DNA from: Schizochytrium sp. TIO01
Taxonomy: Eukaryota > Sar > Bigyra > Thraustochytrida > Thraustochytriidae
Reading direction: 5' to 3'
DNA: 64,000 bases
Assembly: GCA_004764695.1 (NCBI GenBank)
Contig: SMSO01000035.1
Coordinates: forward strand, 2,106,001-2,170,000
Positions 1-64,000 of this stretch are shown piece after piece. The notes beneath the pieces are model-generated. The model was not told the DNA's origin. It ran no database searches and worked only from the letters and a program-made list of their open reading frames with translations. Position numbers and translations under genes: made by a program. Within the stretch, counting starts at the first letter, position 1, and each line of letters starts with the position of its first letter.

Positions 1-86
1 TGGCCTCAATAGATGTACAGCCCATATCTCCCTTTCGATCTCAATTTTTTTAAGGTCAACAAGGGATGAGAAACGAGGAACTATCT

Positions 87-2600
87 CTAAGCTAGCATAA
101 GACCACGCCCGTCAGGTTGGCGAAGTCTAAGAGGGACATCTTTAGCTTTATAGGCTTGAGGGAAAGCTGGTTGGACTTCGTCTTGTTGCGTTTTATATTT
201 CTGGATTGCTGGAATATGGTCAAGATCGCCTTGATCTTTAGAACGTAAGAAACGACGATAAAGGGCTCGAAAATGAAGAAGTGATCCCAAGGATAGTGCA
301 GCGAGCGCCAGAATATTCACAAAAATTTGCAGGTAATCAACAAGAACAACAACGACCTTGTTGGTAACTCCGAGTATTGCAGCAGAGTCGAGCACAGGAA
401 GCGCATATAACAATGGAACAATGCTATTTACTACAGACATTGACGTGACAAGTATAGCGAACTGCTGAGCTAATGATTTGCGGAAAGGTTTTACTCGCGC
501 AAAGATAATCAAATTTAAGAATGCGCAGCCTAGAGCAAAGCCTGGACAAACTACCTCGTGATAGAGATGCGAGGTACCGAGAATGACCGCTTGGGAAATG
601 GTTTGCAAAGTCAACCACAGTTCGACCCATCCAGCACCAAAACGATAGTCTTCAACCATAGGACGGCCATTATGGGCGCGTCTCCACTCTGGCTCCCGAG
701 ATAACGATGGTCTTAAAGTTTTGGCCTGTGTAAAAGAATGCAATTTGCGAAGGTAGTCTCTCGCAGTGGCAGCATACCACCATGTCCACAACCCGAGACC
801 AATAAGAGAACAAATTACAAGAGCTAACAAGCCACGTCGTCCTTGACGACAACTCGGCCACGCTGAGCCGAGGAGAAGTGTCAGAGAGAATGCAGTAAAG
901 GTGATTAATGGGTATACCCATATATGCTGCAGCCGGATCATCTTCTTTAGAAAACACTTCCGGAACCCTTGAGGACGATTTGAAAAGGATTCCTCCAGAA
1001 TTACTAGGGCAAAGATTAAACCTAAAGACAATGCCCATATATTACCTAGAATGTATTGCGGCTGAATTTGTATAGCTTGTGCAAATCTGTGAATTGGCGT
1101 CTCATCAGGCTGCCAATCATCAGAGCAAAGAAGGCCATTTTGCTGCATCGGGAAAAATACGCCAATGAACAGAGACCACGCCAGGGACCAGAAGAAATGA
1201 AAAAACTCAATGGGAGCATGCGAAAGGGGCATGAGACCAAATGATGCACTCTGCTGAATAAATTTTAGTAACATAGCAGCAGCCCAGCCGTTTGTAGACA
1301 ACAAAGTAAAGAACAGAGCAAATAAACATAGAGCAGTTGCTACGATAATGTCTGGAGGGAAACGGAAGCTTGTTTGCGAATAGTTGCTTGTAGTCACATT
1401 TGAAAGTAAACTTGTGACAAAAGAGCTGAGGTCCCATATCAGAGCTTCTGAGGAGCCTCGGACGAGAAATTGAAACGATGTTTCACTAAACATTATATCC
1501 CTTGCACCAAATGACGATGGCAGTTCCAACGAAAGGATCAACTGAAGAGACCCTGAGGATACATTTCTATAGAATATATTGCAATTACCGGTAGAATTGC
1601 CTCCTGCTTCATCTGAAGGAAGTAGCGTCACGATGAAGTTGCCAAAGACTCGAGCTGTATACTCTTTAATAACGGACTCGATTCCTATAACAATATTAGT
1701 AACTTGTATACTGTCTACAGGAGCAATTACCCAAGATGAGCTTTCCCCTATACACTCAGAAAATTCTACCAAATATACATCAGTACTTGTGTCATTTGAC
1801 AAGGCCGCATTAATGCTAGTAAAATACGTTGTGGAGCCACTGAAGCAATTGTTTACGTTCGAAATGTTCCCCTGAATAGCTGATGCACTCAAGGCGTCCG
1901 TAACAGTTGTCATATTTCCTAAGGTTTCCCAATAAATGCGACTTTGCAAAAATTCAGATGCACTTTCAAGAGCAAAATGAGCCGCTTTTACCATCAGCTG
2001 CTGATTGAATGCGAAGATGTCCTGAACTTCACTATCATCATAGAATAGGCTGACCATTGCATATCCTTTTGAAGCTTGTATAGCTACATTTTCAATGCTT
2101 TTATTTACCATTGATGTGTGCTTGATAATACTGTCCCCACAACCCTCATCTGAGCAAACACTAAGACCGTCAGGCACGACGATACCTACAAGCTCCATCA
2201 CGTCTTCGATACTGCGATTAGCCACTAATGCTGCCACGTAAATTGTTGAAAGGTCCTCTCGATCCATAGTTGCCCCAAGTAAAGTTATATTGTGTTCGAG
2301 AGTATCCAGCCCTAGTGCTGACTTTGAAATATTCTGTATTGGCTCCCAAATGTTTGCATTCCACTGCAAAACTTGGACAGCCTGCTCTTCGGATATGTAC
2401 ACAAGTAGGTCGTCTGTCAATGTTACGAACGCAACACCAATATCTTGAGGATACGTTTCCAAGTATGAGGGATCTCCAATTGTCTCAAGGTCTTGGGCCA
2501 GACATTTGATTGGCGCGCTTTGAAGGAAGATCAAACCAACGAGCACTGCAAACCACCTCCGGTACCCAGGTAATCGAAGAACACGTTCCGAGGACACCAT
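87..2600 (-). CDS. TRP/FLC-like multi-pass membrane protein with large ectodomain (paralogue 1)
   Basis: About 837 residues from the ATG at 2600; the frame runs on upstream only to a GTG codon. Residues about 15-36 form a hydrophobic signal peptide. Residues about 37-410 are a predicted lumenal/extracellular domain with many N-x-S/T sites. The C-terminal half has roughly nine hydrophobic segments, then a basic tail. The ectodomain-plus-multi-TM layout resembles the fungal TRP-like/FLC family (FAD or calcium transport at ER and plasma membrane), but I see no diagnostic motif, so this is a fold-level inference. The membrane half matches the next gene closely: both have a Q-Q-x-x-S/N-x-G-L-M stretch, then F-x-W/S-x-x-W-S, then G-x-x-F-P before a Cys/Asp-rich loop. 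The two genes lie head to tail, 0.7 kb apart, which points to tandem duplication followed by a change in the ectodomain. No intron is needed. Confidence 0.72.
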   Translation of the reverse strand: MVSSERVLRLPGYRRWFAVLVGLIFLQSAPIKCLAQDLETIGDPSYLETYPQDIGVAFVTLTDDLLVYISEEQAVQVLQWNANIWEPIQNISKSALGLDTLEHNITLLGATMDREDLSTIYVAALVANRSIEDVMELVGIVVPDGLSVCSDEGCGDSIIKHTSMVNKSIENVAIQASKGYAMVSLFYDDSEVQDIFAFNQQLMVKAAHFALESASEFLQSRIYWETLGNMTTVTDALSASAIQGNISNVNNCFSGSTTYFTSINAALSNDTSTDVYLVEFSECIGESSSWVIAPVDSIQVTNIVIGIESVIKEYTARVFGNFIVTLLPSDEAGGNSTGNCNIFYRNVSSGSLQLILSLELPSSFGARDIMFSETSFQFLVRGSSEALIWDLSSFVTSLLSNVTTSNYSQTSFRFPPDIIVATALCLFALFFTLLSTNGWAAAMLLKFIQQSASFGLMPLSHAPIEFFHFFWSLAWSLFIGVFFPMQQNGLLCSDDWQPDETPIHRFAQAIQIQPQYILGNIWALSLGLIFALVILEESFSNRPQGFRKCFLKKMIRLQHIWVYPLITFTAFSLTLLLGSAWPSCRQGRRGLLALVICSLIGLGLWTWWYAATARDYLRKLHSFTQAKTLRPSLSREPEWRRAHNGRPMVEDYRFGAGWVELWLTLQTISQAVILGTSHLYHEVVCPGFALGCAFLNLIIFARVKPFRKSLAQQFAILVTSMSVVNSIVPLLYALPVLDSAAILGVTNKVVVVLVDYLQIFVNILALAALSLGSLLHFRALYRRFLRSKDQGDLDHIPAIQKYKTQQDEVQPAFPQAYKAKDVPLRLRQPDGRGLMLA

Positions 2601-2810
2601 CTTTGTACATTTATGCACGTGCTTTCGTTACGACAGAGTACTTCTCGGGAAGTCAAAAACGCGGCTCACTTTATAAGTTTGCCCTGCTTGTGAGCAATTC
2701 CCTCTACTAAACCGCAAGAAGATCTCCGCCCTCGTTCTTCAATTGATTGAGTGCTTGGCTTGGTCTTGCCTTTGGACAACTCCTTTAATTTTTAATTTTT
2801 CAGAAAGGAC

Positions 2811-2828
2811 TTTTTTTTTTTTTTTTTT
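2811..2828. repeat. Poly-T tract
   Basis: An uninterrupted run of 18 T on the plus strand, 5' to the 87-2600 gene. Confidence 0.9.
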
Positions 2829-3261
2829 AACAACTTGAAAACAAAGAGGAAATCAACAAAAATCTCGTAAAATGGAACGAAGAGAAAGAGGATGCTTAGC
2901 TTGGGTCAAAGCACTAAAACTCGGGCAGTTTCCAAGGGTGACCATACAAAGATTTAGTTACCAATGCTCATACAACCTGTTAGCGTTGTACCTGGTGCAA
3001 GTTAGTGAAAGAATAAGATATTTCTAGACCCCGTATTCTATTTTTTTGTTATGCGAGAGGGAGGAATTCAATAATCTAGAGCATGGTCATCGAAGAATGA
3101 ATCTCCTATTTTCAAAACTTTACTATTGCAGAGGTTAATCGTCCAAAGGGACAAACCTCAACAAGCACTTTGAATCTCTAATATGCTTAGAGGTTACTTG
3201 TTCAGTCGGGGCATTACTCCAATGAGTTGCAACTTGTTAGAAGACTATTTATATTTCAACA

Positions 3262-3280
3262 TGATAAATTTATTTATTTT
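3262..3280 (-). terminator. Candidate polyadenylation signal
   Basis: On the minus strand this reads as overlapping AATAAA hexamers just downstream of the stop codon at 3297. The AATAAA role is standard eukaryotic knowledge; its use here is inferred from position only. Confidence 0.4.
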
Positions 3281-3296
3281 CACAAATGCGTGGTCC

Positions 3297-4784
3297 TTAT
3301 GATTCGCCTAGACGCAGTGTATTAATTATGAAAGGATTGTGCACGGCAATCTGAGTCTTGTTCGTTATAATTTCCCGAACAGCAGTATATCTCTCTTCAA
3401 CTACATCCACGTCGTGCGCCTCCTCCAAAAACTCGGTAATATTTTCATAAACCAGATACCGACGCTTTGCTACAATAATGTACCCAAGGAGAATCAAAAT
3501 CAGAGCTTCGATATTCACTATAAGTGGTAGTTCATCATACCACCAATCGGGCAGCAAGCGTTTATCATATCCTAATGAGTAGAGCAATGGCATGATCCCG
3601 TTGATGACACTGAGCAGAGCAATAAGTGTACCTAAGACATGGAAAGTATAGTCAGCGACTGGCTCAACCCAAATCATCATGAAGAGAATAATCACAGACG
3701 ATATCAAGAAAAGTAAAGGAGAAGCTACTGCTGGTGAAAAGACTGAGCCTAAGACTACGCCCCTTATAAAAACATCGCAAAGCTCGTAAACCCTTGTCCA
3801 TTCTGTGCCTGGTCTAAGGTCTGAGACGATATAGAAGGCAACGTGTTGGTCCTTCCAATGAACTAACTGCAATCGTTGTATTGTACCTGCAGGGGCCTCA
3901 CGTACGACCTCACAACGGCGGATATATGACCGAATTAGGCTCATCACCCAAAAGATATAAATCGCTATGAAACCGAGAGTAAATGCCCCCAAGAAGATCA
4001 TGAAAGTTCTTCCAGTACGGCATGAAGGCCAAGGGTAAAAGATCGAGAATAGCAAAGTAAAAGATGAAAAAATTGAGAGAGCGTATACCCAGAGTAGCTG
4101 AGCTCGAACTGTCCGGTGCAACAAGCATCGTTTCATGCTTGGTGGGTTTCGTAATATTGTGTACTCTAATATAGCTGCAAAGCATAGCACCAAACAAGTA
4201 ATCAACCATGCGCTCGGCAGGAGAAAATGTGGCTCAAGCTGGATTGCCTCAGCAAATTCATTTATTGGAGTTGCAGAGACATTCCAAAAATCGTCGCAGC
4301 GATCTGAACTTGACGAAATTGGAAAGAGAATCCCCACGAAGTTTGACCACGAGAACGAATATACATAGTTCGTAAACGATTCTGGTGCTCCTGGTAAAGT
4401 CATTAAGCCATAGGAATTAGTCTGCTGCACAAATTCAAGTACATTCACCGGAGAGTCCGATGATGGTGAGGTGAGCGAAAAAAACATTGATGCACATATA
4501 AGAAAGTTAGCTCCTGCAACTGAAGGTGCTGAGCGCACTTGCACATCCGAGCTCGACTGCTCACTTGTCGTGGAGGCATTGACCACATCTCCATTATCCC
4601 CACTTGTGTCTAGCAAACCCTCAAAGAAGCTGGGCAGGTCAACTGGCGTGGCTTGAGCTTGGCTTACGTTTGCCAAGATGGCACCAAGTGTCACTATGTA
4701 GAGCAGCCGCAGCCATTTCTTGTGCCGTAGTACCTGAGTAGGCTTCGTGCTTATTGTGCTTGGCCAAACGCATAGGCCTGACAT
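3297..4784 (-). CDS. TRP/FLC-like multi-pass membrane protein, short ectodomain (paralogue 2)
   Basis: 495 residues from the ATG at 4784. Residues about 23-44 form a signal peptide ending in S-Q-A-Q-A. A short Ser/Asp-rich lumenal stretch (about 45-85) follows, then about nine transmembrane segments and a cytoplasmic tail. The membrane part is clearly homologous to the 87-2600 product: the same Q-Q-T-N-S-Y-G-L-M block, F-S-W-S-N-F-V-G-I-L-F-P, a paired Cys/Trp loop, and a W-P-S-C-R motif shared by both. The main difference is loss, or failure to gain, of the roughly 370-residue ectodomain. The family assignment to fungal-type TRP/FLC proteins rests on layout only. Transporter, channel or lipid-handling roles are all possible. 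Confidence 0.72.
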   Translation of the reverse strand: MSGLCVWPSTISTKPTQVLRHKKWLRLLYIVTLGAILANVSQAQATPVDLPSFFEGLLDTSGDNGDVVNASTTSEQSSSDVQVRSAPSVAGANFLICASMFFSLTSPSSDSPVNVLEFVQQTNSYGLMTLPGAPESFTNYVYSFSWSNFVGILFPISSSSDRCDDFWNVSATPINEFAEAIQLEPHFLLPSAWLITCLVLCFAAILEYTILRNPPSMKRCLLHRTVRAQLLWVYALSIFSSFTLLFSIFYPWPSCRTGRTFMIFLGAFTLGFIAIYIFWVMSLIRSYIRRCEVVREAPAGTIQRLQLVHWKDQHVAFYIVSDLRPGTEWTRVYELCDVFIRGVVLGSVFSPAVASPLLFLISSVIILFMMIWVEPVADYTFHVLGTLIALLSVINGIMPLLYSLGYDKRLLPDWWYDELPLIVNIEALILILLGYIIVAKRRYLVYENITEFLEEAHDVDVVEERYTAVREIITNKTQIAVHNPFIINTLRLGES

Positions 4785-5330
4785 CTATGTCATGCGATCT
4801 GAGCAGACTTGCTCCCAATCGCCAGGCAGGTCTTCATTAGCGTTGTGTTGTCGATTTCACGAACCCGTCGAGCAATCGAAGTAAACTTTCAATGCCTTGG
4901 ACTTGGGACTCAACTAACACTTACCTCCTCTTTTATTTGTTTTATTTCTAATATTATATATAAAGAAAATTTATTTTAATTAAAGAAATATTAATTAGAA
5001 ATATAATAAAAAATATTCATATTAACATTAATATTAATAATAATAATAATAATAGCTAGGTGTTATTATTGCACACATCATCAGATAACACGCTTTGATA
5101 TCAAAGTGTTTCCGAGTATCACTCAAACAGTGTCTGTGCAAGCGCAAGCCACGAATCCATCGTCTGAAAGTGCACTATAAAGCCTCAAACCAGCGCAGGG
5201 AGACAACTCCAGGTCCAGGACCCTTGCAAGTTGGCCTGTCATATCTTGGCCATGCGATATGGCACGAGGACAGATCCGAGCCTGTTGACGAAAGCCACGT
5301 TTTACTCTTTGATAGTCTCTTCTCACTGCT

Positions 5331-5360
5331 TCTTTCTTTCTTTCTTTCTTTCTTTCTTTC
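5331..5360. repeat. (TTTC)n microsatellite
   Basis: About seven tandem TTTC units visible directly. Confidence 0.9.
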
Positions 5361-5703
5361 ATTCAGTTGAGTTTGTGTGGTTCTCATTGACCACAAGAAC
5401 TGCAGCTCAACGATGAATAAAGTATCATGCATACATACATGCATACATCAAAGAGTGATGCGTCCTCGTCATGGGTCGCCAAGAGTCCTCACGGCCAGAG
5501 CGAAAGTAGCAGACTTCTTGGAGATCTTCTTCTGCACGTTCCCCTACAAGCTCCCTCATAGAGTCTAGCGTGCTGGTGAACTTACTTGTCCAAGTTTTTT
5601 CGCATAGTAACTTACTGAGCTCCTTCTCCTCCTCCTAAAGCACATGCTGCTCTTGGGGGTACGTAGCCAAAGAGCCAATCAATGCACATCACGAAACAGG
5701 GTA

Positions 5704-5926
5704 TTTGTTTGTTTGTTTGTTTGTTTGTTTGTTTGTTTGTTTGTTTGTTTGTTTGTTTGTTTGTTTGTTTGTTTGTTTGTTTGTTTGTTTGTTTGTTTGT
5801 TTGTTTGTTTGTTTGTTTGTTTGTTTGTTTGTTTGTTTGTTTGTTTGTTTGTTTGTTTGTTTGTTTGTTTGTTTGTTTGTTTGTTTGTTTGTTTGTTTGT
5901 TTGTTTGTTTGTTTGTTTGTTTGTTT
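5704..5926. repeat. (TTTG)n microsatellite, about 55 perfect units
   Basis: 223 bp of uninterrupted TTTG, the longest simple repeat in the window. A 4-nt unit has no stop codon in any plus-strand frame, so it yields spurious open frames of repeating F-V-C-L. Confidence 0.97.
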
Positions 5927-6139
5927 ATTGCTCTTTTATCGCTTCCGTCGCCTCCTTTAGAACTAACTAACTCTCAGAGGGAAACAGAGGACCTGTCGCT
6001 GATGGATGGATGTAAAGGACTCGAGCGTCTGTCAGTCTGTGAAGGGACGTAGATTGTGGACTGCTGCCGATACTGCGCTCTGCAATGAAGGCAGAGCTTT
6101 GCGAGGTCGAGGAGTAATGAATGCTTCTACTCTAAGTAG

Positions 6140-6205
6140 GTTTGTTTGTTTGTTGGTTTTGATTAAAAGTTGTTTGTTTGTTAGTTTGTTTGTTTGTTTG
6201 TTTCC
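6140..6205. repeat. Degenerate (TTTG)n stretch
   Basis: Interrupted TTTG units, probably a decayed sister of the 5704-5926 array. Confidence 0.75.
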
Positions 6206-6587
6206 TTTTTTAATCTTGTGTCAATTTTAATGTTATTGGAACTATGGTAGGGATCTCCCTAGCAGATACCATGGGAGTCCCATTTATTTCAGTTTTAGTT
6301 GATGTTATTTAGAGAAAGATTATAATAAATCTCACTTTTTGTTTATGATTTGTATAGAATGGTTTGTAAACATAACAAATTGGTACTCTAGAGTCGCTTG
6401 AACCGCACGTGGCTTTCTTACAAACCTTGAATCATTTTCGTCCCGTTGCACAGGCAGCCTTTGCACCGCTGCCAGGTTGAGGGAAACGCTCTCCTAGCGG
6501 CGCTGTTGGCACACGCTCGCAGGGGCCTGATTTTGGCGTGCGCAGGTGTAAGAGCCTGAGGTCTAACGCAGGGTTACACTCAACACG

Positions 6588-8441
6588 ATGGAGAAAACAG
6601 TTCAAAGAGATGCTGCCAACGCCCCTGAGCACGATGCTGAGACGACCACAGATAGACTTGTGGATGGGAACAGGCCTCAACATGATCAAGAATATGATGC
6701 TTTGGAGCAGCTGTCAATCCTTGCTCCTGAAGTTATTAAAAGCAAGACCTCGTTGAGTTCAACGCCTGCTTCGGAACTACTTCAAGACCAATCCCAGACT
6801 CAGAGTGAGTCGAACGCTGATCTGCAGACCGTTTTAAAGGTTCGCGAGCCACTTTCGCAAACACCTCCACCTTCACAAAGGGAACTGTTCTCAGACACGG
6901 ATAGTGAGAACAGCTCGCATGAGGAATTCACCGTTTCTGCGCCAACTATGCCACAGCGCAGCATCTTGAAAGGTGCAGCGTCATCATCATCATCTTCTTC
7001 TGTATCAGTATCGACGACAGGAACCACACACTTTGATGTGATGTCCCTTTTTTCAGAAAATAAGAATCCCTATAATCAAGAAGATAATGAGTCCTCTAAT
7101 TTGAAGTATTCACGGCCACTGCCAGCTCCCCCGGCACCCCCTAGGCAAACCTTTAACACACCAGAAGTAGCCACCCCTCCACCTCCTCCACCGCCACCCC
7201 CACCACCACCGCCCTCACTACCACATCTGGAACCAGAATCTCCATCAGCAGGATCTTCTTCAGGAAAAGGATTGACACTACTGACCTCAGGACTCTCGTC
7301 ATTTCTCACTAGCAGCTCGAGTGATCCTGGGAGTTCTCGCAAAGGGCGACCTCTGCAGAATTTGCTTAATCGGAATAAGGGAGAATCACCAAAACGCGTC
7401 GAAATTGCAGAGGAAGCCACCCAATCACCCAAAACTCAACTCATGTCACGCTCCACGCTGGACTCGACTTCTGCAGCACTGTCCGGAAGGAATTTCAATG
7501 AGCGTGATCGTGAGAATGCTGCTGCTCTTATTCATCGCTTGAGCTACAATAATATGCAAGAGATTCTGAACATGACTGCATTGGCTCTTAAGGAGACATT
7601 TGATAACCTAGGCATGCCTGATGTTGGCGAGGTTCTATACGAGCATGATATGAGCGGTATAGCTCTTTCTCAGTGTAGCAATGATCACATTGCTACATTT
7701 GAGTTTAAAACGCTTTCGGATCAATGTGCCGTAGAGTTGCTGGCAAAACGTCTTGCCCTGACTCTAGAAAGCCTTGAGAGCGAGCACCTTCTTTTTGAGC
7801 AAGAAACAGCGTACCACGGGCACCGATTTATTTGGGTGCCAGGTCCATGCTCGTTTTTCAATTTCTGGTCGATGCGCCCTTATCGTCTCGCCCACCAAAA
7901 ATTTGTCGACGCGGTTCTCTGCCGGCCGATGACTTTGTATGACATGCCTGAACCTCGCGTGGTTCTTCGAGGAGGCAAAATAACATTAATATTTTCTGCG
8001 TGGAATGAGGACCTAGTTCCTGCTCGCCATGCTAATTTATACAAAGTCCATGCGCCTGCCAACCAACACGGTGTCTTTCATACATTCTACGACAATACGG
8101 AGTATGATAAGATCATCGATATTGACATCCAAAAGTTTGATCGACCTTCAAAATATATAAAGACCTGGGAAGAAAGGGTATGTCTACAGACTTTATTATG
8201 CTCGATTCTTGAGCAGGAACCTAACCAAGGTCTTTGGTACTGGGTGACCCCATGCATGGCCTGTTGTGGTTACACACATTTCTATCAGGATATAAAAGAA
8301 GCCATCATCACAATGTCTGTCCGTGTAGGACGTCAAGTAGAGCGTAAATCATTTGGCGTGCTGATGAACTCTGACCTCATTGAACACCATATCCGAACCC
8401 AAATCGCTGAGAAGCGAATTCGCGGAGTTGCCCCAGCTTGA
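6588..8441 (+). CDS. Unrecognised protein: disordered proline/serine-rich N-terminus plus a conserved-looking globular C-terminus
   Basis: 617 residues from the ATG at 6588. Residues 1-300 are low complexity: Ser runs near residue 130, and a run of about 15 prolines near residues 195-210, typical of profilin, SH3 or WW ligands. Residues about 300-610 look globular. They begin with F-N-E-R-D-R-E-N and are rich in Trp, His and Cys, including W-Y-W-V-T-P-C-M-A-C-C-G-Y near residue 545. I do not recognise this domain. There is no signal peptide or clear membrane segment, so the product is probably cytosolic. It converges with the Hint-domain gene at 9096-10658; the 650 bp between their 3' ends hold no gene. 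A cytoskeletal or adaptor role would fit the polyproline tract but is speculation. Confidence 0.75.
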   Translation: MEKTVQRDAANAPEHDAETTTDRLVDGNRPQHDQEYDALEQLSILAPEVIKSKTSLSSTPASELLQDQSQTQSESNADLQTVLKVREPLSQTPPPSQRELFSDTDSENSSHEEFTVSAPTMPQRSILKGAASSSSSSSVSVSTTGTTHFDVMSLFSENKNPYNQEDNESSNLKYSRPLPAPPAPPRQTFNTPEVATPPPPPPPPPPPPPSLPHLEPESPSAGSSSGKGLTLLTSGLSSFLTSSSSDPGSSRKGRPLQNLLNRNKGESPKRVEIAEEATQSPKTQLMSRSTLDSTSAALSGRNFNERDRENAAALIHRLSYNNMQEILNMTALALKETFDNLGMPDVGEVLYEHDMSGIALSQCSNDHIATFEFKTLSDQCAVELLAKRLALTLESLESEHLLFEQETAYHGHRFIWVPGPCSFFNFWSMRPYRLAHQKFVDAVLCRPMTLYDMPEPRVVLRGGKITLIFSAWNEDLVPARHANLYKVHAPANQHGVFHTFYDNTEYDKIIDIDIQKFDRPSKYIKTWEERVCLQTLLCSILEQEPNQGLWYWVTPCMACCGYTHFYQDIKEAIITMSVRVGRQVERKSFGVLMNSDLIEHHIRTQIAEKRIRGVAPA

Positions 8442-9095
8442 ATCTCCTCGCAACATGCATTTAACGTCTCTTGCAGTCAGTCCAAGCGATCCCGAAATGC
8501 GTGTCTGGCCTGACTCTCTGGCAAACATCTCCTCGAGCAACAAGTAACGCACGAGAGAGCGCACATCTTTAGGTTAGTTAGGTTCCACTGGCCGCGACCC
8601 ATATGATTCGTTGGCTCAATCTGCATTACTCTGAACCACGTGAACTTCTTCCGCTCACAGCAAACGTTCTCCTTTTGGGAATGTGTAAGACTGATCCATG
8701 AAATCCCATCTTTTTGTAATCGTCACTACCATGATCATAACGATTTATTGCATTTCTATTACGCCAATGATATTGTAAAATATAAAAATATAAAAATAGC
8801 CATACCTACTCATTGTTTCCTTTTTTCCTTAAATTTAATTTCAATTTATCAAAACGATCCATCTGAAAATGTGCGGTAGTTGGGTAAAAAGAACTGTTCT
8901 ACCAAAGATAATTTTGGGGAAAATCTGAAATTCGAATCAGCATGTTAAAAAGGCTTTCAATAAATATCATAGACTTTAAGGACAGTATGATTGTTTACTT
9001 TACATAGTATAATATCATAAACAGTAGTGAGTAGGCAGGTTGTATGTACATTTGGAAGAATTTCAATGATCGAAGAGGATTGAAGTTGAAGCAGA
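8442..9095. other. 3'-3' intergenic spacer
   Basis: AT-rich sequence between two convergent genes. I see nothing coding or repetitive in it. Confidence 0.6.
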
Positions 9096-10658
9096 TTAAT
9101 TCAGTGGCCGTTCACCACGTTGTTGCAAGCACTTCGCACAGTAATCTAAAAGGCAAATATTGCAATGAAACATTGCTGCAGGGGGGGCGTGGAAAGTGCC
9201 ACAACGATCACAATAGTATCCCTTCAGGTATTCTTCGTCGCTTCGACGGTCAGCCATTTGTTGCGGCGTCTGGAGCGCATATGTATGTGAGCCGTTTCCA
9301 AAGCAGTCTATAACTTTTTGAGCCTTATGTGAGACTGGGGCAATTTTGATGCTCTTGTAATATCTGCGCCTTGCACAGGCACAAAACCGTTTGACAATAC
9401 AAGGTAATACGAAGAAAACCACGAAGACAACAATGGCACCTATAATTGAAATACCTCCATTAGTGTCACAAACTTCCCATTCGCAAGGACACCATTCCAA
9501 ATTGGTGCTCATGCAGGTTTGAAATGCAGAATAATTTGCTGGAGCCCCAAGCACTGTCTCAAGGTAGTAATTTGCTTCGTTCGTAGAGTTGCTCAAATAA
9601 GGCGCGCAATCATCATCCTCCTCACAAATCATATACTCAGATATACAGTTGCTGTCAATGTAGTATTGTACATGAGCCCATCCACCATCGTCCCGTGTAA
9701 AATGTTGGCCTACTGGGACGCAGTAACCAGCCCAATCTTCGCTTATACAGACTCCAATATTAGCGTCTGCAGGGCATGGATCATAGCCATACACTGTCTG
9801 CACTGTCGCGGTTGTTACAGCCGAGCTTTTTAACTCCAAGCTATCTGAGTTTCCCACAACTAATTCTTCAGAGCAGCCGCAAATAAGATTTTCTTGTGTT
9901 CCTTGTTGGCAGCCAGGGTCAGTCGGGTAGCTTGAGCAGCGCGAGCTTCCATAGTAGCGAGACGACCTGAAATACACAAGTGCTGCCCAAGAATATCCAG
10001 AATTAGAAATGAAATAACCTTTGGATGAAATATAGTATGATCCGCCACCGGACGATGTGTAATATGTCTTCGAGAATAACCTGTCTAATAAATCATAAGA
10101 AAATGAGTCGCCAGAGGAACCTTTGTTATGAACAAGTACACCTTCAACGAAGAACCAATGCGTTGGTTCAAGGCGTAATGTATATGTGGGAACTGCATCA
10201 GGCATGCGAACTAGATCGGTGACGTTAGCCAAGACAAGGCTTCCTGTTTCAGACATGAGAGCCTCATTTTCCTGTCGCATTTGCACAGCCTCCATACGAT
10301 AGGCTGATGCAGTAGTATCTGGTCGAAGTGAAATGACTTGTTTGCTCTCAAAACCATAATAGGGATGGTCTGGGGTTGACCAGATGAAAGAACCTGTCTC
10401 CATTTCTAGTTTCATTAGCTCGTTGGCTTCAGATGCGATTAGGTCTATTACGTTGGCCTCCACAACTTCTTCTAGTTCAAGATCATACGACAGCACACGA
10501 TCTCCTGGTTGTATATCTTTAATCGCTTTAAGAGACTTATCAGCCATATGTACTCGCATCGTGCCAGTAAAGCAAGAGCTGCCCTGTGATAATGTCGGGA
10601 GTAGCGCAAACAGGGTAAACGATACGCCACCCCACGACATAGTGCTGCTTAAGCGCAT
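9096..10658 (-). CDS. Secreted/membrane Hint (Hedgehog-intein) domain protein with cytoplasmic Cys-rich zinc finger
   Basis: 520 residues from the ATG at 10658; the frame extends to 10700 only through a GTG. Domains in order: signal peptide (about 1-27, ending T-L-S-Q-G-S-S); Hint domain (about 29-179) starting with nucleophile-type C29 in C-F-T-G-T, block B T-P-D-H (95-98) and terminal H177-N178 before Lys; Tyr/Ser/Gly-rich linker; Cys-rich ectodomain (about 255-400); one transmembrane helix (about 403-421); basic juxtamembrane stretch; C-terminal C-x2-C-x12-C-x2-C-x4-C-x2-C cluster (C483 to C510), probably a treble-clef zinc finger. Hint domains perform N-S acyl shift and Asn cyclisation in Hedgehog, inteins and BIL proteins. 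Here the Cys would become almost N-terminal after signal cleavage, and the residue after Asn is Lys, so C-terminal cleavage rather than splicing is the likely chemistry, if active. Confidence 0.8.
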   Translation of the reverse strand: MRLSSTMSWGGVSFTLFALLPTLSQGSSCFTGTMRVHMADKSLKAIKDIQPGDRVLSYDLELEEVVEANVIDLIASEANELMKLEMETGSFIWSTPDHPYYGFESKQVISLRPDTTASAYRMEAVQMRQENEALMSETGSLVLANVTDLVRMPDAVPTYTLRLEPTHWFFVEGVLVHNKGSSGDSFSYDLLDRLFSKTYYTSSGGGSYYISSKGYFISNSGYSWAALVYFRSSRYYGSSRCSSYPTDPGCQQGTQENLICGCSEELVVGNSDSLELKSSAVTTATVQTVYGYDPCPADANIGVCISEDWAGYCVPVGQHFTRDDGGWAHVQYYIDSNCISEYMICEEDDDCAPYLSNSTNEANYYLETVLGAPANYSAFQTCMSTNLEWCPCEWEVCDTNGGISIIGAIVVFVVFFVLPCIVKRFCACARRRYYKSIKIAPVSHKAQKVIDCFGNGSHTYALQTPQQMADRRSDEEYLKGYYCDRCGTFHAPPAAMFHCNICLLDYCAKCLQQRGERPLN

Positions 10659-11416
10659 CTTATCTTTTCCAAAAGAAAGGTGACGAAAAGAAAGGATCAC
10701 CTTGTTCGAGTAGCACGGTGATCTTTTCTGATTGCTGGTTTGTTGCTAAAACTTTTAGAGCAGAAACCGGGTTCGTTTCTCGTGCCCTAACAATACAACA
10801 AAATTGCTTACGCTGAATGGTTATGAAGCGCCGCCAAGACATCTTTGGGTAATTAAATTATGTGGTTTATAAATCCGCGCTTGGCAAGGCTCGCTAATTC
10901 CTGCTCCATGACCTGCTCCCGAAGTTTAGCACGGACATGTCCCACCTCGTATGTTCATGTGTGTGCGATCTATATTGTGAGGAGTCTATGCGAGAATGAT
11001 TTTCTAAAGAACTCTAGGCGCTTCTTTATAACACTAAGTTACGATTTGGCGCGAGCTTTGTTTACAAATCACAACTAAGCCGGACTGTGCTAGAGATCCG
11101 TTACATGAATCTCAGTGCCCCTACTTATATTCATGGACAAGCGGATCAAAACTCCCACAATTTTGATTACATACAGATCCCCCGTAGGCACTAGCCTATG
11201 ATACTGCCTATGCGTGTCTCGCCTCCACAGCCACGAAGACCAAACCTTTAGCTTTCCCTCACAGTGCGTGTCTGCTCCATAAGCCTGCATTCACAGAGCT
11301 TGCTTTGAAAATGAAACAAACGAAGCAAGAGGATCCATGATCACTTCTGCTCGCTTACCAGACCAAGAGTATCTGCAATAGAGTCTCCCTGACGCTTCGC
11401 CATCTTTGGTCTTGGT

Positions 11417-11458
11417 GCAAGGCATTGATTGCAAGGCATTGATTGCAAGGCATTGATT
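11417..11458. repeat. Three tandem copies of a 14-bp unit
   Basis: GCAAGGCATTGATT repeated three times in perfect tandem. Confidence 0.9.
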
Positions 11459-11938
11459 GTCCTGTTCTCGGCGATGATGCCGAGCAAGGTGGAGACGCCA
11501 GGGTTCTCCAAGCCCACGACGACGAAGAAGACGAGGTTCTCGAGTTCTACCTCGTGTAGGTCCTGACTGGCCGGCCGGTTGCCTGCCTCTCTTTATGCCT
11601 ACTCCAAGTGCTTCCTTCCATCCACAGACAGAAATCCGACGGCGGTGGCGAACTGCATTCACGAGATTACAATGGCTCCTCATTCTTCACTCCACTCGCT
11701 GGAAAAGACGGTTGCTGTGTCGTGGGCACAGGCAGAAAGCAGTTAGTTACCTTCTGCAGCCACGGCAGAAGAGGGTGTTTATGCATTGCTTGATTGATTC
11801 GTTTACGTGCAAACCAATTGCGAGGAGGTCTGTGCAGTCAATCCTGAGCAATTCCATGCAGTTCTGTGCAATTCTGTGCAATTCTGGGCAAGTTGGCTTA
11901 TTAAAGCTCGAACTGATTTGTATGGTTGAAGGACGCGA

Positions 11939-11964
11939 TCGATTGATTGATTGATTGATTGATT
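11939..11964. repeat. (GATT)n microsatellite
   Basis: About six GATT units, 60 bp before the CAAA array. Confidence 0.9.
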
Positions 11965-12015
11965 GGCTGTTGCACAGCCAAGTCTGAAGAGCGTGGAAAT
12001 GATGAAGAGACAGGT

Positions 12016-12187
12016 AGACAAACAGACAAACAGGCAAACAAACAAACAGGCAAACAGGCAAACAAACAAACAAACAAACAAACAAACAAACAAACAAACA
12101 AACAAACAAACAAACAAACAAACAAACAAACAAACAAACAAACAAACAAACAAACAAACAAACAAACAAACAAACAAACAAACAAAC
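12016..12187. repeat. (CAAA)n microsatellite with degenerate left edge
   Basis: About 32 perfect CAAA units (12060-12187), preceded by CAGG/CAGA variant units. It is the reverse complement of the TTTG array at 5704-5926. Confidence 0.96.
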
Positions 12188-12386
12188 ATGTGTGACATCG
12201 AGATCCTGCCCCAGTTGTTCAAGGTGGATCTGCTGCACTCACTGCCTCGCCGTTGACAGTGTCTCGTCTGATGAAGAGAGCCGAGGGCCACGAACATTTA
12301 TTTGCAGAGCAGCACGTCGGGAACGACGAAGAAGACCTTCGTTTTTCATTGATGCTTCGAGCAAGTTGATAAAAAAGTAAGCAAGT

Positions 12387-12447
12387 CATTCATTCATTCA
12401 TTCATTCATTCATTCATTCATTCATTCATTCATTCATTCATTCATTC
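12387..12447. repeat. (CATT)n microsatellite
   Basis: About 15 CATT units. Confidence 0.95.
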
Positions 12448-13146
12448 GTCAGACACGACGACGACGACGACGATGACGGAGAGCACGAAGAACCAACCGA
12501 GCGAGGACGCTCTCCAAGCTCGCGTTTTCTGGTCTCGGGCGGGCGCAGGCTTGTCAGAAGAATCCAAGACGTCGATTGTGGTTTCTAAGTCAGACAGCAG
12601 TTTCGTTTCCAAGGTCCATGACTAATTAATTGATTTGTTGTGCCATCGAACCTAAGCATTACCTACCTTGACAATAAATTGAATGAGGCCACCTGAGGTG
12701 AATCGCCTTCAGCGAAGACTTGTTTGCAGATCCTCAGCGCAGCATATTGATTGAAAGGCTGCGCTTTTTGCAGCGAAGCAACTGAGATTGACTGCACAAT
12801 GAAGTAAGTAAGTAAGTAAGTCCGAATTGTATGTACGTTTTATAAGCGAGAAAATGCAATTCGTTAAAGGTTGAGAAGGTCTGCAAGAGAACAGGTCGCA
12901 TGCAAAGGTGAGCGCATGAACACCTCTGCCTACAGCCGAAGGCAGACTGCGGCGCCGCTTCCATTTTCATTACTCGCCTCGAGTGCATGCCTGTTCGCTT
13001 GTTTGGTTGACGCAGGTTATCTATTTTGATAATAATCGTGGAGCGATTTCATCTCCATGAAAACTGTACTTTTAGCTCTAAAAAGTACTTTTAATTGAAA
13101 ACAAAGCTTTAAACATGTATGAGGAGAAAGAATCAATCACAAAAGG

Positions 13147-13258
13147 AATTTAATTTAATTTAATTTAATTTAATTTAATTTAATTTAATTTAATTTAATT
13201 TAATTTAATTTAATTTAATTTAATTTAATTTAATTTAATTTAATTTAATTTAATTAAT
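13147..13258. repeat. (AATTT)n pentanucleotide array
   Basis: About 22 tandem AATTT units. Pure A/T with an AATT palindrome in each unit, so it should unwind easily. Confidence 0.95.
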
Positions 13259-13524
13259 TCCTGGGCTGACGTGGACAATAAAGATGATTCGCAGCTGCAA
13301 AGTTTGGAGACAGCGCATTGCACGAGCACGAGCTCGTCTGTGGCAGAGCGTGCCAAAGGAACTGCCTCTACTGCGTAGACGCTGATAAAACGCGGCGAAA
13401 TCAAACCGGGAGCTAGAAAAGTGGAAGCCTTTTCAGGCAACGTTGCGAAACAAATAGAATTGATTGCCACTAAAGATTTATTTTATTTCTTCAGGATTGG
13501 AAAACATTATGATACATGATGACA

Positions 13525-13580
13525 TAGGCACTAAGTATACCTAAGAGTACCTAGTAGAGTGCTGCTACCTAGATACTAAC
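13525..13580. promoter_or_regulatory. Cluster of CCTA/TAGG motifs 0.5 kb upstream of the CLC gene
   Basis: Three A-CCTA-G type hexamers lie within about 45 bp. Similar clusters occur near other gene 5' ends in the window (34490-34610, 55848-55945, 63578-63600). A promoter or transcription-factor role is only a guess. Confidence 0.25.
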
Positions 13581-14060
13581 GCGAATAATCAGGCAACACA
13601 ATCAAGATTGCAAACCAAGCTCGCAAAACCCGAACTCACTCGGGCACTTGACCGCTCGGTCGCTCGGGAGCGGAGAGGGGCGCACGAGGCTCTCGTCGTG
13701 AGGTCACGGTGGGCCCTCGCGAGTTTCCCTCAGAAGGCTCTCGAGCAGACGTCTACGTGTGTGGAACTACGACGTTACAGCGAACCCGTGCGGCATCCCG
13801 TTGGTTTCGGTCGACGTCAAGAAGCTTTTCGGCGTTAAAGCGAAACAACCCAAAGCGTATACCTTCGCTGTCGGGAAATCAAAAAGGTTTTGGGATACAT
13901 ACACATACGTATTCTTTACTTGATATAAACGCGTGTGCACAAATTTAGGGACGAAGCAAAGCTTGAAAACTCAAAAGCATTACTTTTGAGTGATTCACAT
14001 TAGATCTTGGGAAGAGAGGAAACCGCCAGGCTTTGTTTGTGTCTTGGATAGCTTGACAAG

Positions 14061-17000
14061 ATGGCGAGTGGGCAGACATATTCGAATAGTTTTCTAGAAC
14101 CGTTGTTGGGTGCCGATGAGAGTAGCTTTGAGCAGAGGCAAGATAGGCCAGTACCACGGATTTCGAGTGCTAGTTCTTACAGCTTCAATGATGGAAATAT
14201 AGATGATGAAGAACATGCGAGTGTTCACCACCACCGCTTGTACCAATCTATGTGGAACAGCTACCGCGACGAAGGAGGAACATGTGTCCAGCGACTTCTC
14301 CGCAAACTTCGTGCTCACTGGAACTCCTTGCGAACACCGAATCGTGAGGAAGGGCTTGACTTTGACACGTCGGAGAATAAATTGTACTCACAACGTGTTG
14401 AAGAACTTACACAAGTGTCCGCGTCCGGTGGAGTATTGCAAAATGTCGAGGCTGTGCGTTGGCTAACAGGTCTTGTCATAGCAATTATTGTCGGTTGCCT
14501 TGCCATCATTGTAGATGTTAGCGTGACTGCACTTGCAGGCCACAAATTTAGTGAAGTGAACTACCGACTCGACCATGAGAAGGCCCCGCGAGCGTTTTTA
14601 TATTATGCTGGCTACAACATGCTTTTTGTCAGCATTGCCACGGCGTTTGTTGCATTCTTGGACCTCAAAGCCAAAGGCAGTGGCATCCCAGAGATTAAAA
14701 GCTACCTCAATGGCCGAAAGATTCATCGTGTCATCTCCATTCGTACATTAGTAAGTAAGCTTGTGGGAGTTGTTTTCAGTGTCTCTGGGTCCCTTGTGTT
14801 GGGAAAAGAAGGCCCTATGATGCATGCTGGAGCTGTTGTAGGCGCGATCATATCTCAAGGACGAGACGAGTTTTACTCGTTCGGGCTAGGTATTCTTTCG
14901 TTCCGCAGTGATAAAGAAAAGCGCTCTTTTGTTTCGCTGGGTTGCGCTTGTGGTGTTGCTGCTGCTTTCTCGGCGCCTCTCGGTGGCGTTCTTTTTGTTA
15001 TTGAGGAAGCAGCATCATACTGGAGCGTTCGCCTCACATGGCTCACATTCTTTGCCACTATGGCATGCGCTTCATTTGTTGATGTGGTCCTCTCAGGTGC
15101 AAAGGATACTGCTGAGTGGGGTCTCATGTCACAATCTGCTGTTGTTTCATTTGGCAGTTTCGAAGGTGCCTCTAGAGATCCGTGCTATCCTATGCAACCC
15201 CCATACCGATTCATGCAGCTTCCTCTTTTCGTTCTCATTGGTGCGATGGGCGGCCTTCTCGGGGCCGCTTTTAACTCTCTCAATCTTGTTTTAAGCCGCA
15301 TTCGTACCAAATATATCGTGGACCCACGAGTGCGTCTGGTCGAGTCTCTCATTGTTGCCCTTATTTCTTCCACAGTATTTTTTGGCCTCTCGTATGCCTA
15401 TCCTTGTCGATCACGAAAGGATGTTCATTACGCATCTTGGACAAATAGCAACCCTGTTCACCCAGTCAAGAATAGTACCTGCGAGCTTATTGCAATGAAT
15501 GGTCACATGTGTGACGGTGATGATGAAGTTAATGACCTCGAAACTCTGATGCTGAGTTCGCTTGATTCAGCTGTTCGACGCCTTTTCCATAGTGAAGCTC
15601 TGTACGCTTGGCCAGCCTTGCTTTTGTTTGGCTTCACTGTTTGGATGTTAGCTTGTTTTACGTATGGCACCAGCATTCCTAGCGGACTTTTCGTTCCAGC
15701 CATCACTATCGGCGCTGCCTTGGGACGTGCATTTGGTCAGGGTTTGTGGTCTGTCGACAATGGCTCCTTTATGAATATATTTGGTATCATTGACCCGGGC
15801 ACGTACTCACTCCTTGGAGGAGCGGCAATGCTCGGTGGTGTTACGCGGATGACAATCTCTATCGTGGTGATTCTTATGGAAACGACGAATAACTCAACCT
15901 ATGCAATTCCTCTCATGGTCACAATTATGTCTGCAAAGGTAGTAGGAGATCTTTTCACAGACGGCCTGTATGATATGCATATTGAGCTCCAAGGAATCAA
16001 ATTTGTGCATGACCAACCACCTCCGAATGCGCACAAAATTAGGGTACGTGACATCATGGTGAAACAGCCCGTAGTGTTTAATCTTTTCGAACGTGTAGGC
16101 GATATCTTACAGGTTCTACAAGACTGCTCACATAATGGCTTTCCTGTAGTGTCACACATCTCAATCGCTCACCACAACCGCAGATCAAGTGTAGACATTG
16201 ACTCCACTGCAAGTTTACACCGCACAACCTCTGAAAACTCGACAGAAATGGCAGACCGCCTTATAAGACCTCCAACTCTTGGAGAGCAGCGTAGATTCGT
16301 AAGCCATCGCAGTCTTGGCAGCCGCTCCGATCTGGATGCTACTTTGTTTCGTACAGGATCTGAACAAAAATCAACATCTAACAAGAGCACGCGTCGTCGT
16401 AATGTGAAAGGACGCAAGCGGCGTGCCAATTCTCAACGTACTAACCTTGATGCAGATGAGGTCGATGAAGTTAGAGGAAAGGGGATATTTGAAGGAACAA
16501 TCCTACGTAGTGAACTACTTATTCTCTTGTTTGAACGCGTCTTTGTTGATAACAATGCATCTTTTCAGGATCGTATGAAGCGAAAGGGAGCAACTATTGC
16601 TTGGAGAGATTTCTTCAAACACTATCCAAGATCACCGAGTATTCGCGATGTTTTGACTAGACTTTCAGAGGAAGACTTTGACCGTGTAGTAGATCTTCGT
16701 CCCTACCTCAACTCAAGCGCTTTAACAGTTCACCACTCTGTTTACGTTTCACGTGTTCACCAACTATTCCGCCATCTTGGGCTACGCCACTTAACTGTGG
16801 TCAACACGTCTAATCTTGTGGTTGGAATTATTACCCGCCATCAATTACATGAACTCGAACACCAACAAACACCAATTGTTGTCCCCGCAGACGCACCAGA
16901 GGATGATGCCGGAGGAAACGAGCAACAAAACACCAACGGAGAATCTCCAGATATCGAAGCTCAACAGAGATCATTTAATCGTCTAAGATCCTTTGGCAGT

Positions 17001-17444
17001 GGACAATCGAACCAAACACCGAGCCCTGCACCAACTGCAGCCACATTCACCCCTCGCACTCTCATCCATGATCACTTTGATCTCCGAGAAGAAGATGATA
17101 ATGGATCTCGAAGCACACGGAGAACTACAAATCCATTTTTAAGCTATTCTGCTGGTCAAGACCACAACAGTAACTTCGATGACACTGACGATTACAACAA
17201 CAATGATGATCAAGACAATGATGAAAATGATGCAAACAACATCAATGATGATGATAGCCATATTGATGATGACGATGAATATGACTATGACGACAACGAT
17301 GAACATGCAGGTGGTCTAATTGAGGGAGCTGAAAATGACTCAGATGAATCCAGATCTGAACGAGCAGCAGTCTTACCTCCGCATGTCCGCGACAAAAATT
17401 CTTGGAGGTCACTCACAAGCAAGCGCACACCACCGAATACTTAA
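14061..17444 (+). CDS. CLC-family chloride/proton exchanger (CLC-7-like) with CBS domains
   Basis: 1127 residues from the ATG at 14061, intronless. Signature motifs are all present: G-S-G-I-P-E (about 205-210) lining the anion filter, G-K-E-G-P (about 247-251) with the gating glutamate, an E-E pair (about 314-315) where exchangers carry the proton glutamate, I-P-S-G-L-F-V-P (about 537) and the Tyr in G-T-Y-S-L-L-G-G. CBS1 begins at about residue 660 and CBS2 at about 878. They are separated by about 170 residues of basic, Ser/Arg-rich insert. The last 180 residues are disordered and strongly Asp/Asn-rich. Gating plus proton glutamate predict a 2Cl-/H+ exchanger of vacuolar or endosomal membranes rather than a plasma-membrane channel (family knowledge). 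The long CBS linker and acidic tail are unusual. It converges with NAA15, with only 113 bp between stop codons. Confidence 0.95.
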   Translation: MASGQTYSNSFLEPLLGADESSFEQRQDRPVPRISSASSYSFNDGNIDDEEHASVHHHRLYQSMWNSYRDEGGTCVQRLLRKLRAHWNSLRTPNREEGLDFDTSENKLYSQRVEELTQVSASGGVLQNVEAVRWLTGLVIAIIVGCLAIIVDVSVTALAGHKFSEVNYRLDHEKAPRAFLYYAGYNMLFVSIATAFVAFLDLKAKGSGIPEIKSYLNGRKIHRVISIRTLVSKLVGVVFSVSGSLVLGKEGPMMHAGAVVGAIISQGRDEFYSFGLGILSFRSDKEKRSFVSLGCACGVAAAFSAPLGGVLFVIEEAASYWSVRLTWLTFFATMACASFVDVVLSGAKDTAEWGLMSQSAVVSFGSFEGASRDPCYPMQPPYRFMQLPLFVLIGAMGGLLGAAFNSLNLVLSRIRTKYIVDPRVRLVESLIVALISSTVFFGLSYAYPCRSRKDVHYASWTNSNPVHPVKNSTCELIAMNGHMCDGDDEVNDLETLMLSSLDSAVRRLFHSEALYAWPALLLFGFTVWMLACFTYGTSIPSGLFVPAITIGAALGRAFGQGLWSVDNGSFMNIFGIIDPGTYSLLGGAAMLGGVTRMTISIVVILMETTNNSTYAIPLMVTIMSAKVVGDLFTDGLYDMHIELQGIKFVHDQPPPNAHKIRVRDIMVKQPVVFNLFERVGDILQVLQDCSHNGFPVVSHISIAHHNRRSSVDIDSTASLHRTTSENSTEMADRLIRPPTLGEQRRFVSHRSLGSRSDLDATLFRTGSEQKSTSNKSTRRRNVKGRKRRANSQRTNLDADEVDEVRGKGIFEGTILRSELLILLFERVFVDNNASFQDRMKRKGATIAWRDFFKHYPRSPSIRDVLTRLSEEDFDRVVDLRPYLNSSALTVHHSVYVSRVHQLFRHLGLRHLTVVNTSNLVVGIITRHQLHELEHQQTPIVVPADAPEDDAGGNEQQNTNGESPDIEAQQRSFNRLRSFGSGQSNQTPSPAPTAATFTPRTLIHDHFDLREEDDNGSRSTRRTTNPFLSYSAGQDHNSNFDDTDDYNNNDDQDNDENDANNINDDDSHIDDDDEYDYDDNDEHAGGLIEGAENDSDESRSERAAVLPPHVRDKNSWRSLTSKRTPPNT

Positions 17445-17557
17445 ACATCCCTGAGAAACCAATCCTTCGACATTGATAACAAAAACATAACAAGACAAGA
17501 CAAATTTAAACAAAAAGAATTTACATTAGCTTCAAGACTGGTTAGATATAAAAAAAA

Positions 17558-20500
17558 TTACTCTTCTTTGTCGGTAGCCTCGGTCTCCTTCTTCTTAGTA
17601 TCCTTACCAAAATCGGGAGAAGGCACCTCAAGGGAACCATGTGGGAACTTCTTAAGGATTGACGCCTTAAGGTCATCTAACAGGGACTGAGAGGCTCCAA
17701 GGCCAGTCAGCTCTTCATGCATATCAGAAAGATCCTGGAAAAAGGCAGACTCCGGGAGATCACCCACTATGGAGGTCAAGGTTTTCTCAGCAGACTCAGC
17801 AACTTGAGCATCAACGCGAATCATCGCTACAGCTGCAGCAACGCGACTCGAGATGGAAGGGCTACCAGAGTTCTCCTTGAAAAAAGCGCTAGCTGCATCA
17901 GAAGGCGACCCATCAATAAGAGGCGCTGCATGAGACTCTACAGCAGTTCTAACAGACTCGGGGATCTCAACACTTTCAGAGATGGCAACGTTGACATCTT
18001 CATCAGAAGTAGACTTTCCAGCCCAAGGGGCATAAGTAACCTTACTGCTTTGCACAAGCTGAATAAACGGAGCGAGACGACTGAATACAGCAGGATTCTT
18101 GGCACCCCCAGGAGCCAAATCAACAGCACAGCACAGAGCACGAAGGGCCTGAAGGTACTTGCCACGGCGCACTTCCACATCAAAGATGCAAAGTTGCGTA
18201 TCAAGACGGGACGGGGCAAACTTGCGAAGAACTTCACAAAGCTTGTGCGCTTCCTCGAGAGGACTATCCGCATATTTTGCGAGAAGCTTAGCCCCCTTGG
18301 GGTCCTCATCAGTCGCAACACGAGAACGCTTGGCCTTGTCCTCGCCTTCATCCTCTCCTTCTTTCTTCTCACCCGACTCTTCCTCTTGCTTACGCTTCGC
18401 CTCCTCTTTACGAGCCTTGGCCTTAGCCTTCTTCTTTTCAGCAGCAGACATGCCAGAGAAACTATCTTCAGAGGATTTCTTAGCACCACCTGAAGAGCCT
18501 TCCTCACCGTCGCCAGACTTGGATGGAGCATCCTTCTTAGCTTTCTCAACAACAGCGGAGTACTTCGCTGGCTTATCATGAAGCTCGAGGAGACAATCAA
18601 TAACGCCCTTAGCCGCACGACCATACGCGGGATGTCCGCGAACATGGTCCTCATAACGAATTGTAGATACATATGCGCGCATTGTAGCCTTGCGCAAGCA
18701 ATACAAGTGGAATTCAAGTTGGTCTTCTTCAAAGTCATCGTAATGCTCAACAATGGCTGCATAGAACTTCAGAGCAAGTTGAAGGTCTCCAATCCTCTTG
18801 AAAGAGCGGGCAATTTCGATTTCAAACCAAACAGCCTGCATCTCTTTGAGGTAGCCACGGCTGTCACCCTCGTGTTTGGTGAAAAGACCAACCACATCTT
18901 CGGCCTTGTCAATCTGACCGGCTCTTAACAGATACTTGGTAGCCTTGGAGTTAATCCACTTGTCTGCAAGGTCGAGTTCCCGGCCCGACTCCATTGCAGC
19001 AGCAGCACCAATAAAATCTCCCATATGCTTGAGGATCCGTGCTTTAACCTGTAAAATTCAACGAACTAGATGTTAGATATCCCTGTCATACAACAAACAT
19101 ACAAATTGTTTTTCATTCAATGCCAACAATGACTTGAAGATCATATCATGGATGTTCACCCAACGAGCAATACCAGCACCAAAGGATCAGCAAACGTTGT
19201 TTTCATGGACGGGTGACCGTAGTCCCAGTCCTCTAAAGGTGTAGAATAGAATTTTTGCCATCATCTCCAACGTTGCTGGTCTTGTTCCATCTTTGAACAA
19301 ACTGATAAACAATAAAGATAAGCTGAGAATTTCAGCAAAATAAAACGAGATGCACTTACTACAAAAAGATCCAACGTGGTCGGCGTGTGCTCAATCGCCC
19401 TCTCAATCGTTGCAAGCGCCTTATCCTGTTATCGATGAAGCCATTGAAAACATGTTAGTACTTCCAAGTTGCTTAACCCAGACACAAACACTAAACCCCT
19501 CCAGCCCAGCCCAGTGCGTAAATGCCATGCTACTGAATGTTAAAAATCCATCAGAATGCTAAAGTTGTTTGCTCCTCAAAGTATTTCAGTACAGGTCTGT
19601 GAATAGTTCTTTCCTCCCGCGGATCTGTCAACAATCTAGCAGCGCACGCCACAGTGCGCATAAACATTTACACACAAGATTAACACCACCTACCCACCTT
19701 CGACCCACTTCCCCAAAACATCTGCGTGTTCTGCACATTGTCATTGTCAAAAGGACCCGTCCATCAGAATGCTAAAGTTGTTTGCTCCTCAAAGAATTTC
19801 AGTACAGGTCTGTGAATAATTTTTTCCTCCCGCGGATAAGAAGCTTAACAGACAATGAGACAGAAAGCAGAACACACAACTACCCAAAACACCCCACCCC
19901 ACCATCACACCAACTGTTGCAGGCACTTCGGTGCCTGCATAGATACTCAGATGACTTACGGACTCCGACATCATGTCATAGTGTTGTGCGAGAAAGAAGA
20001 GAGCCCACAATAACATTGTAGGCGACTCCTTTTCCTTGACAGAATCTCCCTCCAAGGCGGGAAGCTCACTTGTGGCATCCAGTGACTTGACGTAGCCCTC
20101 CACGAGCTCACCAAGAATCTGAACACGTTCCATCGCTTGCTTCTGAATTGACTCTGAAACATCGATGTTGTTACGCAATGCCATTTTATAGATAGGGCGA
20201 AGAGATGAGAAAAGCGAGGGAACGCCCTTTCGCATAGACTGACGAAGAAATCCATCTGCATGTGTGCGAAAAGCCTCACCCTGCAGGTAACCCATGGGGA
20301 TACGACGCACAGAAGTTGGCTTACGCTTCACCGTACCAAATAAATCTTCATACTGCTGCTGTAATGCTGCAATTTGTTCCTCGGAAAGTCTGTAGATTTT
20401 TTAACAGCGTCAAGTTAGTGTTTCGAACCTTGTAAAACCTCAACGTTCGCCAAACCACAGAAGTTGCACACATGTGATACAGTAGACGCTAGATATGACT

Positions 20501-22379
20501 AGATTCTCAGACTGCACCAAAAGATGCGAGTTTCGCTCACCAAGATAACCTGACCCCCGGAGGGTTCTCCCGCGTAATCGCGAGTCCGAGGCAGAGGGCT
20601 ATCCGTATTTGACGATCTGAAGTTTACATCATCGAAAAAATCATATAGGTCTACGGTAAAAAGAGGTGTGCACCATTTTTGGAAACTAAAAAGTTCTGGG
20701 TTTGGCATGCATGGACGGATAAAAATTCACTTACTCCATGGTATCAGCAGGAAGTCTAGAGTTCTCCATCTTACTGACATTCTTCAAACCAAGCGCACAT
20801 GCCTGTAGTTTTGTAAAAAAAATATTAGAAAACGTGTTAGTTCCAACTTGAACAGATCAGAGATAGACAGCATGACATCTTCATATAAGCCCATGTATGT
20901 AAAATCAAAAACTGATATCTATTCGTATGTAGCATGCTCCGTTTCCTCATATCAAGATAGACTGCACGATAAAAAGGAATTTCTAAGAGCGGGCCTTACT
21001 ATCCGCGATACAAAGGCAACTCATATGGTATTTCCCAGAAGGAACCAGAAAGTCGTGGCAGAAAGGATCGCGTTTAAGTTTTTGAGATACTTGCATAAAG
21101 GACTGAAAAAGTTATTCACGCTATAGAGCAACGATTTACTTACCTGCAGGTCACGATGATACATGTAGTTTTCAGGATTGCGCTTAATCAGGAGAGTTAG
21201 AAGCTGACGGGCTTCATCAGAGCGACCAAGAGCGAGAAGAAGCTCAACCTTCTTTTCAAGCCAGGCATTTCGATCTAAAATATCATAGAAGTGACGGTCT
21301 AAGTGGTCAAGAGCAGCCTGCTTATCACCGATCTCTTCAAGAATTTGTAACTTGTACATAAGAATCTCACTCTCTTCGTACGAAGCGTCGCGCTCTGCAG
21401 GAAGCGTGGTGAGGTATTGATCGAGGATTGTGATGGCCATTTTGAGGTTTCCACTGAGATGCTGACCAAGACTGCGAAATGTTTTAACCAATCATGAGGT
21501 AGTATAGTTAGTTTACCGAGTTCAAATCAGGCCATAGAAAAATGACGCATAGACAGTCGGGGAGTGTCACGGCAAGAAAAGTATTGGATGACCGTGCATT
21601 GGGTGATGCGGACGTGAGTGGGGATTACTGATGAAATCTCGCCAGCGACCTTATATGCACTGTGTTCAGAGAACAGTATTGTTGGCTATGTTTTGACTGG
21701 TCCAGAGTGAAAAAGTGCCCTGCAACCAGCTTCGATCAAGCCTATTTAAAACCGTGTTTTGGGATGCCTTTGGACTTTGAGTACAGATTCGTGAAGTAAA
21801 AACACGTTTCCACAAAACATCTAAAGGGTGTGAAAGAGTTGAAATTACGTACCTGTATCCGAGCCAGTTGCTGCGGAGACCGCCTTGTTGACGAACAAGG
21901 TCAAGGCGGCAAGCTGTGAAACCTGGCATATCGCGAATCTGAATCTGAAGAACAGACAGCTCGCGGACGATCTGAAGGTTGTTCGGGTTGAACCTGACAG
22001 CCATCTGGAAACACTTGATGGCTTCCTTGTAGTTTTTGTCGCTACGGTTGATCATTCCGTAGACGTGCCAGCAGACGGCGCTTTTGATGTTGTAGCGCAC
22101 GCCGAGCTTGGCAAGCTCATAGGCCTTGTCCTTCTCGCCCATGCTGTTGTACACGAGGCCCTTCATGGCATTGGTCTCGCCATGTTCGGGAAACTTCTTC
22201 AAGACTGTGTCTGCAGTCTTGATGGCCTTCTTGTACTGCTTGCTCTCCTGAAGTCTGATGAGCTCTTTGAAGAGCCCATCCTCCTTCTTGGGCAAGACCT
22301 GCGTGTTCGCGCCAGCGGCTGCTGGCGCCGCCGGTGCGGCGGCAGGGGCCTTTTTGGCCACCGCTTTCTTCTTGCCCAT
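17558..22379 (-). CDS. NAA15: NAA15-type auxiliary subunit of N-terminal acetyltransferase A (six exons)
   Basis: Exons on the minus strand, in order: 22379-21853, 21471-21144, 20802-20735, 20389-19960, 19425-19360, 19048-17558. All five introns are GT-AG (GTACGT or GTAAGT donors) and phases join cleanly to give 969 residues. The product is a TPR superhelix, and the order of segments follows animal NAA15: exon 1 holds V-C-W-H-V-Y-G and N-W-L-G-Y; exon 2 R-N-P-E-N; exon 4 L-L-W-A-x-x-F-L-A-Q-H-Y-D; exon 6 the Lys/Glu-rich helix with M-S-A-A-E-K-K-K. NAA15 anchors the catalytic NAA10 at the ribosome for cotranslational acetylation of Ala, Ser, Thr, Gly, Val and Cys N-termini. The N-terminus has an added Ala/Pro-rich stretch, and the whole is about 100 residues longer than human NAA15. 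Intron density is far above its neighbours. The call is firm; exact exon edges are my own reading of splice sites. Confidence 0.93.
19549..19624. repeat. 76-bp direct repeat, copy 1, inside NAA15 intron 4
   Basis: Matches 19761-19836 with only a few substitutions. Spacing is 212 bp, and both copies lie inside the same 534-bp intron. Confidence 0.9.
19761..19836. repeat. 76-bp direct repeat, copy 2, inside NAA15 intron 4
   Basis: See the copy at 19549-19624. The two differ at roughly four positions. The sequence between the copies is not duplicated. Confidence 0.9.
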
Positions 22380-22512
22380 TATGGAACTGCTGCCGCCCCG
22401 CCTCTCGCGAATGCCGCTTCCTCGCAACAACGATTGGTCGTTGCGTGAATGGTCGGTCTGCAGTGCTCTGAGAAGCTATCTGCACTCCCTTCGAGTAAGC
22501 GAATTAGCGAAT

Positions 22513-22572
22513 GATTCATTCTCATTCATTCCCATTCATCACTCATTCATTCATTCATTCATTCATTCATTA
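22513..22572. repeat. (ATTC)n, partly degenerate
   Basis: ATTC units with interruptions on the left, perfect on the right. Confidence 0.85.
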
Positions 22573-22815
22573 TTTCACGCACCCTCAGTCCCTTATCATG
22601 CACACGGAGGCCACGCTAGTGCGTCCCACCTTAAACGCCAAGTCCTCCCAACCATCCAAAACAGAGACACAGAGTATCAGAGAATCAGAGAAACAGAATG
22701 AATGTCTCATTACACGTAATAAAGCACTACTACAGAATAGCGCCTCTAAGTTTCATTTAAAGATATTTTCATTCTCAATTTCAAAACAAACCTCTCTTAG
22801 AGAGAGTCACCGTTA

Positions 22816-22916
22816 TCTTTCTCTCTCTCTCTTTCTCTCTCTCTCTCTTTCACTCTTTCTCTCTCTCTCTTTCTCTCTCTCTCTTTCTCTCTTTCTCTCT
22901 TTCTCTCTTTCTCTTC
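22816..22916. repeat. CT-rich polypyrimidine tract
   Basis: About 100 nt of mixed CTCT/CTTT units, almost wholly pyrimidine on the plus strand. Confidence 0.9.
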
Positions 22917-23940
22917 AACGACAAAGAGTACAGCTGGCGCAGCGTGTTAAGAGTCACATACGCCCTGCTAAGGTCCCGCGCTATGAGTGGTAGGAAAGCA
23001 TAGGTAACTCATGGATGGATGGATGGATGAGATGAGTCTACCGCCGCATTTAATGGGAGACAAAAAACACGCAGCTCCATCTCGGCGTCAAGCTCGATGC
23101 TCAGGACGGCAGAGCTCAAGAGCTGCTCCTAAAATGCTCCAACTTCGACTGGGTGGACGATGGCCACGATTTGGCCAAGGTTTACGCAGCGCAGCGATTC
23201 TCGGGAGCAATTTGGAGATGAAATCTGAAGATGTTTGCAATCTTGAAATCGCACCTTATTTCCACTGTATGGAGACGCTGATAGGGTTCACTTAGGGTAA
23301 AGTCCTAAGAGGGGGATCCTTAAAACGTCGATGGTCAACGTTAACAAACATAACATTTGCGAAGCAAATGAAAAAACCAACCTGTGCCATTAATTTGGAG
23401 AGCTAGCTGTGCGTTGGAAATCAAGGGCGGAGTGCAGCTATTTTGACCAGGATGTGGCTGCGATAAAGGCATAGGCGTACCAACTCGATCGATATCCATA
23501 TCTGCGAATCCTGCTTTTCAACTATTTTTTTTTTATGATGGTTTTCTTTTGTGGTTTTTATTTCGTTTTTTTTAAAGTTACTTCCGCATTTTCTTTTTTC
23601 CTTTTCTCTCGGAGGCCGAAATGTCCCATCCGCCTTAAATAGTATAGCTGCAGTGCATATGATACCAGTGTGTTTAAGGTGCTATAAATTACTAAGCTGG
23701 AGCGGCGATACCTAACGAGGTTAGGGACATAGAAAAAGGGCGCAAACAAGCGCCGAAAGTGGTTTGGGGGGGAGGGAAAAAACAGCAATGTTCGCGAAGA
23801 AGTGAAAGGTGATGTTAGCAGATAGTAATAGATAATGTGCTAGGTAATGAAGTGAAGTAGTGCTCTTTTAGGTTGTATAGTTGAAGGTCGATCTCTTAGA
23901 TTTTAAACTACAAAATTTGCAAAACTTGCATTTCATAGAA

Positions 23941-24010
23941 GGAGCTAAGACTCCATCACGGACTAGTTAGACTAACCCGCGACTCAATGAAATGATTTTT
24001 TTTAAATCAT
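23941..24010 (-). ncRNA. Hairpin-bearing 3' flank of the Fanzor gene, candidate guide (omega/f) RNA region
   Basis: Three short inverted repeats are visible: GGAG/CTCC at 23941-23954, GTTAG/CTAAC at 23966-23976, and ATGATTT/AAATCAT at 23992-24010, which overlaps the nuclease stop codon. In IS605/IS607 TnpB and Fanzor systems the guide-RNA scaffold spans the 3' end of the nuclease gene and the adjoining element end. Position and structure fit, but stems this short also arise by chance in AT-rich DNA. The element end and guide start cannot be fixed from one copy. Confidence 0.3.
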
Positions 24011-25798
24011 GTCCTTGGATAGGTAGCGTAAAAGGATGCCTCTTGCGGCATGGACATCACGGTCTGCTACATGGTTGCACTTGGGATTAGGGCATTGGAA
24101 AACCTTGGATGCCCCGAGTTTATGGTGGAGGGTACCGCACTCATTGCATGTTTTTGAAGTGTAGCTCTCTTGGCAAAGAACAAGCTTGCACCACGGGAAC
24201 ATCTCAGCCTTATGAATGAGAGCCTGGCGGAACCCAAAATGGGACCAACGACACATCATTCGAACAGACTTCTTGGATATCCGTCGCTCCATCCTCCTGC
24301 TCATCTTAGAGGTTTCGAATTTAGGCAAGAGAATAACACGATAGTTTTCACAAAGCCAAAGCGCGAGCTTGCGGTGAATCTCAGTGATCTTGTTCTTGAT
24401 CTTGAGTTGGGCGCGATAGAAGGCGCGCTTCAAGGGGGTGTTGAAATCGTATGCAGTTTTCTTTTTATTTTCTTGAGCTTTATCAATCCTGCTTTGGATC
24501 TTATCAACGCGGCGACAGAGATAGAATATGGTTCTAAAATCTTTCCCTGTGCCCCATTCAATGGCGCGGCCATCAGCATCATACATCGTCTGAAACGAGC
24601 GAACACCTGGATCTAGAGCAATGACACTGTGGTGCGCCTTGGGTGCCTGGTCCATTGGACGCTTTTCTTCTTCTCGTAAGAAGCAGAAGTACACATGCCC
24701 AAGGCGATTCATTTGCACACGCATGGCGTTCTTAATCTGACTGGGGAACTTTTCTTTACGTGTTCGGAATTCTTTTAGAAAGTTGGAGGTCTTTGATTTC
24801 TTCGCATTCCAGGTACGTGCATTCACTTCGAAAATCTGTGATTCATCACGCTTGGTCCGAAACTTATAAAAAGATTGCTCATGGACTTTCTTTTGTACAG
24901 CGAGTTCTTCGTTTTTGGCTCGTCCAGAGTTAAGAGCCTTGAAGAAATCCAGAATCCCGGAATCACGGATAGCCTGTGGGACCTCGAGAACCCATTCAGG
25001 AGCATCATGCCTTTCTTTAGATCGAACGGCTTTCTTTTCTCCATAGAGGGCACCATACGTTTGGGGATTCCCATCTTCATCTACTAAAACCTGCTTCGTC
25101 TTGGAATCCTTTTTGATGCACGCTTCTTGATGCAATTTGATGGCTTCTTCCTCGCCCTTCGCCACGTCTCGGTGAAACGCAACGCCAGTATTGTAGGCTC
25201 TTCTAGTGACACCAAACCATTTAAGCAACTGTGTACGCTGATCTTTAGTAGGGTATACCCTGACCTTTTTGGCACGGACAAGGTCATATTCTTTCTTGAT
25301 GGTCTTGCGCGCCTTCGTGCGAGCTCGCTTCTTCCTCGCTGCGTCGTCGCCGTCTATTTTGCGCTGCTCGTTTTCCGTGATGCGATGCCACAAAGACGGT
25401 GATGATTCCGAGGAGGTCTTTGGTGAAGGTGTCTGCGTCTCCGGCATGTGCATCTTGGCCGTGTACCACGATTTTGACATTTTTTCTTTCGAAAAGGTGT
25501 TCCAGGAGGTCGACTGCGATTCGCGCAAGTCGGTCGCGGTGCATGACCACAACTTGGCCGATTCCGCCGCGGTCACAGGCGTCCAGTAGGGAGCACAGGC
25601 CTTGGCGTTTGAAATTGACCCCGCTACCGATGTCTTTGTAGACGGCGGAAGCATCTGGGTAGGCGCGCTGGAGATCGCCAACCTGGCGTTCGAGGTCCTC
25701 CTTTTGCTTGGCCGAGGACACTCTGGCGTAGATAACGGTACATCCAGAGCTGCGTTGCTCGCGGCCGGTGGAACCGCAATCAAAGATGCGCTCAACAT
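24002..25798 (-). CDS. TnpB/Fanzor RNA-guided nuclease (IS607-associated, Fanzor2-like)
   Basis: 598 residues from the first in-frame ATG at 25798. Residues 1 to about 150 come from the overlap with TnpA and look unstructured; the family domain starts near residue 175 (K-K-V-R-V-Y-P-T). Before it lies a basic cluster K-K-R-A-R-T-K-A-R-K that could serve as a nuclear localisation signal. The RuvC centre looks complete: D396 in A-L-D-P-G-V-R, E495 in L-P-K-F-E, and the third Asp in A-D-R-D-V-H-A-A (about 579-581). The zinc ribbon is intact, with C551, C554, C569 and C574. The D-P-G-V-R-S-F-Q-T form is, to my recollection, typical of IS607 copies in protists and giant viruses. Fanzor proteins cut DNA guided by an RNA made from the element's 3' end. 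There is no stop, frameshift or lost catalytic residue, so this copy could be active. Real initiation may instead be at an internal Met (about 25447-25480). Confidence 0.88.
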   Translation of the reverse strand: MLSASLIAVPPAASNAALDVPLSTPECPRPSKRRTSNARLAISSAPTQMLPPSTKTSVAGSISNAKACAPYWTPVTAAESAKLWSCTATDLRESQSTSWNTFSKEKMSKSWYTAKMHMPETQTPSPKTSSESSPSLWHRITENEQRKIDGDDAARKKRARTKARKTIKKEYDLVRAKKVRVYPTKDQRTQLLKWFGVTRRAYNTGVAFHRDVAKGEEEAIKLHQEACIKKDSKTKQVLVDEDGNPQTYGALYGEKKAVRSKERHDAPEWVLEVPQAIRDSGILDFFKALNSGRAKNEELAVQKKVHEQSFYKFRTKRDESQIFEVNARTWNAKKSKTSNFLKEFRTRKEKFPSQIKNAMRVQMNRLGHVYFCFLREEEKRPMDQAPKAHHSVIALDPGVRSFQTMYDADGRAIEWGTGKDFRTIFYLCRRVDKIQSRIDKAQENKKKTAYDFNTPLKRAFYRAQLKIKNKITEIHRKLALWLCENYRVILLPKFETSKMSRRMERRISKKSVRMMCRWSHFGFRQALIHKAEMFPWCKLVLCQESYTSKTCNECGTLHHKLGASKVFQCPNPKCNHVADRDVHAARGILLRYLSKDMI

Positions 25799-25865
25799 CG
25801 TCGCAGGCTGCACAGATTGAACAATGAGACTTGTGATTTGCAGGTTTTTTTACAGGTGAGATCAA
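25284..25865 (-). CDS. IS607-type serine recombinase (TnpA), no in-frame ATG before the catalytic domain
   Basis: The frame is open from a TAG near 25905 to the stop at 25284. The span given begins at a TTG, which is not a normal eukaryotic start. The catalytic domain is well preserved: V-I-Y-A-R-V-S-S-A-K-Q with nucleophile Ser encoded near 25718, G-S-G-V-N-F-K-R, and H-R-D-R-L-A-R with the active-site arginines. Bacterial IS607 TnpA begins with a MerR-type helix-turn-helix. Here that region is missing and replaced by a short Cys-rich stretch (C-x2-C-x2-C, then D-C-G-S). Either the first exon lies upstream beyond an intron (AG sites exist near the 5' edge), or this is a 5'-truncated copy. 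The last part of the frame overlaps the nuclease frame for over 500 bp. Confidence 0.75.
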   Translation of the reverse strand: MISPVKKPANHKSHCSICAACDDVERIFDCGSTGREQRSSGCTVIYARVSSAKQKEDLERQVGDLQRAYPDASAVYKDIGSGVNFKRQGLCSLLDACDRGGIGQVVVMHRDRLARIAVDLLEHLFERKNVKIVVHGQDAHAGDADTFTKDLLGIITVFVASHHGKRAAQNRRRRRSEEEASSHEGAQDHQERI

Positions 25866-25905
25866 CGTTCGTTTGATGTTAGGTTGAGATGCACAAGACT
25901 ATAAT

Positions 25906-26331
25906 GCAGGGCACGAAAATATCTAGGCGGAAATAGATAGCCGTGTTGAGTAGCGGAGAATGCTCTGCTAATTTGGAAAGCGTTGTTGAGGATTTTGCAA
26001 GTTAAATTTGGTGCTTACGAATGCGTGTAAATCAAAGAGGAATTTGTTGTTCATCTAGTTATGAAAATCAGAAAAAGGTCAAATGCGCGCTGTGTATATC
26101 CTTTGGCGTTAAATAGTGCACATATATCCCAAATTTGCTGTTTCTCAAAAAGAAGAAAGTACCCTTCTTCAAATGTAAATAAAACAGCAGAAACTATCTC
26201 ACACAGTAACAACCTCAAAACAGTTGTGACAATCAAGTTGTTCTGATATCACGGTGACGGAGTACATGAAAAAAATCAAAAAGACTTTGGAGTAGTAACT
26301 ACAAAGCCAATTAGATTTATATGTTCATAAT
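25906..26331. other. Spacer between the IS607 element and the GRK-like kinase gene
   Basis: AT-rich. It would contain the left end of the IS607 element if the 5' part of tnpA lies here. I found no MerR-like coding sequence in it on the minus strand. Confidence 0.5.
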
Positions 26332-28932
26332 TCACATAATGCAGCAAGCCACCTGTGACTGACGACCATTGTCAGCATGATTGGCCTCAAAGTCAACTTG
26401 GCATCCAACGAGCTCCTCAAACAAAGTCTCGGAGCGCACGTACTCTAAAGCTTTGAAAGAGGCACGGTGATGCTCATCAGTAAGCATTGCTGATTTACGT
26501 TTTTCTTTCTTTGTCGGTTCACCACCATCATAATCATTTGGCTGGAACTCTGCATTGACCGTAGTCGAACTGGGAATAAATGGTGGAACAATATGACGTT
26601 TCTCTAGTTTATCCCAATCGATGCCATCAAAGAAGGGATGCTCCATAATCTCCCTGACACCACGTGTACCGCACCCAAGTCGGGCTTCCGGATCATGGTG
26701 TAATAATTTGTGCACAAGATCTTGTGCTTCGTAGGTGAGACCGACGATGGGCTTTTCAGCTCTACCCGGCTCCTTTAAACGACGATGTAATTCGTTACGA
26801 TTTCTCTCCGCGCATTGTAATGCTGACTCAGACCACCGTACTTTACCAAGAACCATATTTCTTAACAACGTGCGATGAGACCGCTTTGGGCCACGAGTGA
26901 AAGGCATCCTTCCTAAGCAATAAAATTGGTGCAAAATCACCCCGAGTGCAAACCAATCTACAGAAACACCATAGTTAGGATAACGGGGCAAGCGATCTGG
27001 GTCTGCGGAGAGCCTTCGAACAGAGTTTTCAGTGTCTTCCAAGCGTCCGAGTCCATCGACATTCTCCCCACCATCATCGTTTTCATTATCACCATTGAGC
27101 AATGGAACTACAGGAATATTTGGCGACTTAAAGCTAGCTTGGAGCTGGTTAGCATTTCCACCAATTGCTACATTTGGTGATAATGGTGAGGCAATATAAC
27201 CTGGAGAGGTTGGCGAAGGTGAGCCCGGTGAACCTGGGCTCAGTAATGGGTTAACTGGGGAGAATGTCTCAACAGGTTGATTCTCTGGAGGTGGGAACAC
27301 CTTATTAGTGTCCACACGCAGAAATTGTCGAGTTGTCTTGTCACTCTGAACGTCAAGCATATTTGCGGTTGCCCGCATGTTGTTATTTGTATCTCCTAAT
27401 GAGGCTGTTCCTCCAGCTTTCCTTCGAGTTGTATTCGTAGTTTCAACTTTTGAAGAATTTGCTGCACCTCGTGCAAGTTGCGCGTTACTAGGGTCAAAAG
27501 CATCAACTCGTGCGGACTTAGAGGTGAGTGCTCGGAGAGATGATTGGAACGTTGAAAGCCAAGTTGTTCTTCGCGTTGTGCTGCTGCGTTTTTTAACCTC
27601 CGTCGGTCTCCTTCGGTCCCAACAGGGACCGAGATACATCTCTGGCGCAATGTAACCTGGAGTACCACAACACTGGTCATGACGAAGATCTTGTGCTGAT
27701 TCAGCAGTGACACTAAGACCAAAGTCACTGATAACAACATAGCCACTAGTGTCTAAAAGACAATTACTTGGTTTGAGATCTCGATGAATGATATGTTTGG
27801 AATGTAGATATCCGATACCCAACACAAGGCACGCCATCCAAAATTGTGCTACCTCGTGAGGGACTACTGGCATACGTCGTAAATGGAATTTGAGTTCTCC
27901 ACCTGGAAGAATATCAAGCAAAAAGTAGATATTTACATCATCTTGAAAAACTTGATGAACCCTTGCTACGAATGGGTAATCAACTTTTCGTAGAATGGTA
28001 GCTTCAGCCACAACTGTATTAAGTCGTTTCTTCGTAATAATGCGAACTTTATTCATTTCTTTCAAGGCCCATACAGCGTTTGTATCACTGTGCATCGCAA
28101 TGAAATTCAGTATTCGCCCATTTTGCAGATGAGCATGTATGCAGACGTATGTTCATTAGGTCAAATTTATCCCACAAATACATTTCACGTTAGCTTTTGC
28201 TTCCCTCCTATCCAAAATCTAACCTTACCATATCTTACAGAGGCGTGGTTAAACTCCCCTCGAAATATACGAAATGCTTCGGTTTTCTGCCACCTTATCA
28301 TCAACTTACACTACTCGAACGGCATGAACTTTGCCGAAACCTCCCTCGCCAAGCAAACGAAGACGTTCAAAATCACGCATTACACGGGGTTTCAAGGCGT
28401 AATTCTCGAAACTCGCCAGTGCATAGCCATACGGCCCATCAATAAAACTTCCAACGTGATCGTTCAGACGATCGAGAAGATATGCCATAACCATTTTCAA
28501 AGAGTTCGGGATTTTAGATACTATACCGGCGTTAATGAAGCCAGCAATATCCTGGTCAAGCTGAGTAACTGACTCGGCCCCTTCATCGCCAACGAAGTAT
28601 GGTTTGCCTGGTGTTAAATAAGTGAGTCCAATATGTCGCAAATAAGATAACAACTTAATGCCAGGTGGAATTGCCTGCGCTTGATCGCAATCTTCGTAAC
28701 AGAGAAGTAGCTGCAAAAGATTTTCATCACGAAGGTACCTCCAGAACAGAGATCGTTTGACCCCACTGGAAAGAATAGCGTCAGCTTTGAGGTTGGTGCG
28801 GAATCGTGCGAGCAGGTTCTGAAGATTTGAATAGGTCAGCTGCCGCTTGGTTTTGTGCACAGCAAACTTGGATATTGCACATTGTGCATCAAGAAAGCGT
28901 TGATCCTCCACAACTTGGTTGAGAATATTCAT
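26332..28932 (-). CDS. GRK-like AGC protein kinase: RGS-like N-terminus, kinase with large insert, CaaX end
   Basis: Two exons, 28932-28310 and 28087-26332, with a 222-bp intron (GTAAGT...CAG) inside the ATP-binding lobe; they join in frame to 792 residues. The ATG at 28932 is chosen; the frame runs on only to a TTG. Residues about 55-175 resemble an RGS-homology domain. Kinase: G-E-G-G-F-G (195-200), Ala-Leu-Lys with K216, H-R-D-L-K-P-S-N (309-316), D-F-G (329-331), C-G-T-P-G-Y-I-A-P-E. After A-P-E comes an insert of about 220 disordered residues (about 363-583), then the rest of the C-lobe and an AGC tail. The protein ends C-C-I-M, a CaaX box predicted to be prenylated, as in GRK1/GRK7. All catalytic residues are present. 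GRKs phosphorylate activated GPCRs at membranes; the RGS-kinase order plus lipid anchor supports that class. Confidence 0.88.
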
Positions 28933-31900
28933 TGTGAACCACGTGTGCGAGTTGTCGCACACGTGTACCAAGGTCTACTTCTTCAAAACTATACACAGAG
29001 GATGTGATCAGTGCCAGAGCTCTTGACGATCGCAGTCTGCCTCCGATAAACAGTTGAATTTAGCAAGGAGTTGGCTGTAGCGATAGCTCACGTAGAGCCC
29101 GGATGATCACCGAAGAGATAGTGACTAGTTTTTGACAGCTCCTGGCGTGATCAGAATTGTAAATTTACGCTTCGTTGGTGGTTTTGTCGGCGCTTTCGTT
29201 GTTCTATGCCCTAAATTATTGATACAGAGTGGAGTGCTTGCTAGCCAGATATGCTTTATAGTCGCTGCACGTGTTGAGGCGCCGGCCTCTTAGAGTTTCA
29301 GAAGCTCTAGCGCACGCGATGTTTTGCTGCTTTTGACGCGGCGGTCACCACTGCGCGACCGCTAGCACTGTACTTTACGATGCAGCTGCCGATGATCAAA
29401 CGTGTCTTGAAGGATCACTGCGCTAAATGTTAAAATGTGAGTGCTCAGATGTTATTACTTGGTAAATGTCATCTCGTAAAAATTATTGCAAAGTAATTCC
29501 GCGTTTTATGTAAGTCGAAAGAACTTACATAGTAATAACTATTATATCGGGTGCCTCCAGCAAACATCAATAAGAAACCAGCTATGGAGTGCGCATGAAG
29601 AGGTAGCAGTACCGACCCGTGACTTGATGGTCTGCAAAATCTCGCACCTTTCCGTCCTCATCAGTGGCGTCTCCGCATGTAAAGGTCCTTCGCAATGATT
29701 TACGAACTTACATTTCCTGTAGCAGGTTCTAGGGAGTGGCTAGTGGGTCAACAAACGAACTTTTATCCGTTGAAAATACGGGTTCCCGTTATGAGGAAGT
29801 ACTGGTAGCCCCGTGGTAATAACACAGATGCATTCTTTCTCTCAGTGTCTTCGCTTTCGTGCTAACATTGTCCTATAGAGTCCGCGCAAAAGACTAGGCT
29901 CATAGGTAGAGTGCGTCTGCTAAGTGGGGTGCGCACTCAAGCGTGCTTTATGGTATGGAACACCATGATTCTGCAGATCCGATCTACCTATAGCTTGCTC
30001 ATTCCATAAAGCGCACTATTCCCTGCCTTTGTGTTCTCTTTCCTGGCTGAAGCGGCATGATCAAAGCTCCTAATTAGAGCTGAGCGTAAATTTCGACAAG
30101 TAATTGTAAAGCCTAATAATTGTTCATTCCTGCTTGCCAACATCACGAATTTACCTCCCTTTTCTACACCTTTCTCGCCTATCTCAACGGACAATTATCT
30201 ACATCAATAGAATTTGTAAGTTTGTAGAGATGGGAGAGGACGTTGAAATGAGAAAGAATTAAGACGGTCTGAATGTGACAAATGCACTTACGCAGAGCCT
30301 GCAAGAGTCTCCACCACGCGTTACTGCTACAAGGAAGGTGCAGTTTCATTTTCCTGATAAGTACGATATATATGTAATCTTTCGATTGCGTGAAGCCCGA
30401 GTGGCTGGAAGAGTTTTTTTTTAGATAGTCAAGAATGTGACCGTCTCGATTCATATTCGAGATTGGTCTGACAAGAAAAGCATTTATTTTGCTTTGAAAC
30501 GCTTGAGCCCCCCCCCCCCCCCCCCCCCGGGCGTCAAATCACAGGATTTACTCCGGCAAGTACACCCAAACTCGTCGATTCTTGAGCGGTTACGTTTCCT
30601 TGGCTACAAATATATTAGTGTTTCTCCACCATTTGAGACAGCTGGACGTGTTTTTGAAAGATGTAAGTGCTCATTCTGTGGATTGATGCATCCTTGCCAT
30701 GATCATACATATCAATGAACAAGAACTTCACCAGCAGAAGAGGGCCAGCGTGCGAGCGTGAGGCACGTATGCAACAGTCAAACTAAATTATGTAGCTTTT
30801 GAGTTCCATAATGAGGCACGTACTAACTCTCGAATAGGAAGAGCGAACTATGATTTCGATAACGCGTCTATTGAATATTGTGTGGTGAGGTGGAACAAGT
30901 GTTTTGGTTTTCGTCGACCAAAAGTTTTCAATGGTAGCTGAAATGATGCGTTGATCAGGTGTGCGCGCGGAGTGGAGTGCCTATTTTGTCGGACTACGAG
31001 GTAAGGCTTACATGTTCGCTTGCTTGCCTGTGCCTGCCCGCCTCTTCAGCTTTGCTGATGGCGGCCACGGCGTCTCATCTTGTAAGATGATACATGTAGA
31101 ACCCAACAAAGACCTCTACTACTTACTTATAAAGTCGCACGACCACACCTACTATGTTGTGCAAACGAGGCTGGTCAGTCCGGAGAAATTAAAAATCTAT
31201 CGATTCAATTGTTTTAAATCTTCCTATTCGATTGAATAGTTAAAAAATGATATTTATTCAGTTGTAAGACCGAGAATCATGAAGTTCGATGCGACCTTAT
31301 CTCAAAAATATAGAAATAGAAAATGGACTGTGGATTTTAGTTTATTTTTGAAGAAACAAAATAAAAGACAAGGCTGTTGCTTCTTTTCTGTTTTAATCAT
31401 TGTCGTGCATGATTAAAAAAAGGTAATGCAACAAGCTCTGGGTGTATCAGAGGAGTAAAAAAAATATAATACAGAATCGGCTAAAAAGTTACCACTCTTG
31501 GCCCTCCAAAGAGTGTTTTCCAGGCTCATATCCTCGATTTTTCGTGTTGTTATTGCACCACCTTTTCTCTCAAACTTCCACCGCAGAAGGCAAGGCAAAG
31601 GACGTTCAAAAGAGCCAAACTGATACTTGCCTAGCGTCTGTATCCTACTGTATCTACTAGTACAAATAATGCAATTACCTAGGTAGGTGAGTACCAACAA
31701 GCCAAAATATTTTGGCGTCAGCACGTATTTGATGGAAGTACGTAGATACTTAGTTCCCTTTGCTGGTGGCTTCTAGCATGCCTGATCAGAAACCATGCTT
31801 AAATGCTTGTTATAAACACATTGTTGAAATACAAATTTGGGATTCAACGATCCTATTCACTTTAGTTCCTCCAAAACGCACCTGAGGAAAAGGTGTGCAC

Positions 31901-31949
31901 TCACTCACAACACAGAGCCAAGTAGATTGTGGCTTCCTCCGATTTTCTA
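28933..31949. other. 3-kb intergenic region
   Basis: No supportable gene. It includes a 21-C homopolymer at 30508-30528 and TAGG/CCTA motifs near 31635-31695. Open frames here are short and lack recognisable domains. Confidence 0.55.
30508..30528. repeat. Poly-C run of 21
   Basis: Uninterrupted C homopolymer on plus (poly-G on minus), flanked by GG. Confidence 0.9.
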
Positions 31950-33971
31950 CTAGGGCAAGGCTGCCTCAGGAGTGGAAAATCCACGGCGAGAAAGCATCGT
32001 TGTGAGACGAGGACTAGATCGACGATGCTCAGTGAATGATAGTTGGTTACGGAATTCGTTATTAATGGTGGTCGATTGAAGGAGAGAACTTAAAAGTTCT
32101 CGAATCGAGTCATCACGGTGACAACTTGTGAAGGAGTGCTGACATGCTAAGAGCTCCTTGGCCAGGGAATAAGCAGAATACAGGGACAATGCGTCTCGAC
32201 TGCCATCTCCACCTCGAATTTCTAGCATGACACTGGCATCTTTGAGCCAAATGCCAAGAAATGGCATGCAGCCTGTGCCACACGGTTGTACACGCGGCAC
32301 AGGGCTTTTGGACAAATCGGCACGATAAACGAGGTAATTCTGCCGAGGGGAAACGGCGCGTTGCAACTTTTCGAAAGCAGCACGCTCTCGAGCAGGCGTA
32401 TGCTGCCAAACCCACGACAACGTTGTCTGCCCAAGTCCCGCCACGATTGCAAAAAGTAGATGAAAACTCCGTTGTTCACGGCAGGCAGCAGCAATGCGGA
32501 GAAAGAATGATATGGCCCGGATCCGACTCGACGAACTCCGGTTTGCATGTGCTAAAACTTCGAGTTCAACCCAGGAAGCAATCACCTCAAAAACACTGAC
32601 CATGCGTTGTAAATTTGGGCACATGGTAGCGCGTATGCGACCGGCTCGTACGGCTCTGCCAAGCTCGTAGAGTTTTACTTCCGTGAATATGCAGTCATGC
32701 ACCAGCAATGTTAGTTGGATCGCCACCTCATTGGGCGATAATTTGAAGAGTCGAGATACAAGACCTTGTCGAAAATCATGTGCCATAAGTTCAACTTGCA
32801 GGCTATTGTTGCTATCGGCACGAGAGCGAAAAATTGACAGCAATGAGCGAAAAGATTTAAGACGTCGGTGGGAGACTGACGATGTGTTAGAATGTGCTGA
32901 TTCCAAGGATTGTGCCGACGCCCATGAAGCAACCGACCCTCTACGCTCTGCAGTGAGGCGCTGTGCTGCAAATTCCGCGCTTGATAAACCAAACCAGCAA
33001 GCACTATTTCGGCGTGCGACTTCTTCATCCAAAAATCCCATCAGCTCAGCCTCGCAATTCTCTGAGGATCCTGCAGGCATGAGATATGGGCCTGGATCTT
33101 CTTCGTCTGCAAAAAAGGGGTCATCTTGTGGTTGTCCGAGAGTACCTTCAGCGCCTTCTTCTTGAGAAGGTAAGGATGTAACAACCCTTCTGGCAGCCTC
33201 ATCGAGCTTTGTTGCAACAGACTGCCCAAGCACTGTGGTACGATCGTGGTCACAAGAATCAATAACCTCGATGGCTTGTGCATATAATGCAGGGAATATT
33301 TCCAACTCGGTAGCAGCATCCCAATGATCAAGCCATTCAATGAGAATGAAGAGAGCAACCTGTTGAGGGGACTCTAGTTCGCGAGTTCCATGGACGAAAA
33401 TTGTAGCATTATCCTCCCACGGATGTGAGTGCGCTAGTTCAATGAGCCAGGCAACCATCGTAATAGGTCGCGTGGTGAAGAGCAGGGTGTTGATGACTTC
33501 TTGACTTTCATTTTCCGTGAGTCCATTCTCTGGAGCGAGTGCACATAAGAGTAAATCTCTCATGGACGTTGATGCACGCATAATTTCCTCGAGTCGCGAG
33601 GGCCCAGGCAAAAGAACATCGCTGCCGTCTTCTGAGTCTTGGCTCGTGACGCTCTGCAAATGCCGTGGCACAGCACGACGCCAACGTGGTGTAGAGAACC
33701 TTTTCCTACCCATTTTCTTCTTTGGCTCTTGGTTTTCTGATCCAAGACGGCGCTGCAGCACTGGCTGCTTGCGCACCGCTCGGTTTTGTTCAAAAGCTTG
33801 GCCGTCTTGAACGGTTTGGTCTGAAATTCCTTTTACCTTGTCCCGGTGGCTATGATACTTGCAAGTTCCCTTGTCCCTTTCTTTGCAGTTAGGATTATCT
33901 TGCTCTTGGTCGACTTTATCTTGCAGGTTCACACCGCAAGATTGTGTTTCTCGCATTATCTGTTGCGCCAT
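31950..33971 (-). CDS. Ras-type guanine nucleotide exchange factor (REM plus CDC25 domain)
   Basis: 673 residues from the ATG at 33971, intronless. Residues 1-110 are basic and disordered. Residues about 120-235 match the REM (RasGEF-N) pattern, with P-I-T-M-V-A-W-L-I and A-L-F-I-L-I-E-W-L-D-H-W. A low-complexity linker follows (about 235-390). The CDC25 domain covers about 390-640: S-P-N-E-V-A-I-Q-L-T near its start, then the helical hairpin region R-I-R-A-I-S-F-F-L-R-I-A-A-A-C-R-E-Q-R-S-F, then P-F-L-G-I-W-L-K-D. CDC25 domains eject GDP from Ras or Rap GTPases. There is no PH, DH or RA domain, so membrane targeting would rely on the basic N-terminus or on partners. Its substrate GTPase is not in the window. 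Confidence 0.88.
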   Translation of the reverse strand: MAQQIMRETQSCGVNLQDKVDQEQDNPNCKERDKGTCKYHSHRDKVKGISDQTVQDGQAFEQNRAVRKQPVLQRRLGSENQEPKKKMGRKRFSTPRWRRAVPRHLQSVTSQDSEDGSDVLLPGPSRLEEIMRASTSMRDLLLCALAPENGLTENESQEVINTLLFTTRPITMVAWLIELAHSHPWEDNATIFVHGTRELESPQQVALFILIEWLDHWDAATELEIFPALYAQAIEVIDSCDHDRTTVLGQSVATKLDEAARRVVTSLPSQEEGAEGTLGQPQDDPFFADEEDPGPYLMPAGSSENCEAELMGFLDEEVARRNSACWFGLSSAEFAAQRLTAERRGSVASWASAQSLESAHSNTSSVSHRRLKSFRSLLSIFRSRADSNNSLQVELMAHDFRQGLVSRLFKLSPNEVAIQLTLLVHDCIFTEVKLYELGRAVRAGRIRATMCPNLQRMVSVFEVIASWVELEVLAHANRSSSSRIRAISFFLRIAAACREQRSFHLLFAIVAGLGQTTLSWVWQHTPARERAAFEKLQRAVSPRQNYLVYRADLSKSPVPRVQPCGTGCMPFLGIWLKDASVMLEIRGGDGSRDALSLYSAYSLAKELLACQHSFTSCHRDDSIRELLSSLLQSTTINNEFRNQLSFTEHRRSSPRLTTMLSRRGFSTPEAALP

Positions 33972-34489
33972 ATCAATGCTCTTTCCTCGATATTACACGT
34001 GCGGTGGCACATGGATTGGGGCGAACTTGATAAGCTCCCGGTAAAGCGTCACGCTTTAGAGGCACGCTCACTCGCGCCTGTCCACGTGCAAATCACAACG
34101 CCACGCGTTTGCTTTCACCGCGACTCTTTTCCGCACGCAGTAAGAAGTCAAAACCTCCACCAGGTCCAGCGATTCTCCCTTTTTTATAAACAGCAGCACA
34201 CACTTGAGGCGGCGATACTTCAATCGGTACCACTTCAGAGTAACCGTTCACGCCAGTCCTTCTCCCACACAAGTCCCCAATGTCTTCCACTTGAACGATT
34301 TTCTGCACACAAACCAGTTCTGCTCAGCCAGAAGATCAACACTAATCGACTGAAAAGAGGTTTCCCTAGATATGCTTTCGAATCTTGATGTCCAGGTCCG
34401 CTCCGCGACCTTCGCCAGTGCTCTTGACGTCTTCCCTGTAACCAGATCGATCCGAACTAGCCTATTTTACTTAGATGGTGTTGGCTCCT

Positions 34490-34610
34490 ATATCTGTTTA
34501 CCTCTATGTAGACGTAGTAGTACTCCTACCTCGACACCTCCGTGGCTTGCTCCAATTACCGGACTCCTATTGATTCGACTACCAAGGTACCTAGCTATCG
34601 CTCAGGTAAT
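34490..34610. promoter_or_regulatory. CCTA/TAGG/GTAG motif cluster 0.5 kb upstream of the RasGEF gene
   Basis: Several A-CCTA, GGTACCTAG and GTAGTAG-type motifs lie in about 120 bp. The function is unknown; it is listed because similar clusters recur near gene 5' ends. Confidence 0.22.
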
Positions 34611-35947
34611 ACTGACAATCAATTTGGTAGAATGGCTAAATGAAGTGGAGCGAATGTAATTCAACGAAATCAAGGAATGAATCAACTCAGGAGGAGATCT
34701 AAAGATCGGGTGTGGTGAATGGGCACAGGTACAGACTGCCAAAGACTCGCTCCCTATGACTGCTGTCCTCTTTTCTTAACGGAGAAGAGTGGCCTTACGT
34801 ACTTGCAAAAGAACTGCGGATTCTGACAGCTTCGGACCTGATTTTACAGTCAGCCCCTCCAGGTGTTCGGTCCCAAGCTCGTCACAAAGATAACGAGGAG
34901 CGACGACAGCGAAGTCCAACAAAGACGGAGATAAATCAGGACTGAAGAAGACCGGCAGCAACTCAGGGCGCCGGTGATGCCACAAGAGCAGGCAGAGAGA
35001 CTGGCGGTTCTATTTTCTGAGCACGATCGATCGATCGATCGAGGCCAGTTCAGGCCCAGCTCCACTTAATCTTGAAGCTATTGCTTTTCGCTGCACAGGT
35101 CGCTCACGCAGCACAGTCTTGCCCAAGTCAATGCAGAGGTTTGCTCTTCTTAGTCACCTCCAGCAGGCAGTTCCTGTGCGCAAACTTGTCTCCAAACAAG
35201 GTATCCACCTTCGTGGTCCTCAAGCTATTTTGTCCACGTCGTACAAAGGATGAGCTCCCTCCCTCGCTTGTTGTATCTGTCCTTCTTTGCAGAATACAAC
35301 TCACAGCCCACAAAGTCCCACAGGCTGCCTGCCGCAGACAGACCTCGCTCCGCACCGTTTCGCCAGTTCTGTGCCTTTTAAGGACCAACTTCGTATCCTC
35401 CCAGAGCTGGAATTGGGATTGGGATTGGATTTGATTGTTTTTTGGTGTTTGTTCTTTTTGATAGAGCTTTCTTTTGCTCTTTCGCTCTTCTTTTCAAGTT
35501 AATGAACGCGCAACGCAGCGATCTCAGGCACCAAGAGCGTCGCGGCAGGAAGGTGTACGAATTCTTCTTGGCCACCGCGAGCTAGGCCGCCACTCGCCTG
35601 CTCGACTTGTTGCCTAAGCCTACTGCCAGCTCGCCGCTTCTTCACTAGACTGTCGTGGGTGCAGGTGATGCAACGTGAGATGGAATGGCGCTGGGAGTGA
35701 CTCTGACTGCAATTCTGTGTCGCCTGTATAAAGAAAGGCCAAGTCGTGCTCGAGGCAGTGTTCGCCGTGTCGTTCTTAGATTGCTGACTGGCTGACTTAT
35801 CGACACAGCTCACAGGCTGCTCGAGTTGAAGGGTATGGTGGGGGTGGCACAGCTGTGCAATCACAGCAGTTCCGCCGCGCAAACCGGCACTGGATCGGGG
35901 TTTGCATTCTCCCTCGCTCGCACAATAACTAATTAGTTGCACCGCTT

Positions 35948-36003
35948 AAATTTCTTTATTTCTTTCTTTCTTTCTTTCTTCTTCTTCTTATTTATTTATT
36001 TTT
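35948..36003. repeat. TTTC/TTC/TTTA simple-repeat patch
   Basis: Runs of TTTC, then TTC, then ATTT units; polypyrimidine-rich on plus. Confidence 0.85.
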
Positions 36004-38491
36004 CACTTGGAAAACATTAAATTAAGGCCTATTCTTCTACTTTACCATTCGGGCTGTGCCTAACAGCGCTCACTGATCAAGCGAAGCGAAATATTATATT
36101 GCAGTAGTAGGTAACTTGAATTCTACTTCATCAAAATAAGAAGCTCATAGGAACTTTTTTATTTTATTTTTTTTACATTAAAAATTAAATTAAAATAAAT
36201 TGCAAAAGTCATGAACAACGAAGGGCCAATTCCTGAACGAATGACCTTACATTACATCTCATCGCCACCAAGCGATCTCTGTCTGCAAGGCTGACTCAGC
36301 TTCAGTTTAGAGGGATCCGAAGCGTGCCGATGTTCTTCAGGTGTCTTGTTCATGACTGTTTGTGCTTCTTCGGCTGTCCTCTTTTATTTTTGTTTTGGGA
36401 TTAATGGCCATAACTCATATTTTTGTCGCGTAGAATAGAGTGCTCTTCTTTTCAACTATAAACTAAAATAAATCGCCGAATCGCTAAGAACATTAGTCGT
36501 GACGCCGTCGCTCATAAAGGAGCCACCGAAGGGCGCCGTTCCCACGAAGAGAACGTGCTCAGCTTTTGCAGATTCGTGGCACTCTGCGGCAAAGCCTCCT
36601 CTTCTTTGGGGCAGAGTCCACTGCCTTTCGGTTCATTGCCTCGTCATTTCGAAGAAGGCCTGGGAATCGAGAAGAAGGCTTGGAAATCGTGAAGCAAATT
36701 CGAGGCAGCCAGCACCTTTTTCATTGAGCTTTTATACATTTGTTTGTTCGTTTGTTTGTTTGTTTATGTTGGCTAAATTATGTGCGAACTTGAGCAGCAC
36801 CACGACAGAATTGTGTGTGCTTTCTTTCGCCTCATCGATAGTTTTCGTAAAGATCTGAAGAGTGACACCACTTCGTGCACGAAGCTATGATAATGGTGCC
36901 GTAGAAGAGGTCTCGAGACCAATGTTTTGGCAGATGAGGATCCATTCGTGCGAGAAAGAGAACCATTGCAGCGTTTCCTTTTCCAAAACATGTAGCTGGT
37001 AAAGCATGTAGATATATATATATTATATATATATTTTTTTAATCCACACAGGCCTATATATGTGTGTTACTTTATGCTGAAAGTTAAAATAAAGCTAAAT
37101 GCAAAGTATAGGGGGGAAACTTTTCTTTTAGATGGTTGTAAAGCATAATCTCACGATGAAAGGTTCGTCAACAGAGTTGTCGATTTATGAGATTTCATTT
37201 CATTCTTCCCCGCGTTCGTGACTGTTTGCGTTTCTGAAGAACTCCTGCAACTTCGCAATGACAACATGTCTAATTCTGATTCTGATTGATCCGCCATCCT
37301 CTAATTAAAACGTTGTCGGCACCGTCCGATTTGGCACCACGGCGAAAGCAGGCATCGAGAGCAGAGGCGCTAACAGCCCAAATGTGGCGTCTGTTGCAGC
37401 GATCTTTGTTGGTGTCGAGTGAATTCAGAACCTCAGCGTCTTTAAAATGCTGCTTTCGCTCTTCTTCTTCTTCTTCTTTCATAGACTTCGTCGACGACGA
37501 CGTCGACGTTCGTTCTGCTTTCCTCTTTGGGGAATGAACTTGAGCAAATCATATATCCTTATTTCCAAGTATTCTTTAATTTTAATTAAATAAATTAAAG
37601 AAAAGAAAAGAAATAAAAAGGAATATGAAAAGGAATATAAAAGGAATGTAAAATTGAAGATGAAGTCTTAATCCTTCGATGAATCAAAATGAGTCAATGG
37701 ATCGAATCAATGATAGGTAACGAAACCAACTCGAAGATTAACTCCAAGAAACTAGCCAGCTAGATAAAAACAAGCCCAGCCCTTCACCCTCTCGACCCCC
37801 GTCTCAAATTCAAAGTTATTCTAGTTCCTTTTTTCAGCCAGGTATCTACGGCCACCATCGTCACTGTCATCACCACCATCGTCATCTTCAACATCGTCAC
37901 CGCACATACATACATTCCGTGACAAAAAAGCAACAGCAGCACGAATAAAACCGGAAAGGAGCTCGAACAGAAACCAGTGTACTACTGTAATGGTGGTTGA
38001 TGGTTTCGTCGAAAAGCACAATCTCGAGTCGTCTCTGCCGAGATTGATACTGTCTTCTTCTTCATCTTCTCCAACTGAGGTTTCTTCTCCTCGTTCTTCG
38101 TGAATTTCTTTCTGCTACGAACTATTTTATAGCGAATCGGTGTTTAGTATACTGGAAGGCAGAAGACCCTGCAAATATGCGATGGGCGTCGATACTGCCA
38201 CAGACGTGACAGAAACCAACTGATTGATAAACAGGCAACCCAGTCTTTTCGTGTACGATGGCGGTTTGAGAGAAGGCGTCGAAGGCTCCTCTCGCACTCT
38301 GCCAAACCGAAATGCTTTGCAAAAAGGAGAAAGAACTCGCAGTGGGCGAAACAAAATAATTAGGCCTTTATGTGCAGGCGGTAACAAATCAATTACAACC
38401 ATTATTTTCAATGAAGTTAGATTAATTAATTCTAAAAAAATGTAATTAAAGAATTATAGAAACAGGACGCATATGTATTCCTAAAGATGGA

Positions 38492-38525
38492 GAGGATGAT
38501 GATGACCATCATCATCATCATCCTC
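38492..38525. repeat. GAT/ATC foldback (inverted repeat)
   Basis: GAGGATGATGATG is followed after two bases by CATCATC...CATCCTC. The arms can pair over at least 10 bp. Confidence 0.7.
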
Positions 38526-38765
38526 GAATTGAAGAAGGATGCTTCAACTCGAAGACATTGCAATTCTTACCTATTGGATGAAGCAAGCCCAACAAACTCG
38601 AAGCAGGTCGTGTTTTTCTGATGGCCTGCGGTTTCGATTCTGTTCGAAGCTGTAGGAGTCCACAATTCTTGCAAAGAAGAACCGGCCCCACGAGCGTGAG
38701 AAACCGGCCTGCGACGAGTCTGGGCAAAATGGAGGAAAGCTTCCAGGGATACACGTGTGAATGTG

Positions 38766-38880
38766 TGTATGTATGTATGTATGTATGTATGTATGTATGT
38801 ATGTATGTATGTATGTATGTATGTATGTATGTATGTATGTATGTATGTATGTATGTATGTATGTATGTATGTATGTATGT
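38766..38880. repeat. (GTAT)n microsatellite
   Basis: About 29 perfect GTAT units followed directly by four TTTG units. It gives spurious frames of C-M-Y-V (plus) and Y-I-H-T (minus). Confidence 0.96.
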
Positions 38881-41800
38881 TTGTTTGTTTGTTTATATGT
38901 ATGCGTGTAAATGGTTTATGTATATATATATGCAGATCGTGGACTCTGTGTTCCGTTCGAAGGAAGGAGCTCTTGGTCCGCCTGGTTTGTGCAGAGATTC
39001 CTCGGACGATGAATGAAGAATGGCGAGTGCTGAGCACGTTTTTCACAATAAAATACAAGATCATACGATAATTCTCATAAGCCCGAAAACAAGAAATGAA
39101 AAGAAAAGGGAAAACAGAAAAGCAAAGGCTGCTCAAGCTCAACTTAGGGTTGGCGGGCGGCAGCGTTGCTGCTCAGGGTCGCGGGTTGAATGAATGCCAG
39201 GCAAACCATTTGTTCCTCTGCAGAGCGTGATCAAGCCTCTTTGCATGCCAAGGATGATTGCAGTGTTTCAGAATTCCTCGTTTTGCCTGAGTGACCATCA
39301 CAGGAGTGAGTGCACACCCTCTTTCTTGTTGTTGTCATTTTTCATCATCTCCAATACAAAGTTCTGTTCGTTGCTACTGCCGTGGAAACCGGACCCTCGG
39401 CCATACAGCCGTACAGAAATACAGAACAGAACTCACTCGCTCGCTTCAGTATTTGTACCATGACGTGACCTTATTTGGTGAAATTGGTCGAATGCGGGAT
39501 GTGCCAGCCCACACAAGTGCACTGTTCGCAGCCATCAGAAGGTCACTTGAACCAGCAGGATGACTCGCCCAAGAAGCGACACAAATGTGATCGAAGAGCA
39601 CCTGGATGTGCCAGTGGCATTTCGTGAAGATGATAGTTGCGTTGATAAGTGATTGCTAACGGGACGACTCCTTGAGTTCAGGTCCTGTCAGGCAGCCACA
39701 GCCACAGCCAGAGTCAGTCAATCAATCTTTCAAGGATTTGACTTGCGTGGGCAAAGCTTCGCGCGAGAACACATCGCTGGTGTCTGCGCTGTTGGCGTTT
39801 TGATCAATTTCTGTACAATATCCATTGGTATTGAGATTAATCCAAGCCTGGCTGTAGCGACGCTCAGTCTGATCATGCAGGCTTGAACACCCGGGCAGTC
39901 AGTGTCTCACGATTTCGCAATGCCTGATGGCCTTGATCCGACCTGTTCGTAGAATACTCGTACTACAGCGCGTGTCGGTTTTTGTACCACATGAAACAAA
40001 AAGATAAATGATAGATCCCAGGGTGTGTTCGTTCGCGCGCATGCAGAGCACCCTGAACTTGGATCTTCTTGGGTCTTAAACTTTTTTAGCTTTGGGGTTT
40101 GAAGAGTCTTGACTCGAAATTATGTACCTCGCTTAAGTCACCTGCAGCAGCAGCAGCGTCATATGTCGAGTTATGTTGGCATCACCAGAGTACAGCACAG
40201 TCATACCAGCAAAGGATTTCTATGAAACCTAAGCAGAACAAGAATGCCGGCCTCCGAAGAGTTTGGTAATTGGTAAGGAATGATTTCCTAGCGTATGCAT
40301 AATTCTAGGCGCTCTGCAACAAAGAAAATGCGTGTCTCTATTCTGCAATGAGTGATAGTAGTTCCTAAAGCACTCATTCTGATCAGATTTGATGCGTGCA
40401 GAATTATATTGCCAGACGTAAGTACAGACATTTTGTCTCTTGATGAATCTTCTGGGCCGTTCAAGAAACCACGCCTGTGCAGAGAGGTATCATTCAAGGT
40501 AAACAACCTTCAACCGAAATGGATACGATAACGCTTGCAAAAGCGAAAGAGTAGGCAAATAGCTACGGACAAGCATAGTTCTTTGAGAGGGCATTAAAGG
40601 TGAGCTCCTGCGCGAGCTTTACTCGGCAAGAGATAGGATTGCGCGAAAGAAGTAGGCAGGCGCAGCCGAATTATAAAGAAAATGTTGTCATATATACGCT
40701 CTATGAATATTTGTGTTTAAAGTAGCAAGAGACGATAAATTTACAAGTTGTGGAGTGATTGAAAATATATGTGCAATGTGCCTTATATGTTTTAACATTC
40801 ACAAATAAATTATGTGTTACATGCTGCATACGAGCTCATCATTTATGTACTATGTCTTCGGTATAAAAATTTGTCTCTTAGTTTCTGCAGAAAAATCACT
40901 CAACAGGACACAGGTTTTCCCTACACGTCAACATGGGATACCATACCTCCATAGAAAAACCTTTTTTTGGTTGCTGTAGTGCAGGAATAAGATAGCCTGT
41001 GTTTCGGATATATTCTCATCGATTCTCGCCTCCTTTCCTTAATCTAGAATGAGACCTATCGCAGTATGTTCATGACGGCTCTTGTGGCAATCAGATGACG
41101 CGCGTGGAGCACCAGCAGTGGGTTAGTATTTTCATCTGCTCTGGACGAGGCCGGAGCAGCCTGTGTTTCTCTGTCGCTGTCGTTCTTTCATCTTGAGCAT
41201 TAAATGTTTTCCCATTCTACAGATAGCCAACTATCATACCTACTACCGAATCCCAAGAGTCATGGATTGAGCAGAGGGGCTAAATAAATAAACTCTTGGT
41301 CTCACCCAATATCTGATAGCTGACTCTTCTCAATCCAACCATGTTTCCCGACACCACCGTGGAGTCGCAGCTTGCTTCCTGTAGTAAGACCTGGTTCTCA
41401 AATCTGCCTTACCATGGCTAGCCTCTTCTTCTAGCCCTCTTACATTCGCCGATCGCCTTTCTTTCGTGACAGGTTATGGGCACGAAAGAGTCCACACCCC
41501 AACTAAAACTCGCTTCTGATCGTCCAGTAGGCACGGTCTCTGCGGTGTTCTGCACAGCCTGGCTTTGGTCTTTGTAGGCACTACTATGGTATGCGCACGT
41601 TGTTATAGCAGGAGTGATTCATCTCCACTCTGGCCTTGCGCCAATTATAACCTGCCTGAGTGCTCATTTCATTCACCGAAGCTCTGCGTAAAGACTTGAA
41701 GACGACAGTGATGCCTCCCTGGTATGTTGGAGACGAATCATACGTATGTATGCCTTGGAGATCTCTGTCATTGGGTTGAGTGAGCTCAGCTCGCCGTGCA

Positions 41801-42528
41801 GGAAGCTGGAAGGTCTCTCCAGTCTGTTGGAGCGGGAATCCGCGCCGAAGAGCACCGCTGAAGAATTAAGCATTATAATCGCACGGAGATAACCACAGTC
41901 GCACCGCTGCCGCGCACGCCATCTGTAGGCGGCATTAGTTGCAGAGGTGCCAGGTCTTCGCCGTCCAAGTCACCGGAGCCCTCGAGCCTCTGCAAGATGG
42001 ATGATCTTGTAGTCTGCTCACACAAGTTCTTTCACTAAAAGCTATTTGCGAAGCGAGACGAAATCGATCTCAAGATCGGCACTTCCTGAAGGTCGAACAA
42101 AGTTAGGGCTGGAGCAGAACGAGCTTACACAACTACTGCCCCCCCGAGGCTGCTGCTTTCCTGAGGAGATGCCAAGGTTCTTCGTCTCCTCAAGAGAAGC
42201 CGGACGACTGCGAGCATTCTCCAGGCCCGCGCGTGCTGCTTCTCAATCCACTGCTCACCCAGTTCCACCCGGCTCCTCGCCACTACATTACAAGAGCTGC
42301 TGGAGCAGGAAGACAAGAGGAAAGCAAGCCTAGACGAAGAGCGGGTCCTTTCCAGAACCAGCGTGTTTGGCACCCTTCGCTTTCGTATCGATCGTGGCCT
42401 GCTCGCTTGCCGGGCCCGTCGAAGCGTCGAACGGAGAGAACCTCGCAAGGAACTGAGAAGTCTAAAATCGAAGTGAAGAAAAAGAAGAGATCGAATGAAA
42501 GGAAAGAACTTTGATGAAAGAAAGAATG

Positions 42529-42531
42529 GAA

Positions 42532-42571
<40 letters not shown>

Positions 42572-42614
42572 AAAGAAAGAAAGAGAGAAAGAAAGAAAGA
42601 AAAGAAAGAGAGAG
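42529..42614. repeat. (GAAA)n polypurine tract
   Basis: Mainly GAAA units with AAAG and GAGA interruptions, about 240 bp upstream of the ATG at 42858. Confidence 0.92.
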
Positions 42615-42857
42615 CGATTTGAATGTAAAGAATTGCTTTGTCAATAATTCAATAAATATATAAATAAGTAAGTAATAATTAATTAAGGACAGATTTGTTG
42701 AGAGGGAAAAAGAGGAGAAAACAAATCGCAATAAGTTAAAAAATAGTGATAAAACATTGAGAGAAGAATCGACGAAATCCAAAAAGGCTAAGCAAATCGG
42801 ATTGGAGAGCTCGCTCGCGTTGAGGTTGCCGAGGGCGTCGCCTCACTTGCGGCGACC

Positions 42858-45800
42858 ATGTCGCTCCCGAATGATGCTGCGGAGGACCGCGATACGGACG
42901 ACGAAGACGTTCGCGATGAGATCATCTTTGGCGTGCAGGAAGACAGCAACGAAGCAGCCGAAGAAGACGGTGACGGAAAAGAGCGTGAAGACGAGGTTGA
43001 AGGCAACAACGACGATCGTGCAAGAAACAAACAGCAAGATCAAACTGCAGATCATAGCCAAGAACAACAAGGAGATGCTGAACAAACTCGAGAACTGCTA
43101 AAGGAGCAGGGGGAAGGACTGGACGAGGACTTCGTCTCAGCTTCAGAAAGACGAGAGACCCTGGACGGCTCATCCCAAACTGACTCCGATGAAGATGAAG
43201 AAGAAGAAGTCGTTGAAAGCGACATTGAACATGACAGTTATGAGGGAGCAGACGCAACCTTAAATGCCTCCAAATCAGCCTACGGCATGAGCTCATGGAT
43301 GCAGAGGACCTTGAGTACTGCGGTCAAGGCCCAAAGTCAACTTGGCGAGCTCCTTGCTCGACCAGGAAGACTCTATAAGGAACTGAACCAGGAAAACGTA
43401 GAGCTACGACGACGTGTAGCAGAAATTAGTGTAGCGCTCTCACACGATCGTGTGGAACTCGCTGGCGACCTCACTACAGGATCTGTAATTGCCTTAAAGG
43501 ACAAGGTCTCCGGCGCGGCTATTGGTGTGCAGAACGACAACAAACTAATGGAGATCACTTGGACTCGGGCAGTTCCACACAATAAAAACTCAGGAAACTC
43601 TGCTGAGAAAGAAGATAAACTTGACCAGGAGCTAAATTGGGAAATCATTCCTGAGGCGGCAAGCGTGGGATATTATAGGCTCACTGTGGACGATGTTGAC
43701 CACTGCTTGCGAGCAGATGTCCGCATGAAAGACCTCTTTTGGAGACTTTTGCCAGATAGCTCTGGCGATATGAATCACCATGCTGAAAACGGAAGCTCTC
43801 ATACGAATGGGACGACGGGCACTGTACCCCAGGTTTCCCCTGCGCCGTCTCCATCCGCGGCAGCAACATCATCTTCTATAGCCGAGGGTAGAAAAATTCA
43901 CGCTTCAGCATCATCGGTGAGCTTAGCGTCTGCCGCGTCGAGCGGGTCGCACGGACTCAACGGGCATGCTCGCGAGTCAATTCTTTATTTCTCACCTGAG
44001 GGCAATGAAGTAGTCACGGTATCCGATCAAGTTGCGAGCCTCGTGAAAGACCTTATGAAGCGTTCAAAGGTTTTGCAGTTTGATGGCTTTAAGAATCGTG
44101 CAGATCCTGCGAACGATGCTCAACTCATTGTAAATGCCAAGAAGCAGGGAGATCTCAACGTTCTCGTTCGTCGTGCACCCACAAAGTCCCAGGCTTTGGA
44201 AAGTGCGGAAGATCCTGATGACCCCGCATCAGAGGCAATTGAGGCCAGTTTCCCTGCTAAGCGCCTTCAGGTGTATTGTGGAGGCACTCACGCGCGAGCA
44301 ATTAACCTTGTCCTTGATGAAAAGTCTGTACTTCTACATGCTCGGGCAAATGCTGAGCGTGACGCAGTTGTGCTACTTATCCGGGAACGCCGCAAGACAT
44401 TGCGAGAGCTTCCACGCAGTTATGATTTTGAGCCAACAGAATTATTTGAGCCTCCTCGAATTGAGTCCACTTCGGTCTCAGTGTCTGGTGCAGGGTCTGT
44501 CGCTGCAACCACGGAGCATGGTCAGCAGCAACAACAATCACAAGGCCCTGCCGCGGTTGATTGTGCTTACAGTGAAGTGTGGAAATACTTGGAATATCCC
44601 GCTCTAGCACAAGCTGCTCACGATATTCAGAGCAGCAGCAAGACTTTGAGTGACTTCCCAGTAACTACTCCCGGGGCAGCTTTTTCTGCAATCGCTCGGA
44701 GATTCTCCACGCGTTCAATTCCATCAATGTTTGGCGTTGTGTCAAGCAGCAAGGTGCCTCCAGCTTCTCCGCGTCAGGACCAAGGCAGAAAAACTCGTGC
44801 GGACTCTAAATCGTCAGAGCCTAAGGAACTAACCCCGCCACCAGTCCCCCCTGAAGAGATGCCAGCTTCGTTTGATCTTTACTCAATTGGTGGCTTCGGT
44901 GAGCGCTATGATGTTGAGGTGAACATGATTGATGGTGAAGGTTTGGGCATAACCTTATCTCTTTTTGACGTTGTCCGCAAACCAAATGATGATGTCTTCC
45001 CAGAGCGCGGTGCTACATGCGTCTGTATAAGTGGTTTTTGCCCCACAGTTGTGGCTGGAGAAGAGAGCCTTGGTCAATTAGAGAAAAGCAAGAGGGTGCG
45101 CATTGGAGACGCCCTTGTGGCTATCAATGGCATTCCTGTTGAGCCCTCCGAACCTGTGCGCAAGCGCAAAGATTTGAGGACATATGAGAAATGCACGTTG
45201 CGCCGTGTCGCGGAGTTAGTAGAGCGTGAACGGTTGCATGGTCGTGAGGAATCAGAACGAATTCCTAACCCCGCTGCTCGTATGACCTTTACCTTTGCTG
45301 AGGGGCTCTCTGGACAGGCCGTCAAAATTAATTCGCATCTCAAGTTGCGCGAGGAGCTTGAGGAATATAAGACGAAACTTTACGAGGCCAACGCTCGCGC
45401 CAGTGCTTTAGTCATGCAATGTGAGCAACGTCTTGAAAAACAAGGTGCTCGGACACGAAAGCTTTGTGAGGTTGTTGATGAGGCACGGGCCGAGTCGGAA
45501 CGTGCTAATACGGAACGAACATTTGTATTGGATGAATGTATTAATCTGAAAAAACAATTACACGGGGCTGCTGAAGAAGCAAAGGTTGTTGCTGGGAAAC
45601 ACAATGAGGAGATTGATGCTCTTAAGGAGGAGATCGGCCGATTGAATCAACGGAAGGAAGATCAGGTACGGCATATTAAGCAGCTGGAGGCAAGTATGGA
45701 ATCTTTAGCCAATGAGGGCGAGGCATGGGTTAATACCATTGGCACCAAGGAGGATGCCTTGCGCGCTCTAGAAAAGGAGATGCGGGCTATGCAAATTAAA

Positions 45801-46766
45801 TATGAAAATTCACAGAGTCTCCTTGACAATGCCACAGCAGAACGTGAACGTATTCGCATGGATGTTTCAAGCCGTGATGAGCAAATCACGAAACTTAAAG
45901 AAGAGCTAGCGGCATCTCAGACGAAGCTCGAAGAGGCTAATGATGAAGCTGACAAGCTCACTGCACGAATTCGTAGCGAGGCTGACGAGGCAGCAAATGC
46001 CATCGAGCGGGCCAAGCACAGCCAAAAAACTGCGGCAGCTGAGTTGGAGACAATGCGTGGGCAACTTTCTGTTGCGCAGTCCCACGCTCGTGCTCTGAAG
46101 GAAGCCAATGCTAGTGCAGAACAACGTGCTACGGAGGCGAGCTCTGCTCGGCAAGCGGCAGAGATGGCTTTGCACGAGCAAAAGGAGCTTGTGGCTCTCG
46201 CGCATAAGCAAATTGCTCAGCTCGAAGAACAGCTTCGGAACGAGCGAACAGTACACGAACGCATGCGTCGTGACCGAACTGGCTTGCGAAGCCCTTCCGC
46301 ATCTATCTCCAACACTGAGGAGTCTGGCACTGCTCCTGCATCAGGAGATGCAGGTTTAGATGAAGATACAATCCGTCGCGAAGAGCAGCTGAAAAAGAGA
46401 AACCGTGAGCTGGAAGCTGCAAATGATTTGTTGAGGTCCCAAGTGAAGTCACTCAAATCCCGTGTGCAAGGCCTATCTGCAGAGGTTACGAAGGTAACAC
46501 AAATGGATGCAATAGTAGCTGAGAAAAATGATCTCATGGTCCAGGTCAAGCTGGAGGAGGCCAAGCGTCTGGAAGCTGAAGATGAGTTGACTGCATATAA
46601 GGGCGCTTTACTTAAGTATGCTCGTCAAGCCCAAAAGGACGAACAGGAGGGTCACGGAGAGCCGTGGACAAACCGACCCAAAATCTTTGATCATTTGTAT
46701 AAGACTTTACTGGCAGAAGAAGAGGGATCAAAGAAGATGGGCCGTGGTAAACCTTCGTATGCTTAA
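42858..46766 (+). CDS. Large PDZ-like and coiled-coil protein
   Basis: 1302 residues from the ATG at 42858, intronless. Residues 1-130 are very acidic. Residues about 175-310 form a possible globular domain with a V-I-A-L-K-D-K-V start that I do not recognise. A Ser/Ala-rich linker (about 315-370) and a second globular part (about 375-540) follow. Residues about 670-790 look like a PDZ domain: a G-L-G-I-T-L-S-L carboxylate-binding-type strand, then I-G-D-A-L-V-A-I-N-G-I, the hallmark of PDZ strand D/E, with an insertion of about 40 residues between them. Residues about 828-1130 and 1174-1250 are long heptad coiled coils rich in Glu, Lys, Ala and Leu. There is no signal peptide or TM segment. 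The layout suits a scaffold at membrane contacts, basal bodies or vesicles; the specific role is unknown. Confidence 0.8.
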   Translation: MSLPNDAAEDRDTDDEDVRDEIIFGVQEDSNEAAEEDGDGKEREDEVEGNNDDRARNKQQDQTADHSQEQQGDAEQTRELLKEQGEGLDEDFVSASERRETLDGSSQTDSDEDEEEEVVESDIEHDSYEGADATLNASKSAYGMSSWMQRTLSTAVKAQSQLGELLARPGRLYKELNQENVELRRRVAEISVALSHDRVELAGDLTTGSVIALKDKVSGAAIGVQNDNKLMEITWTRAVPHNKNSGNSAEKEDKLDQELNWEIIPEAASVGYYRLTVDDVDHCLRADVRMKDLFWRLLPDSSGDMNHHAENGSSHTNGTTGTVPQVSPAPSPSAAATSSSIAEGRKIHASASSVSLASAASSGSHGLNGHARESILYFSPEGNEVVTVSDQVASLVKDLMKRSKVLQFDGFKNRADPANDAQLIVNAKKQGDLNVLVRRAPTKSQALESAEDPDDPASEAIEASFPAKRLQVYCGGTHARAINLVLDEKSVLLHARANAERDAVVLLIRERRKTLRELPRSYDFEPTELFEPPRIESTSVSVSGAGSVAATTEHGQQQQQSQGPAAVDCAYSEVWKYLEYPALAQAAHDIQSSSKTLSDFPVTTPGAAFSAIARRFSTRSIPSMFGVVSSSKVPPASPRQDQGRKTRADSKSSEPKELTPPPVPPEEMPASFDLYSIGGFGERYDVEVNMIDGEGLGITLSLFDVVRKPNDDVFPERGATCVCISGFCPTVVAGEESLGQLEKSKRVRIGDALVAINGIPVEPSEPVRKRKDLRTYEKCTLRRVAELVERERLHGREESERIPNPAARMTFTFAEGLSGQAVKINSHLKLREELEEYKTKLYEANARASALVMQCEQRLEKQGARTRKLCEVVDEARAESERANTERTFVLDECINLKKQLHGAAEEAKVVAGKHNEEIDALKEEIGRLNQRKEDQVRHIKQLEASMESLANEGEAWVNTIGTKEDALRALEKEMRAMQIKYENSQSLLDNATAERERIRMDVSSRDEQITKLKEELAASQTKLEEANDEADKLTARIRSEADEAANAIERAKHSQKTAAAELETMRGQLSVAQSHARALKEANASAEQRATEASSARQAAEMALHEQKELVALAHKQIAQLEEQLRNERTVHERMRRDRTGLRSPSASISNTEESGTAPASGDAGLDEDTIRREEQLKKRNRELEAANDLLRSQVKSLKSRVQGLSAEVTKVTQMDAIVAEKNDLMVQVKLEEAKRLEAEDELTAYKGALLKYARQAQKDEQEGHGEPWTNRPKIFDHLYKTLLAEEEGSKKMGRGKPSYA

Positions 46767-47758
46767 GATTTCGTTTTCATTCTACAAAAGCACATACATA
46801 TAAAATATATTGATTAAGATCTGCTGTTACTATTGATAATGATGTCTATTCTCTACAATTTTTGATTAATCAGACAACGCAAATTTAACGCAAAATGCCC
46901 TTTGGGTGATGACTTGTGTCAGTGAGCCTAGGAGATCCTTTACTGCGTGTTCTTGTTGTTGCCTTTTCCCTCTCTTTTAAAAAAAAGAAAGAAGAAAACG
47001 AAAAAGAATGTATTTTCTGATTCATAATCGATTGAATTAAGTCATCATTGAACGACTCGATAAATCAACCTTTGATCAAAAAAGACGTTCTTAGAAGAAA
47101 TAAATAAATAAAATGAAAATGAAAATGGAATATGTAGGAAAGTTGCTAATTACATGGAAACTTGGATGTAATTTAAAGTTGGGCAACATTTATAAGACCT
47201 GCTGTTATGATTTGCGTGCTAAATTTTGAATGTAGGTCAACAAAGTGCTTTTTGAAGATTTGCTTTCCTGTATTCAGATGTATGCATATGAATCTCGTGC
47301 CTCGACGTACACATGTAGAAAATAGCAACTTGATTATAAATCGATGTATGCGTATGGGCATAAGCCATTAGTACGAGCATCAGGCATTGCAATGGCAGCA
47401 TGAATGACAAAATTCAACCATATTAAGCCAAGGAAGAGAACATTGTAAAATGCGAAAAGAAGCAATGGGTCAAAAAGTTGTTTATGGTTTTTTCTTGGGT
47501 TAGATTTGATAAAAGGTTGGGATTGTAGAATGTCGAGGGCTGGTGATGCTGTTGTAAGACAAATAACAAACACTAGCAGAAAGTGCTGGCAGCACCACTC
47601 GGCTCACAGATTTAGGCCACTTCAGCCCATCTGCTACACCGTTCTCCTGACTGCATGCTGGTCTCCGCGACTTGCAGCAGCCCTTGAATGCAGTGCCGCT
47701 CGCAACTAGCATCATGTGAGGCAACTGAGCATATAATATTTACTACGTCGTCTCTGGT
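46767..47758. other. AT-rich intergenic spacer
   Basis: Between the 3' ends of a plus-strand gene and the bL34 gene. It contains A-rich patches (46978-47120). I see no gene in it. Confidence 0.55.
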
Positions 47759-48298
47759 TTATGCCGAAAGCCGCTTGCGACCCTTGTTACGCCGCCGCTC
47801 CAGCGTACGCCGTCCTCCGACGCTCTTAAGGCGGCTACGGAAGCCATGTTTCCGCTTGCGCTTGAGCACACTCGGCTGGTAGGTCCGTTTGATCATCTCG
47901 AAGATAAACTGGCTCACTGCCGCATCTACCTCCTGTTGAGTCTTAGGCTGCAACACGCCTTCTCCGCGCACGACGGCCACGTCCGCTGCGGCCTTGACCG
48001 CCACAGCATCAGCCGCGGTCACGGCGAGCGCGCTGCTCACGATGCGGAGGAAGTCTGCGTTGAGGGCGTCAGTAGGGAGCACGAGGGCATCCTGGGAGCG
48101 CTGCGGGAGCGTCTGAAGAGAGCGGTGTGCGAAGAGGTTCGTGGACGAGGCCGGCGTGAAGCAGGCCGGGCTCGCGGCGGGCAGCGATGCGGAGGCAGCG
48201 GCAGCGCGAACGAGATGGGCGGTGGAGGCCGCGCCAGAGAAGGAAGACACCGACACAGGGGCCGCACGCAGGGCGAGGCGCGAGAGGGAGGAGAGCAT
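47759..48298 (-). CDS. MRPL34: Organellar (probably mitochondrial) large-subunit ribosomal protein bL34
   Basis: 179 residues from the ATG at 48298; the frame runs on to 48379 only via TTG. The last 43 residues are an unmistakable bL34: [20 protein letters not shown] then [18 protein letters not shown], nearly as in bacteria. bL34 binds 23S-type rRNA in the large subunit. The N-terminal 25 or so residues are Ser/Leu/Arg/Ala-rich without acids, as expected for a mitochondrial presequence. Between presequence and core lies an Ala-rich extension of about 110 residues, unusual for a protein normally 44-50 residues long. A plastid destination is not excluded by sequence alone, but mitochondrion is the simpler reading. 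Confidence 0.93.
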
Positions 48299-48690
48299 GG
48301 CTGCAGGCACGAGAGCGACGCGAGCAAAGGCGCGAGATAATAGTCTAGCAAGCCCAGACTCTTGCAGACCGCAGAGCAACCGAGAGCTGAGACGAGCAAG
48401 CGTCCACTCTTCTCCTCTCCGTTCGTACTATGCCTGCTTTCCTATAATCTACTTTGGGCCGCTTTAGTCCACTTCGCCGCCCTCCCTCGCAAGTACGTTA
48501 TAGACCTTCCCACTATAGAGTATACTCTCCACTGTGCAGTATACTGTGAAGCGCGCATTGCAATAGGTGGATTGAAGAGGAAAGGCTGACTACGGTTTCA
48601 GTAGGAGTCAGTAGCATCTGGACAATGTTCTTCTTTGCTGGGGGCCTATGTGGTACATAGGGGAAAGGGTAGGAGTGGCGAGATGAAGTA

Positions 48691-48794
48691 AATGCAATGG
48701 AATGCAATGCAATGCAATGCAATGGAATGCAATGCGATGCAATGCAATGCAATGCAATGGAATGCGATGGAATGCAATGGAATGCAATGCATTG
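48691..48794. repeat. Pentanucleotide AATGC/AATGG/GATGC array
   Basis: About 21 five-base units with one-base variants. The 5-nt period yields Met/Asn/Cys-rich spurious frames on plus and Ile/Ala/Phe/His-rich frames on minus. Confidence 0.92.
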
Positions 48795-49179
48795 CGAATA
48801 ACGCGAGACCAGAATGCAATATCCGAGTGCGGCTTGGAAAAGATGAAAATGAAGACGATATGCAAAATACAACGCAAGCCAAGAGCTTGCTTGGCACGCC
48901 TGAGTTCAAGTCAACTCGTCCAGTTCTGTCAGGCAACATACATTCTTGTTCTTCTCCATCGCGCCCCAAACTAGAACCGAATTCACACAACCTAGAAGCA
49001 GCAGCTGCAATCACACCAAATGCCAAGTGCCATGCAGTGCGTTGCGACTGAGGAACCCTGAGAATATAATCCATAACCAAGCTGAAGCAAACAACTGCTG
49101 CAACTATCGAATACCTAGAGAGGCGGCGATTTGCGGCAGCCACGAAGTAACCAAGGATATCCTTGACTTATTCCCACGG

Positions 49180-49250
49180 AGAACTAGGCCTCTAGAGCAA
49201 GAATATCCTAGGATATATAGGTGCGCTAGGTGCACTAGAGGGAGCGCTAG
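49180..49250. other. CTAG-rich segment
   Basis: Six or more CTAG/CCTAGG/GCGCTAG palindromes crowd into about 70 bp, which also contains TATC-CTAGGATA. No gene overlaps it; role unknown. Confidence 0.5.
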
Positions 49251-51293
49251 TGCGGCAGAGGAGCACTATGAGGAAGCAGAACTATCAATCAAAGTTGAAG
49301 ACAATCATCTCAGGCAGAGCGAAGCAAAGCTCACCAATTGTTGCATAACGTGGCGTGACTCAGCAGACTGCGCGAAGCAAAGATGTCTTCGAAGTTGATG
49401 TCGTGTTGAATGGTTTGGTGCGCGATGTGACACAGTAAGTGAAGCTCTATAGGTTGGTCGTTAAAGAGAGAGGAAGAGACTGAGCGTTCTCATGACCAAG
49501 ATGCTGACTTGAGCGACACGCTGCTGAGAAGCAGGAGACAGCAGCTGTCTGAGGATCTGCAGCCAGGAAACACGTACACAATATTGGTGCACTGTGCTGT
49601 AAATACTTGTGTGAAAGTATATGGGCCCAGACCGGCTTTCGTTGGGGTCAATGCGGCATGGCTCAGAGTATCGGTTTCTCGACCCCATTGTACCCAACGG
49701 TAGGCCGACTCGTCGGAAACAGACTGACAGCGAGCGAGAGAGGGAAAGCCCGCCCCGCCTGCACTCCATTACCTTCATGACGATCGGCAGGAACCTTCTA
49801 GCAAGAGGTAGGTCTGGAGCCCACGAGCAAAGTCTTGAGCGAAGAAGCTGGTTCTCATATGTAAACCAATAAGTGACTTGGTATGCTGGTTCCACTACGA
49901 AGGGAACTTTAGAACTCAGCCACAAAGTCTTCCATGTCTCTCAGGATTGGAAAATCAATTTAACCATGGCTTGCAGAATATGAGGCGCCTGACATGTGAG
50001 TGTTGAGTGTCAACCATGGTCGAGGGGGGATTCTCCAACACATTAGAGGGTCTCTATCTTGATATCCGCGATCATTTAGGCAGTTTTATTCCATTTTGGC
50101 CTTTTTTTAATTAAAATAAAACCAAACTCTTTTTTTCATCTAATAAATCTTGAAACAAGGAAGACAACCTTTCTTGACTGCACTGAGTGCTATGATGCGG
50201 AAATGTCCTCCTCCTGTAGCGAATAGCCCATCATCACGCCTCCTTCGCGGTTTGTCTAAACTGCTTAAAGCGCTGCAGCTGCGCTTTTTAGACATCAATT
50301 AAAATGAGAGCTTGACCTCGTGCCATCGTAGTTCTTCCAAATTCGCTCTGTATTAATATACTATTATCAGTTTTCGTTCCAATATTTGGCACACACCCCG
50401 AAATATCAGGTGAATAATATACTCGTTGAGATGTACACTTAGAACGACAATATTAAAATGAGGGTATATTTGGAACGAAGTATGTCTCTTCGTTTGAAGA
50501 GAGGTGGAGTTGTGCAATCTCAAGTTCCCTATTTGCCACAAGTCCAAAGAGGAAGAAAGAGGACTTTCGAAAGGCAAAAAAACATTGCAAATGGAACGCG
50601 AGGAACAAGTGGAGCAAAGTTTCGTATAACTCATAGTGATGGAGTTTTCAAAAGTAGGTTATAGACGATCATAAACAGAATATACTCAAAGTGAGTGTTT
50701 TGGAGGAAAAGAACGAATGCGACAGAAAACAATAGAAACAAACAAAACCAAATCAAAAACCTCATCAGCCGCGCTGTCCACTTGCAGGGCAGGCGCGTGC
50801 GGGGCCGTGCCGCCTCCCGCTTGTCGAGCTCGTTCTGCTGACCACAAGCATTGTGCTGACTGGGCAGCGTGCGGGGGCTTGGCATTCACGGAGCAAGCAA
50901 GCGAGTGAACAAGCGGCAAGCGAGCAAGCAAGCAAGTGCTCGTGCACGAGACGAGTTAACTTTGTTACTGTTTACTAGTGGATTAATTGCTTAAGTTTGC
51001 TAGGCGAAGCTGCAATCCAGAGAAACAAACCTCAGCCCAACGAGCAGCAGGAGTGCTCGCCTGCTACGATTTCGGTTATTATATAAGATCGAACTGAATA
51101 TAAGTTGCAATTTGGTCGCGAAATCCTGAGAGCGATAGCCTTTGCGTTCTGCTCTCACATCTAAAAGCCTTTCGCAAGGCCAACTTTGGAGTCGTCTTGA
51201 TAACCACTTAACACCCTCTGCAGGGGCTTTGGGGTCCAGTTTAGAATAGTGAACGGCGTGGAGACTGTGGCTTAAGGTATTTCTGGACCAGAG

Positions 51294-53171
51294 ATGTCCT
51301 CAAACCGCCTCGGACCAGGGACATTCCAGATGGCGAGAGCTGCTTCTGACGTGGCTGACCCTCTCCCAGGCAACAGCTCTGGCAAGGTGAAGACTGTACC
51401 TGTGAACCTACTCAATCGCCACACGAAACGTGTGCTTGGACGGCCAGATGGCTGGGAGAAGAGCGAATTTGATCGTCTCCGCCAGCTAAACCAAGGTCAA
51501 TCCTCAAATTACAAGTCACAAAGGGATCGTAGGCAGGAACTCGAAAGAGAACCTTATGCAGGTTTTCAACCCCCTCCAGGCTCACTCCTACTCAAGACGT
51601 CGCGCAAGACGAGTTCCACTCGCAGCGGCGGCACGGCAGCAGGCAGTGTGACTGCCAGCTCGTCCAATGACGGGGAGGACGCACCGGGGCGGCGCGCCAT
51701 GACCCAACATTACCGTGCCCTTCTGCTCGGGGAGGACAATAATGATGATCTAGATCCCCAAGGGAAAGACCTTCGCGACTCTCTCGCTGGAGGGGCACTT
51801 TCTCGCTCGCAGGCAAATATGTGGGCCAAGGCCTCGCGCGATGGGCGCGCTGAGGACTTTTTGCGTCCTGCACGCAAGCAACAACCTGAAAATAAGCTTA
51901 TCAGCAAGTATAAGGCCAACATCGTCCCTCGAGGAATGAAACGCCCACCACATACATATTTCACAGACTTGGGTCCACCGCAGCAAGACCATTTATATCA
52001 GTCAGCACAAGGGCAGCTACATCAACCATATCAGCAGATTTTTCAGCAGCAACAGCAGCAACAGCAACAATATCCTCAGCACCCATTTGCAAACGGTTCA
52101 CCATCTTCACAAATGCATGATGCGCCACGTCCGCCTCGTGCTGCGGACCATACCGCTAAATACTTCCAATACACTGAAGAAGACCTGAAGTCTAGTGTGG
52201 GACCAAACCATGGCAACCCTTTCGCTGTAAAGTCTGCAAATGACCAGGCGCGGTCAAGCACCCCTGGTGATGATGTTGATGATGTACTTCCCCCTCGCTA
52301 TCATGAACAACACCCAACTTCTAAAAGCACCGCCGGGACTCGGTCTCGTCGGGTGAGCACTGCTAGTCGCAAGCGTGAAGATTCTAACACAGGGTTGACT
52401 CAGTCCGAGTTTGAGGATGAGGACGAAGATGAAGAAGACGAAGAAGAAGAGGAGGAAGAGGTAGAGGTAGAGGACGGAGAAGAGGACATTGACGAGGAAA
52501 GTGAAGGTGTCGATGAAGAAGAAGAAGATGACGAGGAATCAGAAGAAGTCACCGTGGAAGGTGAAGATGAAGATGAGGACTTTGAAGACGAGAACAGCCA
52601 AAGCAGGGACGATCCCTCTGTATCAAAGTACTTGGAGATGATTGCGCAGCTCACTGAAGAGCTTGAGCGCGCACAGGACCGAATTGCGGATCTTGAACAG
52701 CAACGCGAAGAAGAGCAAGACGAACTTGAATCGGAGCTGGAGGAACTTGACAAAGGAAATCTGGACTTGAAAGGCCAAACCGTGGCTCTTCAGCGTCAAG
52801 TATTGCATCTTACATCTGAACGTCAGGATAACCTTGAGGAAATTCAAGCCCTTCAAGACGAAAATGTGCAGCTTCGTGCGGACTGTCACAAGATGGAACA
52901 AATCGCGAAAGTTCTCCACAAGAAGGCGGCTGTTTTGCAACAGCGTCTTGGCCAAGAAGATAGTCGTCAGCTTGAGCGCGCTGCCGAGCGTCGTGCTCGC
53001 GAGCAAGCTGGAGGCAGCCCGCATCCAGTCGAGACTATGGAAGATGCAATGGATCGAATTGCTGAGCTGGAGTCGCTCAATGAGGCTCTTCGTGCAGGCT
53101 TAGCCCAAGGTATGAGTAGTCGCACCAATCCCGCATCGACCTCATCAAACAATGAGACAGGGCCCTTTTAG
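51294..53171 (+). CDS. Acidic coiled-coil protein, function unknown
   Basis: 625 residues from the ATG at 51294, intronless. The N-terminal third is basic and polar, with K-R-V-L-G-R-P-D-G-W-E-K-S near residue 45 and a second possible motif near 205 (Y-K-A-N-I-V-P-R-G-M-K-R-P). A polyglutamine run of nine lies near residue 255. Residues about 375-435 are almost all Glu/Asp. Residues about 440-610 form a heptad coiled coil beginning V-S-K-Y-L-E-M-I-A-Q-L-T-E-E-L-E-R. There is no signal peptide or TM segment. The layout resembles centrosomal, basal-body or ciliary scaffold proteins, but no family is recognisable and no function is assigned. Confidence 0.75.
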   Translation: MSSNRLGPGTFQMARAASDVADPLPGNSSGKVKTVPVNLLNRHTKRVLGRPDGWEKSEFDRLRQLNQGQSSNYKSQRDRRQELEREPYAGFQPPPGSLLLKTSRKTSSTRSGGTAAGSVTASSSNDGEDAPGRRAMTQHYRALLLGEDNNDDLDPQGKDLRDSLAGGALSRSQANMWAKASRDGRAEDFLRPARKQQPENKLISKYKANIVPRGMKRPPHTYFTDLGPPQQDHLYQSAQGQLHQPYQQIFQQQQQQQQQYPQHPFANGSPSSQMHDAPRPPRAADHTAKYFQYTEEDLKSSVGPNHGNPFAVKSANDQARSSTPGDDVDDVLPPRYHEQHPTSKSTAGTRSRRVSTASRKREDSNTGLTQSEFEDEDEDEEDEEEEEEEVEVEDGEEDIDEESEGVDEEEEDDEESEEVTVEGEDEDEDFEDENSQSRDDPSVSKYLEMIAQLTEELERAQDRIADLEQQREEEQDELESELEELDKGNLDLKGQTVALQRQVLHLTSERQDNLEEIQALQDENVQLRADCHKMEQIAKVLHKKAAVLQQRLGQEDSRQLERAAERRAREQAGGSPHPVETMEDAMDRIAELESLNEALRAGLAQGMSSRTNPASTSSNNETGPF

Positions 53172-54212
53172 TTTTCTTTTCTTTATATAATGTTAGTGAA
53201 ACACTACTTTATCTGTATTGGCCACCGTGACATCTTCTTGTCTAATTATTTCAGCACACTAAGCTGAGCGGCAAAATTTATAATCGCAAAACTCTTGAGC
53301 AAAATTTAAAATTTAGACAATTTCGAAGAAGCTTATTCTTAGATTATTTCGATCTTCGTCGGCACAGTGGACACTCGTGGCTGATTTTCTTAGTAATTGA
53401 TATGAAATACATAAAACAAATGCACATGGATTGTTATTTTCCACTATCGCAGATGAGAGTGTTACGCTCCGCGACTGCATACTAGTAAAACTATATGTTT
53501 CTTCTTCCTCTCCAGGAGAGCTGCGAGTTTAGAACACCACCAATTCCTTTTAATCTGCTAAGCTGCTTTACCTATAGTTGTATTTGTCGTCCTCATAATC
53601 TAGACGTGCAAAGGCTTTGTTCGCCAAAAGAGGCTTTGTAGTCGCAAAAGTTTACCCCTAAATTACATCATATATATTAAGGGAATATCACGCATCAGTG
53701 GCATCACTGGTAACTTAAACATAGCCCAAAAAACAATACCTCAAAGCTTTCATTTGCATTGGTCGGTTATAGTAACCTTAAGGAGATGAGGAAGATGGTG
53801 ATGTCGTATCAGCGAGGTTGTATCGAAATTGTTCAACAATGATTGAACCTCTTATTTCTTGATGAGTCTCACCTTCTTATCCTGTAGGCCAGGCTCAACT
53901 TGCAGAAGCTAATACGCTATCGGATTAGTACAAAACTAGCGATATATAGAAAATAGCAAATGTTCACTACGGTATGTGCAAATGATTTCTTATGTTTTTT
54001 TGACATGTTTCTAAACTACTACAATCGCAGCGCTCAACGGGAGAGCCTTCCACCAAGAATGCTTACTTAATCAAAAGAACTTTAAGCGCGCCTTACAAGA
54101 CGGGCTATAGCTTTGAGTAAGCCTTAGTCAGTTACTCCTAGGAAATATCGAGCGCCCAGGAGGTCCAAAGAGTATCTTAGACAGATACTAAACGGAAGAA
54201 AGACCGAATTCT
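53172..54212. other. 3'-3' intergenic spacer
   Basis: AT-rich sequence between convergent genes. I see no gene, array or strong hairpin. Confidence 0.55.
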
Positions 54213-55730
54213 TTATATCTGTGAATCGATACCAAGGAATCGTTGAACCTGTTGGTCCTTGAGCGCCTGGTACCGAATCTCGGGGTTAGCCTCGGGGCCT
54301 AAAACACGAACGAAAAACTCTTCCAGACCAGCCATGCGTCGCCGAAGCAAATCCTCGTAGCGACGTCGCGAGCGCGTTGCACTCATCATTCCGCCTGAAC
54401 CACGCAGGGGAATAGGTGGCACAACGCGCGTGAATATGGAGTGCCGCGTTTCGTCAGTCTCTAGAAGCTTCTCGAGAACGCGATGGAACTCAACAATTGA
54501 TGCATACCGATGCCAGACCATCCACTCTTTCAGAGAGGCTTTTGGTCCTCCAGCAGCTTCAACCTGAGGGTTGACCCTGACCAAAAGCTCAAACTCAGAA
54601 AAGGTAGTGAGGCCCTTTTTGCGTTTTCTTACTTGAGAAATACTTACAACCACATCTAGGATTTGGTCGTCTTTGAATTTCTGCAGGAGCTCAGGACTCA
54701 TGATTGAAGGCGTTGTAGTGCCTTGGCTACTTAGACGAAGGGAATGATACAACTGGATGTGACGCATGGATGAAGTTGTAGGTGTAAGGGGTGTGAGAGG
54801 TGTTGATGGAAGATCCTGTAGGCTCGACAAACTCATGGTTGAAGTTGTGCTAGTTGTAGACATGATCGAAGTAGAGCGTCCATGCGAGGTAATGGGTCCA
54901 GGTATGTTCACTTTTCGAGGCGTCACAAAGGACTGCGATCGAGCCTTGTTCGTTTCGCATGTGAGCTGAGTCTTACTTGCTGGGGTGACAGAAGCAGTAG
55001 ATGATAGCGAGGATGAACTTTCATCCTTCACTGATGCCTGACTTCTCGGGGACCAGAACATTACAAGAAAGAGAGCAACAGTGTGAAATGCACAAAGAAA
55101 TGAGCCCCAAACACGCGAAGGTACAAAGAGCATGAGCGGGATTTGTGATAAGAGCAGGTAACTTAAAAGTCTAATCTTTTGTTCGCCCCAAAACGACTGT
55201 CGAGAAGTTTTTGCTACAGTGTCCCTCCGCTTAAAGAATCTTCGCTCAACAACAGGTTCTCCTTGTTGTCTCAGTACCTGCTGCTGTGAATCAGCTGAAT
55301 TTGATTTGCTGGGTACAATAGAAAGTCTTTGCTCTAACCGGGTCCCATTACGAAACACGCGGCGCTCATCGATCACCCTTCCTCGGGGAGTTTCGTACTC
55401 CATCCGCAAAGGTGTATCCTCTGATCCCTGAACAACGCATTTAACATGGTCTTGAGTCTCGCCGTTGACATCAAGTTCAAGTCGCTTCGAGCCATTTAGA
55501 GTTGAGATGACTAGACGATCTCCATCGACATTAATGTCTTGGACATTAGCTGAGAGAAGCTCATGGCGGGATTCCTTGCTCAAAGACCCAGAAGACTGGC
55601 ATGTGGAATTATCAACAGAGTATATCTCCCACACACCCTTAAGACTGCTGACACGGCTTGGAATTCCTGAGTCTTCTTCGGCATTGCCTTGAATCTTGCT
55701 ATTGCTTCGCTTATTGATCCAGAACCGCAT
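54213..55730 (-). CDS. PX-domain-like protein with a central hydrophobic hairpin
   Basis: 505 residues from the ATG at 55730; upstream reading to 55823 needs a TTG start, although a spliced first exon there (C-F-C-C-V-K-R-K) cannot be excluded. Residues about 30-145 look like a beta-rich domain (G-V-W-E-I-Y-S-V, then R-L-V-I-S-T-L-N-G). Residues about 185-230 contain two hydrophobic segments that could form a membrane hairpin. Ser/Thr-rich linkers follow. The last 155 residues fit a PX fold: V-x-V-S-I-S-Q-V-R, W-H-R-Y-A-S-I-V-E-F-H, P-P-I-P-L-R-G, then R-R-Y-E-D-L-L-R-R-R-M-A-G-L-E-E-F-F and a final Q-V-Q-R-F-L-G. PX domains bind PI3P or other phosphoinositides on endosomes, so an endomembrane protein is likely. 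The canonical R-R-Y is replaced by W-H-R-Y; binding strength is unknown. Confidence 0.7.
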   Translation of the reverse strand: MRFWINKRSNSKIQGNAEEDSGIPSRVSSLKGVWEIYSVDNSTCQSSGSLSKESRHELLSANVQDINVDGDRLVISTLNGSKRLELDVNGETQDHVKCVVQGSEDTPLRMEYETPRGRVIDERRVFRNGTRLEQRLSIVPSKSNSADSQQQVLRQQGEPVVERRFFKRRDTVAKTSRQSFWGEQKIRLLSYLLLSQIPLMLFVPSRVWGSFLCAFHTVALFLVMFWSPRSQASVKDESSSSLSSTASVTPASKTQLTCETNKARSQSFVTPRKVNIPGPITSHGRSTSIMSTTSTTSTMSLSSLQDLPSTPLTPLTPTTSSMRHIQLYHSLRLSSQGTTTPSIMSPELLQKFKDDQILDVVVSISQVRKRKKGLTTFSEFELLVRVNPQVEAAGGPKASLKEWMVWHRYASIVEFHRVLEKLLETDETRHSIFTRVVPPIPLRGSGGMMSATRSRRRYEDLLRRRMAGLEEFFVRVLGPEANPEIRYQALKDQQVQRFLGIDSQI

Positions 55731-55847
55731 GTTGCTTTGTAGTAGGACCGGGTCTCCTCCCTCGTCTCCAAGGCTTTCTGTTTGCTGGCCCTTCCGCTTT
55801 ACACAACAAAAGCAGCCGTGCAAGTGAGGTAACTAATTTGTGCTACT

Positions 55848-55945
55848 ACCAAGTAGGTAGGTACTGATAAGAGTTACGCTACTCGCCCCCTTTTGCCTTT
55901 TTACTAACAGGAGGTTTCCCCTAGTGCGCAGTAGGTAGCTCCTAT
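55848..55945. promoter_or_regulatory. TAGG/CCTA motif cluster upstream of the PX gene
   Basis: Contains AGTAGGTAGGTAC and GTAGGTAGC, about 120-215 bp upstream of the chosen ATG. Role inferred only from recurrence near other genes. Confidence 0.28.
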
Positions 55946-56640
55946 TGCCACGGCTATCCCTGCTTTTGTCTCAACAAATCAGTCTACTGCAACCAACTCA
56001 GAAAGGACGAAGGACGCAACTGATTAGCTAGCTAGCTACCCAACGCCAGCGCCAGGCCCCAGAAATTGGACTCCAAGCACCGACCTTTGGTGAAACGGGT
56101 CGAGGGGTGGATTGACAGAATTGCGATTCGTTCGATTGCTTGATCCGCTGATTCACGAGTTGATTTCGTGCTTCAGTGCCAATTGAGCGTGTGAGTGAAT
56201 GAATGAATCAATGAACCAATGAACTAACAAAGTCAATGGATCAAGAAATGAGATCGAATGAATCAATGAATGACAGGCCCGGCCAGGTTCAGCCTCGCGT
56301 CTGAGTCAGAGGTATACTCGACTTTGTGGTGCGCGCTAGCAAGCAGCTGGCACGCTCTCCAGAACGAGTTCCTGAACCAGACCCTCGAAAGAAACCGCAG
56401 AGGTCTACCTCGGCACGAGGTAGAGATGGAGAGATATAGAGCTAGCTATTCAGTCAGCTCGCTAGAAAAACGTCGGAGGCGGTAACCGCAATGCACACCA
56501 AACAAACCTCACCCTGGCCCCTTCTGCTCTCGCTCAGAGGAGGCCAAACACCCGTCAACAGCGATTAGATATTGTTGGTTCGATTGAGGTGTATTTTTGA
56601 GAATTGAGATGTAATGTAATGCAAGCAATGCAGTGCAAAC

Positions 56641-56668
56641 ACAAACAAACAAACAAACAAACAAACAA
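56641..56668. repeat. (ACAA)n microsatellite
   Basis: About seven units, the same family as the CAAA array at 12016-12187. Confidence 0.9.
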
Positions 56669-56855
56669 ATCGATGTATGCACTTCCAAGCGATGAGTTCC
56701 TTTGCGGAATTCAACGCTTTCTTTCTGCAGGAAGCCAATCAGACAATCTCGCACAATGAACGTACAAAGCTGGCAGTCGCTCCCGAGTATTTTGTTGCGG
56801 CAGGCTACTCGCTCGCTCGATCGGTCGGTCGGTGGGATTCGCGAGAATGGACTGA

Positions 56856-56972
56856 GATCGAAGAAAGAAGAAGAGAAGAAAGAAGAAAGAAGAGAGAAGA
56901 AAGAGGAAAGAAAAAAGAAAGAAAAAAGAAAGAAAAGTGAAAGAAAGAAAGAAAGAAAGAAAGAAAAGAAAT
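56856..56972. repeat. GAA/GAAA polypurine tract
   Basis: About 117 nt nearly free of pyrimidines on plus. It can in principle form triplex DNA. Confidence 0.88.
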
Positions 56973-59133
56973 CGATGAACGAGAATCGATTATCGATCGA
57001 CGACTCAGCCAGCTCCTTCCCACGAGGAGATGAGCAGCTCAGGCCGCACCACGCGCAAGCGGCGGCTCCCCGCCGACTTTACCACCACGCTTGGCCTTCG
57101 CGAGCGCCCACGTCACCGCCCTGCGCTCCCAGCTTCTTCCGCCAGAGTGGTCGATCGGCTGGCCTTTGTATAATGTCCCGCTCTCCTCGTGCGCGGAGCG
57201 ACAAGGGTGCTTGCTGCCAGCCTTCGACGCTGGAGGAGCTGCCGTGCTAAGCTCGAGGGGACCCTGTCCTCCCCGGTAGCCTCGCAGGGGCTTTACCGCA
57301 GACGTGGCTGCCTCCTCGTGCCACGCGGGTGTCTCCACGCCGCCACGAGCGCGATTCGATTTTAAAACTCTTCCTTATACTCTCAAACTAATTGAACAAT
57401 CGCTATTGAATTGGAACCCCGCGGGAGGGCTTGCCGGCGAAACTCAGGGGGGTAGAGTATGTGGGTCTCGCAGCCTCACTGCAGCTGTCCATAGTCCATT
57501 TGAGCGTGGAGCACCAGCAAAAGTTTCTCTCTGCCCCTTTCGGAAAAAATAAACTTGCCAAGTGTCTTTGGGTTTCAGTTTCTCCGAGCACCTCATGAGG
57601 GACCAATAATTTTATTTTCTTTAACAAATTGCAGTACCATCATGATCATAGTTGATGAAGATGGGTACTGATTGTTGCTTGCTTGCTTGCTTGCTTGTGG
57701 CATTCAGGATATAAGCAAGGTGGCCAATCTGCTTTGTGAAGCAAGACGCGGTGGTTTCAAGGAGGCTGAGATCCTGGCGTATGAAAGCGTACCTATATCA
57801 GGCAATTGCTCGTCCAATAATAATAATCAATGTAGGTACTTCGGTAACAACTTTTGGAAAAGAAGGTAAGTTTAAAGTTGGAAACTCCAAACATTGGGTT
57901 TGGAAAACCATGATAGGTTAAAGAAAAAAAGTTATCATGACCTAATCTTGGACATTCCAGGCTAGAAAAAGGGAGCTAAACGCAAGGATAAAAGTGGGGA
58001 CAAGACCACGGGCTTTAATTAGCTCCGACCTCCAGCAATGTCAGCTCTGACATAACATAACTCAAGTACCTCCTGCTATTTGGCTGCCAAAAACGAGAAT
58101 GGCCATGACCAGCTCGAAAACCAGCTGCTGGAACTTTTAATTCCAAAGTGATAGGAGCTTGGGCTAGACAAAATGCTATTAGTAGCAGTCCCGATTTGGG
58201 GGAGCTCTTAATATTTACTGAAAATGGCGTAGACCAACCAACTGTTGTTAGGACGTCTGATACATATATCAGCAGAATGTGATCAAAGTTGATGGTATTG
58301 TCATAAAACAAACGCCAAACAAGGTTTCAATATGTCTGCTAATTCTAGTTCCCTACGTAACGGGATTTGATGCGGGTATGGCTAAACCCTAACTACAAAT
58401 CTAAAATCAACAGCGGCTTAAGACATTCGAGGGGGTGCACCTCATGATCTAAGGCTATGGAGCTTGACTCTGAGATATCAGTATCAAAAGCATGTCTGAA
58501 TAAAGTGTGTTTTGATGATCACTAAATTGATATAAAAATTGCAGATAGCCTTGTCAAGATTGGCTCTTCAAGAGAGAGACGGAGATAGGTGCTATAAATA
58601 TGGAGAAAAAAGAATCCGCAAACAGGCTGTTTGAAACGGCTGTCCAAAGAACGATTTATTTTATTCTCTAGAGCCACATATGAAATTTAGTATAACAGTA
58701 CCTAGGCTGTTACGTTTCTTTAGCTGTGTTGCCAGGAAGAGCTCGTATAGCTGAAAAACAAACATGGAATAGCTAATGGTATCCTTGGCAAGCAGTCTAG
58801 CAAACTCAGCATGAAGGAACTCACATTTTGCTTGTCAGAAATCTGTTAAGCAGGCAAAGGCAGAATAAGTTGAACAGTAAATTCCATGCGCTCGATAGTT
58901 CATGTGGAAGGGAAAGCCCACCGGGAAATAAATGCTCTCGCACGCAAGCTAACGACCACTACAGGGCGAAAAATGAGTGAAAGTGAAGAGGATATTGTCT
59001 ACGACAAACCAAGAAACTGGGATAGAAGTATATTAATTACATTAGCTTGAAATAAAGCATGCAATCTAATAAGCAGAACCTGATAGGAAAGCTTAATATC
59101 TTGCACTCCTAGGATTTTGCAAGTAAAGGTAGT

Positions 59134-62100
59134 TTATTTAAGCTTTGCGTAAGCTCTTTCACAGATACCTAAAAACGGAAACCTTCTATGTGCTGCTTGA
59201 ACTGCCTCGCAAGCACCTACCCTTATAAGCTGGCTTGCCACTTCGCGGTTACATGCCATAACATAAATTGCCTCGCATGCTTGTTTCTGCACATTCCCAT
59301 TCATTCGATGTGCTTGCATGGAAACAACGATCTCTGCACCTGCGTTCAATACTAGTGCTAGATTGATGTTGTTGTTCTCGTTCTCAGCAAGATTACGCAA
59401 TGCCCCGCATGCATGTAGTTGCACAGCCACATTCATCCGATGAGTATGCATTGCAACCACTATATATCCGCCTGCATTTATATCTCGCCCAAGTATCGCA
59501 CTGTTGACTTGACTTGCTGAAAGATTTAATAGCGCTTCGCATGCGTTTCTCTGCACGTTATCATCCATCTCATGTTCTTGCATTGCAGCCACAACCTGCA
59601 AACCTACATCCGAATTTTGCCCAAGAATCACGCTATTGCGTTCATTCGTAGCAAGGTTCGATAGCGCCTTGCACGCGTTTTCTTGCAAGTACGCGTTCGC
59701 TGGATGTTCGCTCATGGTCGCCGTAATCTCTGCACCCAGATTTAGAGTTTGACCTAATATGACTTTGTTCCGGTCGCTTTCAGTAAGATACTGCAATATT
59801 GCACATATTTCTTCTTGCGTATCTTCATCCGTTCGATGAATACGCATGGTATTTATAATTGCCAGACACAAATTGAGGTCTTGTCCAAGTACATGCTTGT
59901 TGCGGTCACCAGAAGCCAAAGCTCGGAGTGCTCCGCATGCGTTGCATTGAATGTCGAGATTCAGATCATGTTCGCGCATGGTAGCCTCAATTTCTGCTAG
60001 TAAATTCAAATCTTGCCCAAGAAGTTCTTTGTTACGATCGCTCAGAGAAAGGCTGCGGAGCGCTCCACATGCCAGCTCTTGTAGTTCTTCATTCATCCGA
60101 AATGTACGCATAGCTATCATAATTTCTCTCCCTGCATTTTGATTTTGTAGGAGAATATCGGCGTTACGGGTGTTCATAGTGCCCAGAGTCCAAAGTGTTC
60201 TACATGCTTCTGTCTGCACATTAACATTTTCTCGATGCGCGCGCATCGCTGCCATAATTTCTGCTCCTACGTTGAGATCTTGCACCAGTATCTTGCAATT
60301 CGTATCGTCGTTATATCCAAGTACACACAATGCGCCAACCGCCGATTCTTGCACATCAGCATGTGACCTATGTTCGCGCATCGCTGCCAATATTTCTGCT
60401 CCCGCCACACTGAGATCTTCTCTCAAAGTCTCCCTGTTGCGAGAGCTAAGTGCAAGATTATGGAACACACGGCATGCTTCTGTCTGCACATTAGCATTTG
60501 ATCGATGATCACGCATGGCGGTCAAAATGTCTACATGTACGTTTAAGGTTTGCTCGAGAACCTCTCTGTTGTCGTTACTTAGTTGAGCAAGAATATACAA
60601 CGCCCTAAATGCTTGTTCTTGCACCTCTGCAACTATACGATGTGCTCGGATAGCCTCCTGAATAACTGAGCCCGAATCGACATCTTTTAAGAGTATCTCC
60701 GAGTTGTAGAAATTGTTAGAAAGGTTTTGTAATGCTTTACATGCCCAAAGTTGCACATTGGCATCCGATTGGTGTGCGCTCATAGCAGCGGCAATTTCTG
60801 CACCCACACTCATCTCCTCTACAAGAATCTCACAATTTCGATCATTTCCAGAAACAAGATTATACAATGCTCTACATGCCTCTTCCTGAACCTTTGCATT
60901 TGTCTGATGTGTCCCCATAGCCGTCATAATCTCAGCACCAGCATTCGAATCTTGAATAAGAATGTCTCTGTTAGAGTTATTGGATGCAAGAGAACATAAT
61001 AGTATACAAGCCTGTTCCTGGACTTGAGCGTTAGATGGAAAAGCGCGCATGACAGCTACAATCTCAGAGCCCAAGTTTAGATCTTGTACGAGGGCAATCC
61101 GATTACCCTCGTGGACCGTCACAAGGCTCCTTAGACTTGCAAAAACTGATAATTGGACTTCAGCATTGCTGGCTTGTTCTTGCAAAATACAAATGAGGTC
61201 AGATCCCCAAGAGAAATTTGTCATTGCGGCCTCAATATACTCATAGGCAGTTTCTCCAGATAAAGCAAAATGTAACGTCCATAAGGCTTCAGATATCAAT
61301 TTTGGGTCGTCTTTTTGTTCTCCTAAAATTCGTTGTAAATGAACAAGAATCCCTCGTGTCCGCACCTCACTCCGCAGCTGATCTTGACCCTCCCCATTCT
61401 TAAATTCGCCTTCCAAGATATTGCGTAAAGCCCCTAACGTGTTTAGCAAATTGGCTCGTTCATTTGGATTGACCAAGTCTCGAACAAAACCTTGGACTCT
61501 TTCAATTTCTATAGTTGCTTTGGTAGATCGACGACGATCTAGTTTTGAAAACGTGCCAGCAATTCCGCGTATAAGACGACTCGACCGTCGTTTAACACCA
61601 CGTGCTTCAAATTTTTTCAAAGCTTCCTCCGCGCTCGGTCGCTCTCCAGGGTTTTGACTCCAGCATAATTCGATGACGCGAGTCACCCATGATTTGGCCG
61701 ATGCTTCCTCATAAATAGCAGGACGCATGCCTGCTAAAACCATGCTTTCAATCTCCCCTGGTAGTAAGCTTAAGTCATATGGCACTTTTTCATGATATAT
61801 TTCCCAAGACATCATTCCTAACGAATATATATCTGCCTTAGTAGTCCATTGTACAGGTGCTTGGAGCACTTCAGGGGCCATGTACCTGGATGAATGAGGT
61901 AGTGCAATGGTGTAGGTTTGACTTGTGTTTGGGCGTGTTCTAGCAGCCAACCCAAAATTTGCAAGTTTGGCAAGCCCCAAATCGTGTCTAAGCATCACAT
62001 TCGCAGGCTGAAGATTACTATGGACCACATTTTGATCATGAAGATAACAGAGCCCCTTTGTGATACTACACAGAATTCTCTCTTTGTCGTCAAGACTTAG

Positions 62101-63048
62101 AGTAGTATGTGTGTCACTCTGTTTCATTTGTGACAGTACATGAGCAAGAGACAAATCGCACTGATCCATGACCAAATGAAATTGGTTTTGGATTATGCAG
62201 GTCCCGAGTAGGCATATTATATTATTGTGGAACAATCCACGACAACATTCGGCTTCGTTGATCAAAGCCTTTCTCTCAGCAAATTCAGACGATGCAGTTA
62301 CTTTACGATATTTTTTTGTAGCAATTGGTATACTGACACCGTTATCATCACGAAGGATACCGAAGAGGACTGTTCCAAAACTTCCATTGTCACGAGTGGG
62401 ATCTGGGGATTCTATTGAAACCGTTCCTTGCTCCAAGGTGGCGATTTCGGACTCATGAGTCCCTTGCAGCATAGAGGTAAACTCCTGAAGCGCCTGCTGC
62501 TCTGTCTCTGTCCCGGCTTTTCCTTCGACAATATCTGCGAGGTCCATATCAGATTTATCCTTTATCATCAACAATAATGTGTCCGCTTGATCGTAGCCTT
62601 GATCTTGGTAGTGCGTTATCATTTCTTCAAGGTGAAGCTGGTCTTCTTCGGCGTCGTTGAGGTCCATTTCTTCGATAGATATGGGAGGCACCGGGAACTC
62701 AAAGCATACATGATGGACATGAGTCAAAGTCTGTAAGCGATGCTCCACATACAAGAGCGCTTGGTATGCTCGCTTGGCGTATATGAGCTGCAGAATCTTA
62801 GCGGAGCTATTATCCGTAATTGGCTCAAAAACTCCACGAAGGAGAGAGACAGCGTTGCGTAGATTGGCCTCGACTATGAAAAAATTGATATCCTCGTTCT
62901 GCGAGTACTCAAAAAACCCTGCAAGTTTGTTGAAGGCATTATGGAGGTGTGCAGCTCTTTGGCGGCAGGTGTTTGTATGCTCGAGAAGTGCGGCACCCTG
63001 ACATGCAAGTTTTTGCGAATAAAAGAAGTTTGCAGGTGGGTTGGGCAT
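59134..63048 (-). CDS. Pseudokinase (TKL-like) fused to about 15 armadillo-like repeats
   Basis: 1304 residues from the ATG at 63048; upstream reading needs GTG. Residues 1-120 are helical, 125-210 acidic, and 220-490 a protein-kinase fold. The kinase has the beta-3 Lys pair in I-A-T-K-K, A-P-E, D-I-Y-S-L-G and E-R-P-S, but the catalytic loop reads H-S-N-L-Q-P-A-N (codon at 62014-62016 is AAT for the Asp) and the magnesium motif reads N-F-G (61957-61959, also AAT). Both key aspartates are therefore Asn, and the glycine loop starts D-N-G-S-F-G. This predicts loss of phosphotransfer. From about residue 560 to the end run about 15 repeats of 44-45 residues with the pattern V-Q-x-x-A-C-x-A-L-x-N-L...N...L, typical armadillo helices. 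The AAT codons are visible directly; catalytic inactivity is inference. A scaffold or adaptor role is the best guess. Confidence 0.88.
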   Translation of the reverse strand: MPNPPANFFYSQKLACQGAALLEHTNTCRQRAAHLHNAFNKLAGFFEYSQNEDINFFIVEANLRNAVSLLRGVFEPITDNSSAKILQLIYAKRAYQALLYVEHRLQTLTHVHHVCFEFPVPPISIEEMDLNDAEEDQLHLEEMITHYQDQGYDQADTLLLMIKDKSDMDLADIVEGKAGTETEQQALQEFTSMLQGTHESEIATLEQGTVSIESPDPTRDNGSFGTVLFGILRDDNGVSIPIATKKYRKVTASSEFAERKALINEAECCRGLFHNNIICLLGTCIIQNQFHLVMDQCDLSLAHVLSQMKQSDTHTTLSLDDKERILCSITKGLCYLHDQNVVHSNLQPANVMLRHDLGLAKLANFGLAARTRPNTSQTYTIALPHSSRYMAPEVLQAPVQWTTKADIYSLGMMSWEIYHEKVPYDLSLLPGEIESMVLAGMRPAIYEEASAKSWVTRVIELCWSQNPGERPSAEEALKKFEARGVKRRSSRLIRGIAGTFSKLDRRRSTKATIEIERVQGFVRDLVNPNERANLLNTLGALRNILEGEFKNGEGQDQLRSEVRTRGILVHLQRILGEQKDDPKLISEALWTLHFALSGETAYEYIEAAMTNFSWGSDLICILQEQASNAEVQLSVFASLRSLVTVHEGNRIALVQDLNLGSEIVAVMRAFPSNAQVQEQACILLCSLASNNSNRDILIQDSNAGAEIMTAMGTHQTNAKVQEEACRALYNLVSGNDRNCEILVEEMSVGAEIAAAMSAHQSDANVQLWACKALQNLSNNFYNSEILLKDVDSGSVIQEAIRAHRIVAEVQEQAFRALYILAQLSNDNREVLEQTLNVHVDILTAMRDHRSNANVQTEACRVFHNLALSSRNRETLREDLSVAGAEILAAMREHRSHADVQESAVGALCVLGYNDDTNCKILVQDLNVGAEIMAAMRAHRENVNVQTEACRTLWTLGTMNTRNADILLQNQNAGREIMIAMRTFRMNEELQELACGALRSLSLSDRNKELLGQDLNLLAEIEATMREHDLNLDIQCNACGALRALASGDRNKHVLGQDLNLCLAIINTMRIHRTDEDTQEEICAILQYLTESDRNKVILGQTLNLGAEITATMSEHPANAYLQENACKALSNLATNERNSVILGQNSDVGLQVVAAMQEHEMDDNVQRNACEALLNLSASQVNSAILGRDINAGGYIVVAMHTHRMNVAVQLHACGALRNLAENENNNINLALVLNAGAEIVVSMQAHRMNGNVQKQACEAIYVMACNREVASQLIRVGACEAVQAAHRRFPFLGICERAYAKLK
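59300..61250 (-). repeat. Tandem armadillo-coding repeats, unit about 132-135 bp
   Basis: Within the pseudokinase gene. Successive units share A-M-R-x-H-x-x-N-x-x-V-Q and A-C-x-A-L-x-N-L but have diverged in sequence, so this is an old protein repeat and not recent DNA amplification. Confidence 0.85.
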
Positions 63049-63063
63049 ATTCGAGTAGAGCAC

Positions 63064-64000
63064 CGCTGATTATTGGTCTGCCGGCGTGTTTGCCCCGTTG
63101 CTGTAGATTGGCAGTTAAGGATGATAATAATAATATTAACTGACATATGATTTGCACGTGACTATGCCTTTTTACCCAATACGTAGAATGTCTCAGATGT
63201 TAAGCTGCTTGTAAGAGTCCAGGACTGACCTAGTAGCCCGTCATCCACGCTCTGCAACTACGTTCTGATTCTCCAGGCTCTCAGTTTTAGAAAAGTCTGT
63301 ACGTAGCCCTTTCCTTAATATTGTTTCAACAAAATAACAAATTAAAAAAAAAACGTTGGATATCTAGACAGTGATGATGACACTGGGATTGCGTTCGCCA
63401 TTGAAGGAGAAACTGAAGCACACGCCGTAAGGAGCCCTGAATCGGATTATAGGCCTTTCGCTTCCAGACGGTTGCAGCCCAGCAAGTTGCAAAATAACTT
63501 CCAAACCTACGGATCGCGGGAGAACTATGACGCACTCTTTCCAAAAGTTGGGACGGCCTAGCATTTTTAGTAACCATAGGTAGGTAGGGCACCTATATGT
63601 AGCATGATGGCACTCGTGTACCAGGATGATGAGGAAGCAAAGCTCGATTGGTATAGAGCCCACAGGCCGTTGAGAGTTAGACCCTATTTTCTATTACACG
63701 ATCACGTTAAGGAACCTTATTCAGCAAACCGAGTTCTGCAATTCGTGTCCTTAGTATGGAGAAACGATGAGGCATCTTTCATTTCAATCAAGGGTTTTAA
63801 GTTGTTTAATCGCGAGGGACGTATTCTACGCGCGTCATTTTATAGGTCACACCGCGCGAGTTAGCTATAATCCCACCATGTAGCCAAATACCGCTACACA
63901 AACTGGCTTGAAAATTTGTTCGACACATTCACGCATGCTCGCTCGGTAGTTACAAATGCTCCACTCACAGGGAGGCTAGAAGAATGCAGCTACGCTTGTT
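63064..64000. other. Intergenic, upstream of the pseudokinase gene
   Basis: No supportable gene. It contains a TAGGTAGGTAGGGCACCTA stretch (63578-63600). The frame at 63604-63864 on plus is short and resembles no domain I know. Confidence 0.45.

Follow-up and report, generated by a model that had tools for sequence, protein, structure and literature searches.

The window, that is, the 64,000-nucleotide stretch of DNA analyzed here, carries a 5′-truncated, TnpA-dead member of a young, multi-copy family of Fanzor2/IS607 elements, and comparison of this family with its relatives suggests that Fanzor2-type proteins probably possess an N-terminal extension that lies within tnpA in another reading frame and whose translation is predicted from the sequence. 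In pro-Fanzor elements, the +1 frame of tnpA is held open far beyond chance, unlike in 14 ordinary IS607 genes. As an explanation of the whole we favor, with good confidence, a truncated, TnpA-dead window copy of a young family together with an extension of ~100 to 200 residues overprinted in tnpA. It is likely, moreover, that the whole pro-Fanzor/Fanzor2 lineage is built on a nested pair of genes, with TnpB starting just inside tnpA in the +1 frame.

A truncated IS607-Fanzor2 element in the window

The following features, all on the minus strand, were assigned in the window:

23893..25808, minus strand: 5′-truncated IS607-Fanzor2 element (blastn and alignment against 15 other copies; right-end junction list)
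23893..24001, minus strand: non-coding right end with hairpins in its minimum-energy fold, a candidate scaffold of the guide RNA
24002..25798, minus strand: Fanzor2 ORF, 598 aa, no stops, predicted start (ATG present in 16/16 copies)
24002..25480, minus strand: shorter alternative Fanzor ORF, 492 aa, MSKSWYTAKM... (ATG in 16/16 copies)
24056..24058, minus strand: RuvC-III aspartate codon, D581 of RD (R580-D581), invariant among 46 aligned proteins
24077..24148, minus strand: zinc ribbon C551..C554..C569..C574, second pair CX4C
24167..24169, minus strand: alternative RuvC-II glutamate codon, E544 (E544-x6-C551), invariant among the 46; signature as in the passages of PMC10711439
24611..24613, minus strand: RuvC-I aspartate codon, D396 of DPG (D396-P397-G398), invariant among the 46
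25284..25808, minus strand: remnant of tnpA that keeps the catalytic domain of the serine recombinase (YARVSS) but lacks the start and the N-terminal DNA-binding domain
25284..25798, minus strand: region free of stops in the tnpA as well as the Fanzor (+1) frame, containing the PYW..SWY motifs of the predicted extension

The element passes beyond the range of the preliminary description: on the right it ends at 23893, with ..CTAAGAG as read along the minus strand. Its truncation point at 25808 lies inside tnpA, 10 bp before the conserved Fanzor ATG. Alignment of 16 copies gave a length of ~2.2 kb for the complete element, and the window copy is ~290 bp short on the left, the missing part including the left end of the element, the tnpA start and the region of the tnpA N-terminal domain, which is present in the full-length copies. 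The N-terminal DNA-binding domain of IS607 TnpA is MerR-like, and no such domain was seen upstream of the window tnpA remnant when three frames were read by eye. As it lacks this domain, the window copy is a truncated derivative of the IS607 family, and a whole TnpA cannot be made by it. The earlier view of an intact gene pair therefore had to be abandoned: the recombinase matches only positions 40-187 of the NCBIfam IS607 transposase profile NF033518 (125.9 bits, cut-off 110), and the left end and the N-terminal domain are gone. What holds of the serine recombinase described beside the Fanzor is its catalytic domain, which is kept with YARVSS and overlaps the Fanzor, while its 5′ part is missing. 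We take the serine in YARVSS to be the catalytic residue of the recombinase.

The stop-free TnpB/Fanzor frame itself, with the RuvC acidic residues D396, E544 and D581 and the four zinc-ribbon cysteines, was confirmed at 24002-25798. It scored 50.6 bits against Pfam TNB (cut-off 26.3) and 92.5 bits against NCBIfam guided_TnpB, under the cut-off of 100. The basic stretch previously likened to a nuclear localization signal is likewise present in the Fanzor, with a putative role in nuclear import. According to the passages of PMC10711439, Fanzors and pro-Fanzors are recognized by DPG together with the alternative RuvC-II glutamate, and the window frame shows the Fanzor2 features, namely DPG at RuvC-I, the RuvC-II glutamate in E-x6-C and a C4 zinc finger followed by RD. 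The stricter search pattern given in the same passages (CxxC twice) is not matched by the window Fanzor, because its second zinc pair is CX4C. The profile of 46 aligned proteins comprises the window protein and 45 of 66 frames listed. The start of the 598-aa ORF was predicted from conservation and homologues; between it and the start of the 492-aa ORF lies one more ATG, likewise found in 16/16 copies.

Among the neighbors of the element in the window are eukaryotic-type genes with kinase, TPR and N-acetyltransferase-subunit matches. Of two labyrinthulid primers compared with the 18S, one matched it perfectly and the other showed two mismatches, and a search for light-harvesting protein families gave no hit.

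A young family with selected Fanzors and multiplied tnpA-dead copies

A protein search of the 64-Mb assembly (37 contigs) returned at least 102 matching Fanzor pieces, and among the matches listed, which are spread across large contigs and many of which are decayed, 14 were full-length frames without stops. Five copies are 97-99% identical to the window copy, each at a different site, and both genes are whole in 8 of the 16 aligned copies (L002-L005, L007-L009 and L012). The preliminary description had read the element as a sign of recent activity or selection; this applies to the family, which was recently active and whose Fanzor is selected, but the window copy itself is broken. Its placement of an IS607-Fanzor element in a eukaryotic genome was upheld by the assembly of 64 Mb in 37 contigs and by the eukaryotic-type neighbors.

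The same findings bear on bacterial contamination of the assembly. The nearest named sequences are nearly all cyanobacterial, as would be expected of a contaminant, although the alignment used as query was biased towards cyanobacteria. Against this stand the spread of at least 102 matches, many of them decayed, over large contigs, the eukaryotic-type genes next to the element and a cyanobacterial clade that excludes the window family (see below), and we regard contamination as practically negligible.

The Fanzor is under purifying selection, as indicated for the codons beyond tnpA by a w of 0.40 among 15 copies and of 0.43 among the five tnpA-stop copies (L015 excluded from these counts). The window copy might have been domesticated, its Fanzor being retained by the host for its own use, since the 598-aa frame stayed open though the left end and the tnpA start are gone and the truncation fell just before the conserved ATG. 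Such an origin appears very improbable: the window Fanzor protein is 99% identical to those of full-length copies, and the window copy is therefore too young to show selection of its own.

Six copies (L006, L010, L011, L013, L014 and L015) have in common a tnpA stop just ahead of the late Fanzor ATG, and a 295-bp insertion in tnpA is common to four of these six and to a further locus (L137). As the tnpA-dead copies are found at different sites, they have multiplied, presumably moved by TnpA from other copies. Splicing of the 295-bp insertion as an intron was rejected, no GT..AG fit being found by eye. Target-primed copying, an idea raised by the variable left ends, was also dropped, given that the two other incomplete copies noticed, L015 and L137, miss 3′ rather than 5′ sequence.

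Element ends and candidate guide RNA

Among 22 right ends listed, AG is the terminal dinucleotide of 19 and TG that of three older ones, with A or T as the next nucleotide in 22/22, and CAG precedes the left end in 15/18 (by eye). Such junctions fit a crossover of the IS607 kind between matching dinucleotides, which in the elements covered by the passages of PMC10711439 are GG. However, L017 carries a 13-bp repeat at each of its two junctions, and 3-9 nt of the left end are variable.

For the right end, the consensus fold contains a possible UCUUAG/CUAAGA closing stem, and the modeled fold of 23893-24030 was better than those of shuffled sequences (z -3.28), which can serve only as a hint of RNA-guided function. 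Most pairs are kept in an alignment of 19 copies, with a two-sided change in only 1/40, and a search of Rfam with the right end gave no match. By analogy with work on TnpB and IS607, the TnpA serine recombinase of complete copies would excise the element and insert it at AG dinucleotides, the Fanzor with a right-end guide RNA would cut the empty site, and repair after this cut would restore the element.

The TnpB/Fanzor frame stays open through tnpA

Full-length members of the window family have a Fanzor frame that is shifted by +1 with respect to tnpA and stays free of stops over the whole of that gene, as is also true of the tnpB frame in a Microcoleus phage and in an IMG/VR viral contig (L035). 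The relatives were collected with the alignment query mentioned above, with 80 of 114 confirmed genome loci listed; on viral contigs this query found matches, in contrast to single-sequence searches with the window protein or with a fragment of L79, a protein that we take to be of mimivirus, which found none. Both frames were found at 52 loci, and the +1 relation was present in 49 of them, the tnpB frame lying in another frame at L082, L099 and L105. Of these 49, 47 are open from before the tnpA catalytic motif. The tnpB frame begins only after this motif at L048 and L076, and at L072 it runs on into ordinary tnpA sequence instead. Beyond the 52 loci, 31 had no tnpA frame found and six no DPG frame.

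The openness of the +1 frame was evaluated against synonymous-codon shuffles within each gene. In 35 pro-Fanzor tnpA genes (ATG-started ORF of at least 150 aa), 14 stops were observed in the +1 frame versus 149 expected, compared with 469 versus 495 in the +2 frame of the same genes, and flanking ORFs and tnpB used as controls gave +1 stop ratios of 1.02-1.12. In the listed genes the residual +1 stops all fall within the first 61 nt. The catalytic part, counted in 42 genes with at least 100 codons of it, contained 0 stops against 135.7 expected. Fourteen ordinary IS607 tnpA genes, in contrast, had 170 +1 stops against 180.8 expected over the whole gene and 128 against 139.6 in the catalytic part. 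These controls are plasmid loci of bacteria and archaea, one of them cyanobacterial, hand-picked for variety from 60 listed of 234 records; a fifteenth locus (L166), which lies beside a pro-Fanzor and gave no tnpA frame, was left uncounted. The pro-Fanzor genes are related and so are not independent draws, but the ordinary controls are also related and yet behave differently. Near copies of L035 (L034 and L036-L039) were dropped from the stop counts as well as from the list of tnpA-broken elements and the dS pairs given below. Three tnpA fragments from Arthrospira (L071, L076 and L090) with 3-5 +1 stops, about chance level, are short, look frame-shifted and fell out of the later stop counts by length.

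Start codons follow the same distinction. With starts chosen by rule, a +1 ATG lies at most 40 nt from the tnpA start in 30/33 pro-Fanzor elements versus 2/14 ordinary IS607 elements. In 28 of the 33, such an ATG comes after the final +1 stop found among the first 200 nt, and the remaining five lack a +1 ATG within 40 nt that comes after their last early stop. Fanzors and pro-Fanzors would be translated in the +1 frame from a start codon within the 5′ portion of tnpA or close to it, and an extension of ~100 to 200 residues would be read out of frame within tnpA, with both its translation and its role being predicted.

The predominance of the +1 relation and the frame open through the catalytic part in 42/42 genes would also be expected if TnpA and TnpB were fused by a +1 ribosomal frameshift, TnpB having no start of its own. 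A shift near the tnpA 3′ end, however, needs no open frame across the whole of tnpA, a +1 ATG near the tnpA start is nearly always present, and the long TnpB frame is kept in elements whose tnpA is broken. We therefore consider such a fusion improbable.

Possible use of the predicted N-terminal extension

In L033, L046, L056, L061, L063, L069, L078, L095, L096 and others, stops interrupt the tnpA frame, yet the tnpB frame continues across this DNA; the list of tnpA-broken elements has 25 rows, several of which were flagged only by filter and not by stops. On the giant-virus contig L033, the tnpA frame is full of stops, yet SPYW..NSWF is kept, and the contig scored 15.3 bits against an HMM of the extension, the best of 640 shuffles reaching 8.4. 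Between tnpA-dead elements, w of the extension was 0.34 and 0.40 in two pairs and 0.77 in a third. Both W72 and W111 occur without exception in the 46 aligned proteins, and L79 shows NSWY at the position matching SWF/SWY of the extension. On the other hand, a search of the tnpA-broken list for the PYW..SWF motif found it absent in 16 rows, some of them short. The shared PYW..SWF peptide was rejected as proof of translation: ordinary tnpA shadows score up to 37 bits with the extension HMM, nearly as high as the window (39) and above L033 (15), and likeness of the +1 peptide alone proves little, because in part this peptide shadows conserved residues of tnpA.

Across the lineage, tnpA dS was below tnpB dS in 10/10 non-overlapping pairs (ratios 0.12-0.83; pairs limited to a tnpB dS of 0.03-1.2), but a weak control with few usable pairs of ordinary IS607 elements contained two that point the same way (third positions 0.227 vs 0.302; 4/118 vs 20.5/269). 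The 41 elements of this comparison were preselected for the +1 relation, so that their number is no test of it; the 52-locus count is the test.

Within the window family (13 copies), the non-coding left end had a mean divergence of 0.060; for tnpA the values were 0.026 in codons 1-60 and 0.012-0.015 in codons 60-232, and for successive parts of the Fanzor they were 0.067, 0.052, 0.046 and 0.023. Variable third positions numbered 9/167 in tnpA codons 66-232 against 70/427 in Fanzor-only codons (Fisher p 2.4e-4), and another Fisher count of synonymous constraint gave p 1.9e-4. The step at tnpA codon 65 alone (8/65 vs 9/167 variable) was not significant (p 0.09).

In an ordinary Fanzor2/IS607 family, the low tnpA divergence might stem from gene conversion between copies, and the right ends of some copies do deviate from the rest (L006 there resembling L010 and L014), hinting at exchange between subfamilies. 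We give this explanation little credence, given that conversion in one genome accounts neither for the missing stops in cyanobacteria and phages nor for the contrast between a non-coding left end that varies and an adjacent tnpA that hardly does.

A further alternative is that the Fanzor begins at the late ATG (25480), the open frame upstream being a relic or an accident of codon usage. This ATG is conserved in 16/16 copies, and w of the +1 frame upstream of it is ~0.9 in the window family. A late start nevertheless appears unlikely, since it leaves unexplained the 0 against 135.7 stops in the relatives, with near-normal counts in the controls, and the scarcity of changes in tnpA codons 60-232, whose flanks on both sides vary more.

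Taken together, the open +1 frame, the start ATG and the peptide kept in broken-tnpA elements argue for Fanzor2-type proteins that probably carry the out-of-frame extension. According to the passages of PMC10432273, two Fanzor2 proteins have N-terminal segments, of 96 and 61 aa, that are disordered, which fits such an extension.

Phylogenetic position and virus link

In a tree of 55 rows, taken without a eukaryotic Fanzor2 collection, pro-Fanzors of cyanobacteria and phages group together in a clade (99/92) that leaves the window family outside; this family is 27-33% identical to the cyanobacterial pro-Fanzors over the full alignment. The phylogeny does not place the window family among bacterial sequences, the outcome that the preliminary description had named as a refutation. 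The giant-virus contig L033 is the sister row to the window family, weakly supported (81/51) and on a long branch. Of the Fanzor pieces among the at least 102 matches listed, none lies on the 125-kb contig of this assembly that carries an NCLDV capsid gene. The family may have been transferred via a large DNA virus.

Implications

Fanzors, the eukaryotic branch of TnpB/Cas12, are under study as genome-editing tools. If their N-terminus begins inside tnpA, database entries may be too short, as for the 402-aa RefSeq TnpB of Trichormus (open frame of 578 codons), and expression constructs may miss a conserved part. In turn, tnpA can be overlooked beside TnpB, and it is in fact unannotated in the Microcoleus phage and Trichormus plasmid records. 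The N-terminal extensions of Fanzor2 would represent overprinted sequence kept after tnpA loss, and the nuclease would be physically tied to its transposase, and loss of one without harm to the other would be rare. A nested pair in the lineage that crossed into eukaryotes would offer a testable clue to why it did so, and a family with multiplied tnpA-dead copies and a selected Fanzor is a natural system for studying the use of Fanzor to its element.

Comparison with known systems

The predicted nested, out-of-frame extension is, in our assessment, new, whereas Fanzor2/IS607 elements and short tnpA/tnpB overlaps are known. In the literature searched (titles and abstract beginnings, main texts without supplements, few subscription papers), no nested tnpA/tnpB pair was announced. 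The main text of PMC10711439 does not use the terms overlap, frameshift, reading frame or N-terminal, those of PMC3627910 and PMC11423790 do not use overlap, and the overlap passages of PMC10432273 concern guide RNA. IS607 coding regions overlap or stand separate in six bacterial species (PMC9956272), orfB can overlap tnpA in orientation (PMC7290912), and overlapping sequences at the right end are described in the passages of PMC11844463. As the passages of PMC9956272 and PMC7290912 give neither extent nor frame, short overlaps are known from them and a nested one was not found.

Ordinary IS607 elements with canonical TnpB resemble the window element in having a serine recombinase with TnpB downstream, but in 11 annotated loci any overlap of tnpA with tnpB does not exceed 50 nt, and some have none; their +1 stops are near chance. 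The best solved relative of the window Fanzor is the TnpB-like protein L79 (PDB 9b0l; 192 bits with the 46-row profile). The cyanobacterial pro-Fanzor TnpBs (PMC10711439, in part) share with the window the RuvC signature, the IS607 partner and the +1 frame open through tnpA, the last of these found here. Eukaryotic Fanzor2 proteins in IS607-like elements, with reports of Fanzor2 in large DNA viruses as well as in stramenopiles (passages of Bao and Jurka 2013, PMC3627910, and of Yoon et al. 2023, PMC10711439), have, like the window, the DPG RuvC-I, the alternative RuvC-II glutamate, a C4 zinc ribbon and an IS607 serine recombinase partner, with no inverted repeats seen. The window element differs from the Fanzor2 of these passages in its second zinc pair, which is CX4C instead of CX2C, and in the predicted N-terminal extension inside tnpA, which is absent from their passages on Fanzor2.

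Dispersed copies and relics of the element

Five other loci of the window's Fanzor family in the same genome (L010, L011, L014, L015 and L137) have in common an insertion of 295 bp that contains CCTAA repeats and lies toward the 5' end of tnpA, the serine recombinase gene of the IS607 element, as determined by sequence inspection in the first four and by gap position in L137. Several dispersed copies have inherited this insertion. In addition, a search of the same genome recovered many relics matching the window tnpA at about residues 20–99 only, a pattern that would fit the spread of short elements with internal deletions.

Neighboring genes and large DNA virus traces

The protein kinase frame neighboring the element terminates in CCIM, which we take to be a possible lipid anchor.

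Frames next to the element and capsid gene in the same assembly
Window 26332–28095, same strand as the element: protein kinase frame
Window 19789–22430, also on the element's strand: frames matching TPR and the NatA auxiliary subunit
G000:C9:26919–27449, on a 125,453-base contig: NCLDV major capsid gene with an open frame of 433 aa (107 bits to PF04451)

As the assembly containing the window also carries an NCLDV major capsid gene (PF04451 match, 107 bits), the sample or host has, or once had, an association with a large DNA virus. No Fanzor match was found on the capsid contig among the matches listed in the genome search (at least 102 pieces). The giant-virus contig L033 (IMGVR_UViG_3300013105_000001, 175 kb) encodes a TFIIB-like protein (recognized by eye) and a 483-aa Fanzor2, and the tnpA frame adjoining the latter is not open.

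Junctions of the copies

Among similar copies (L002–L018 and L137), the 3–9 bases immediately inside the left junction vary and look like captured flanking bases. The decayed copy L017 (C33:4613432–4617385) carries an identical 13 bp, AGAAGAAACAAAT, at its two junctions, and 4–5 bp are common to both junctions in L002, L010 and L013; such junction repeats are unexpected for a serine recombinase.
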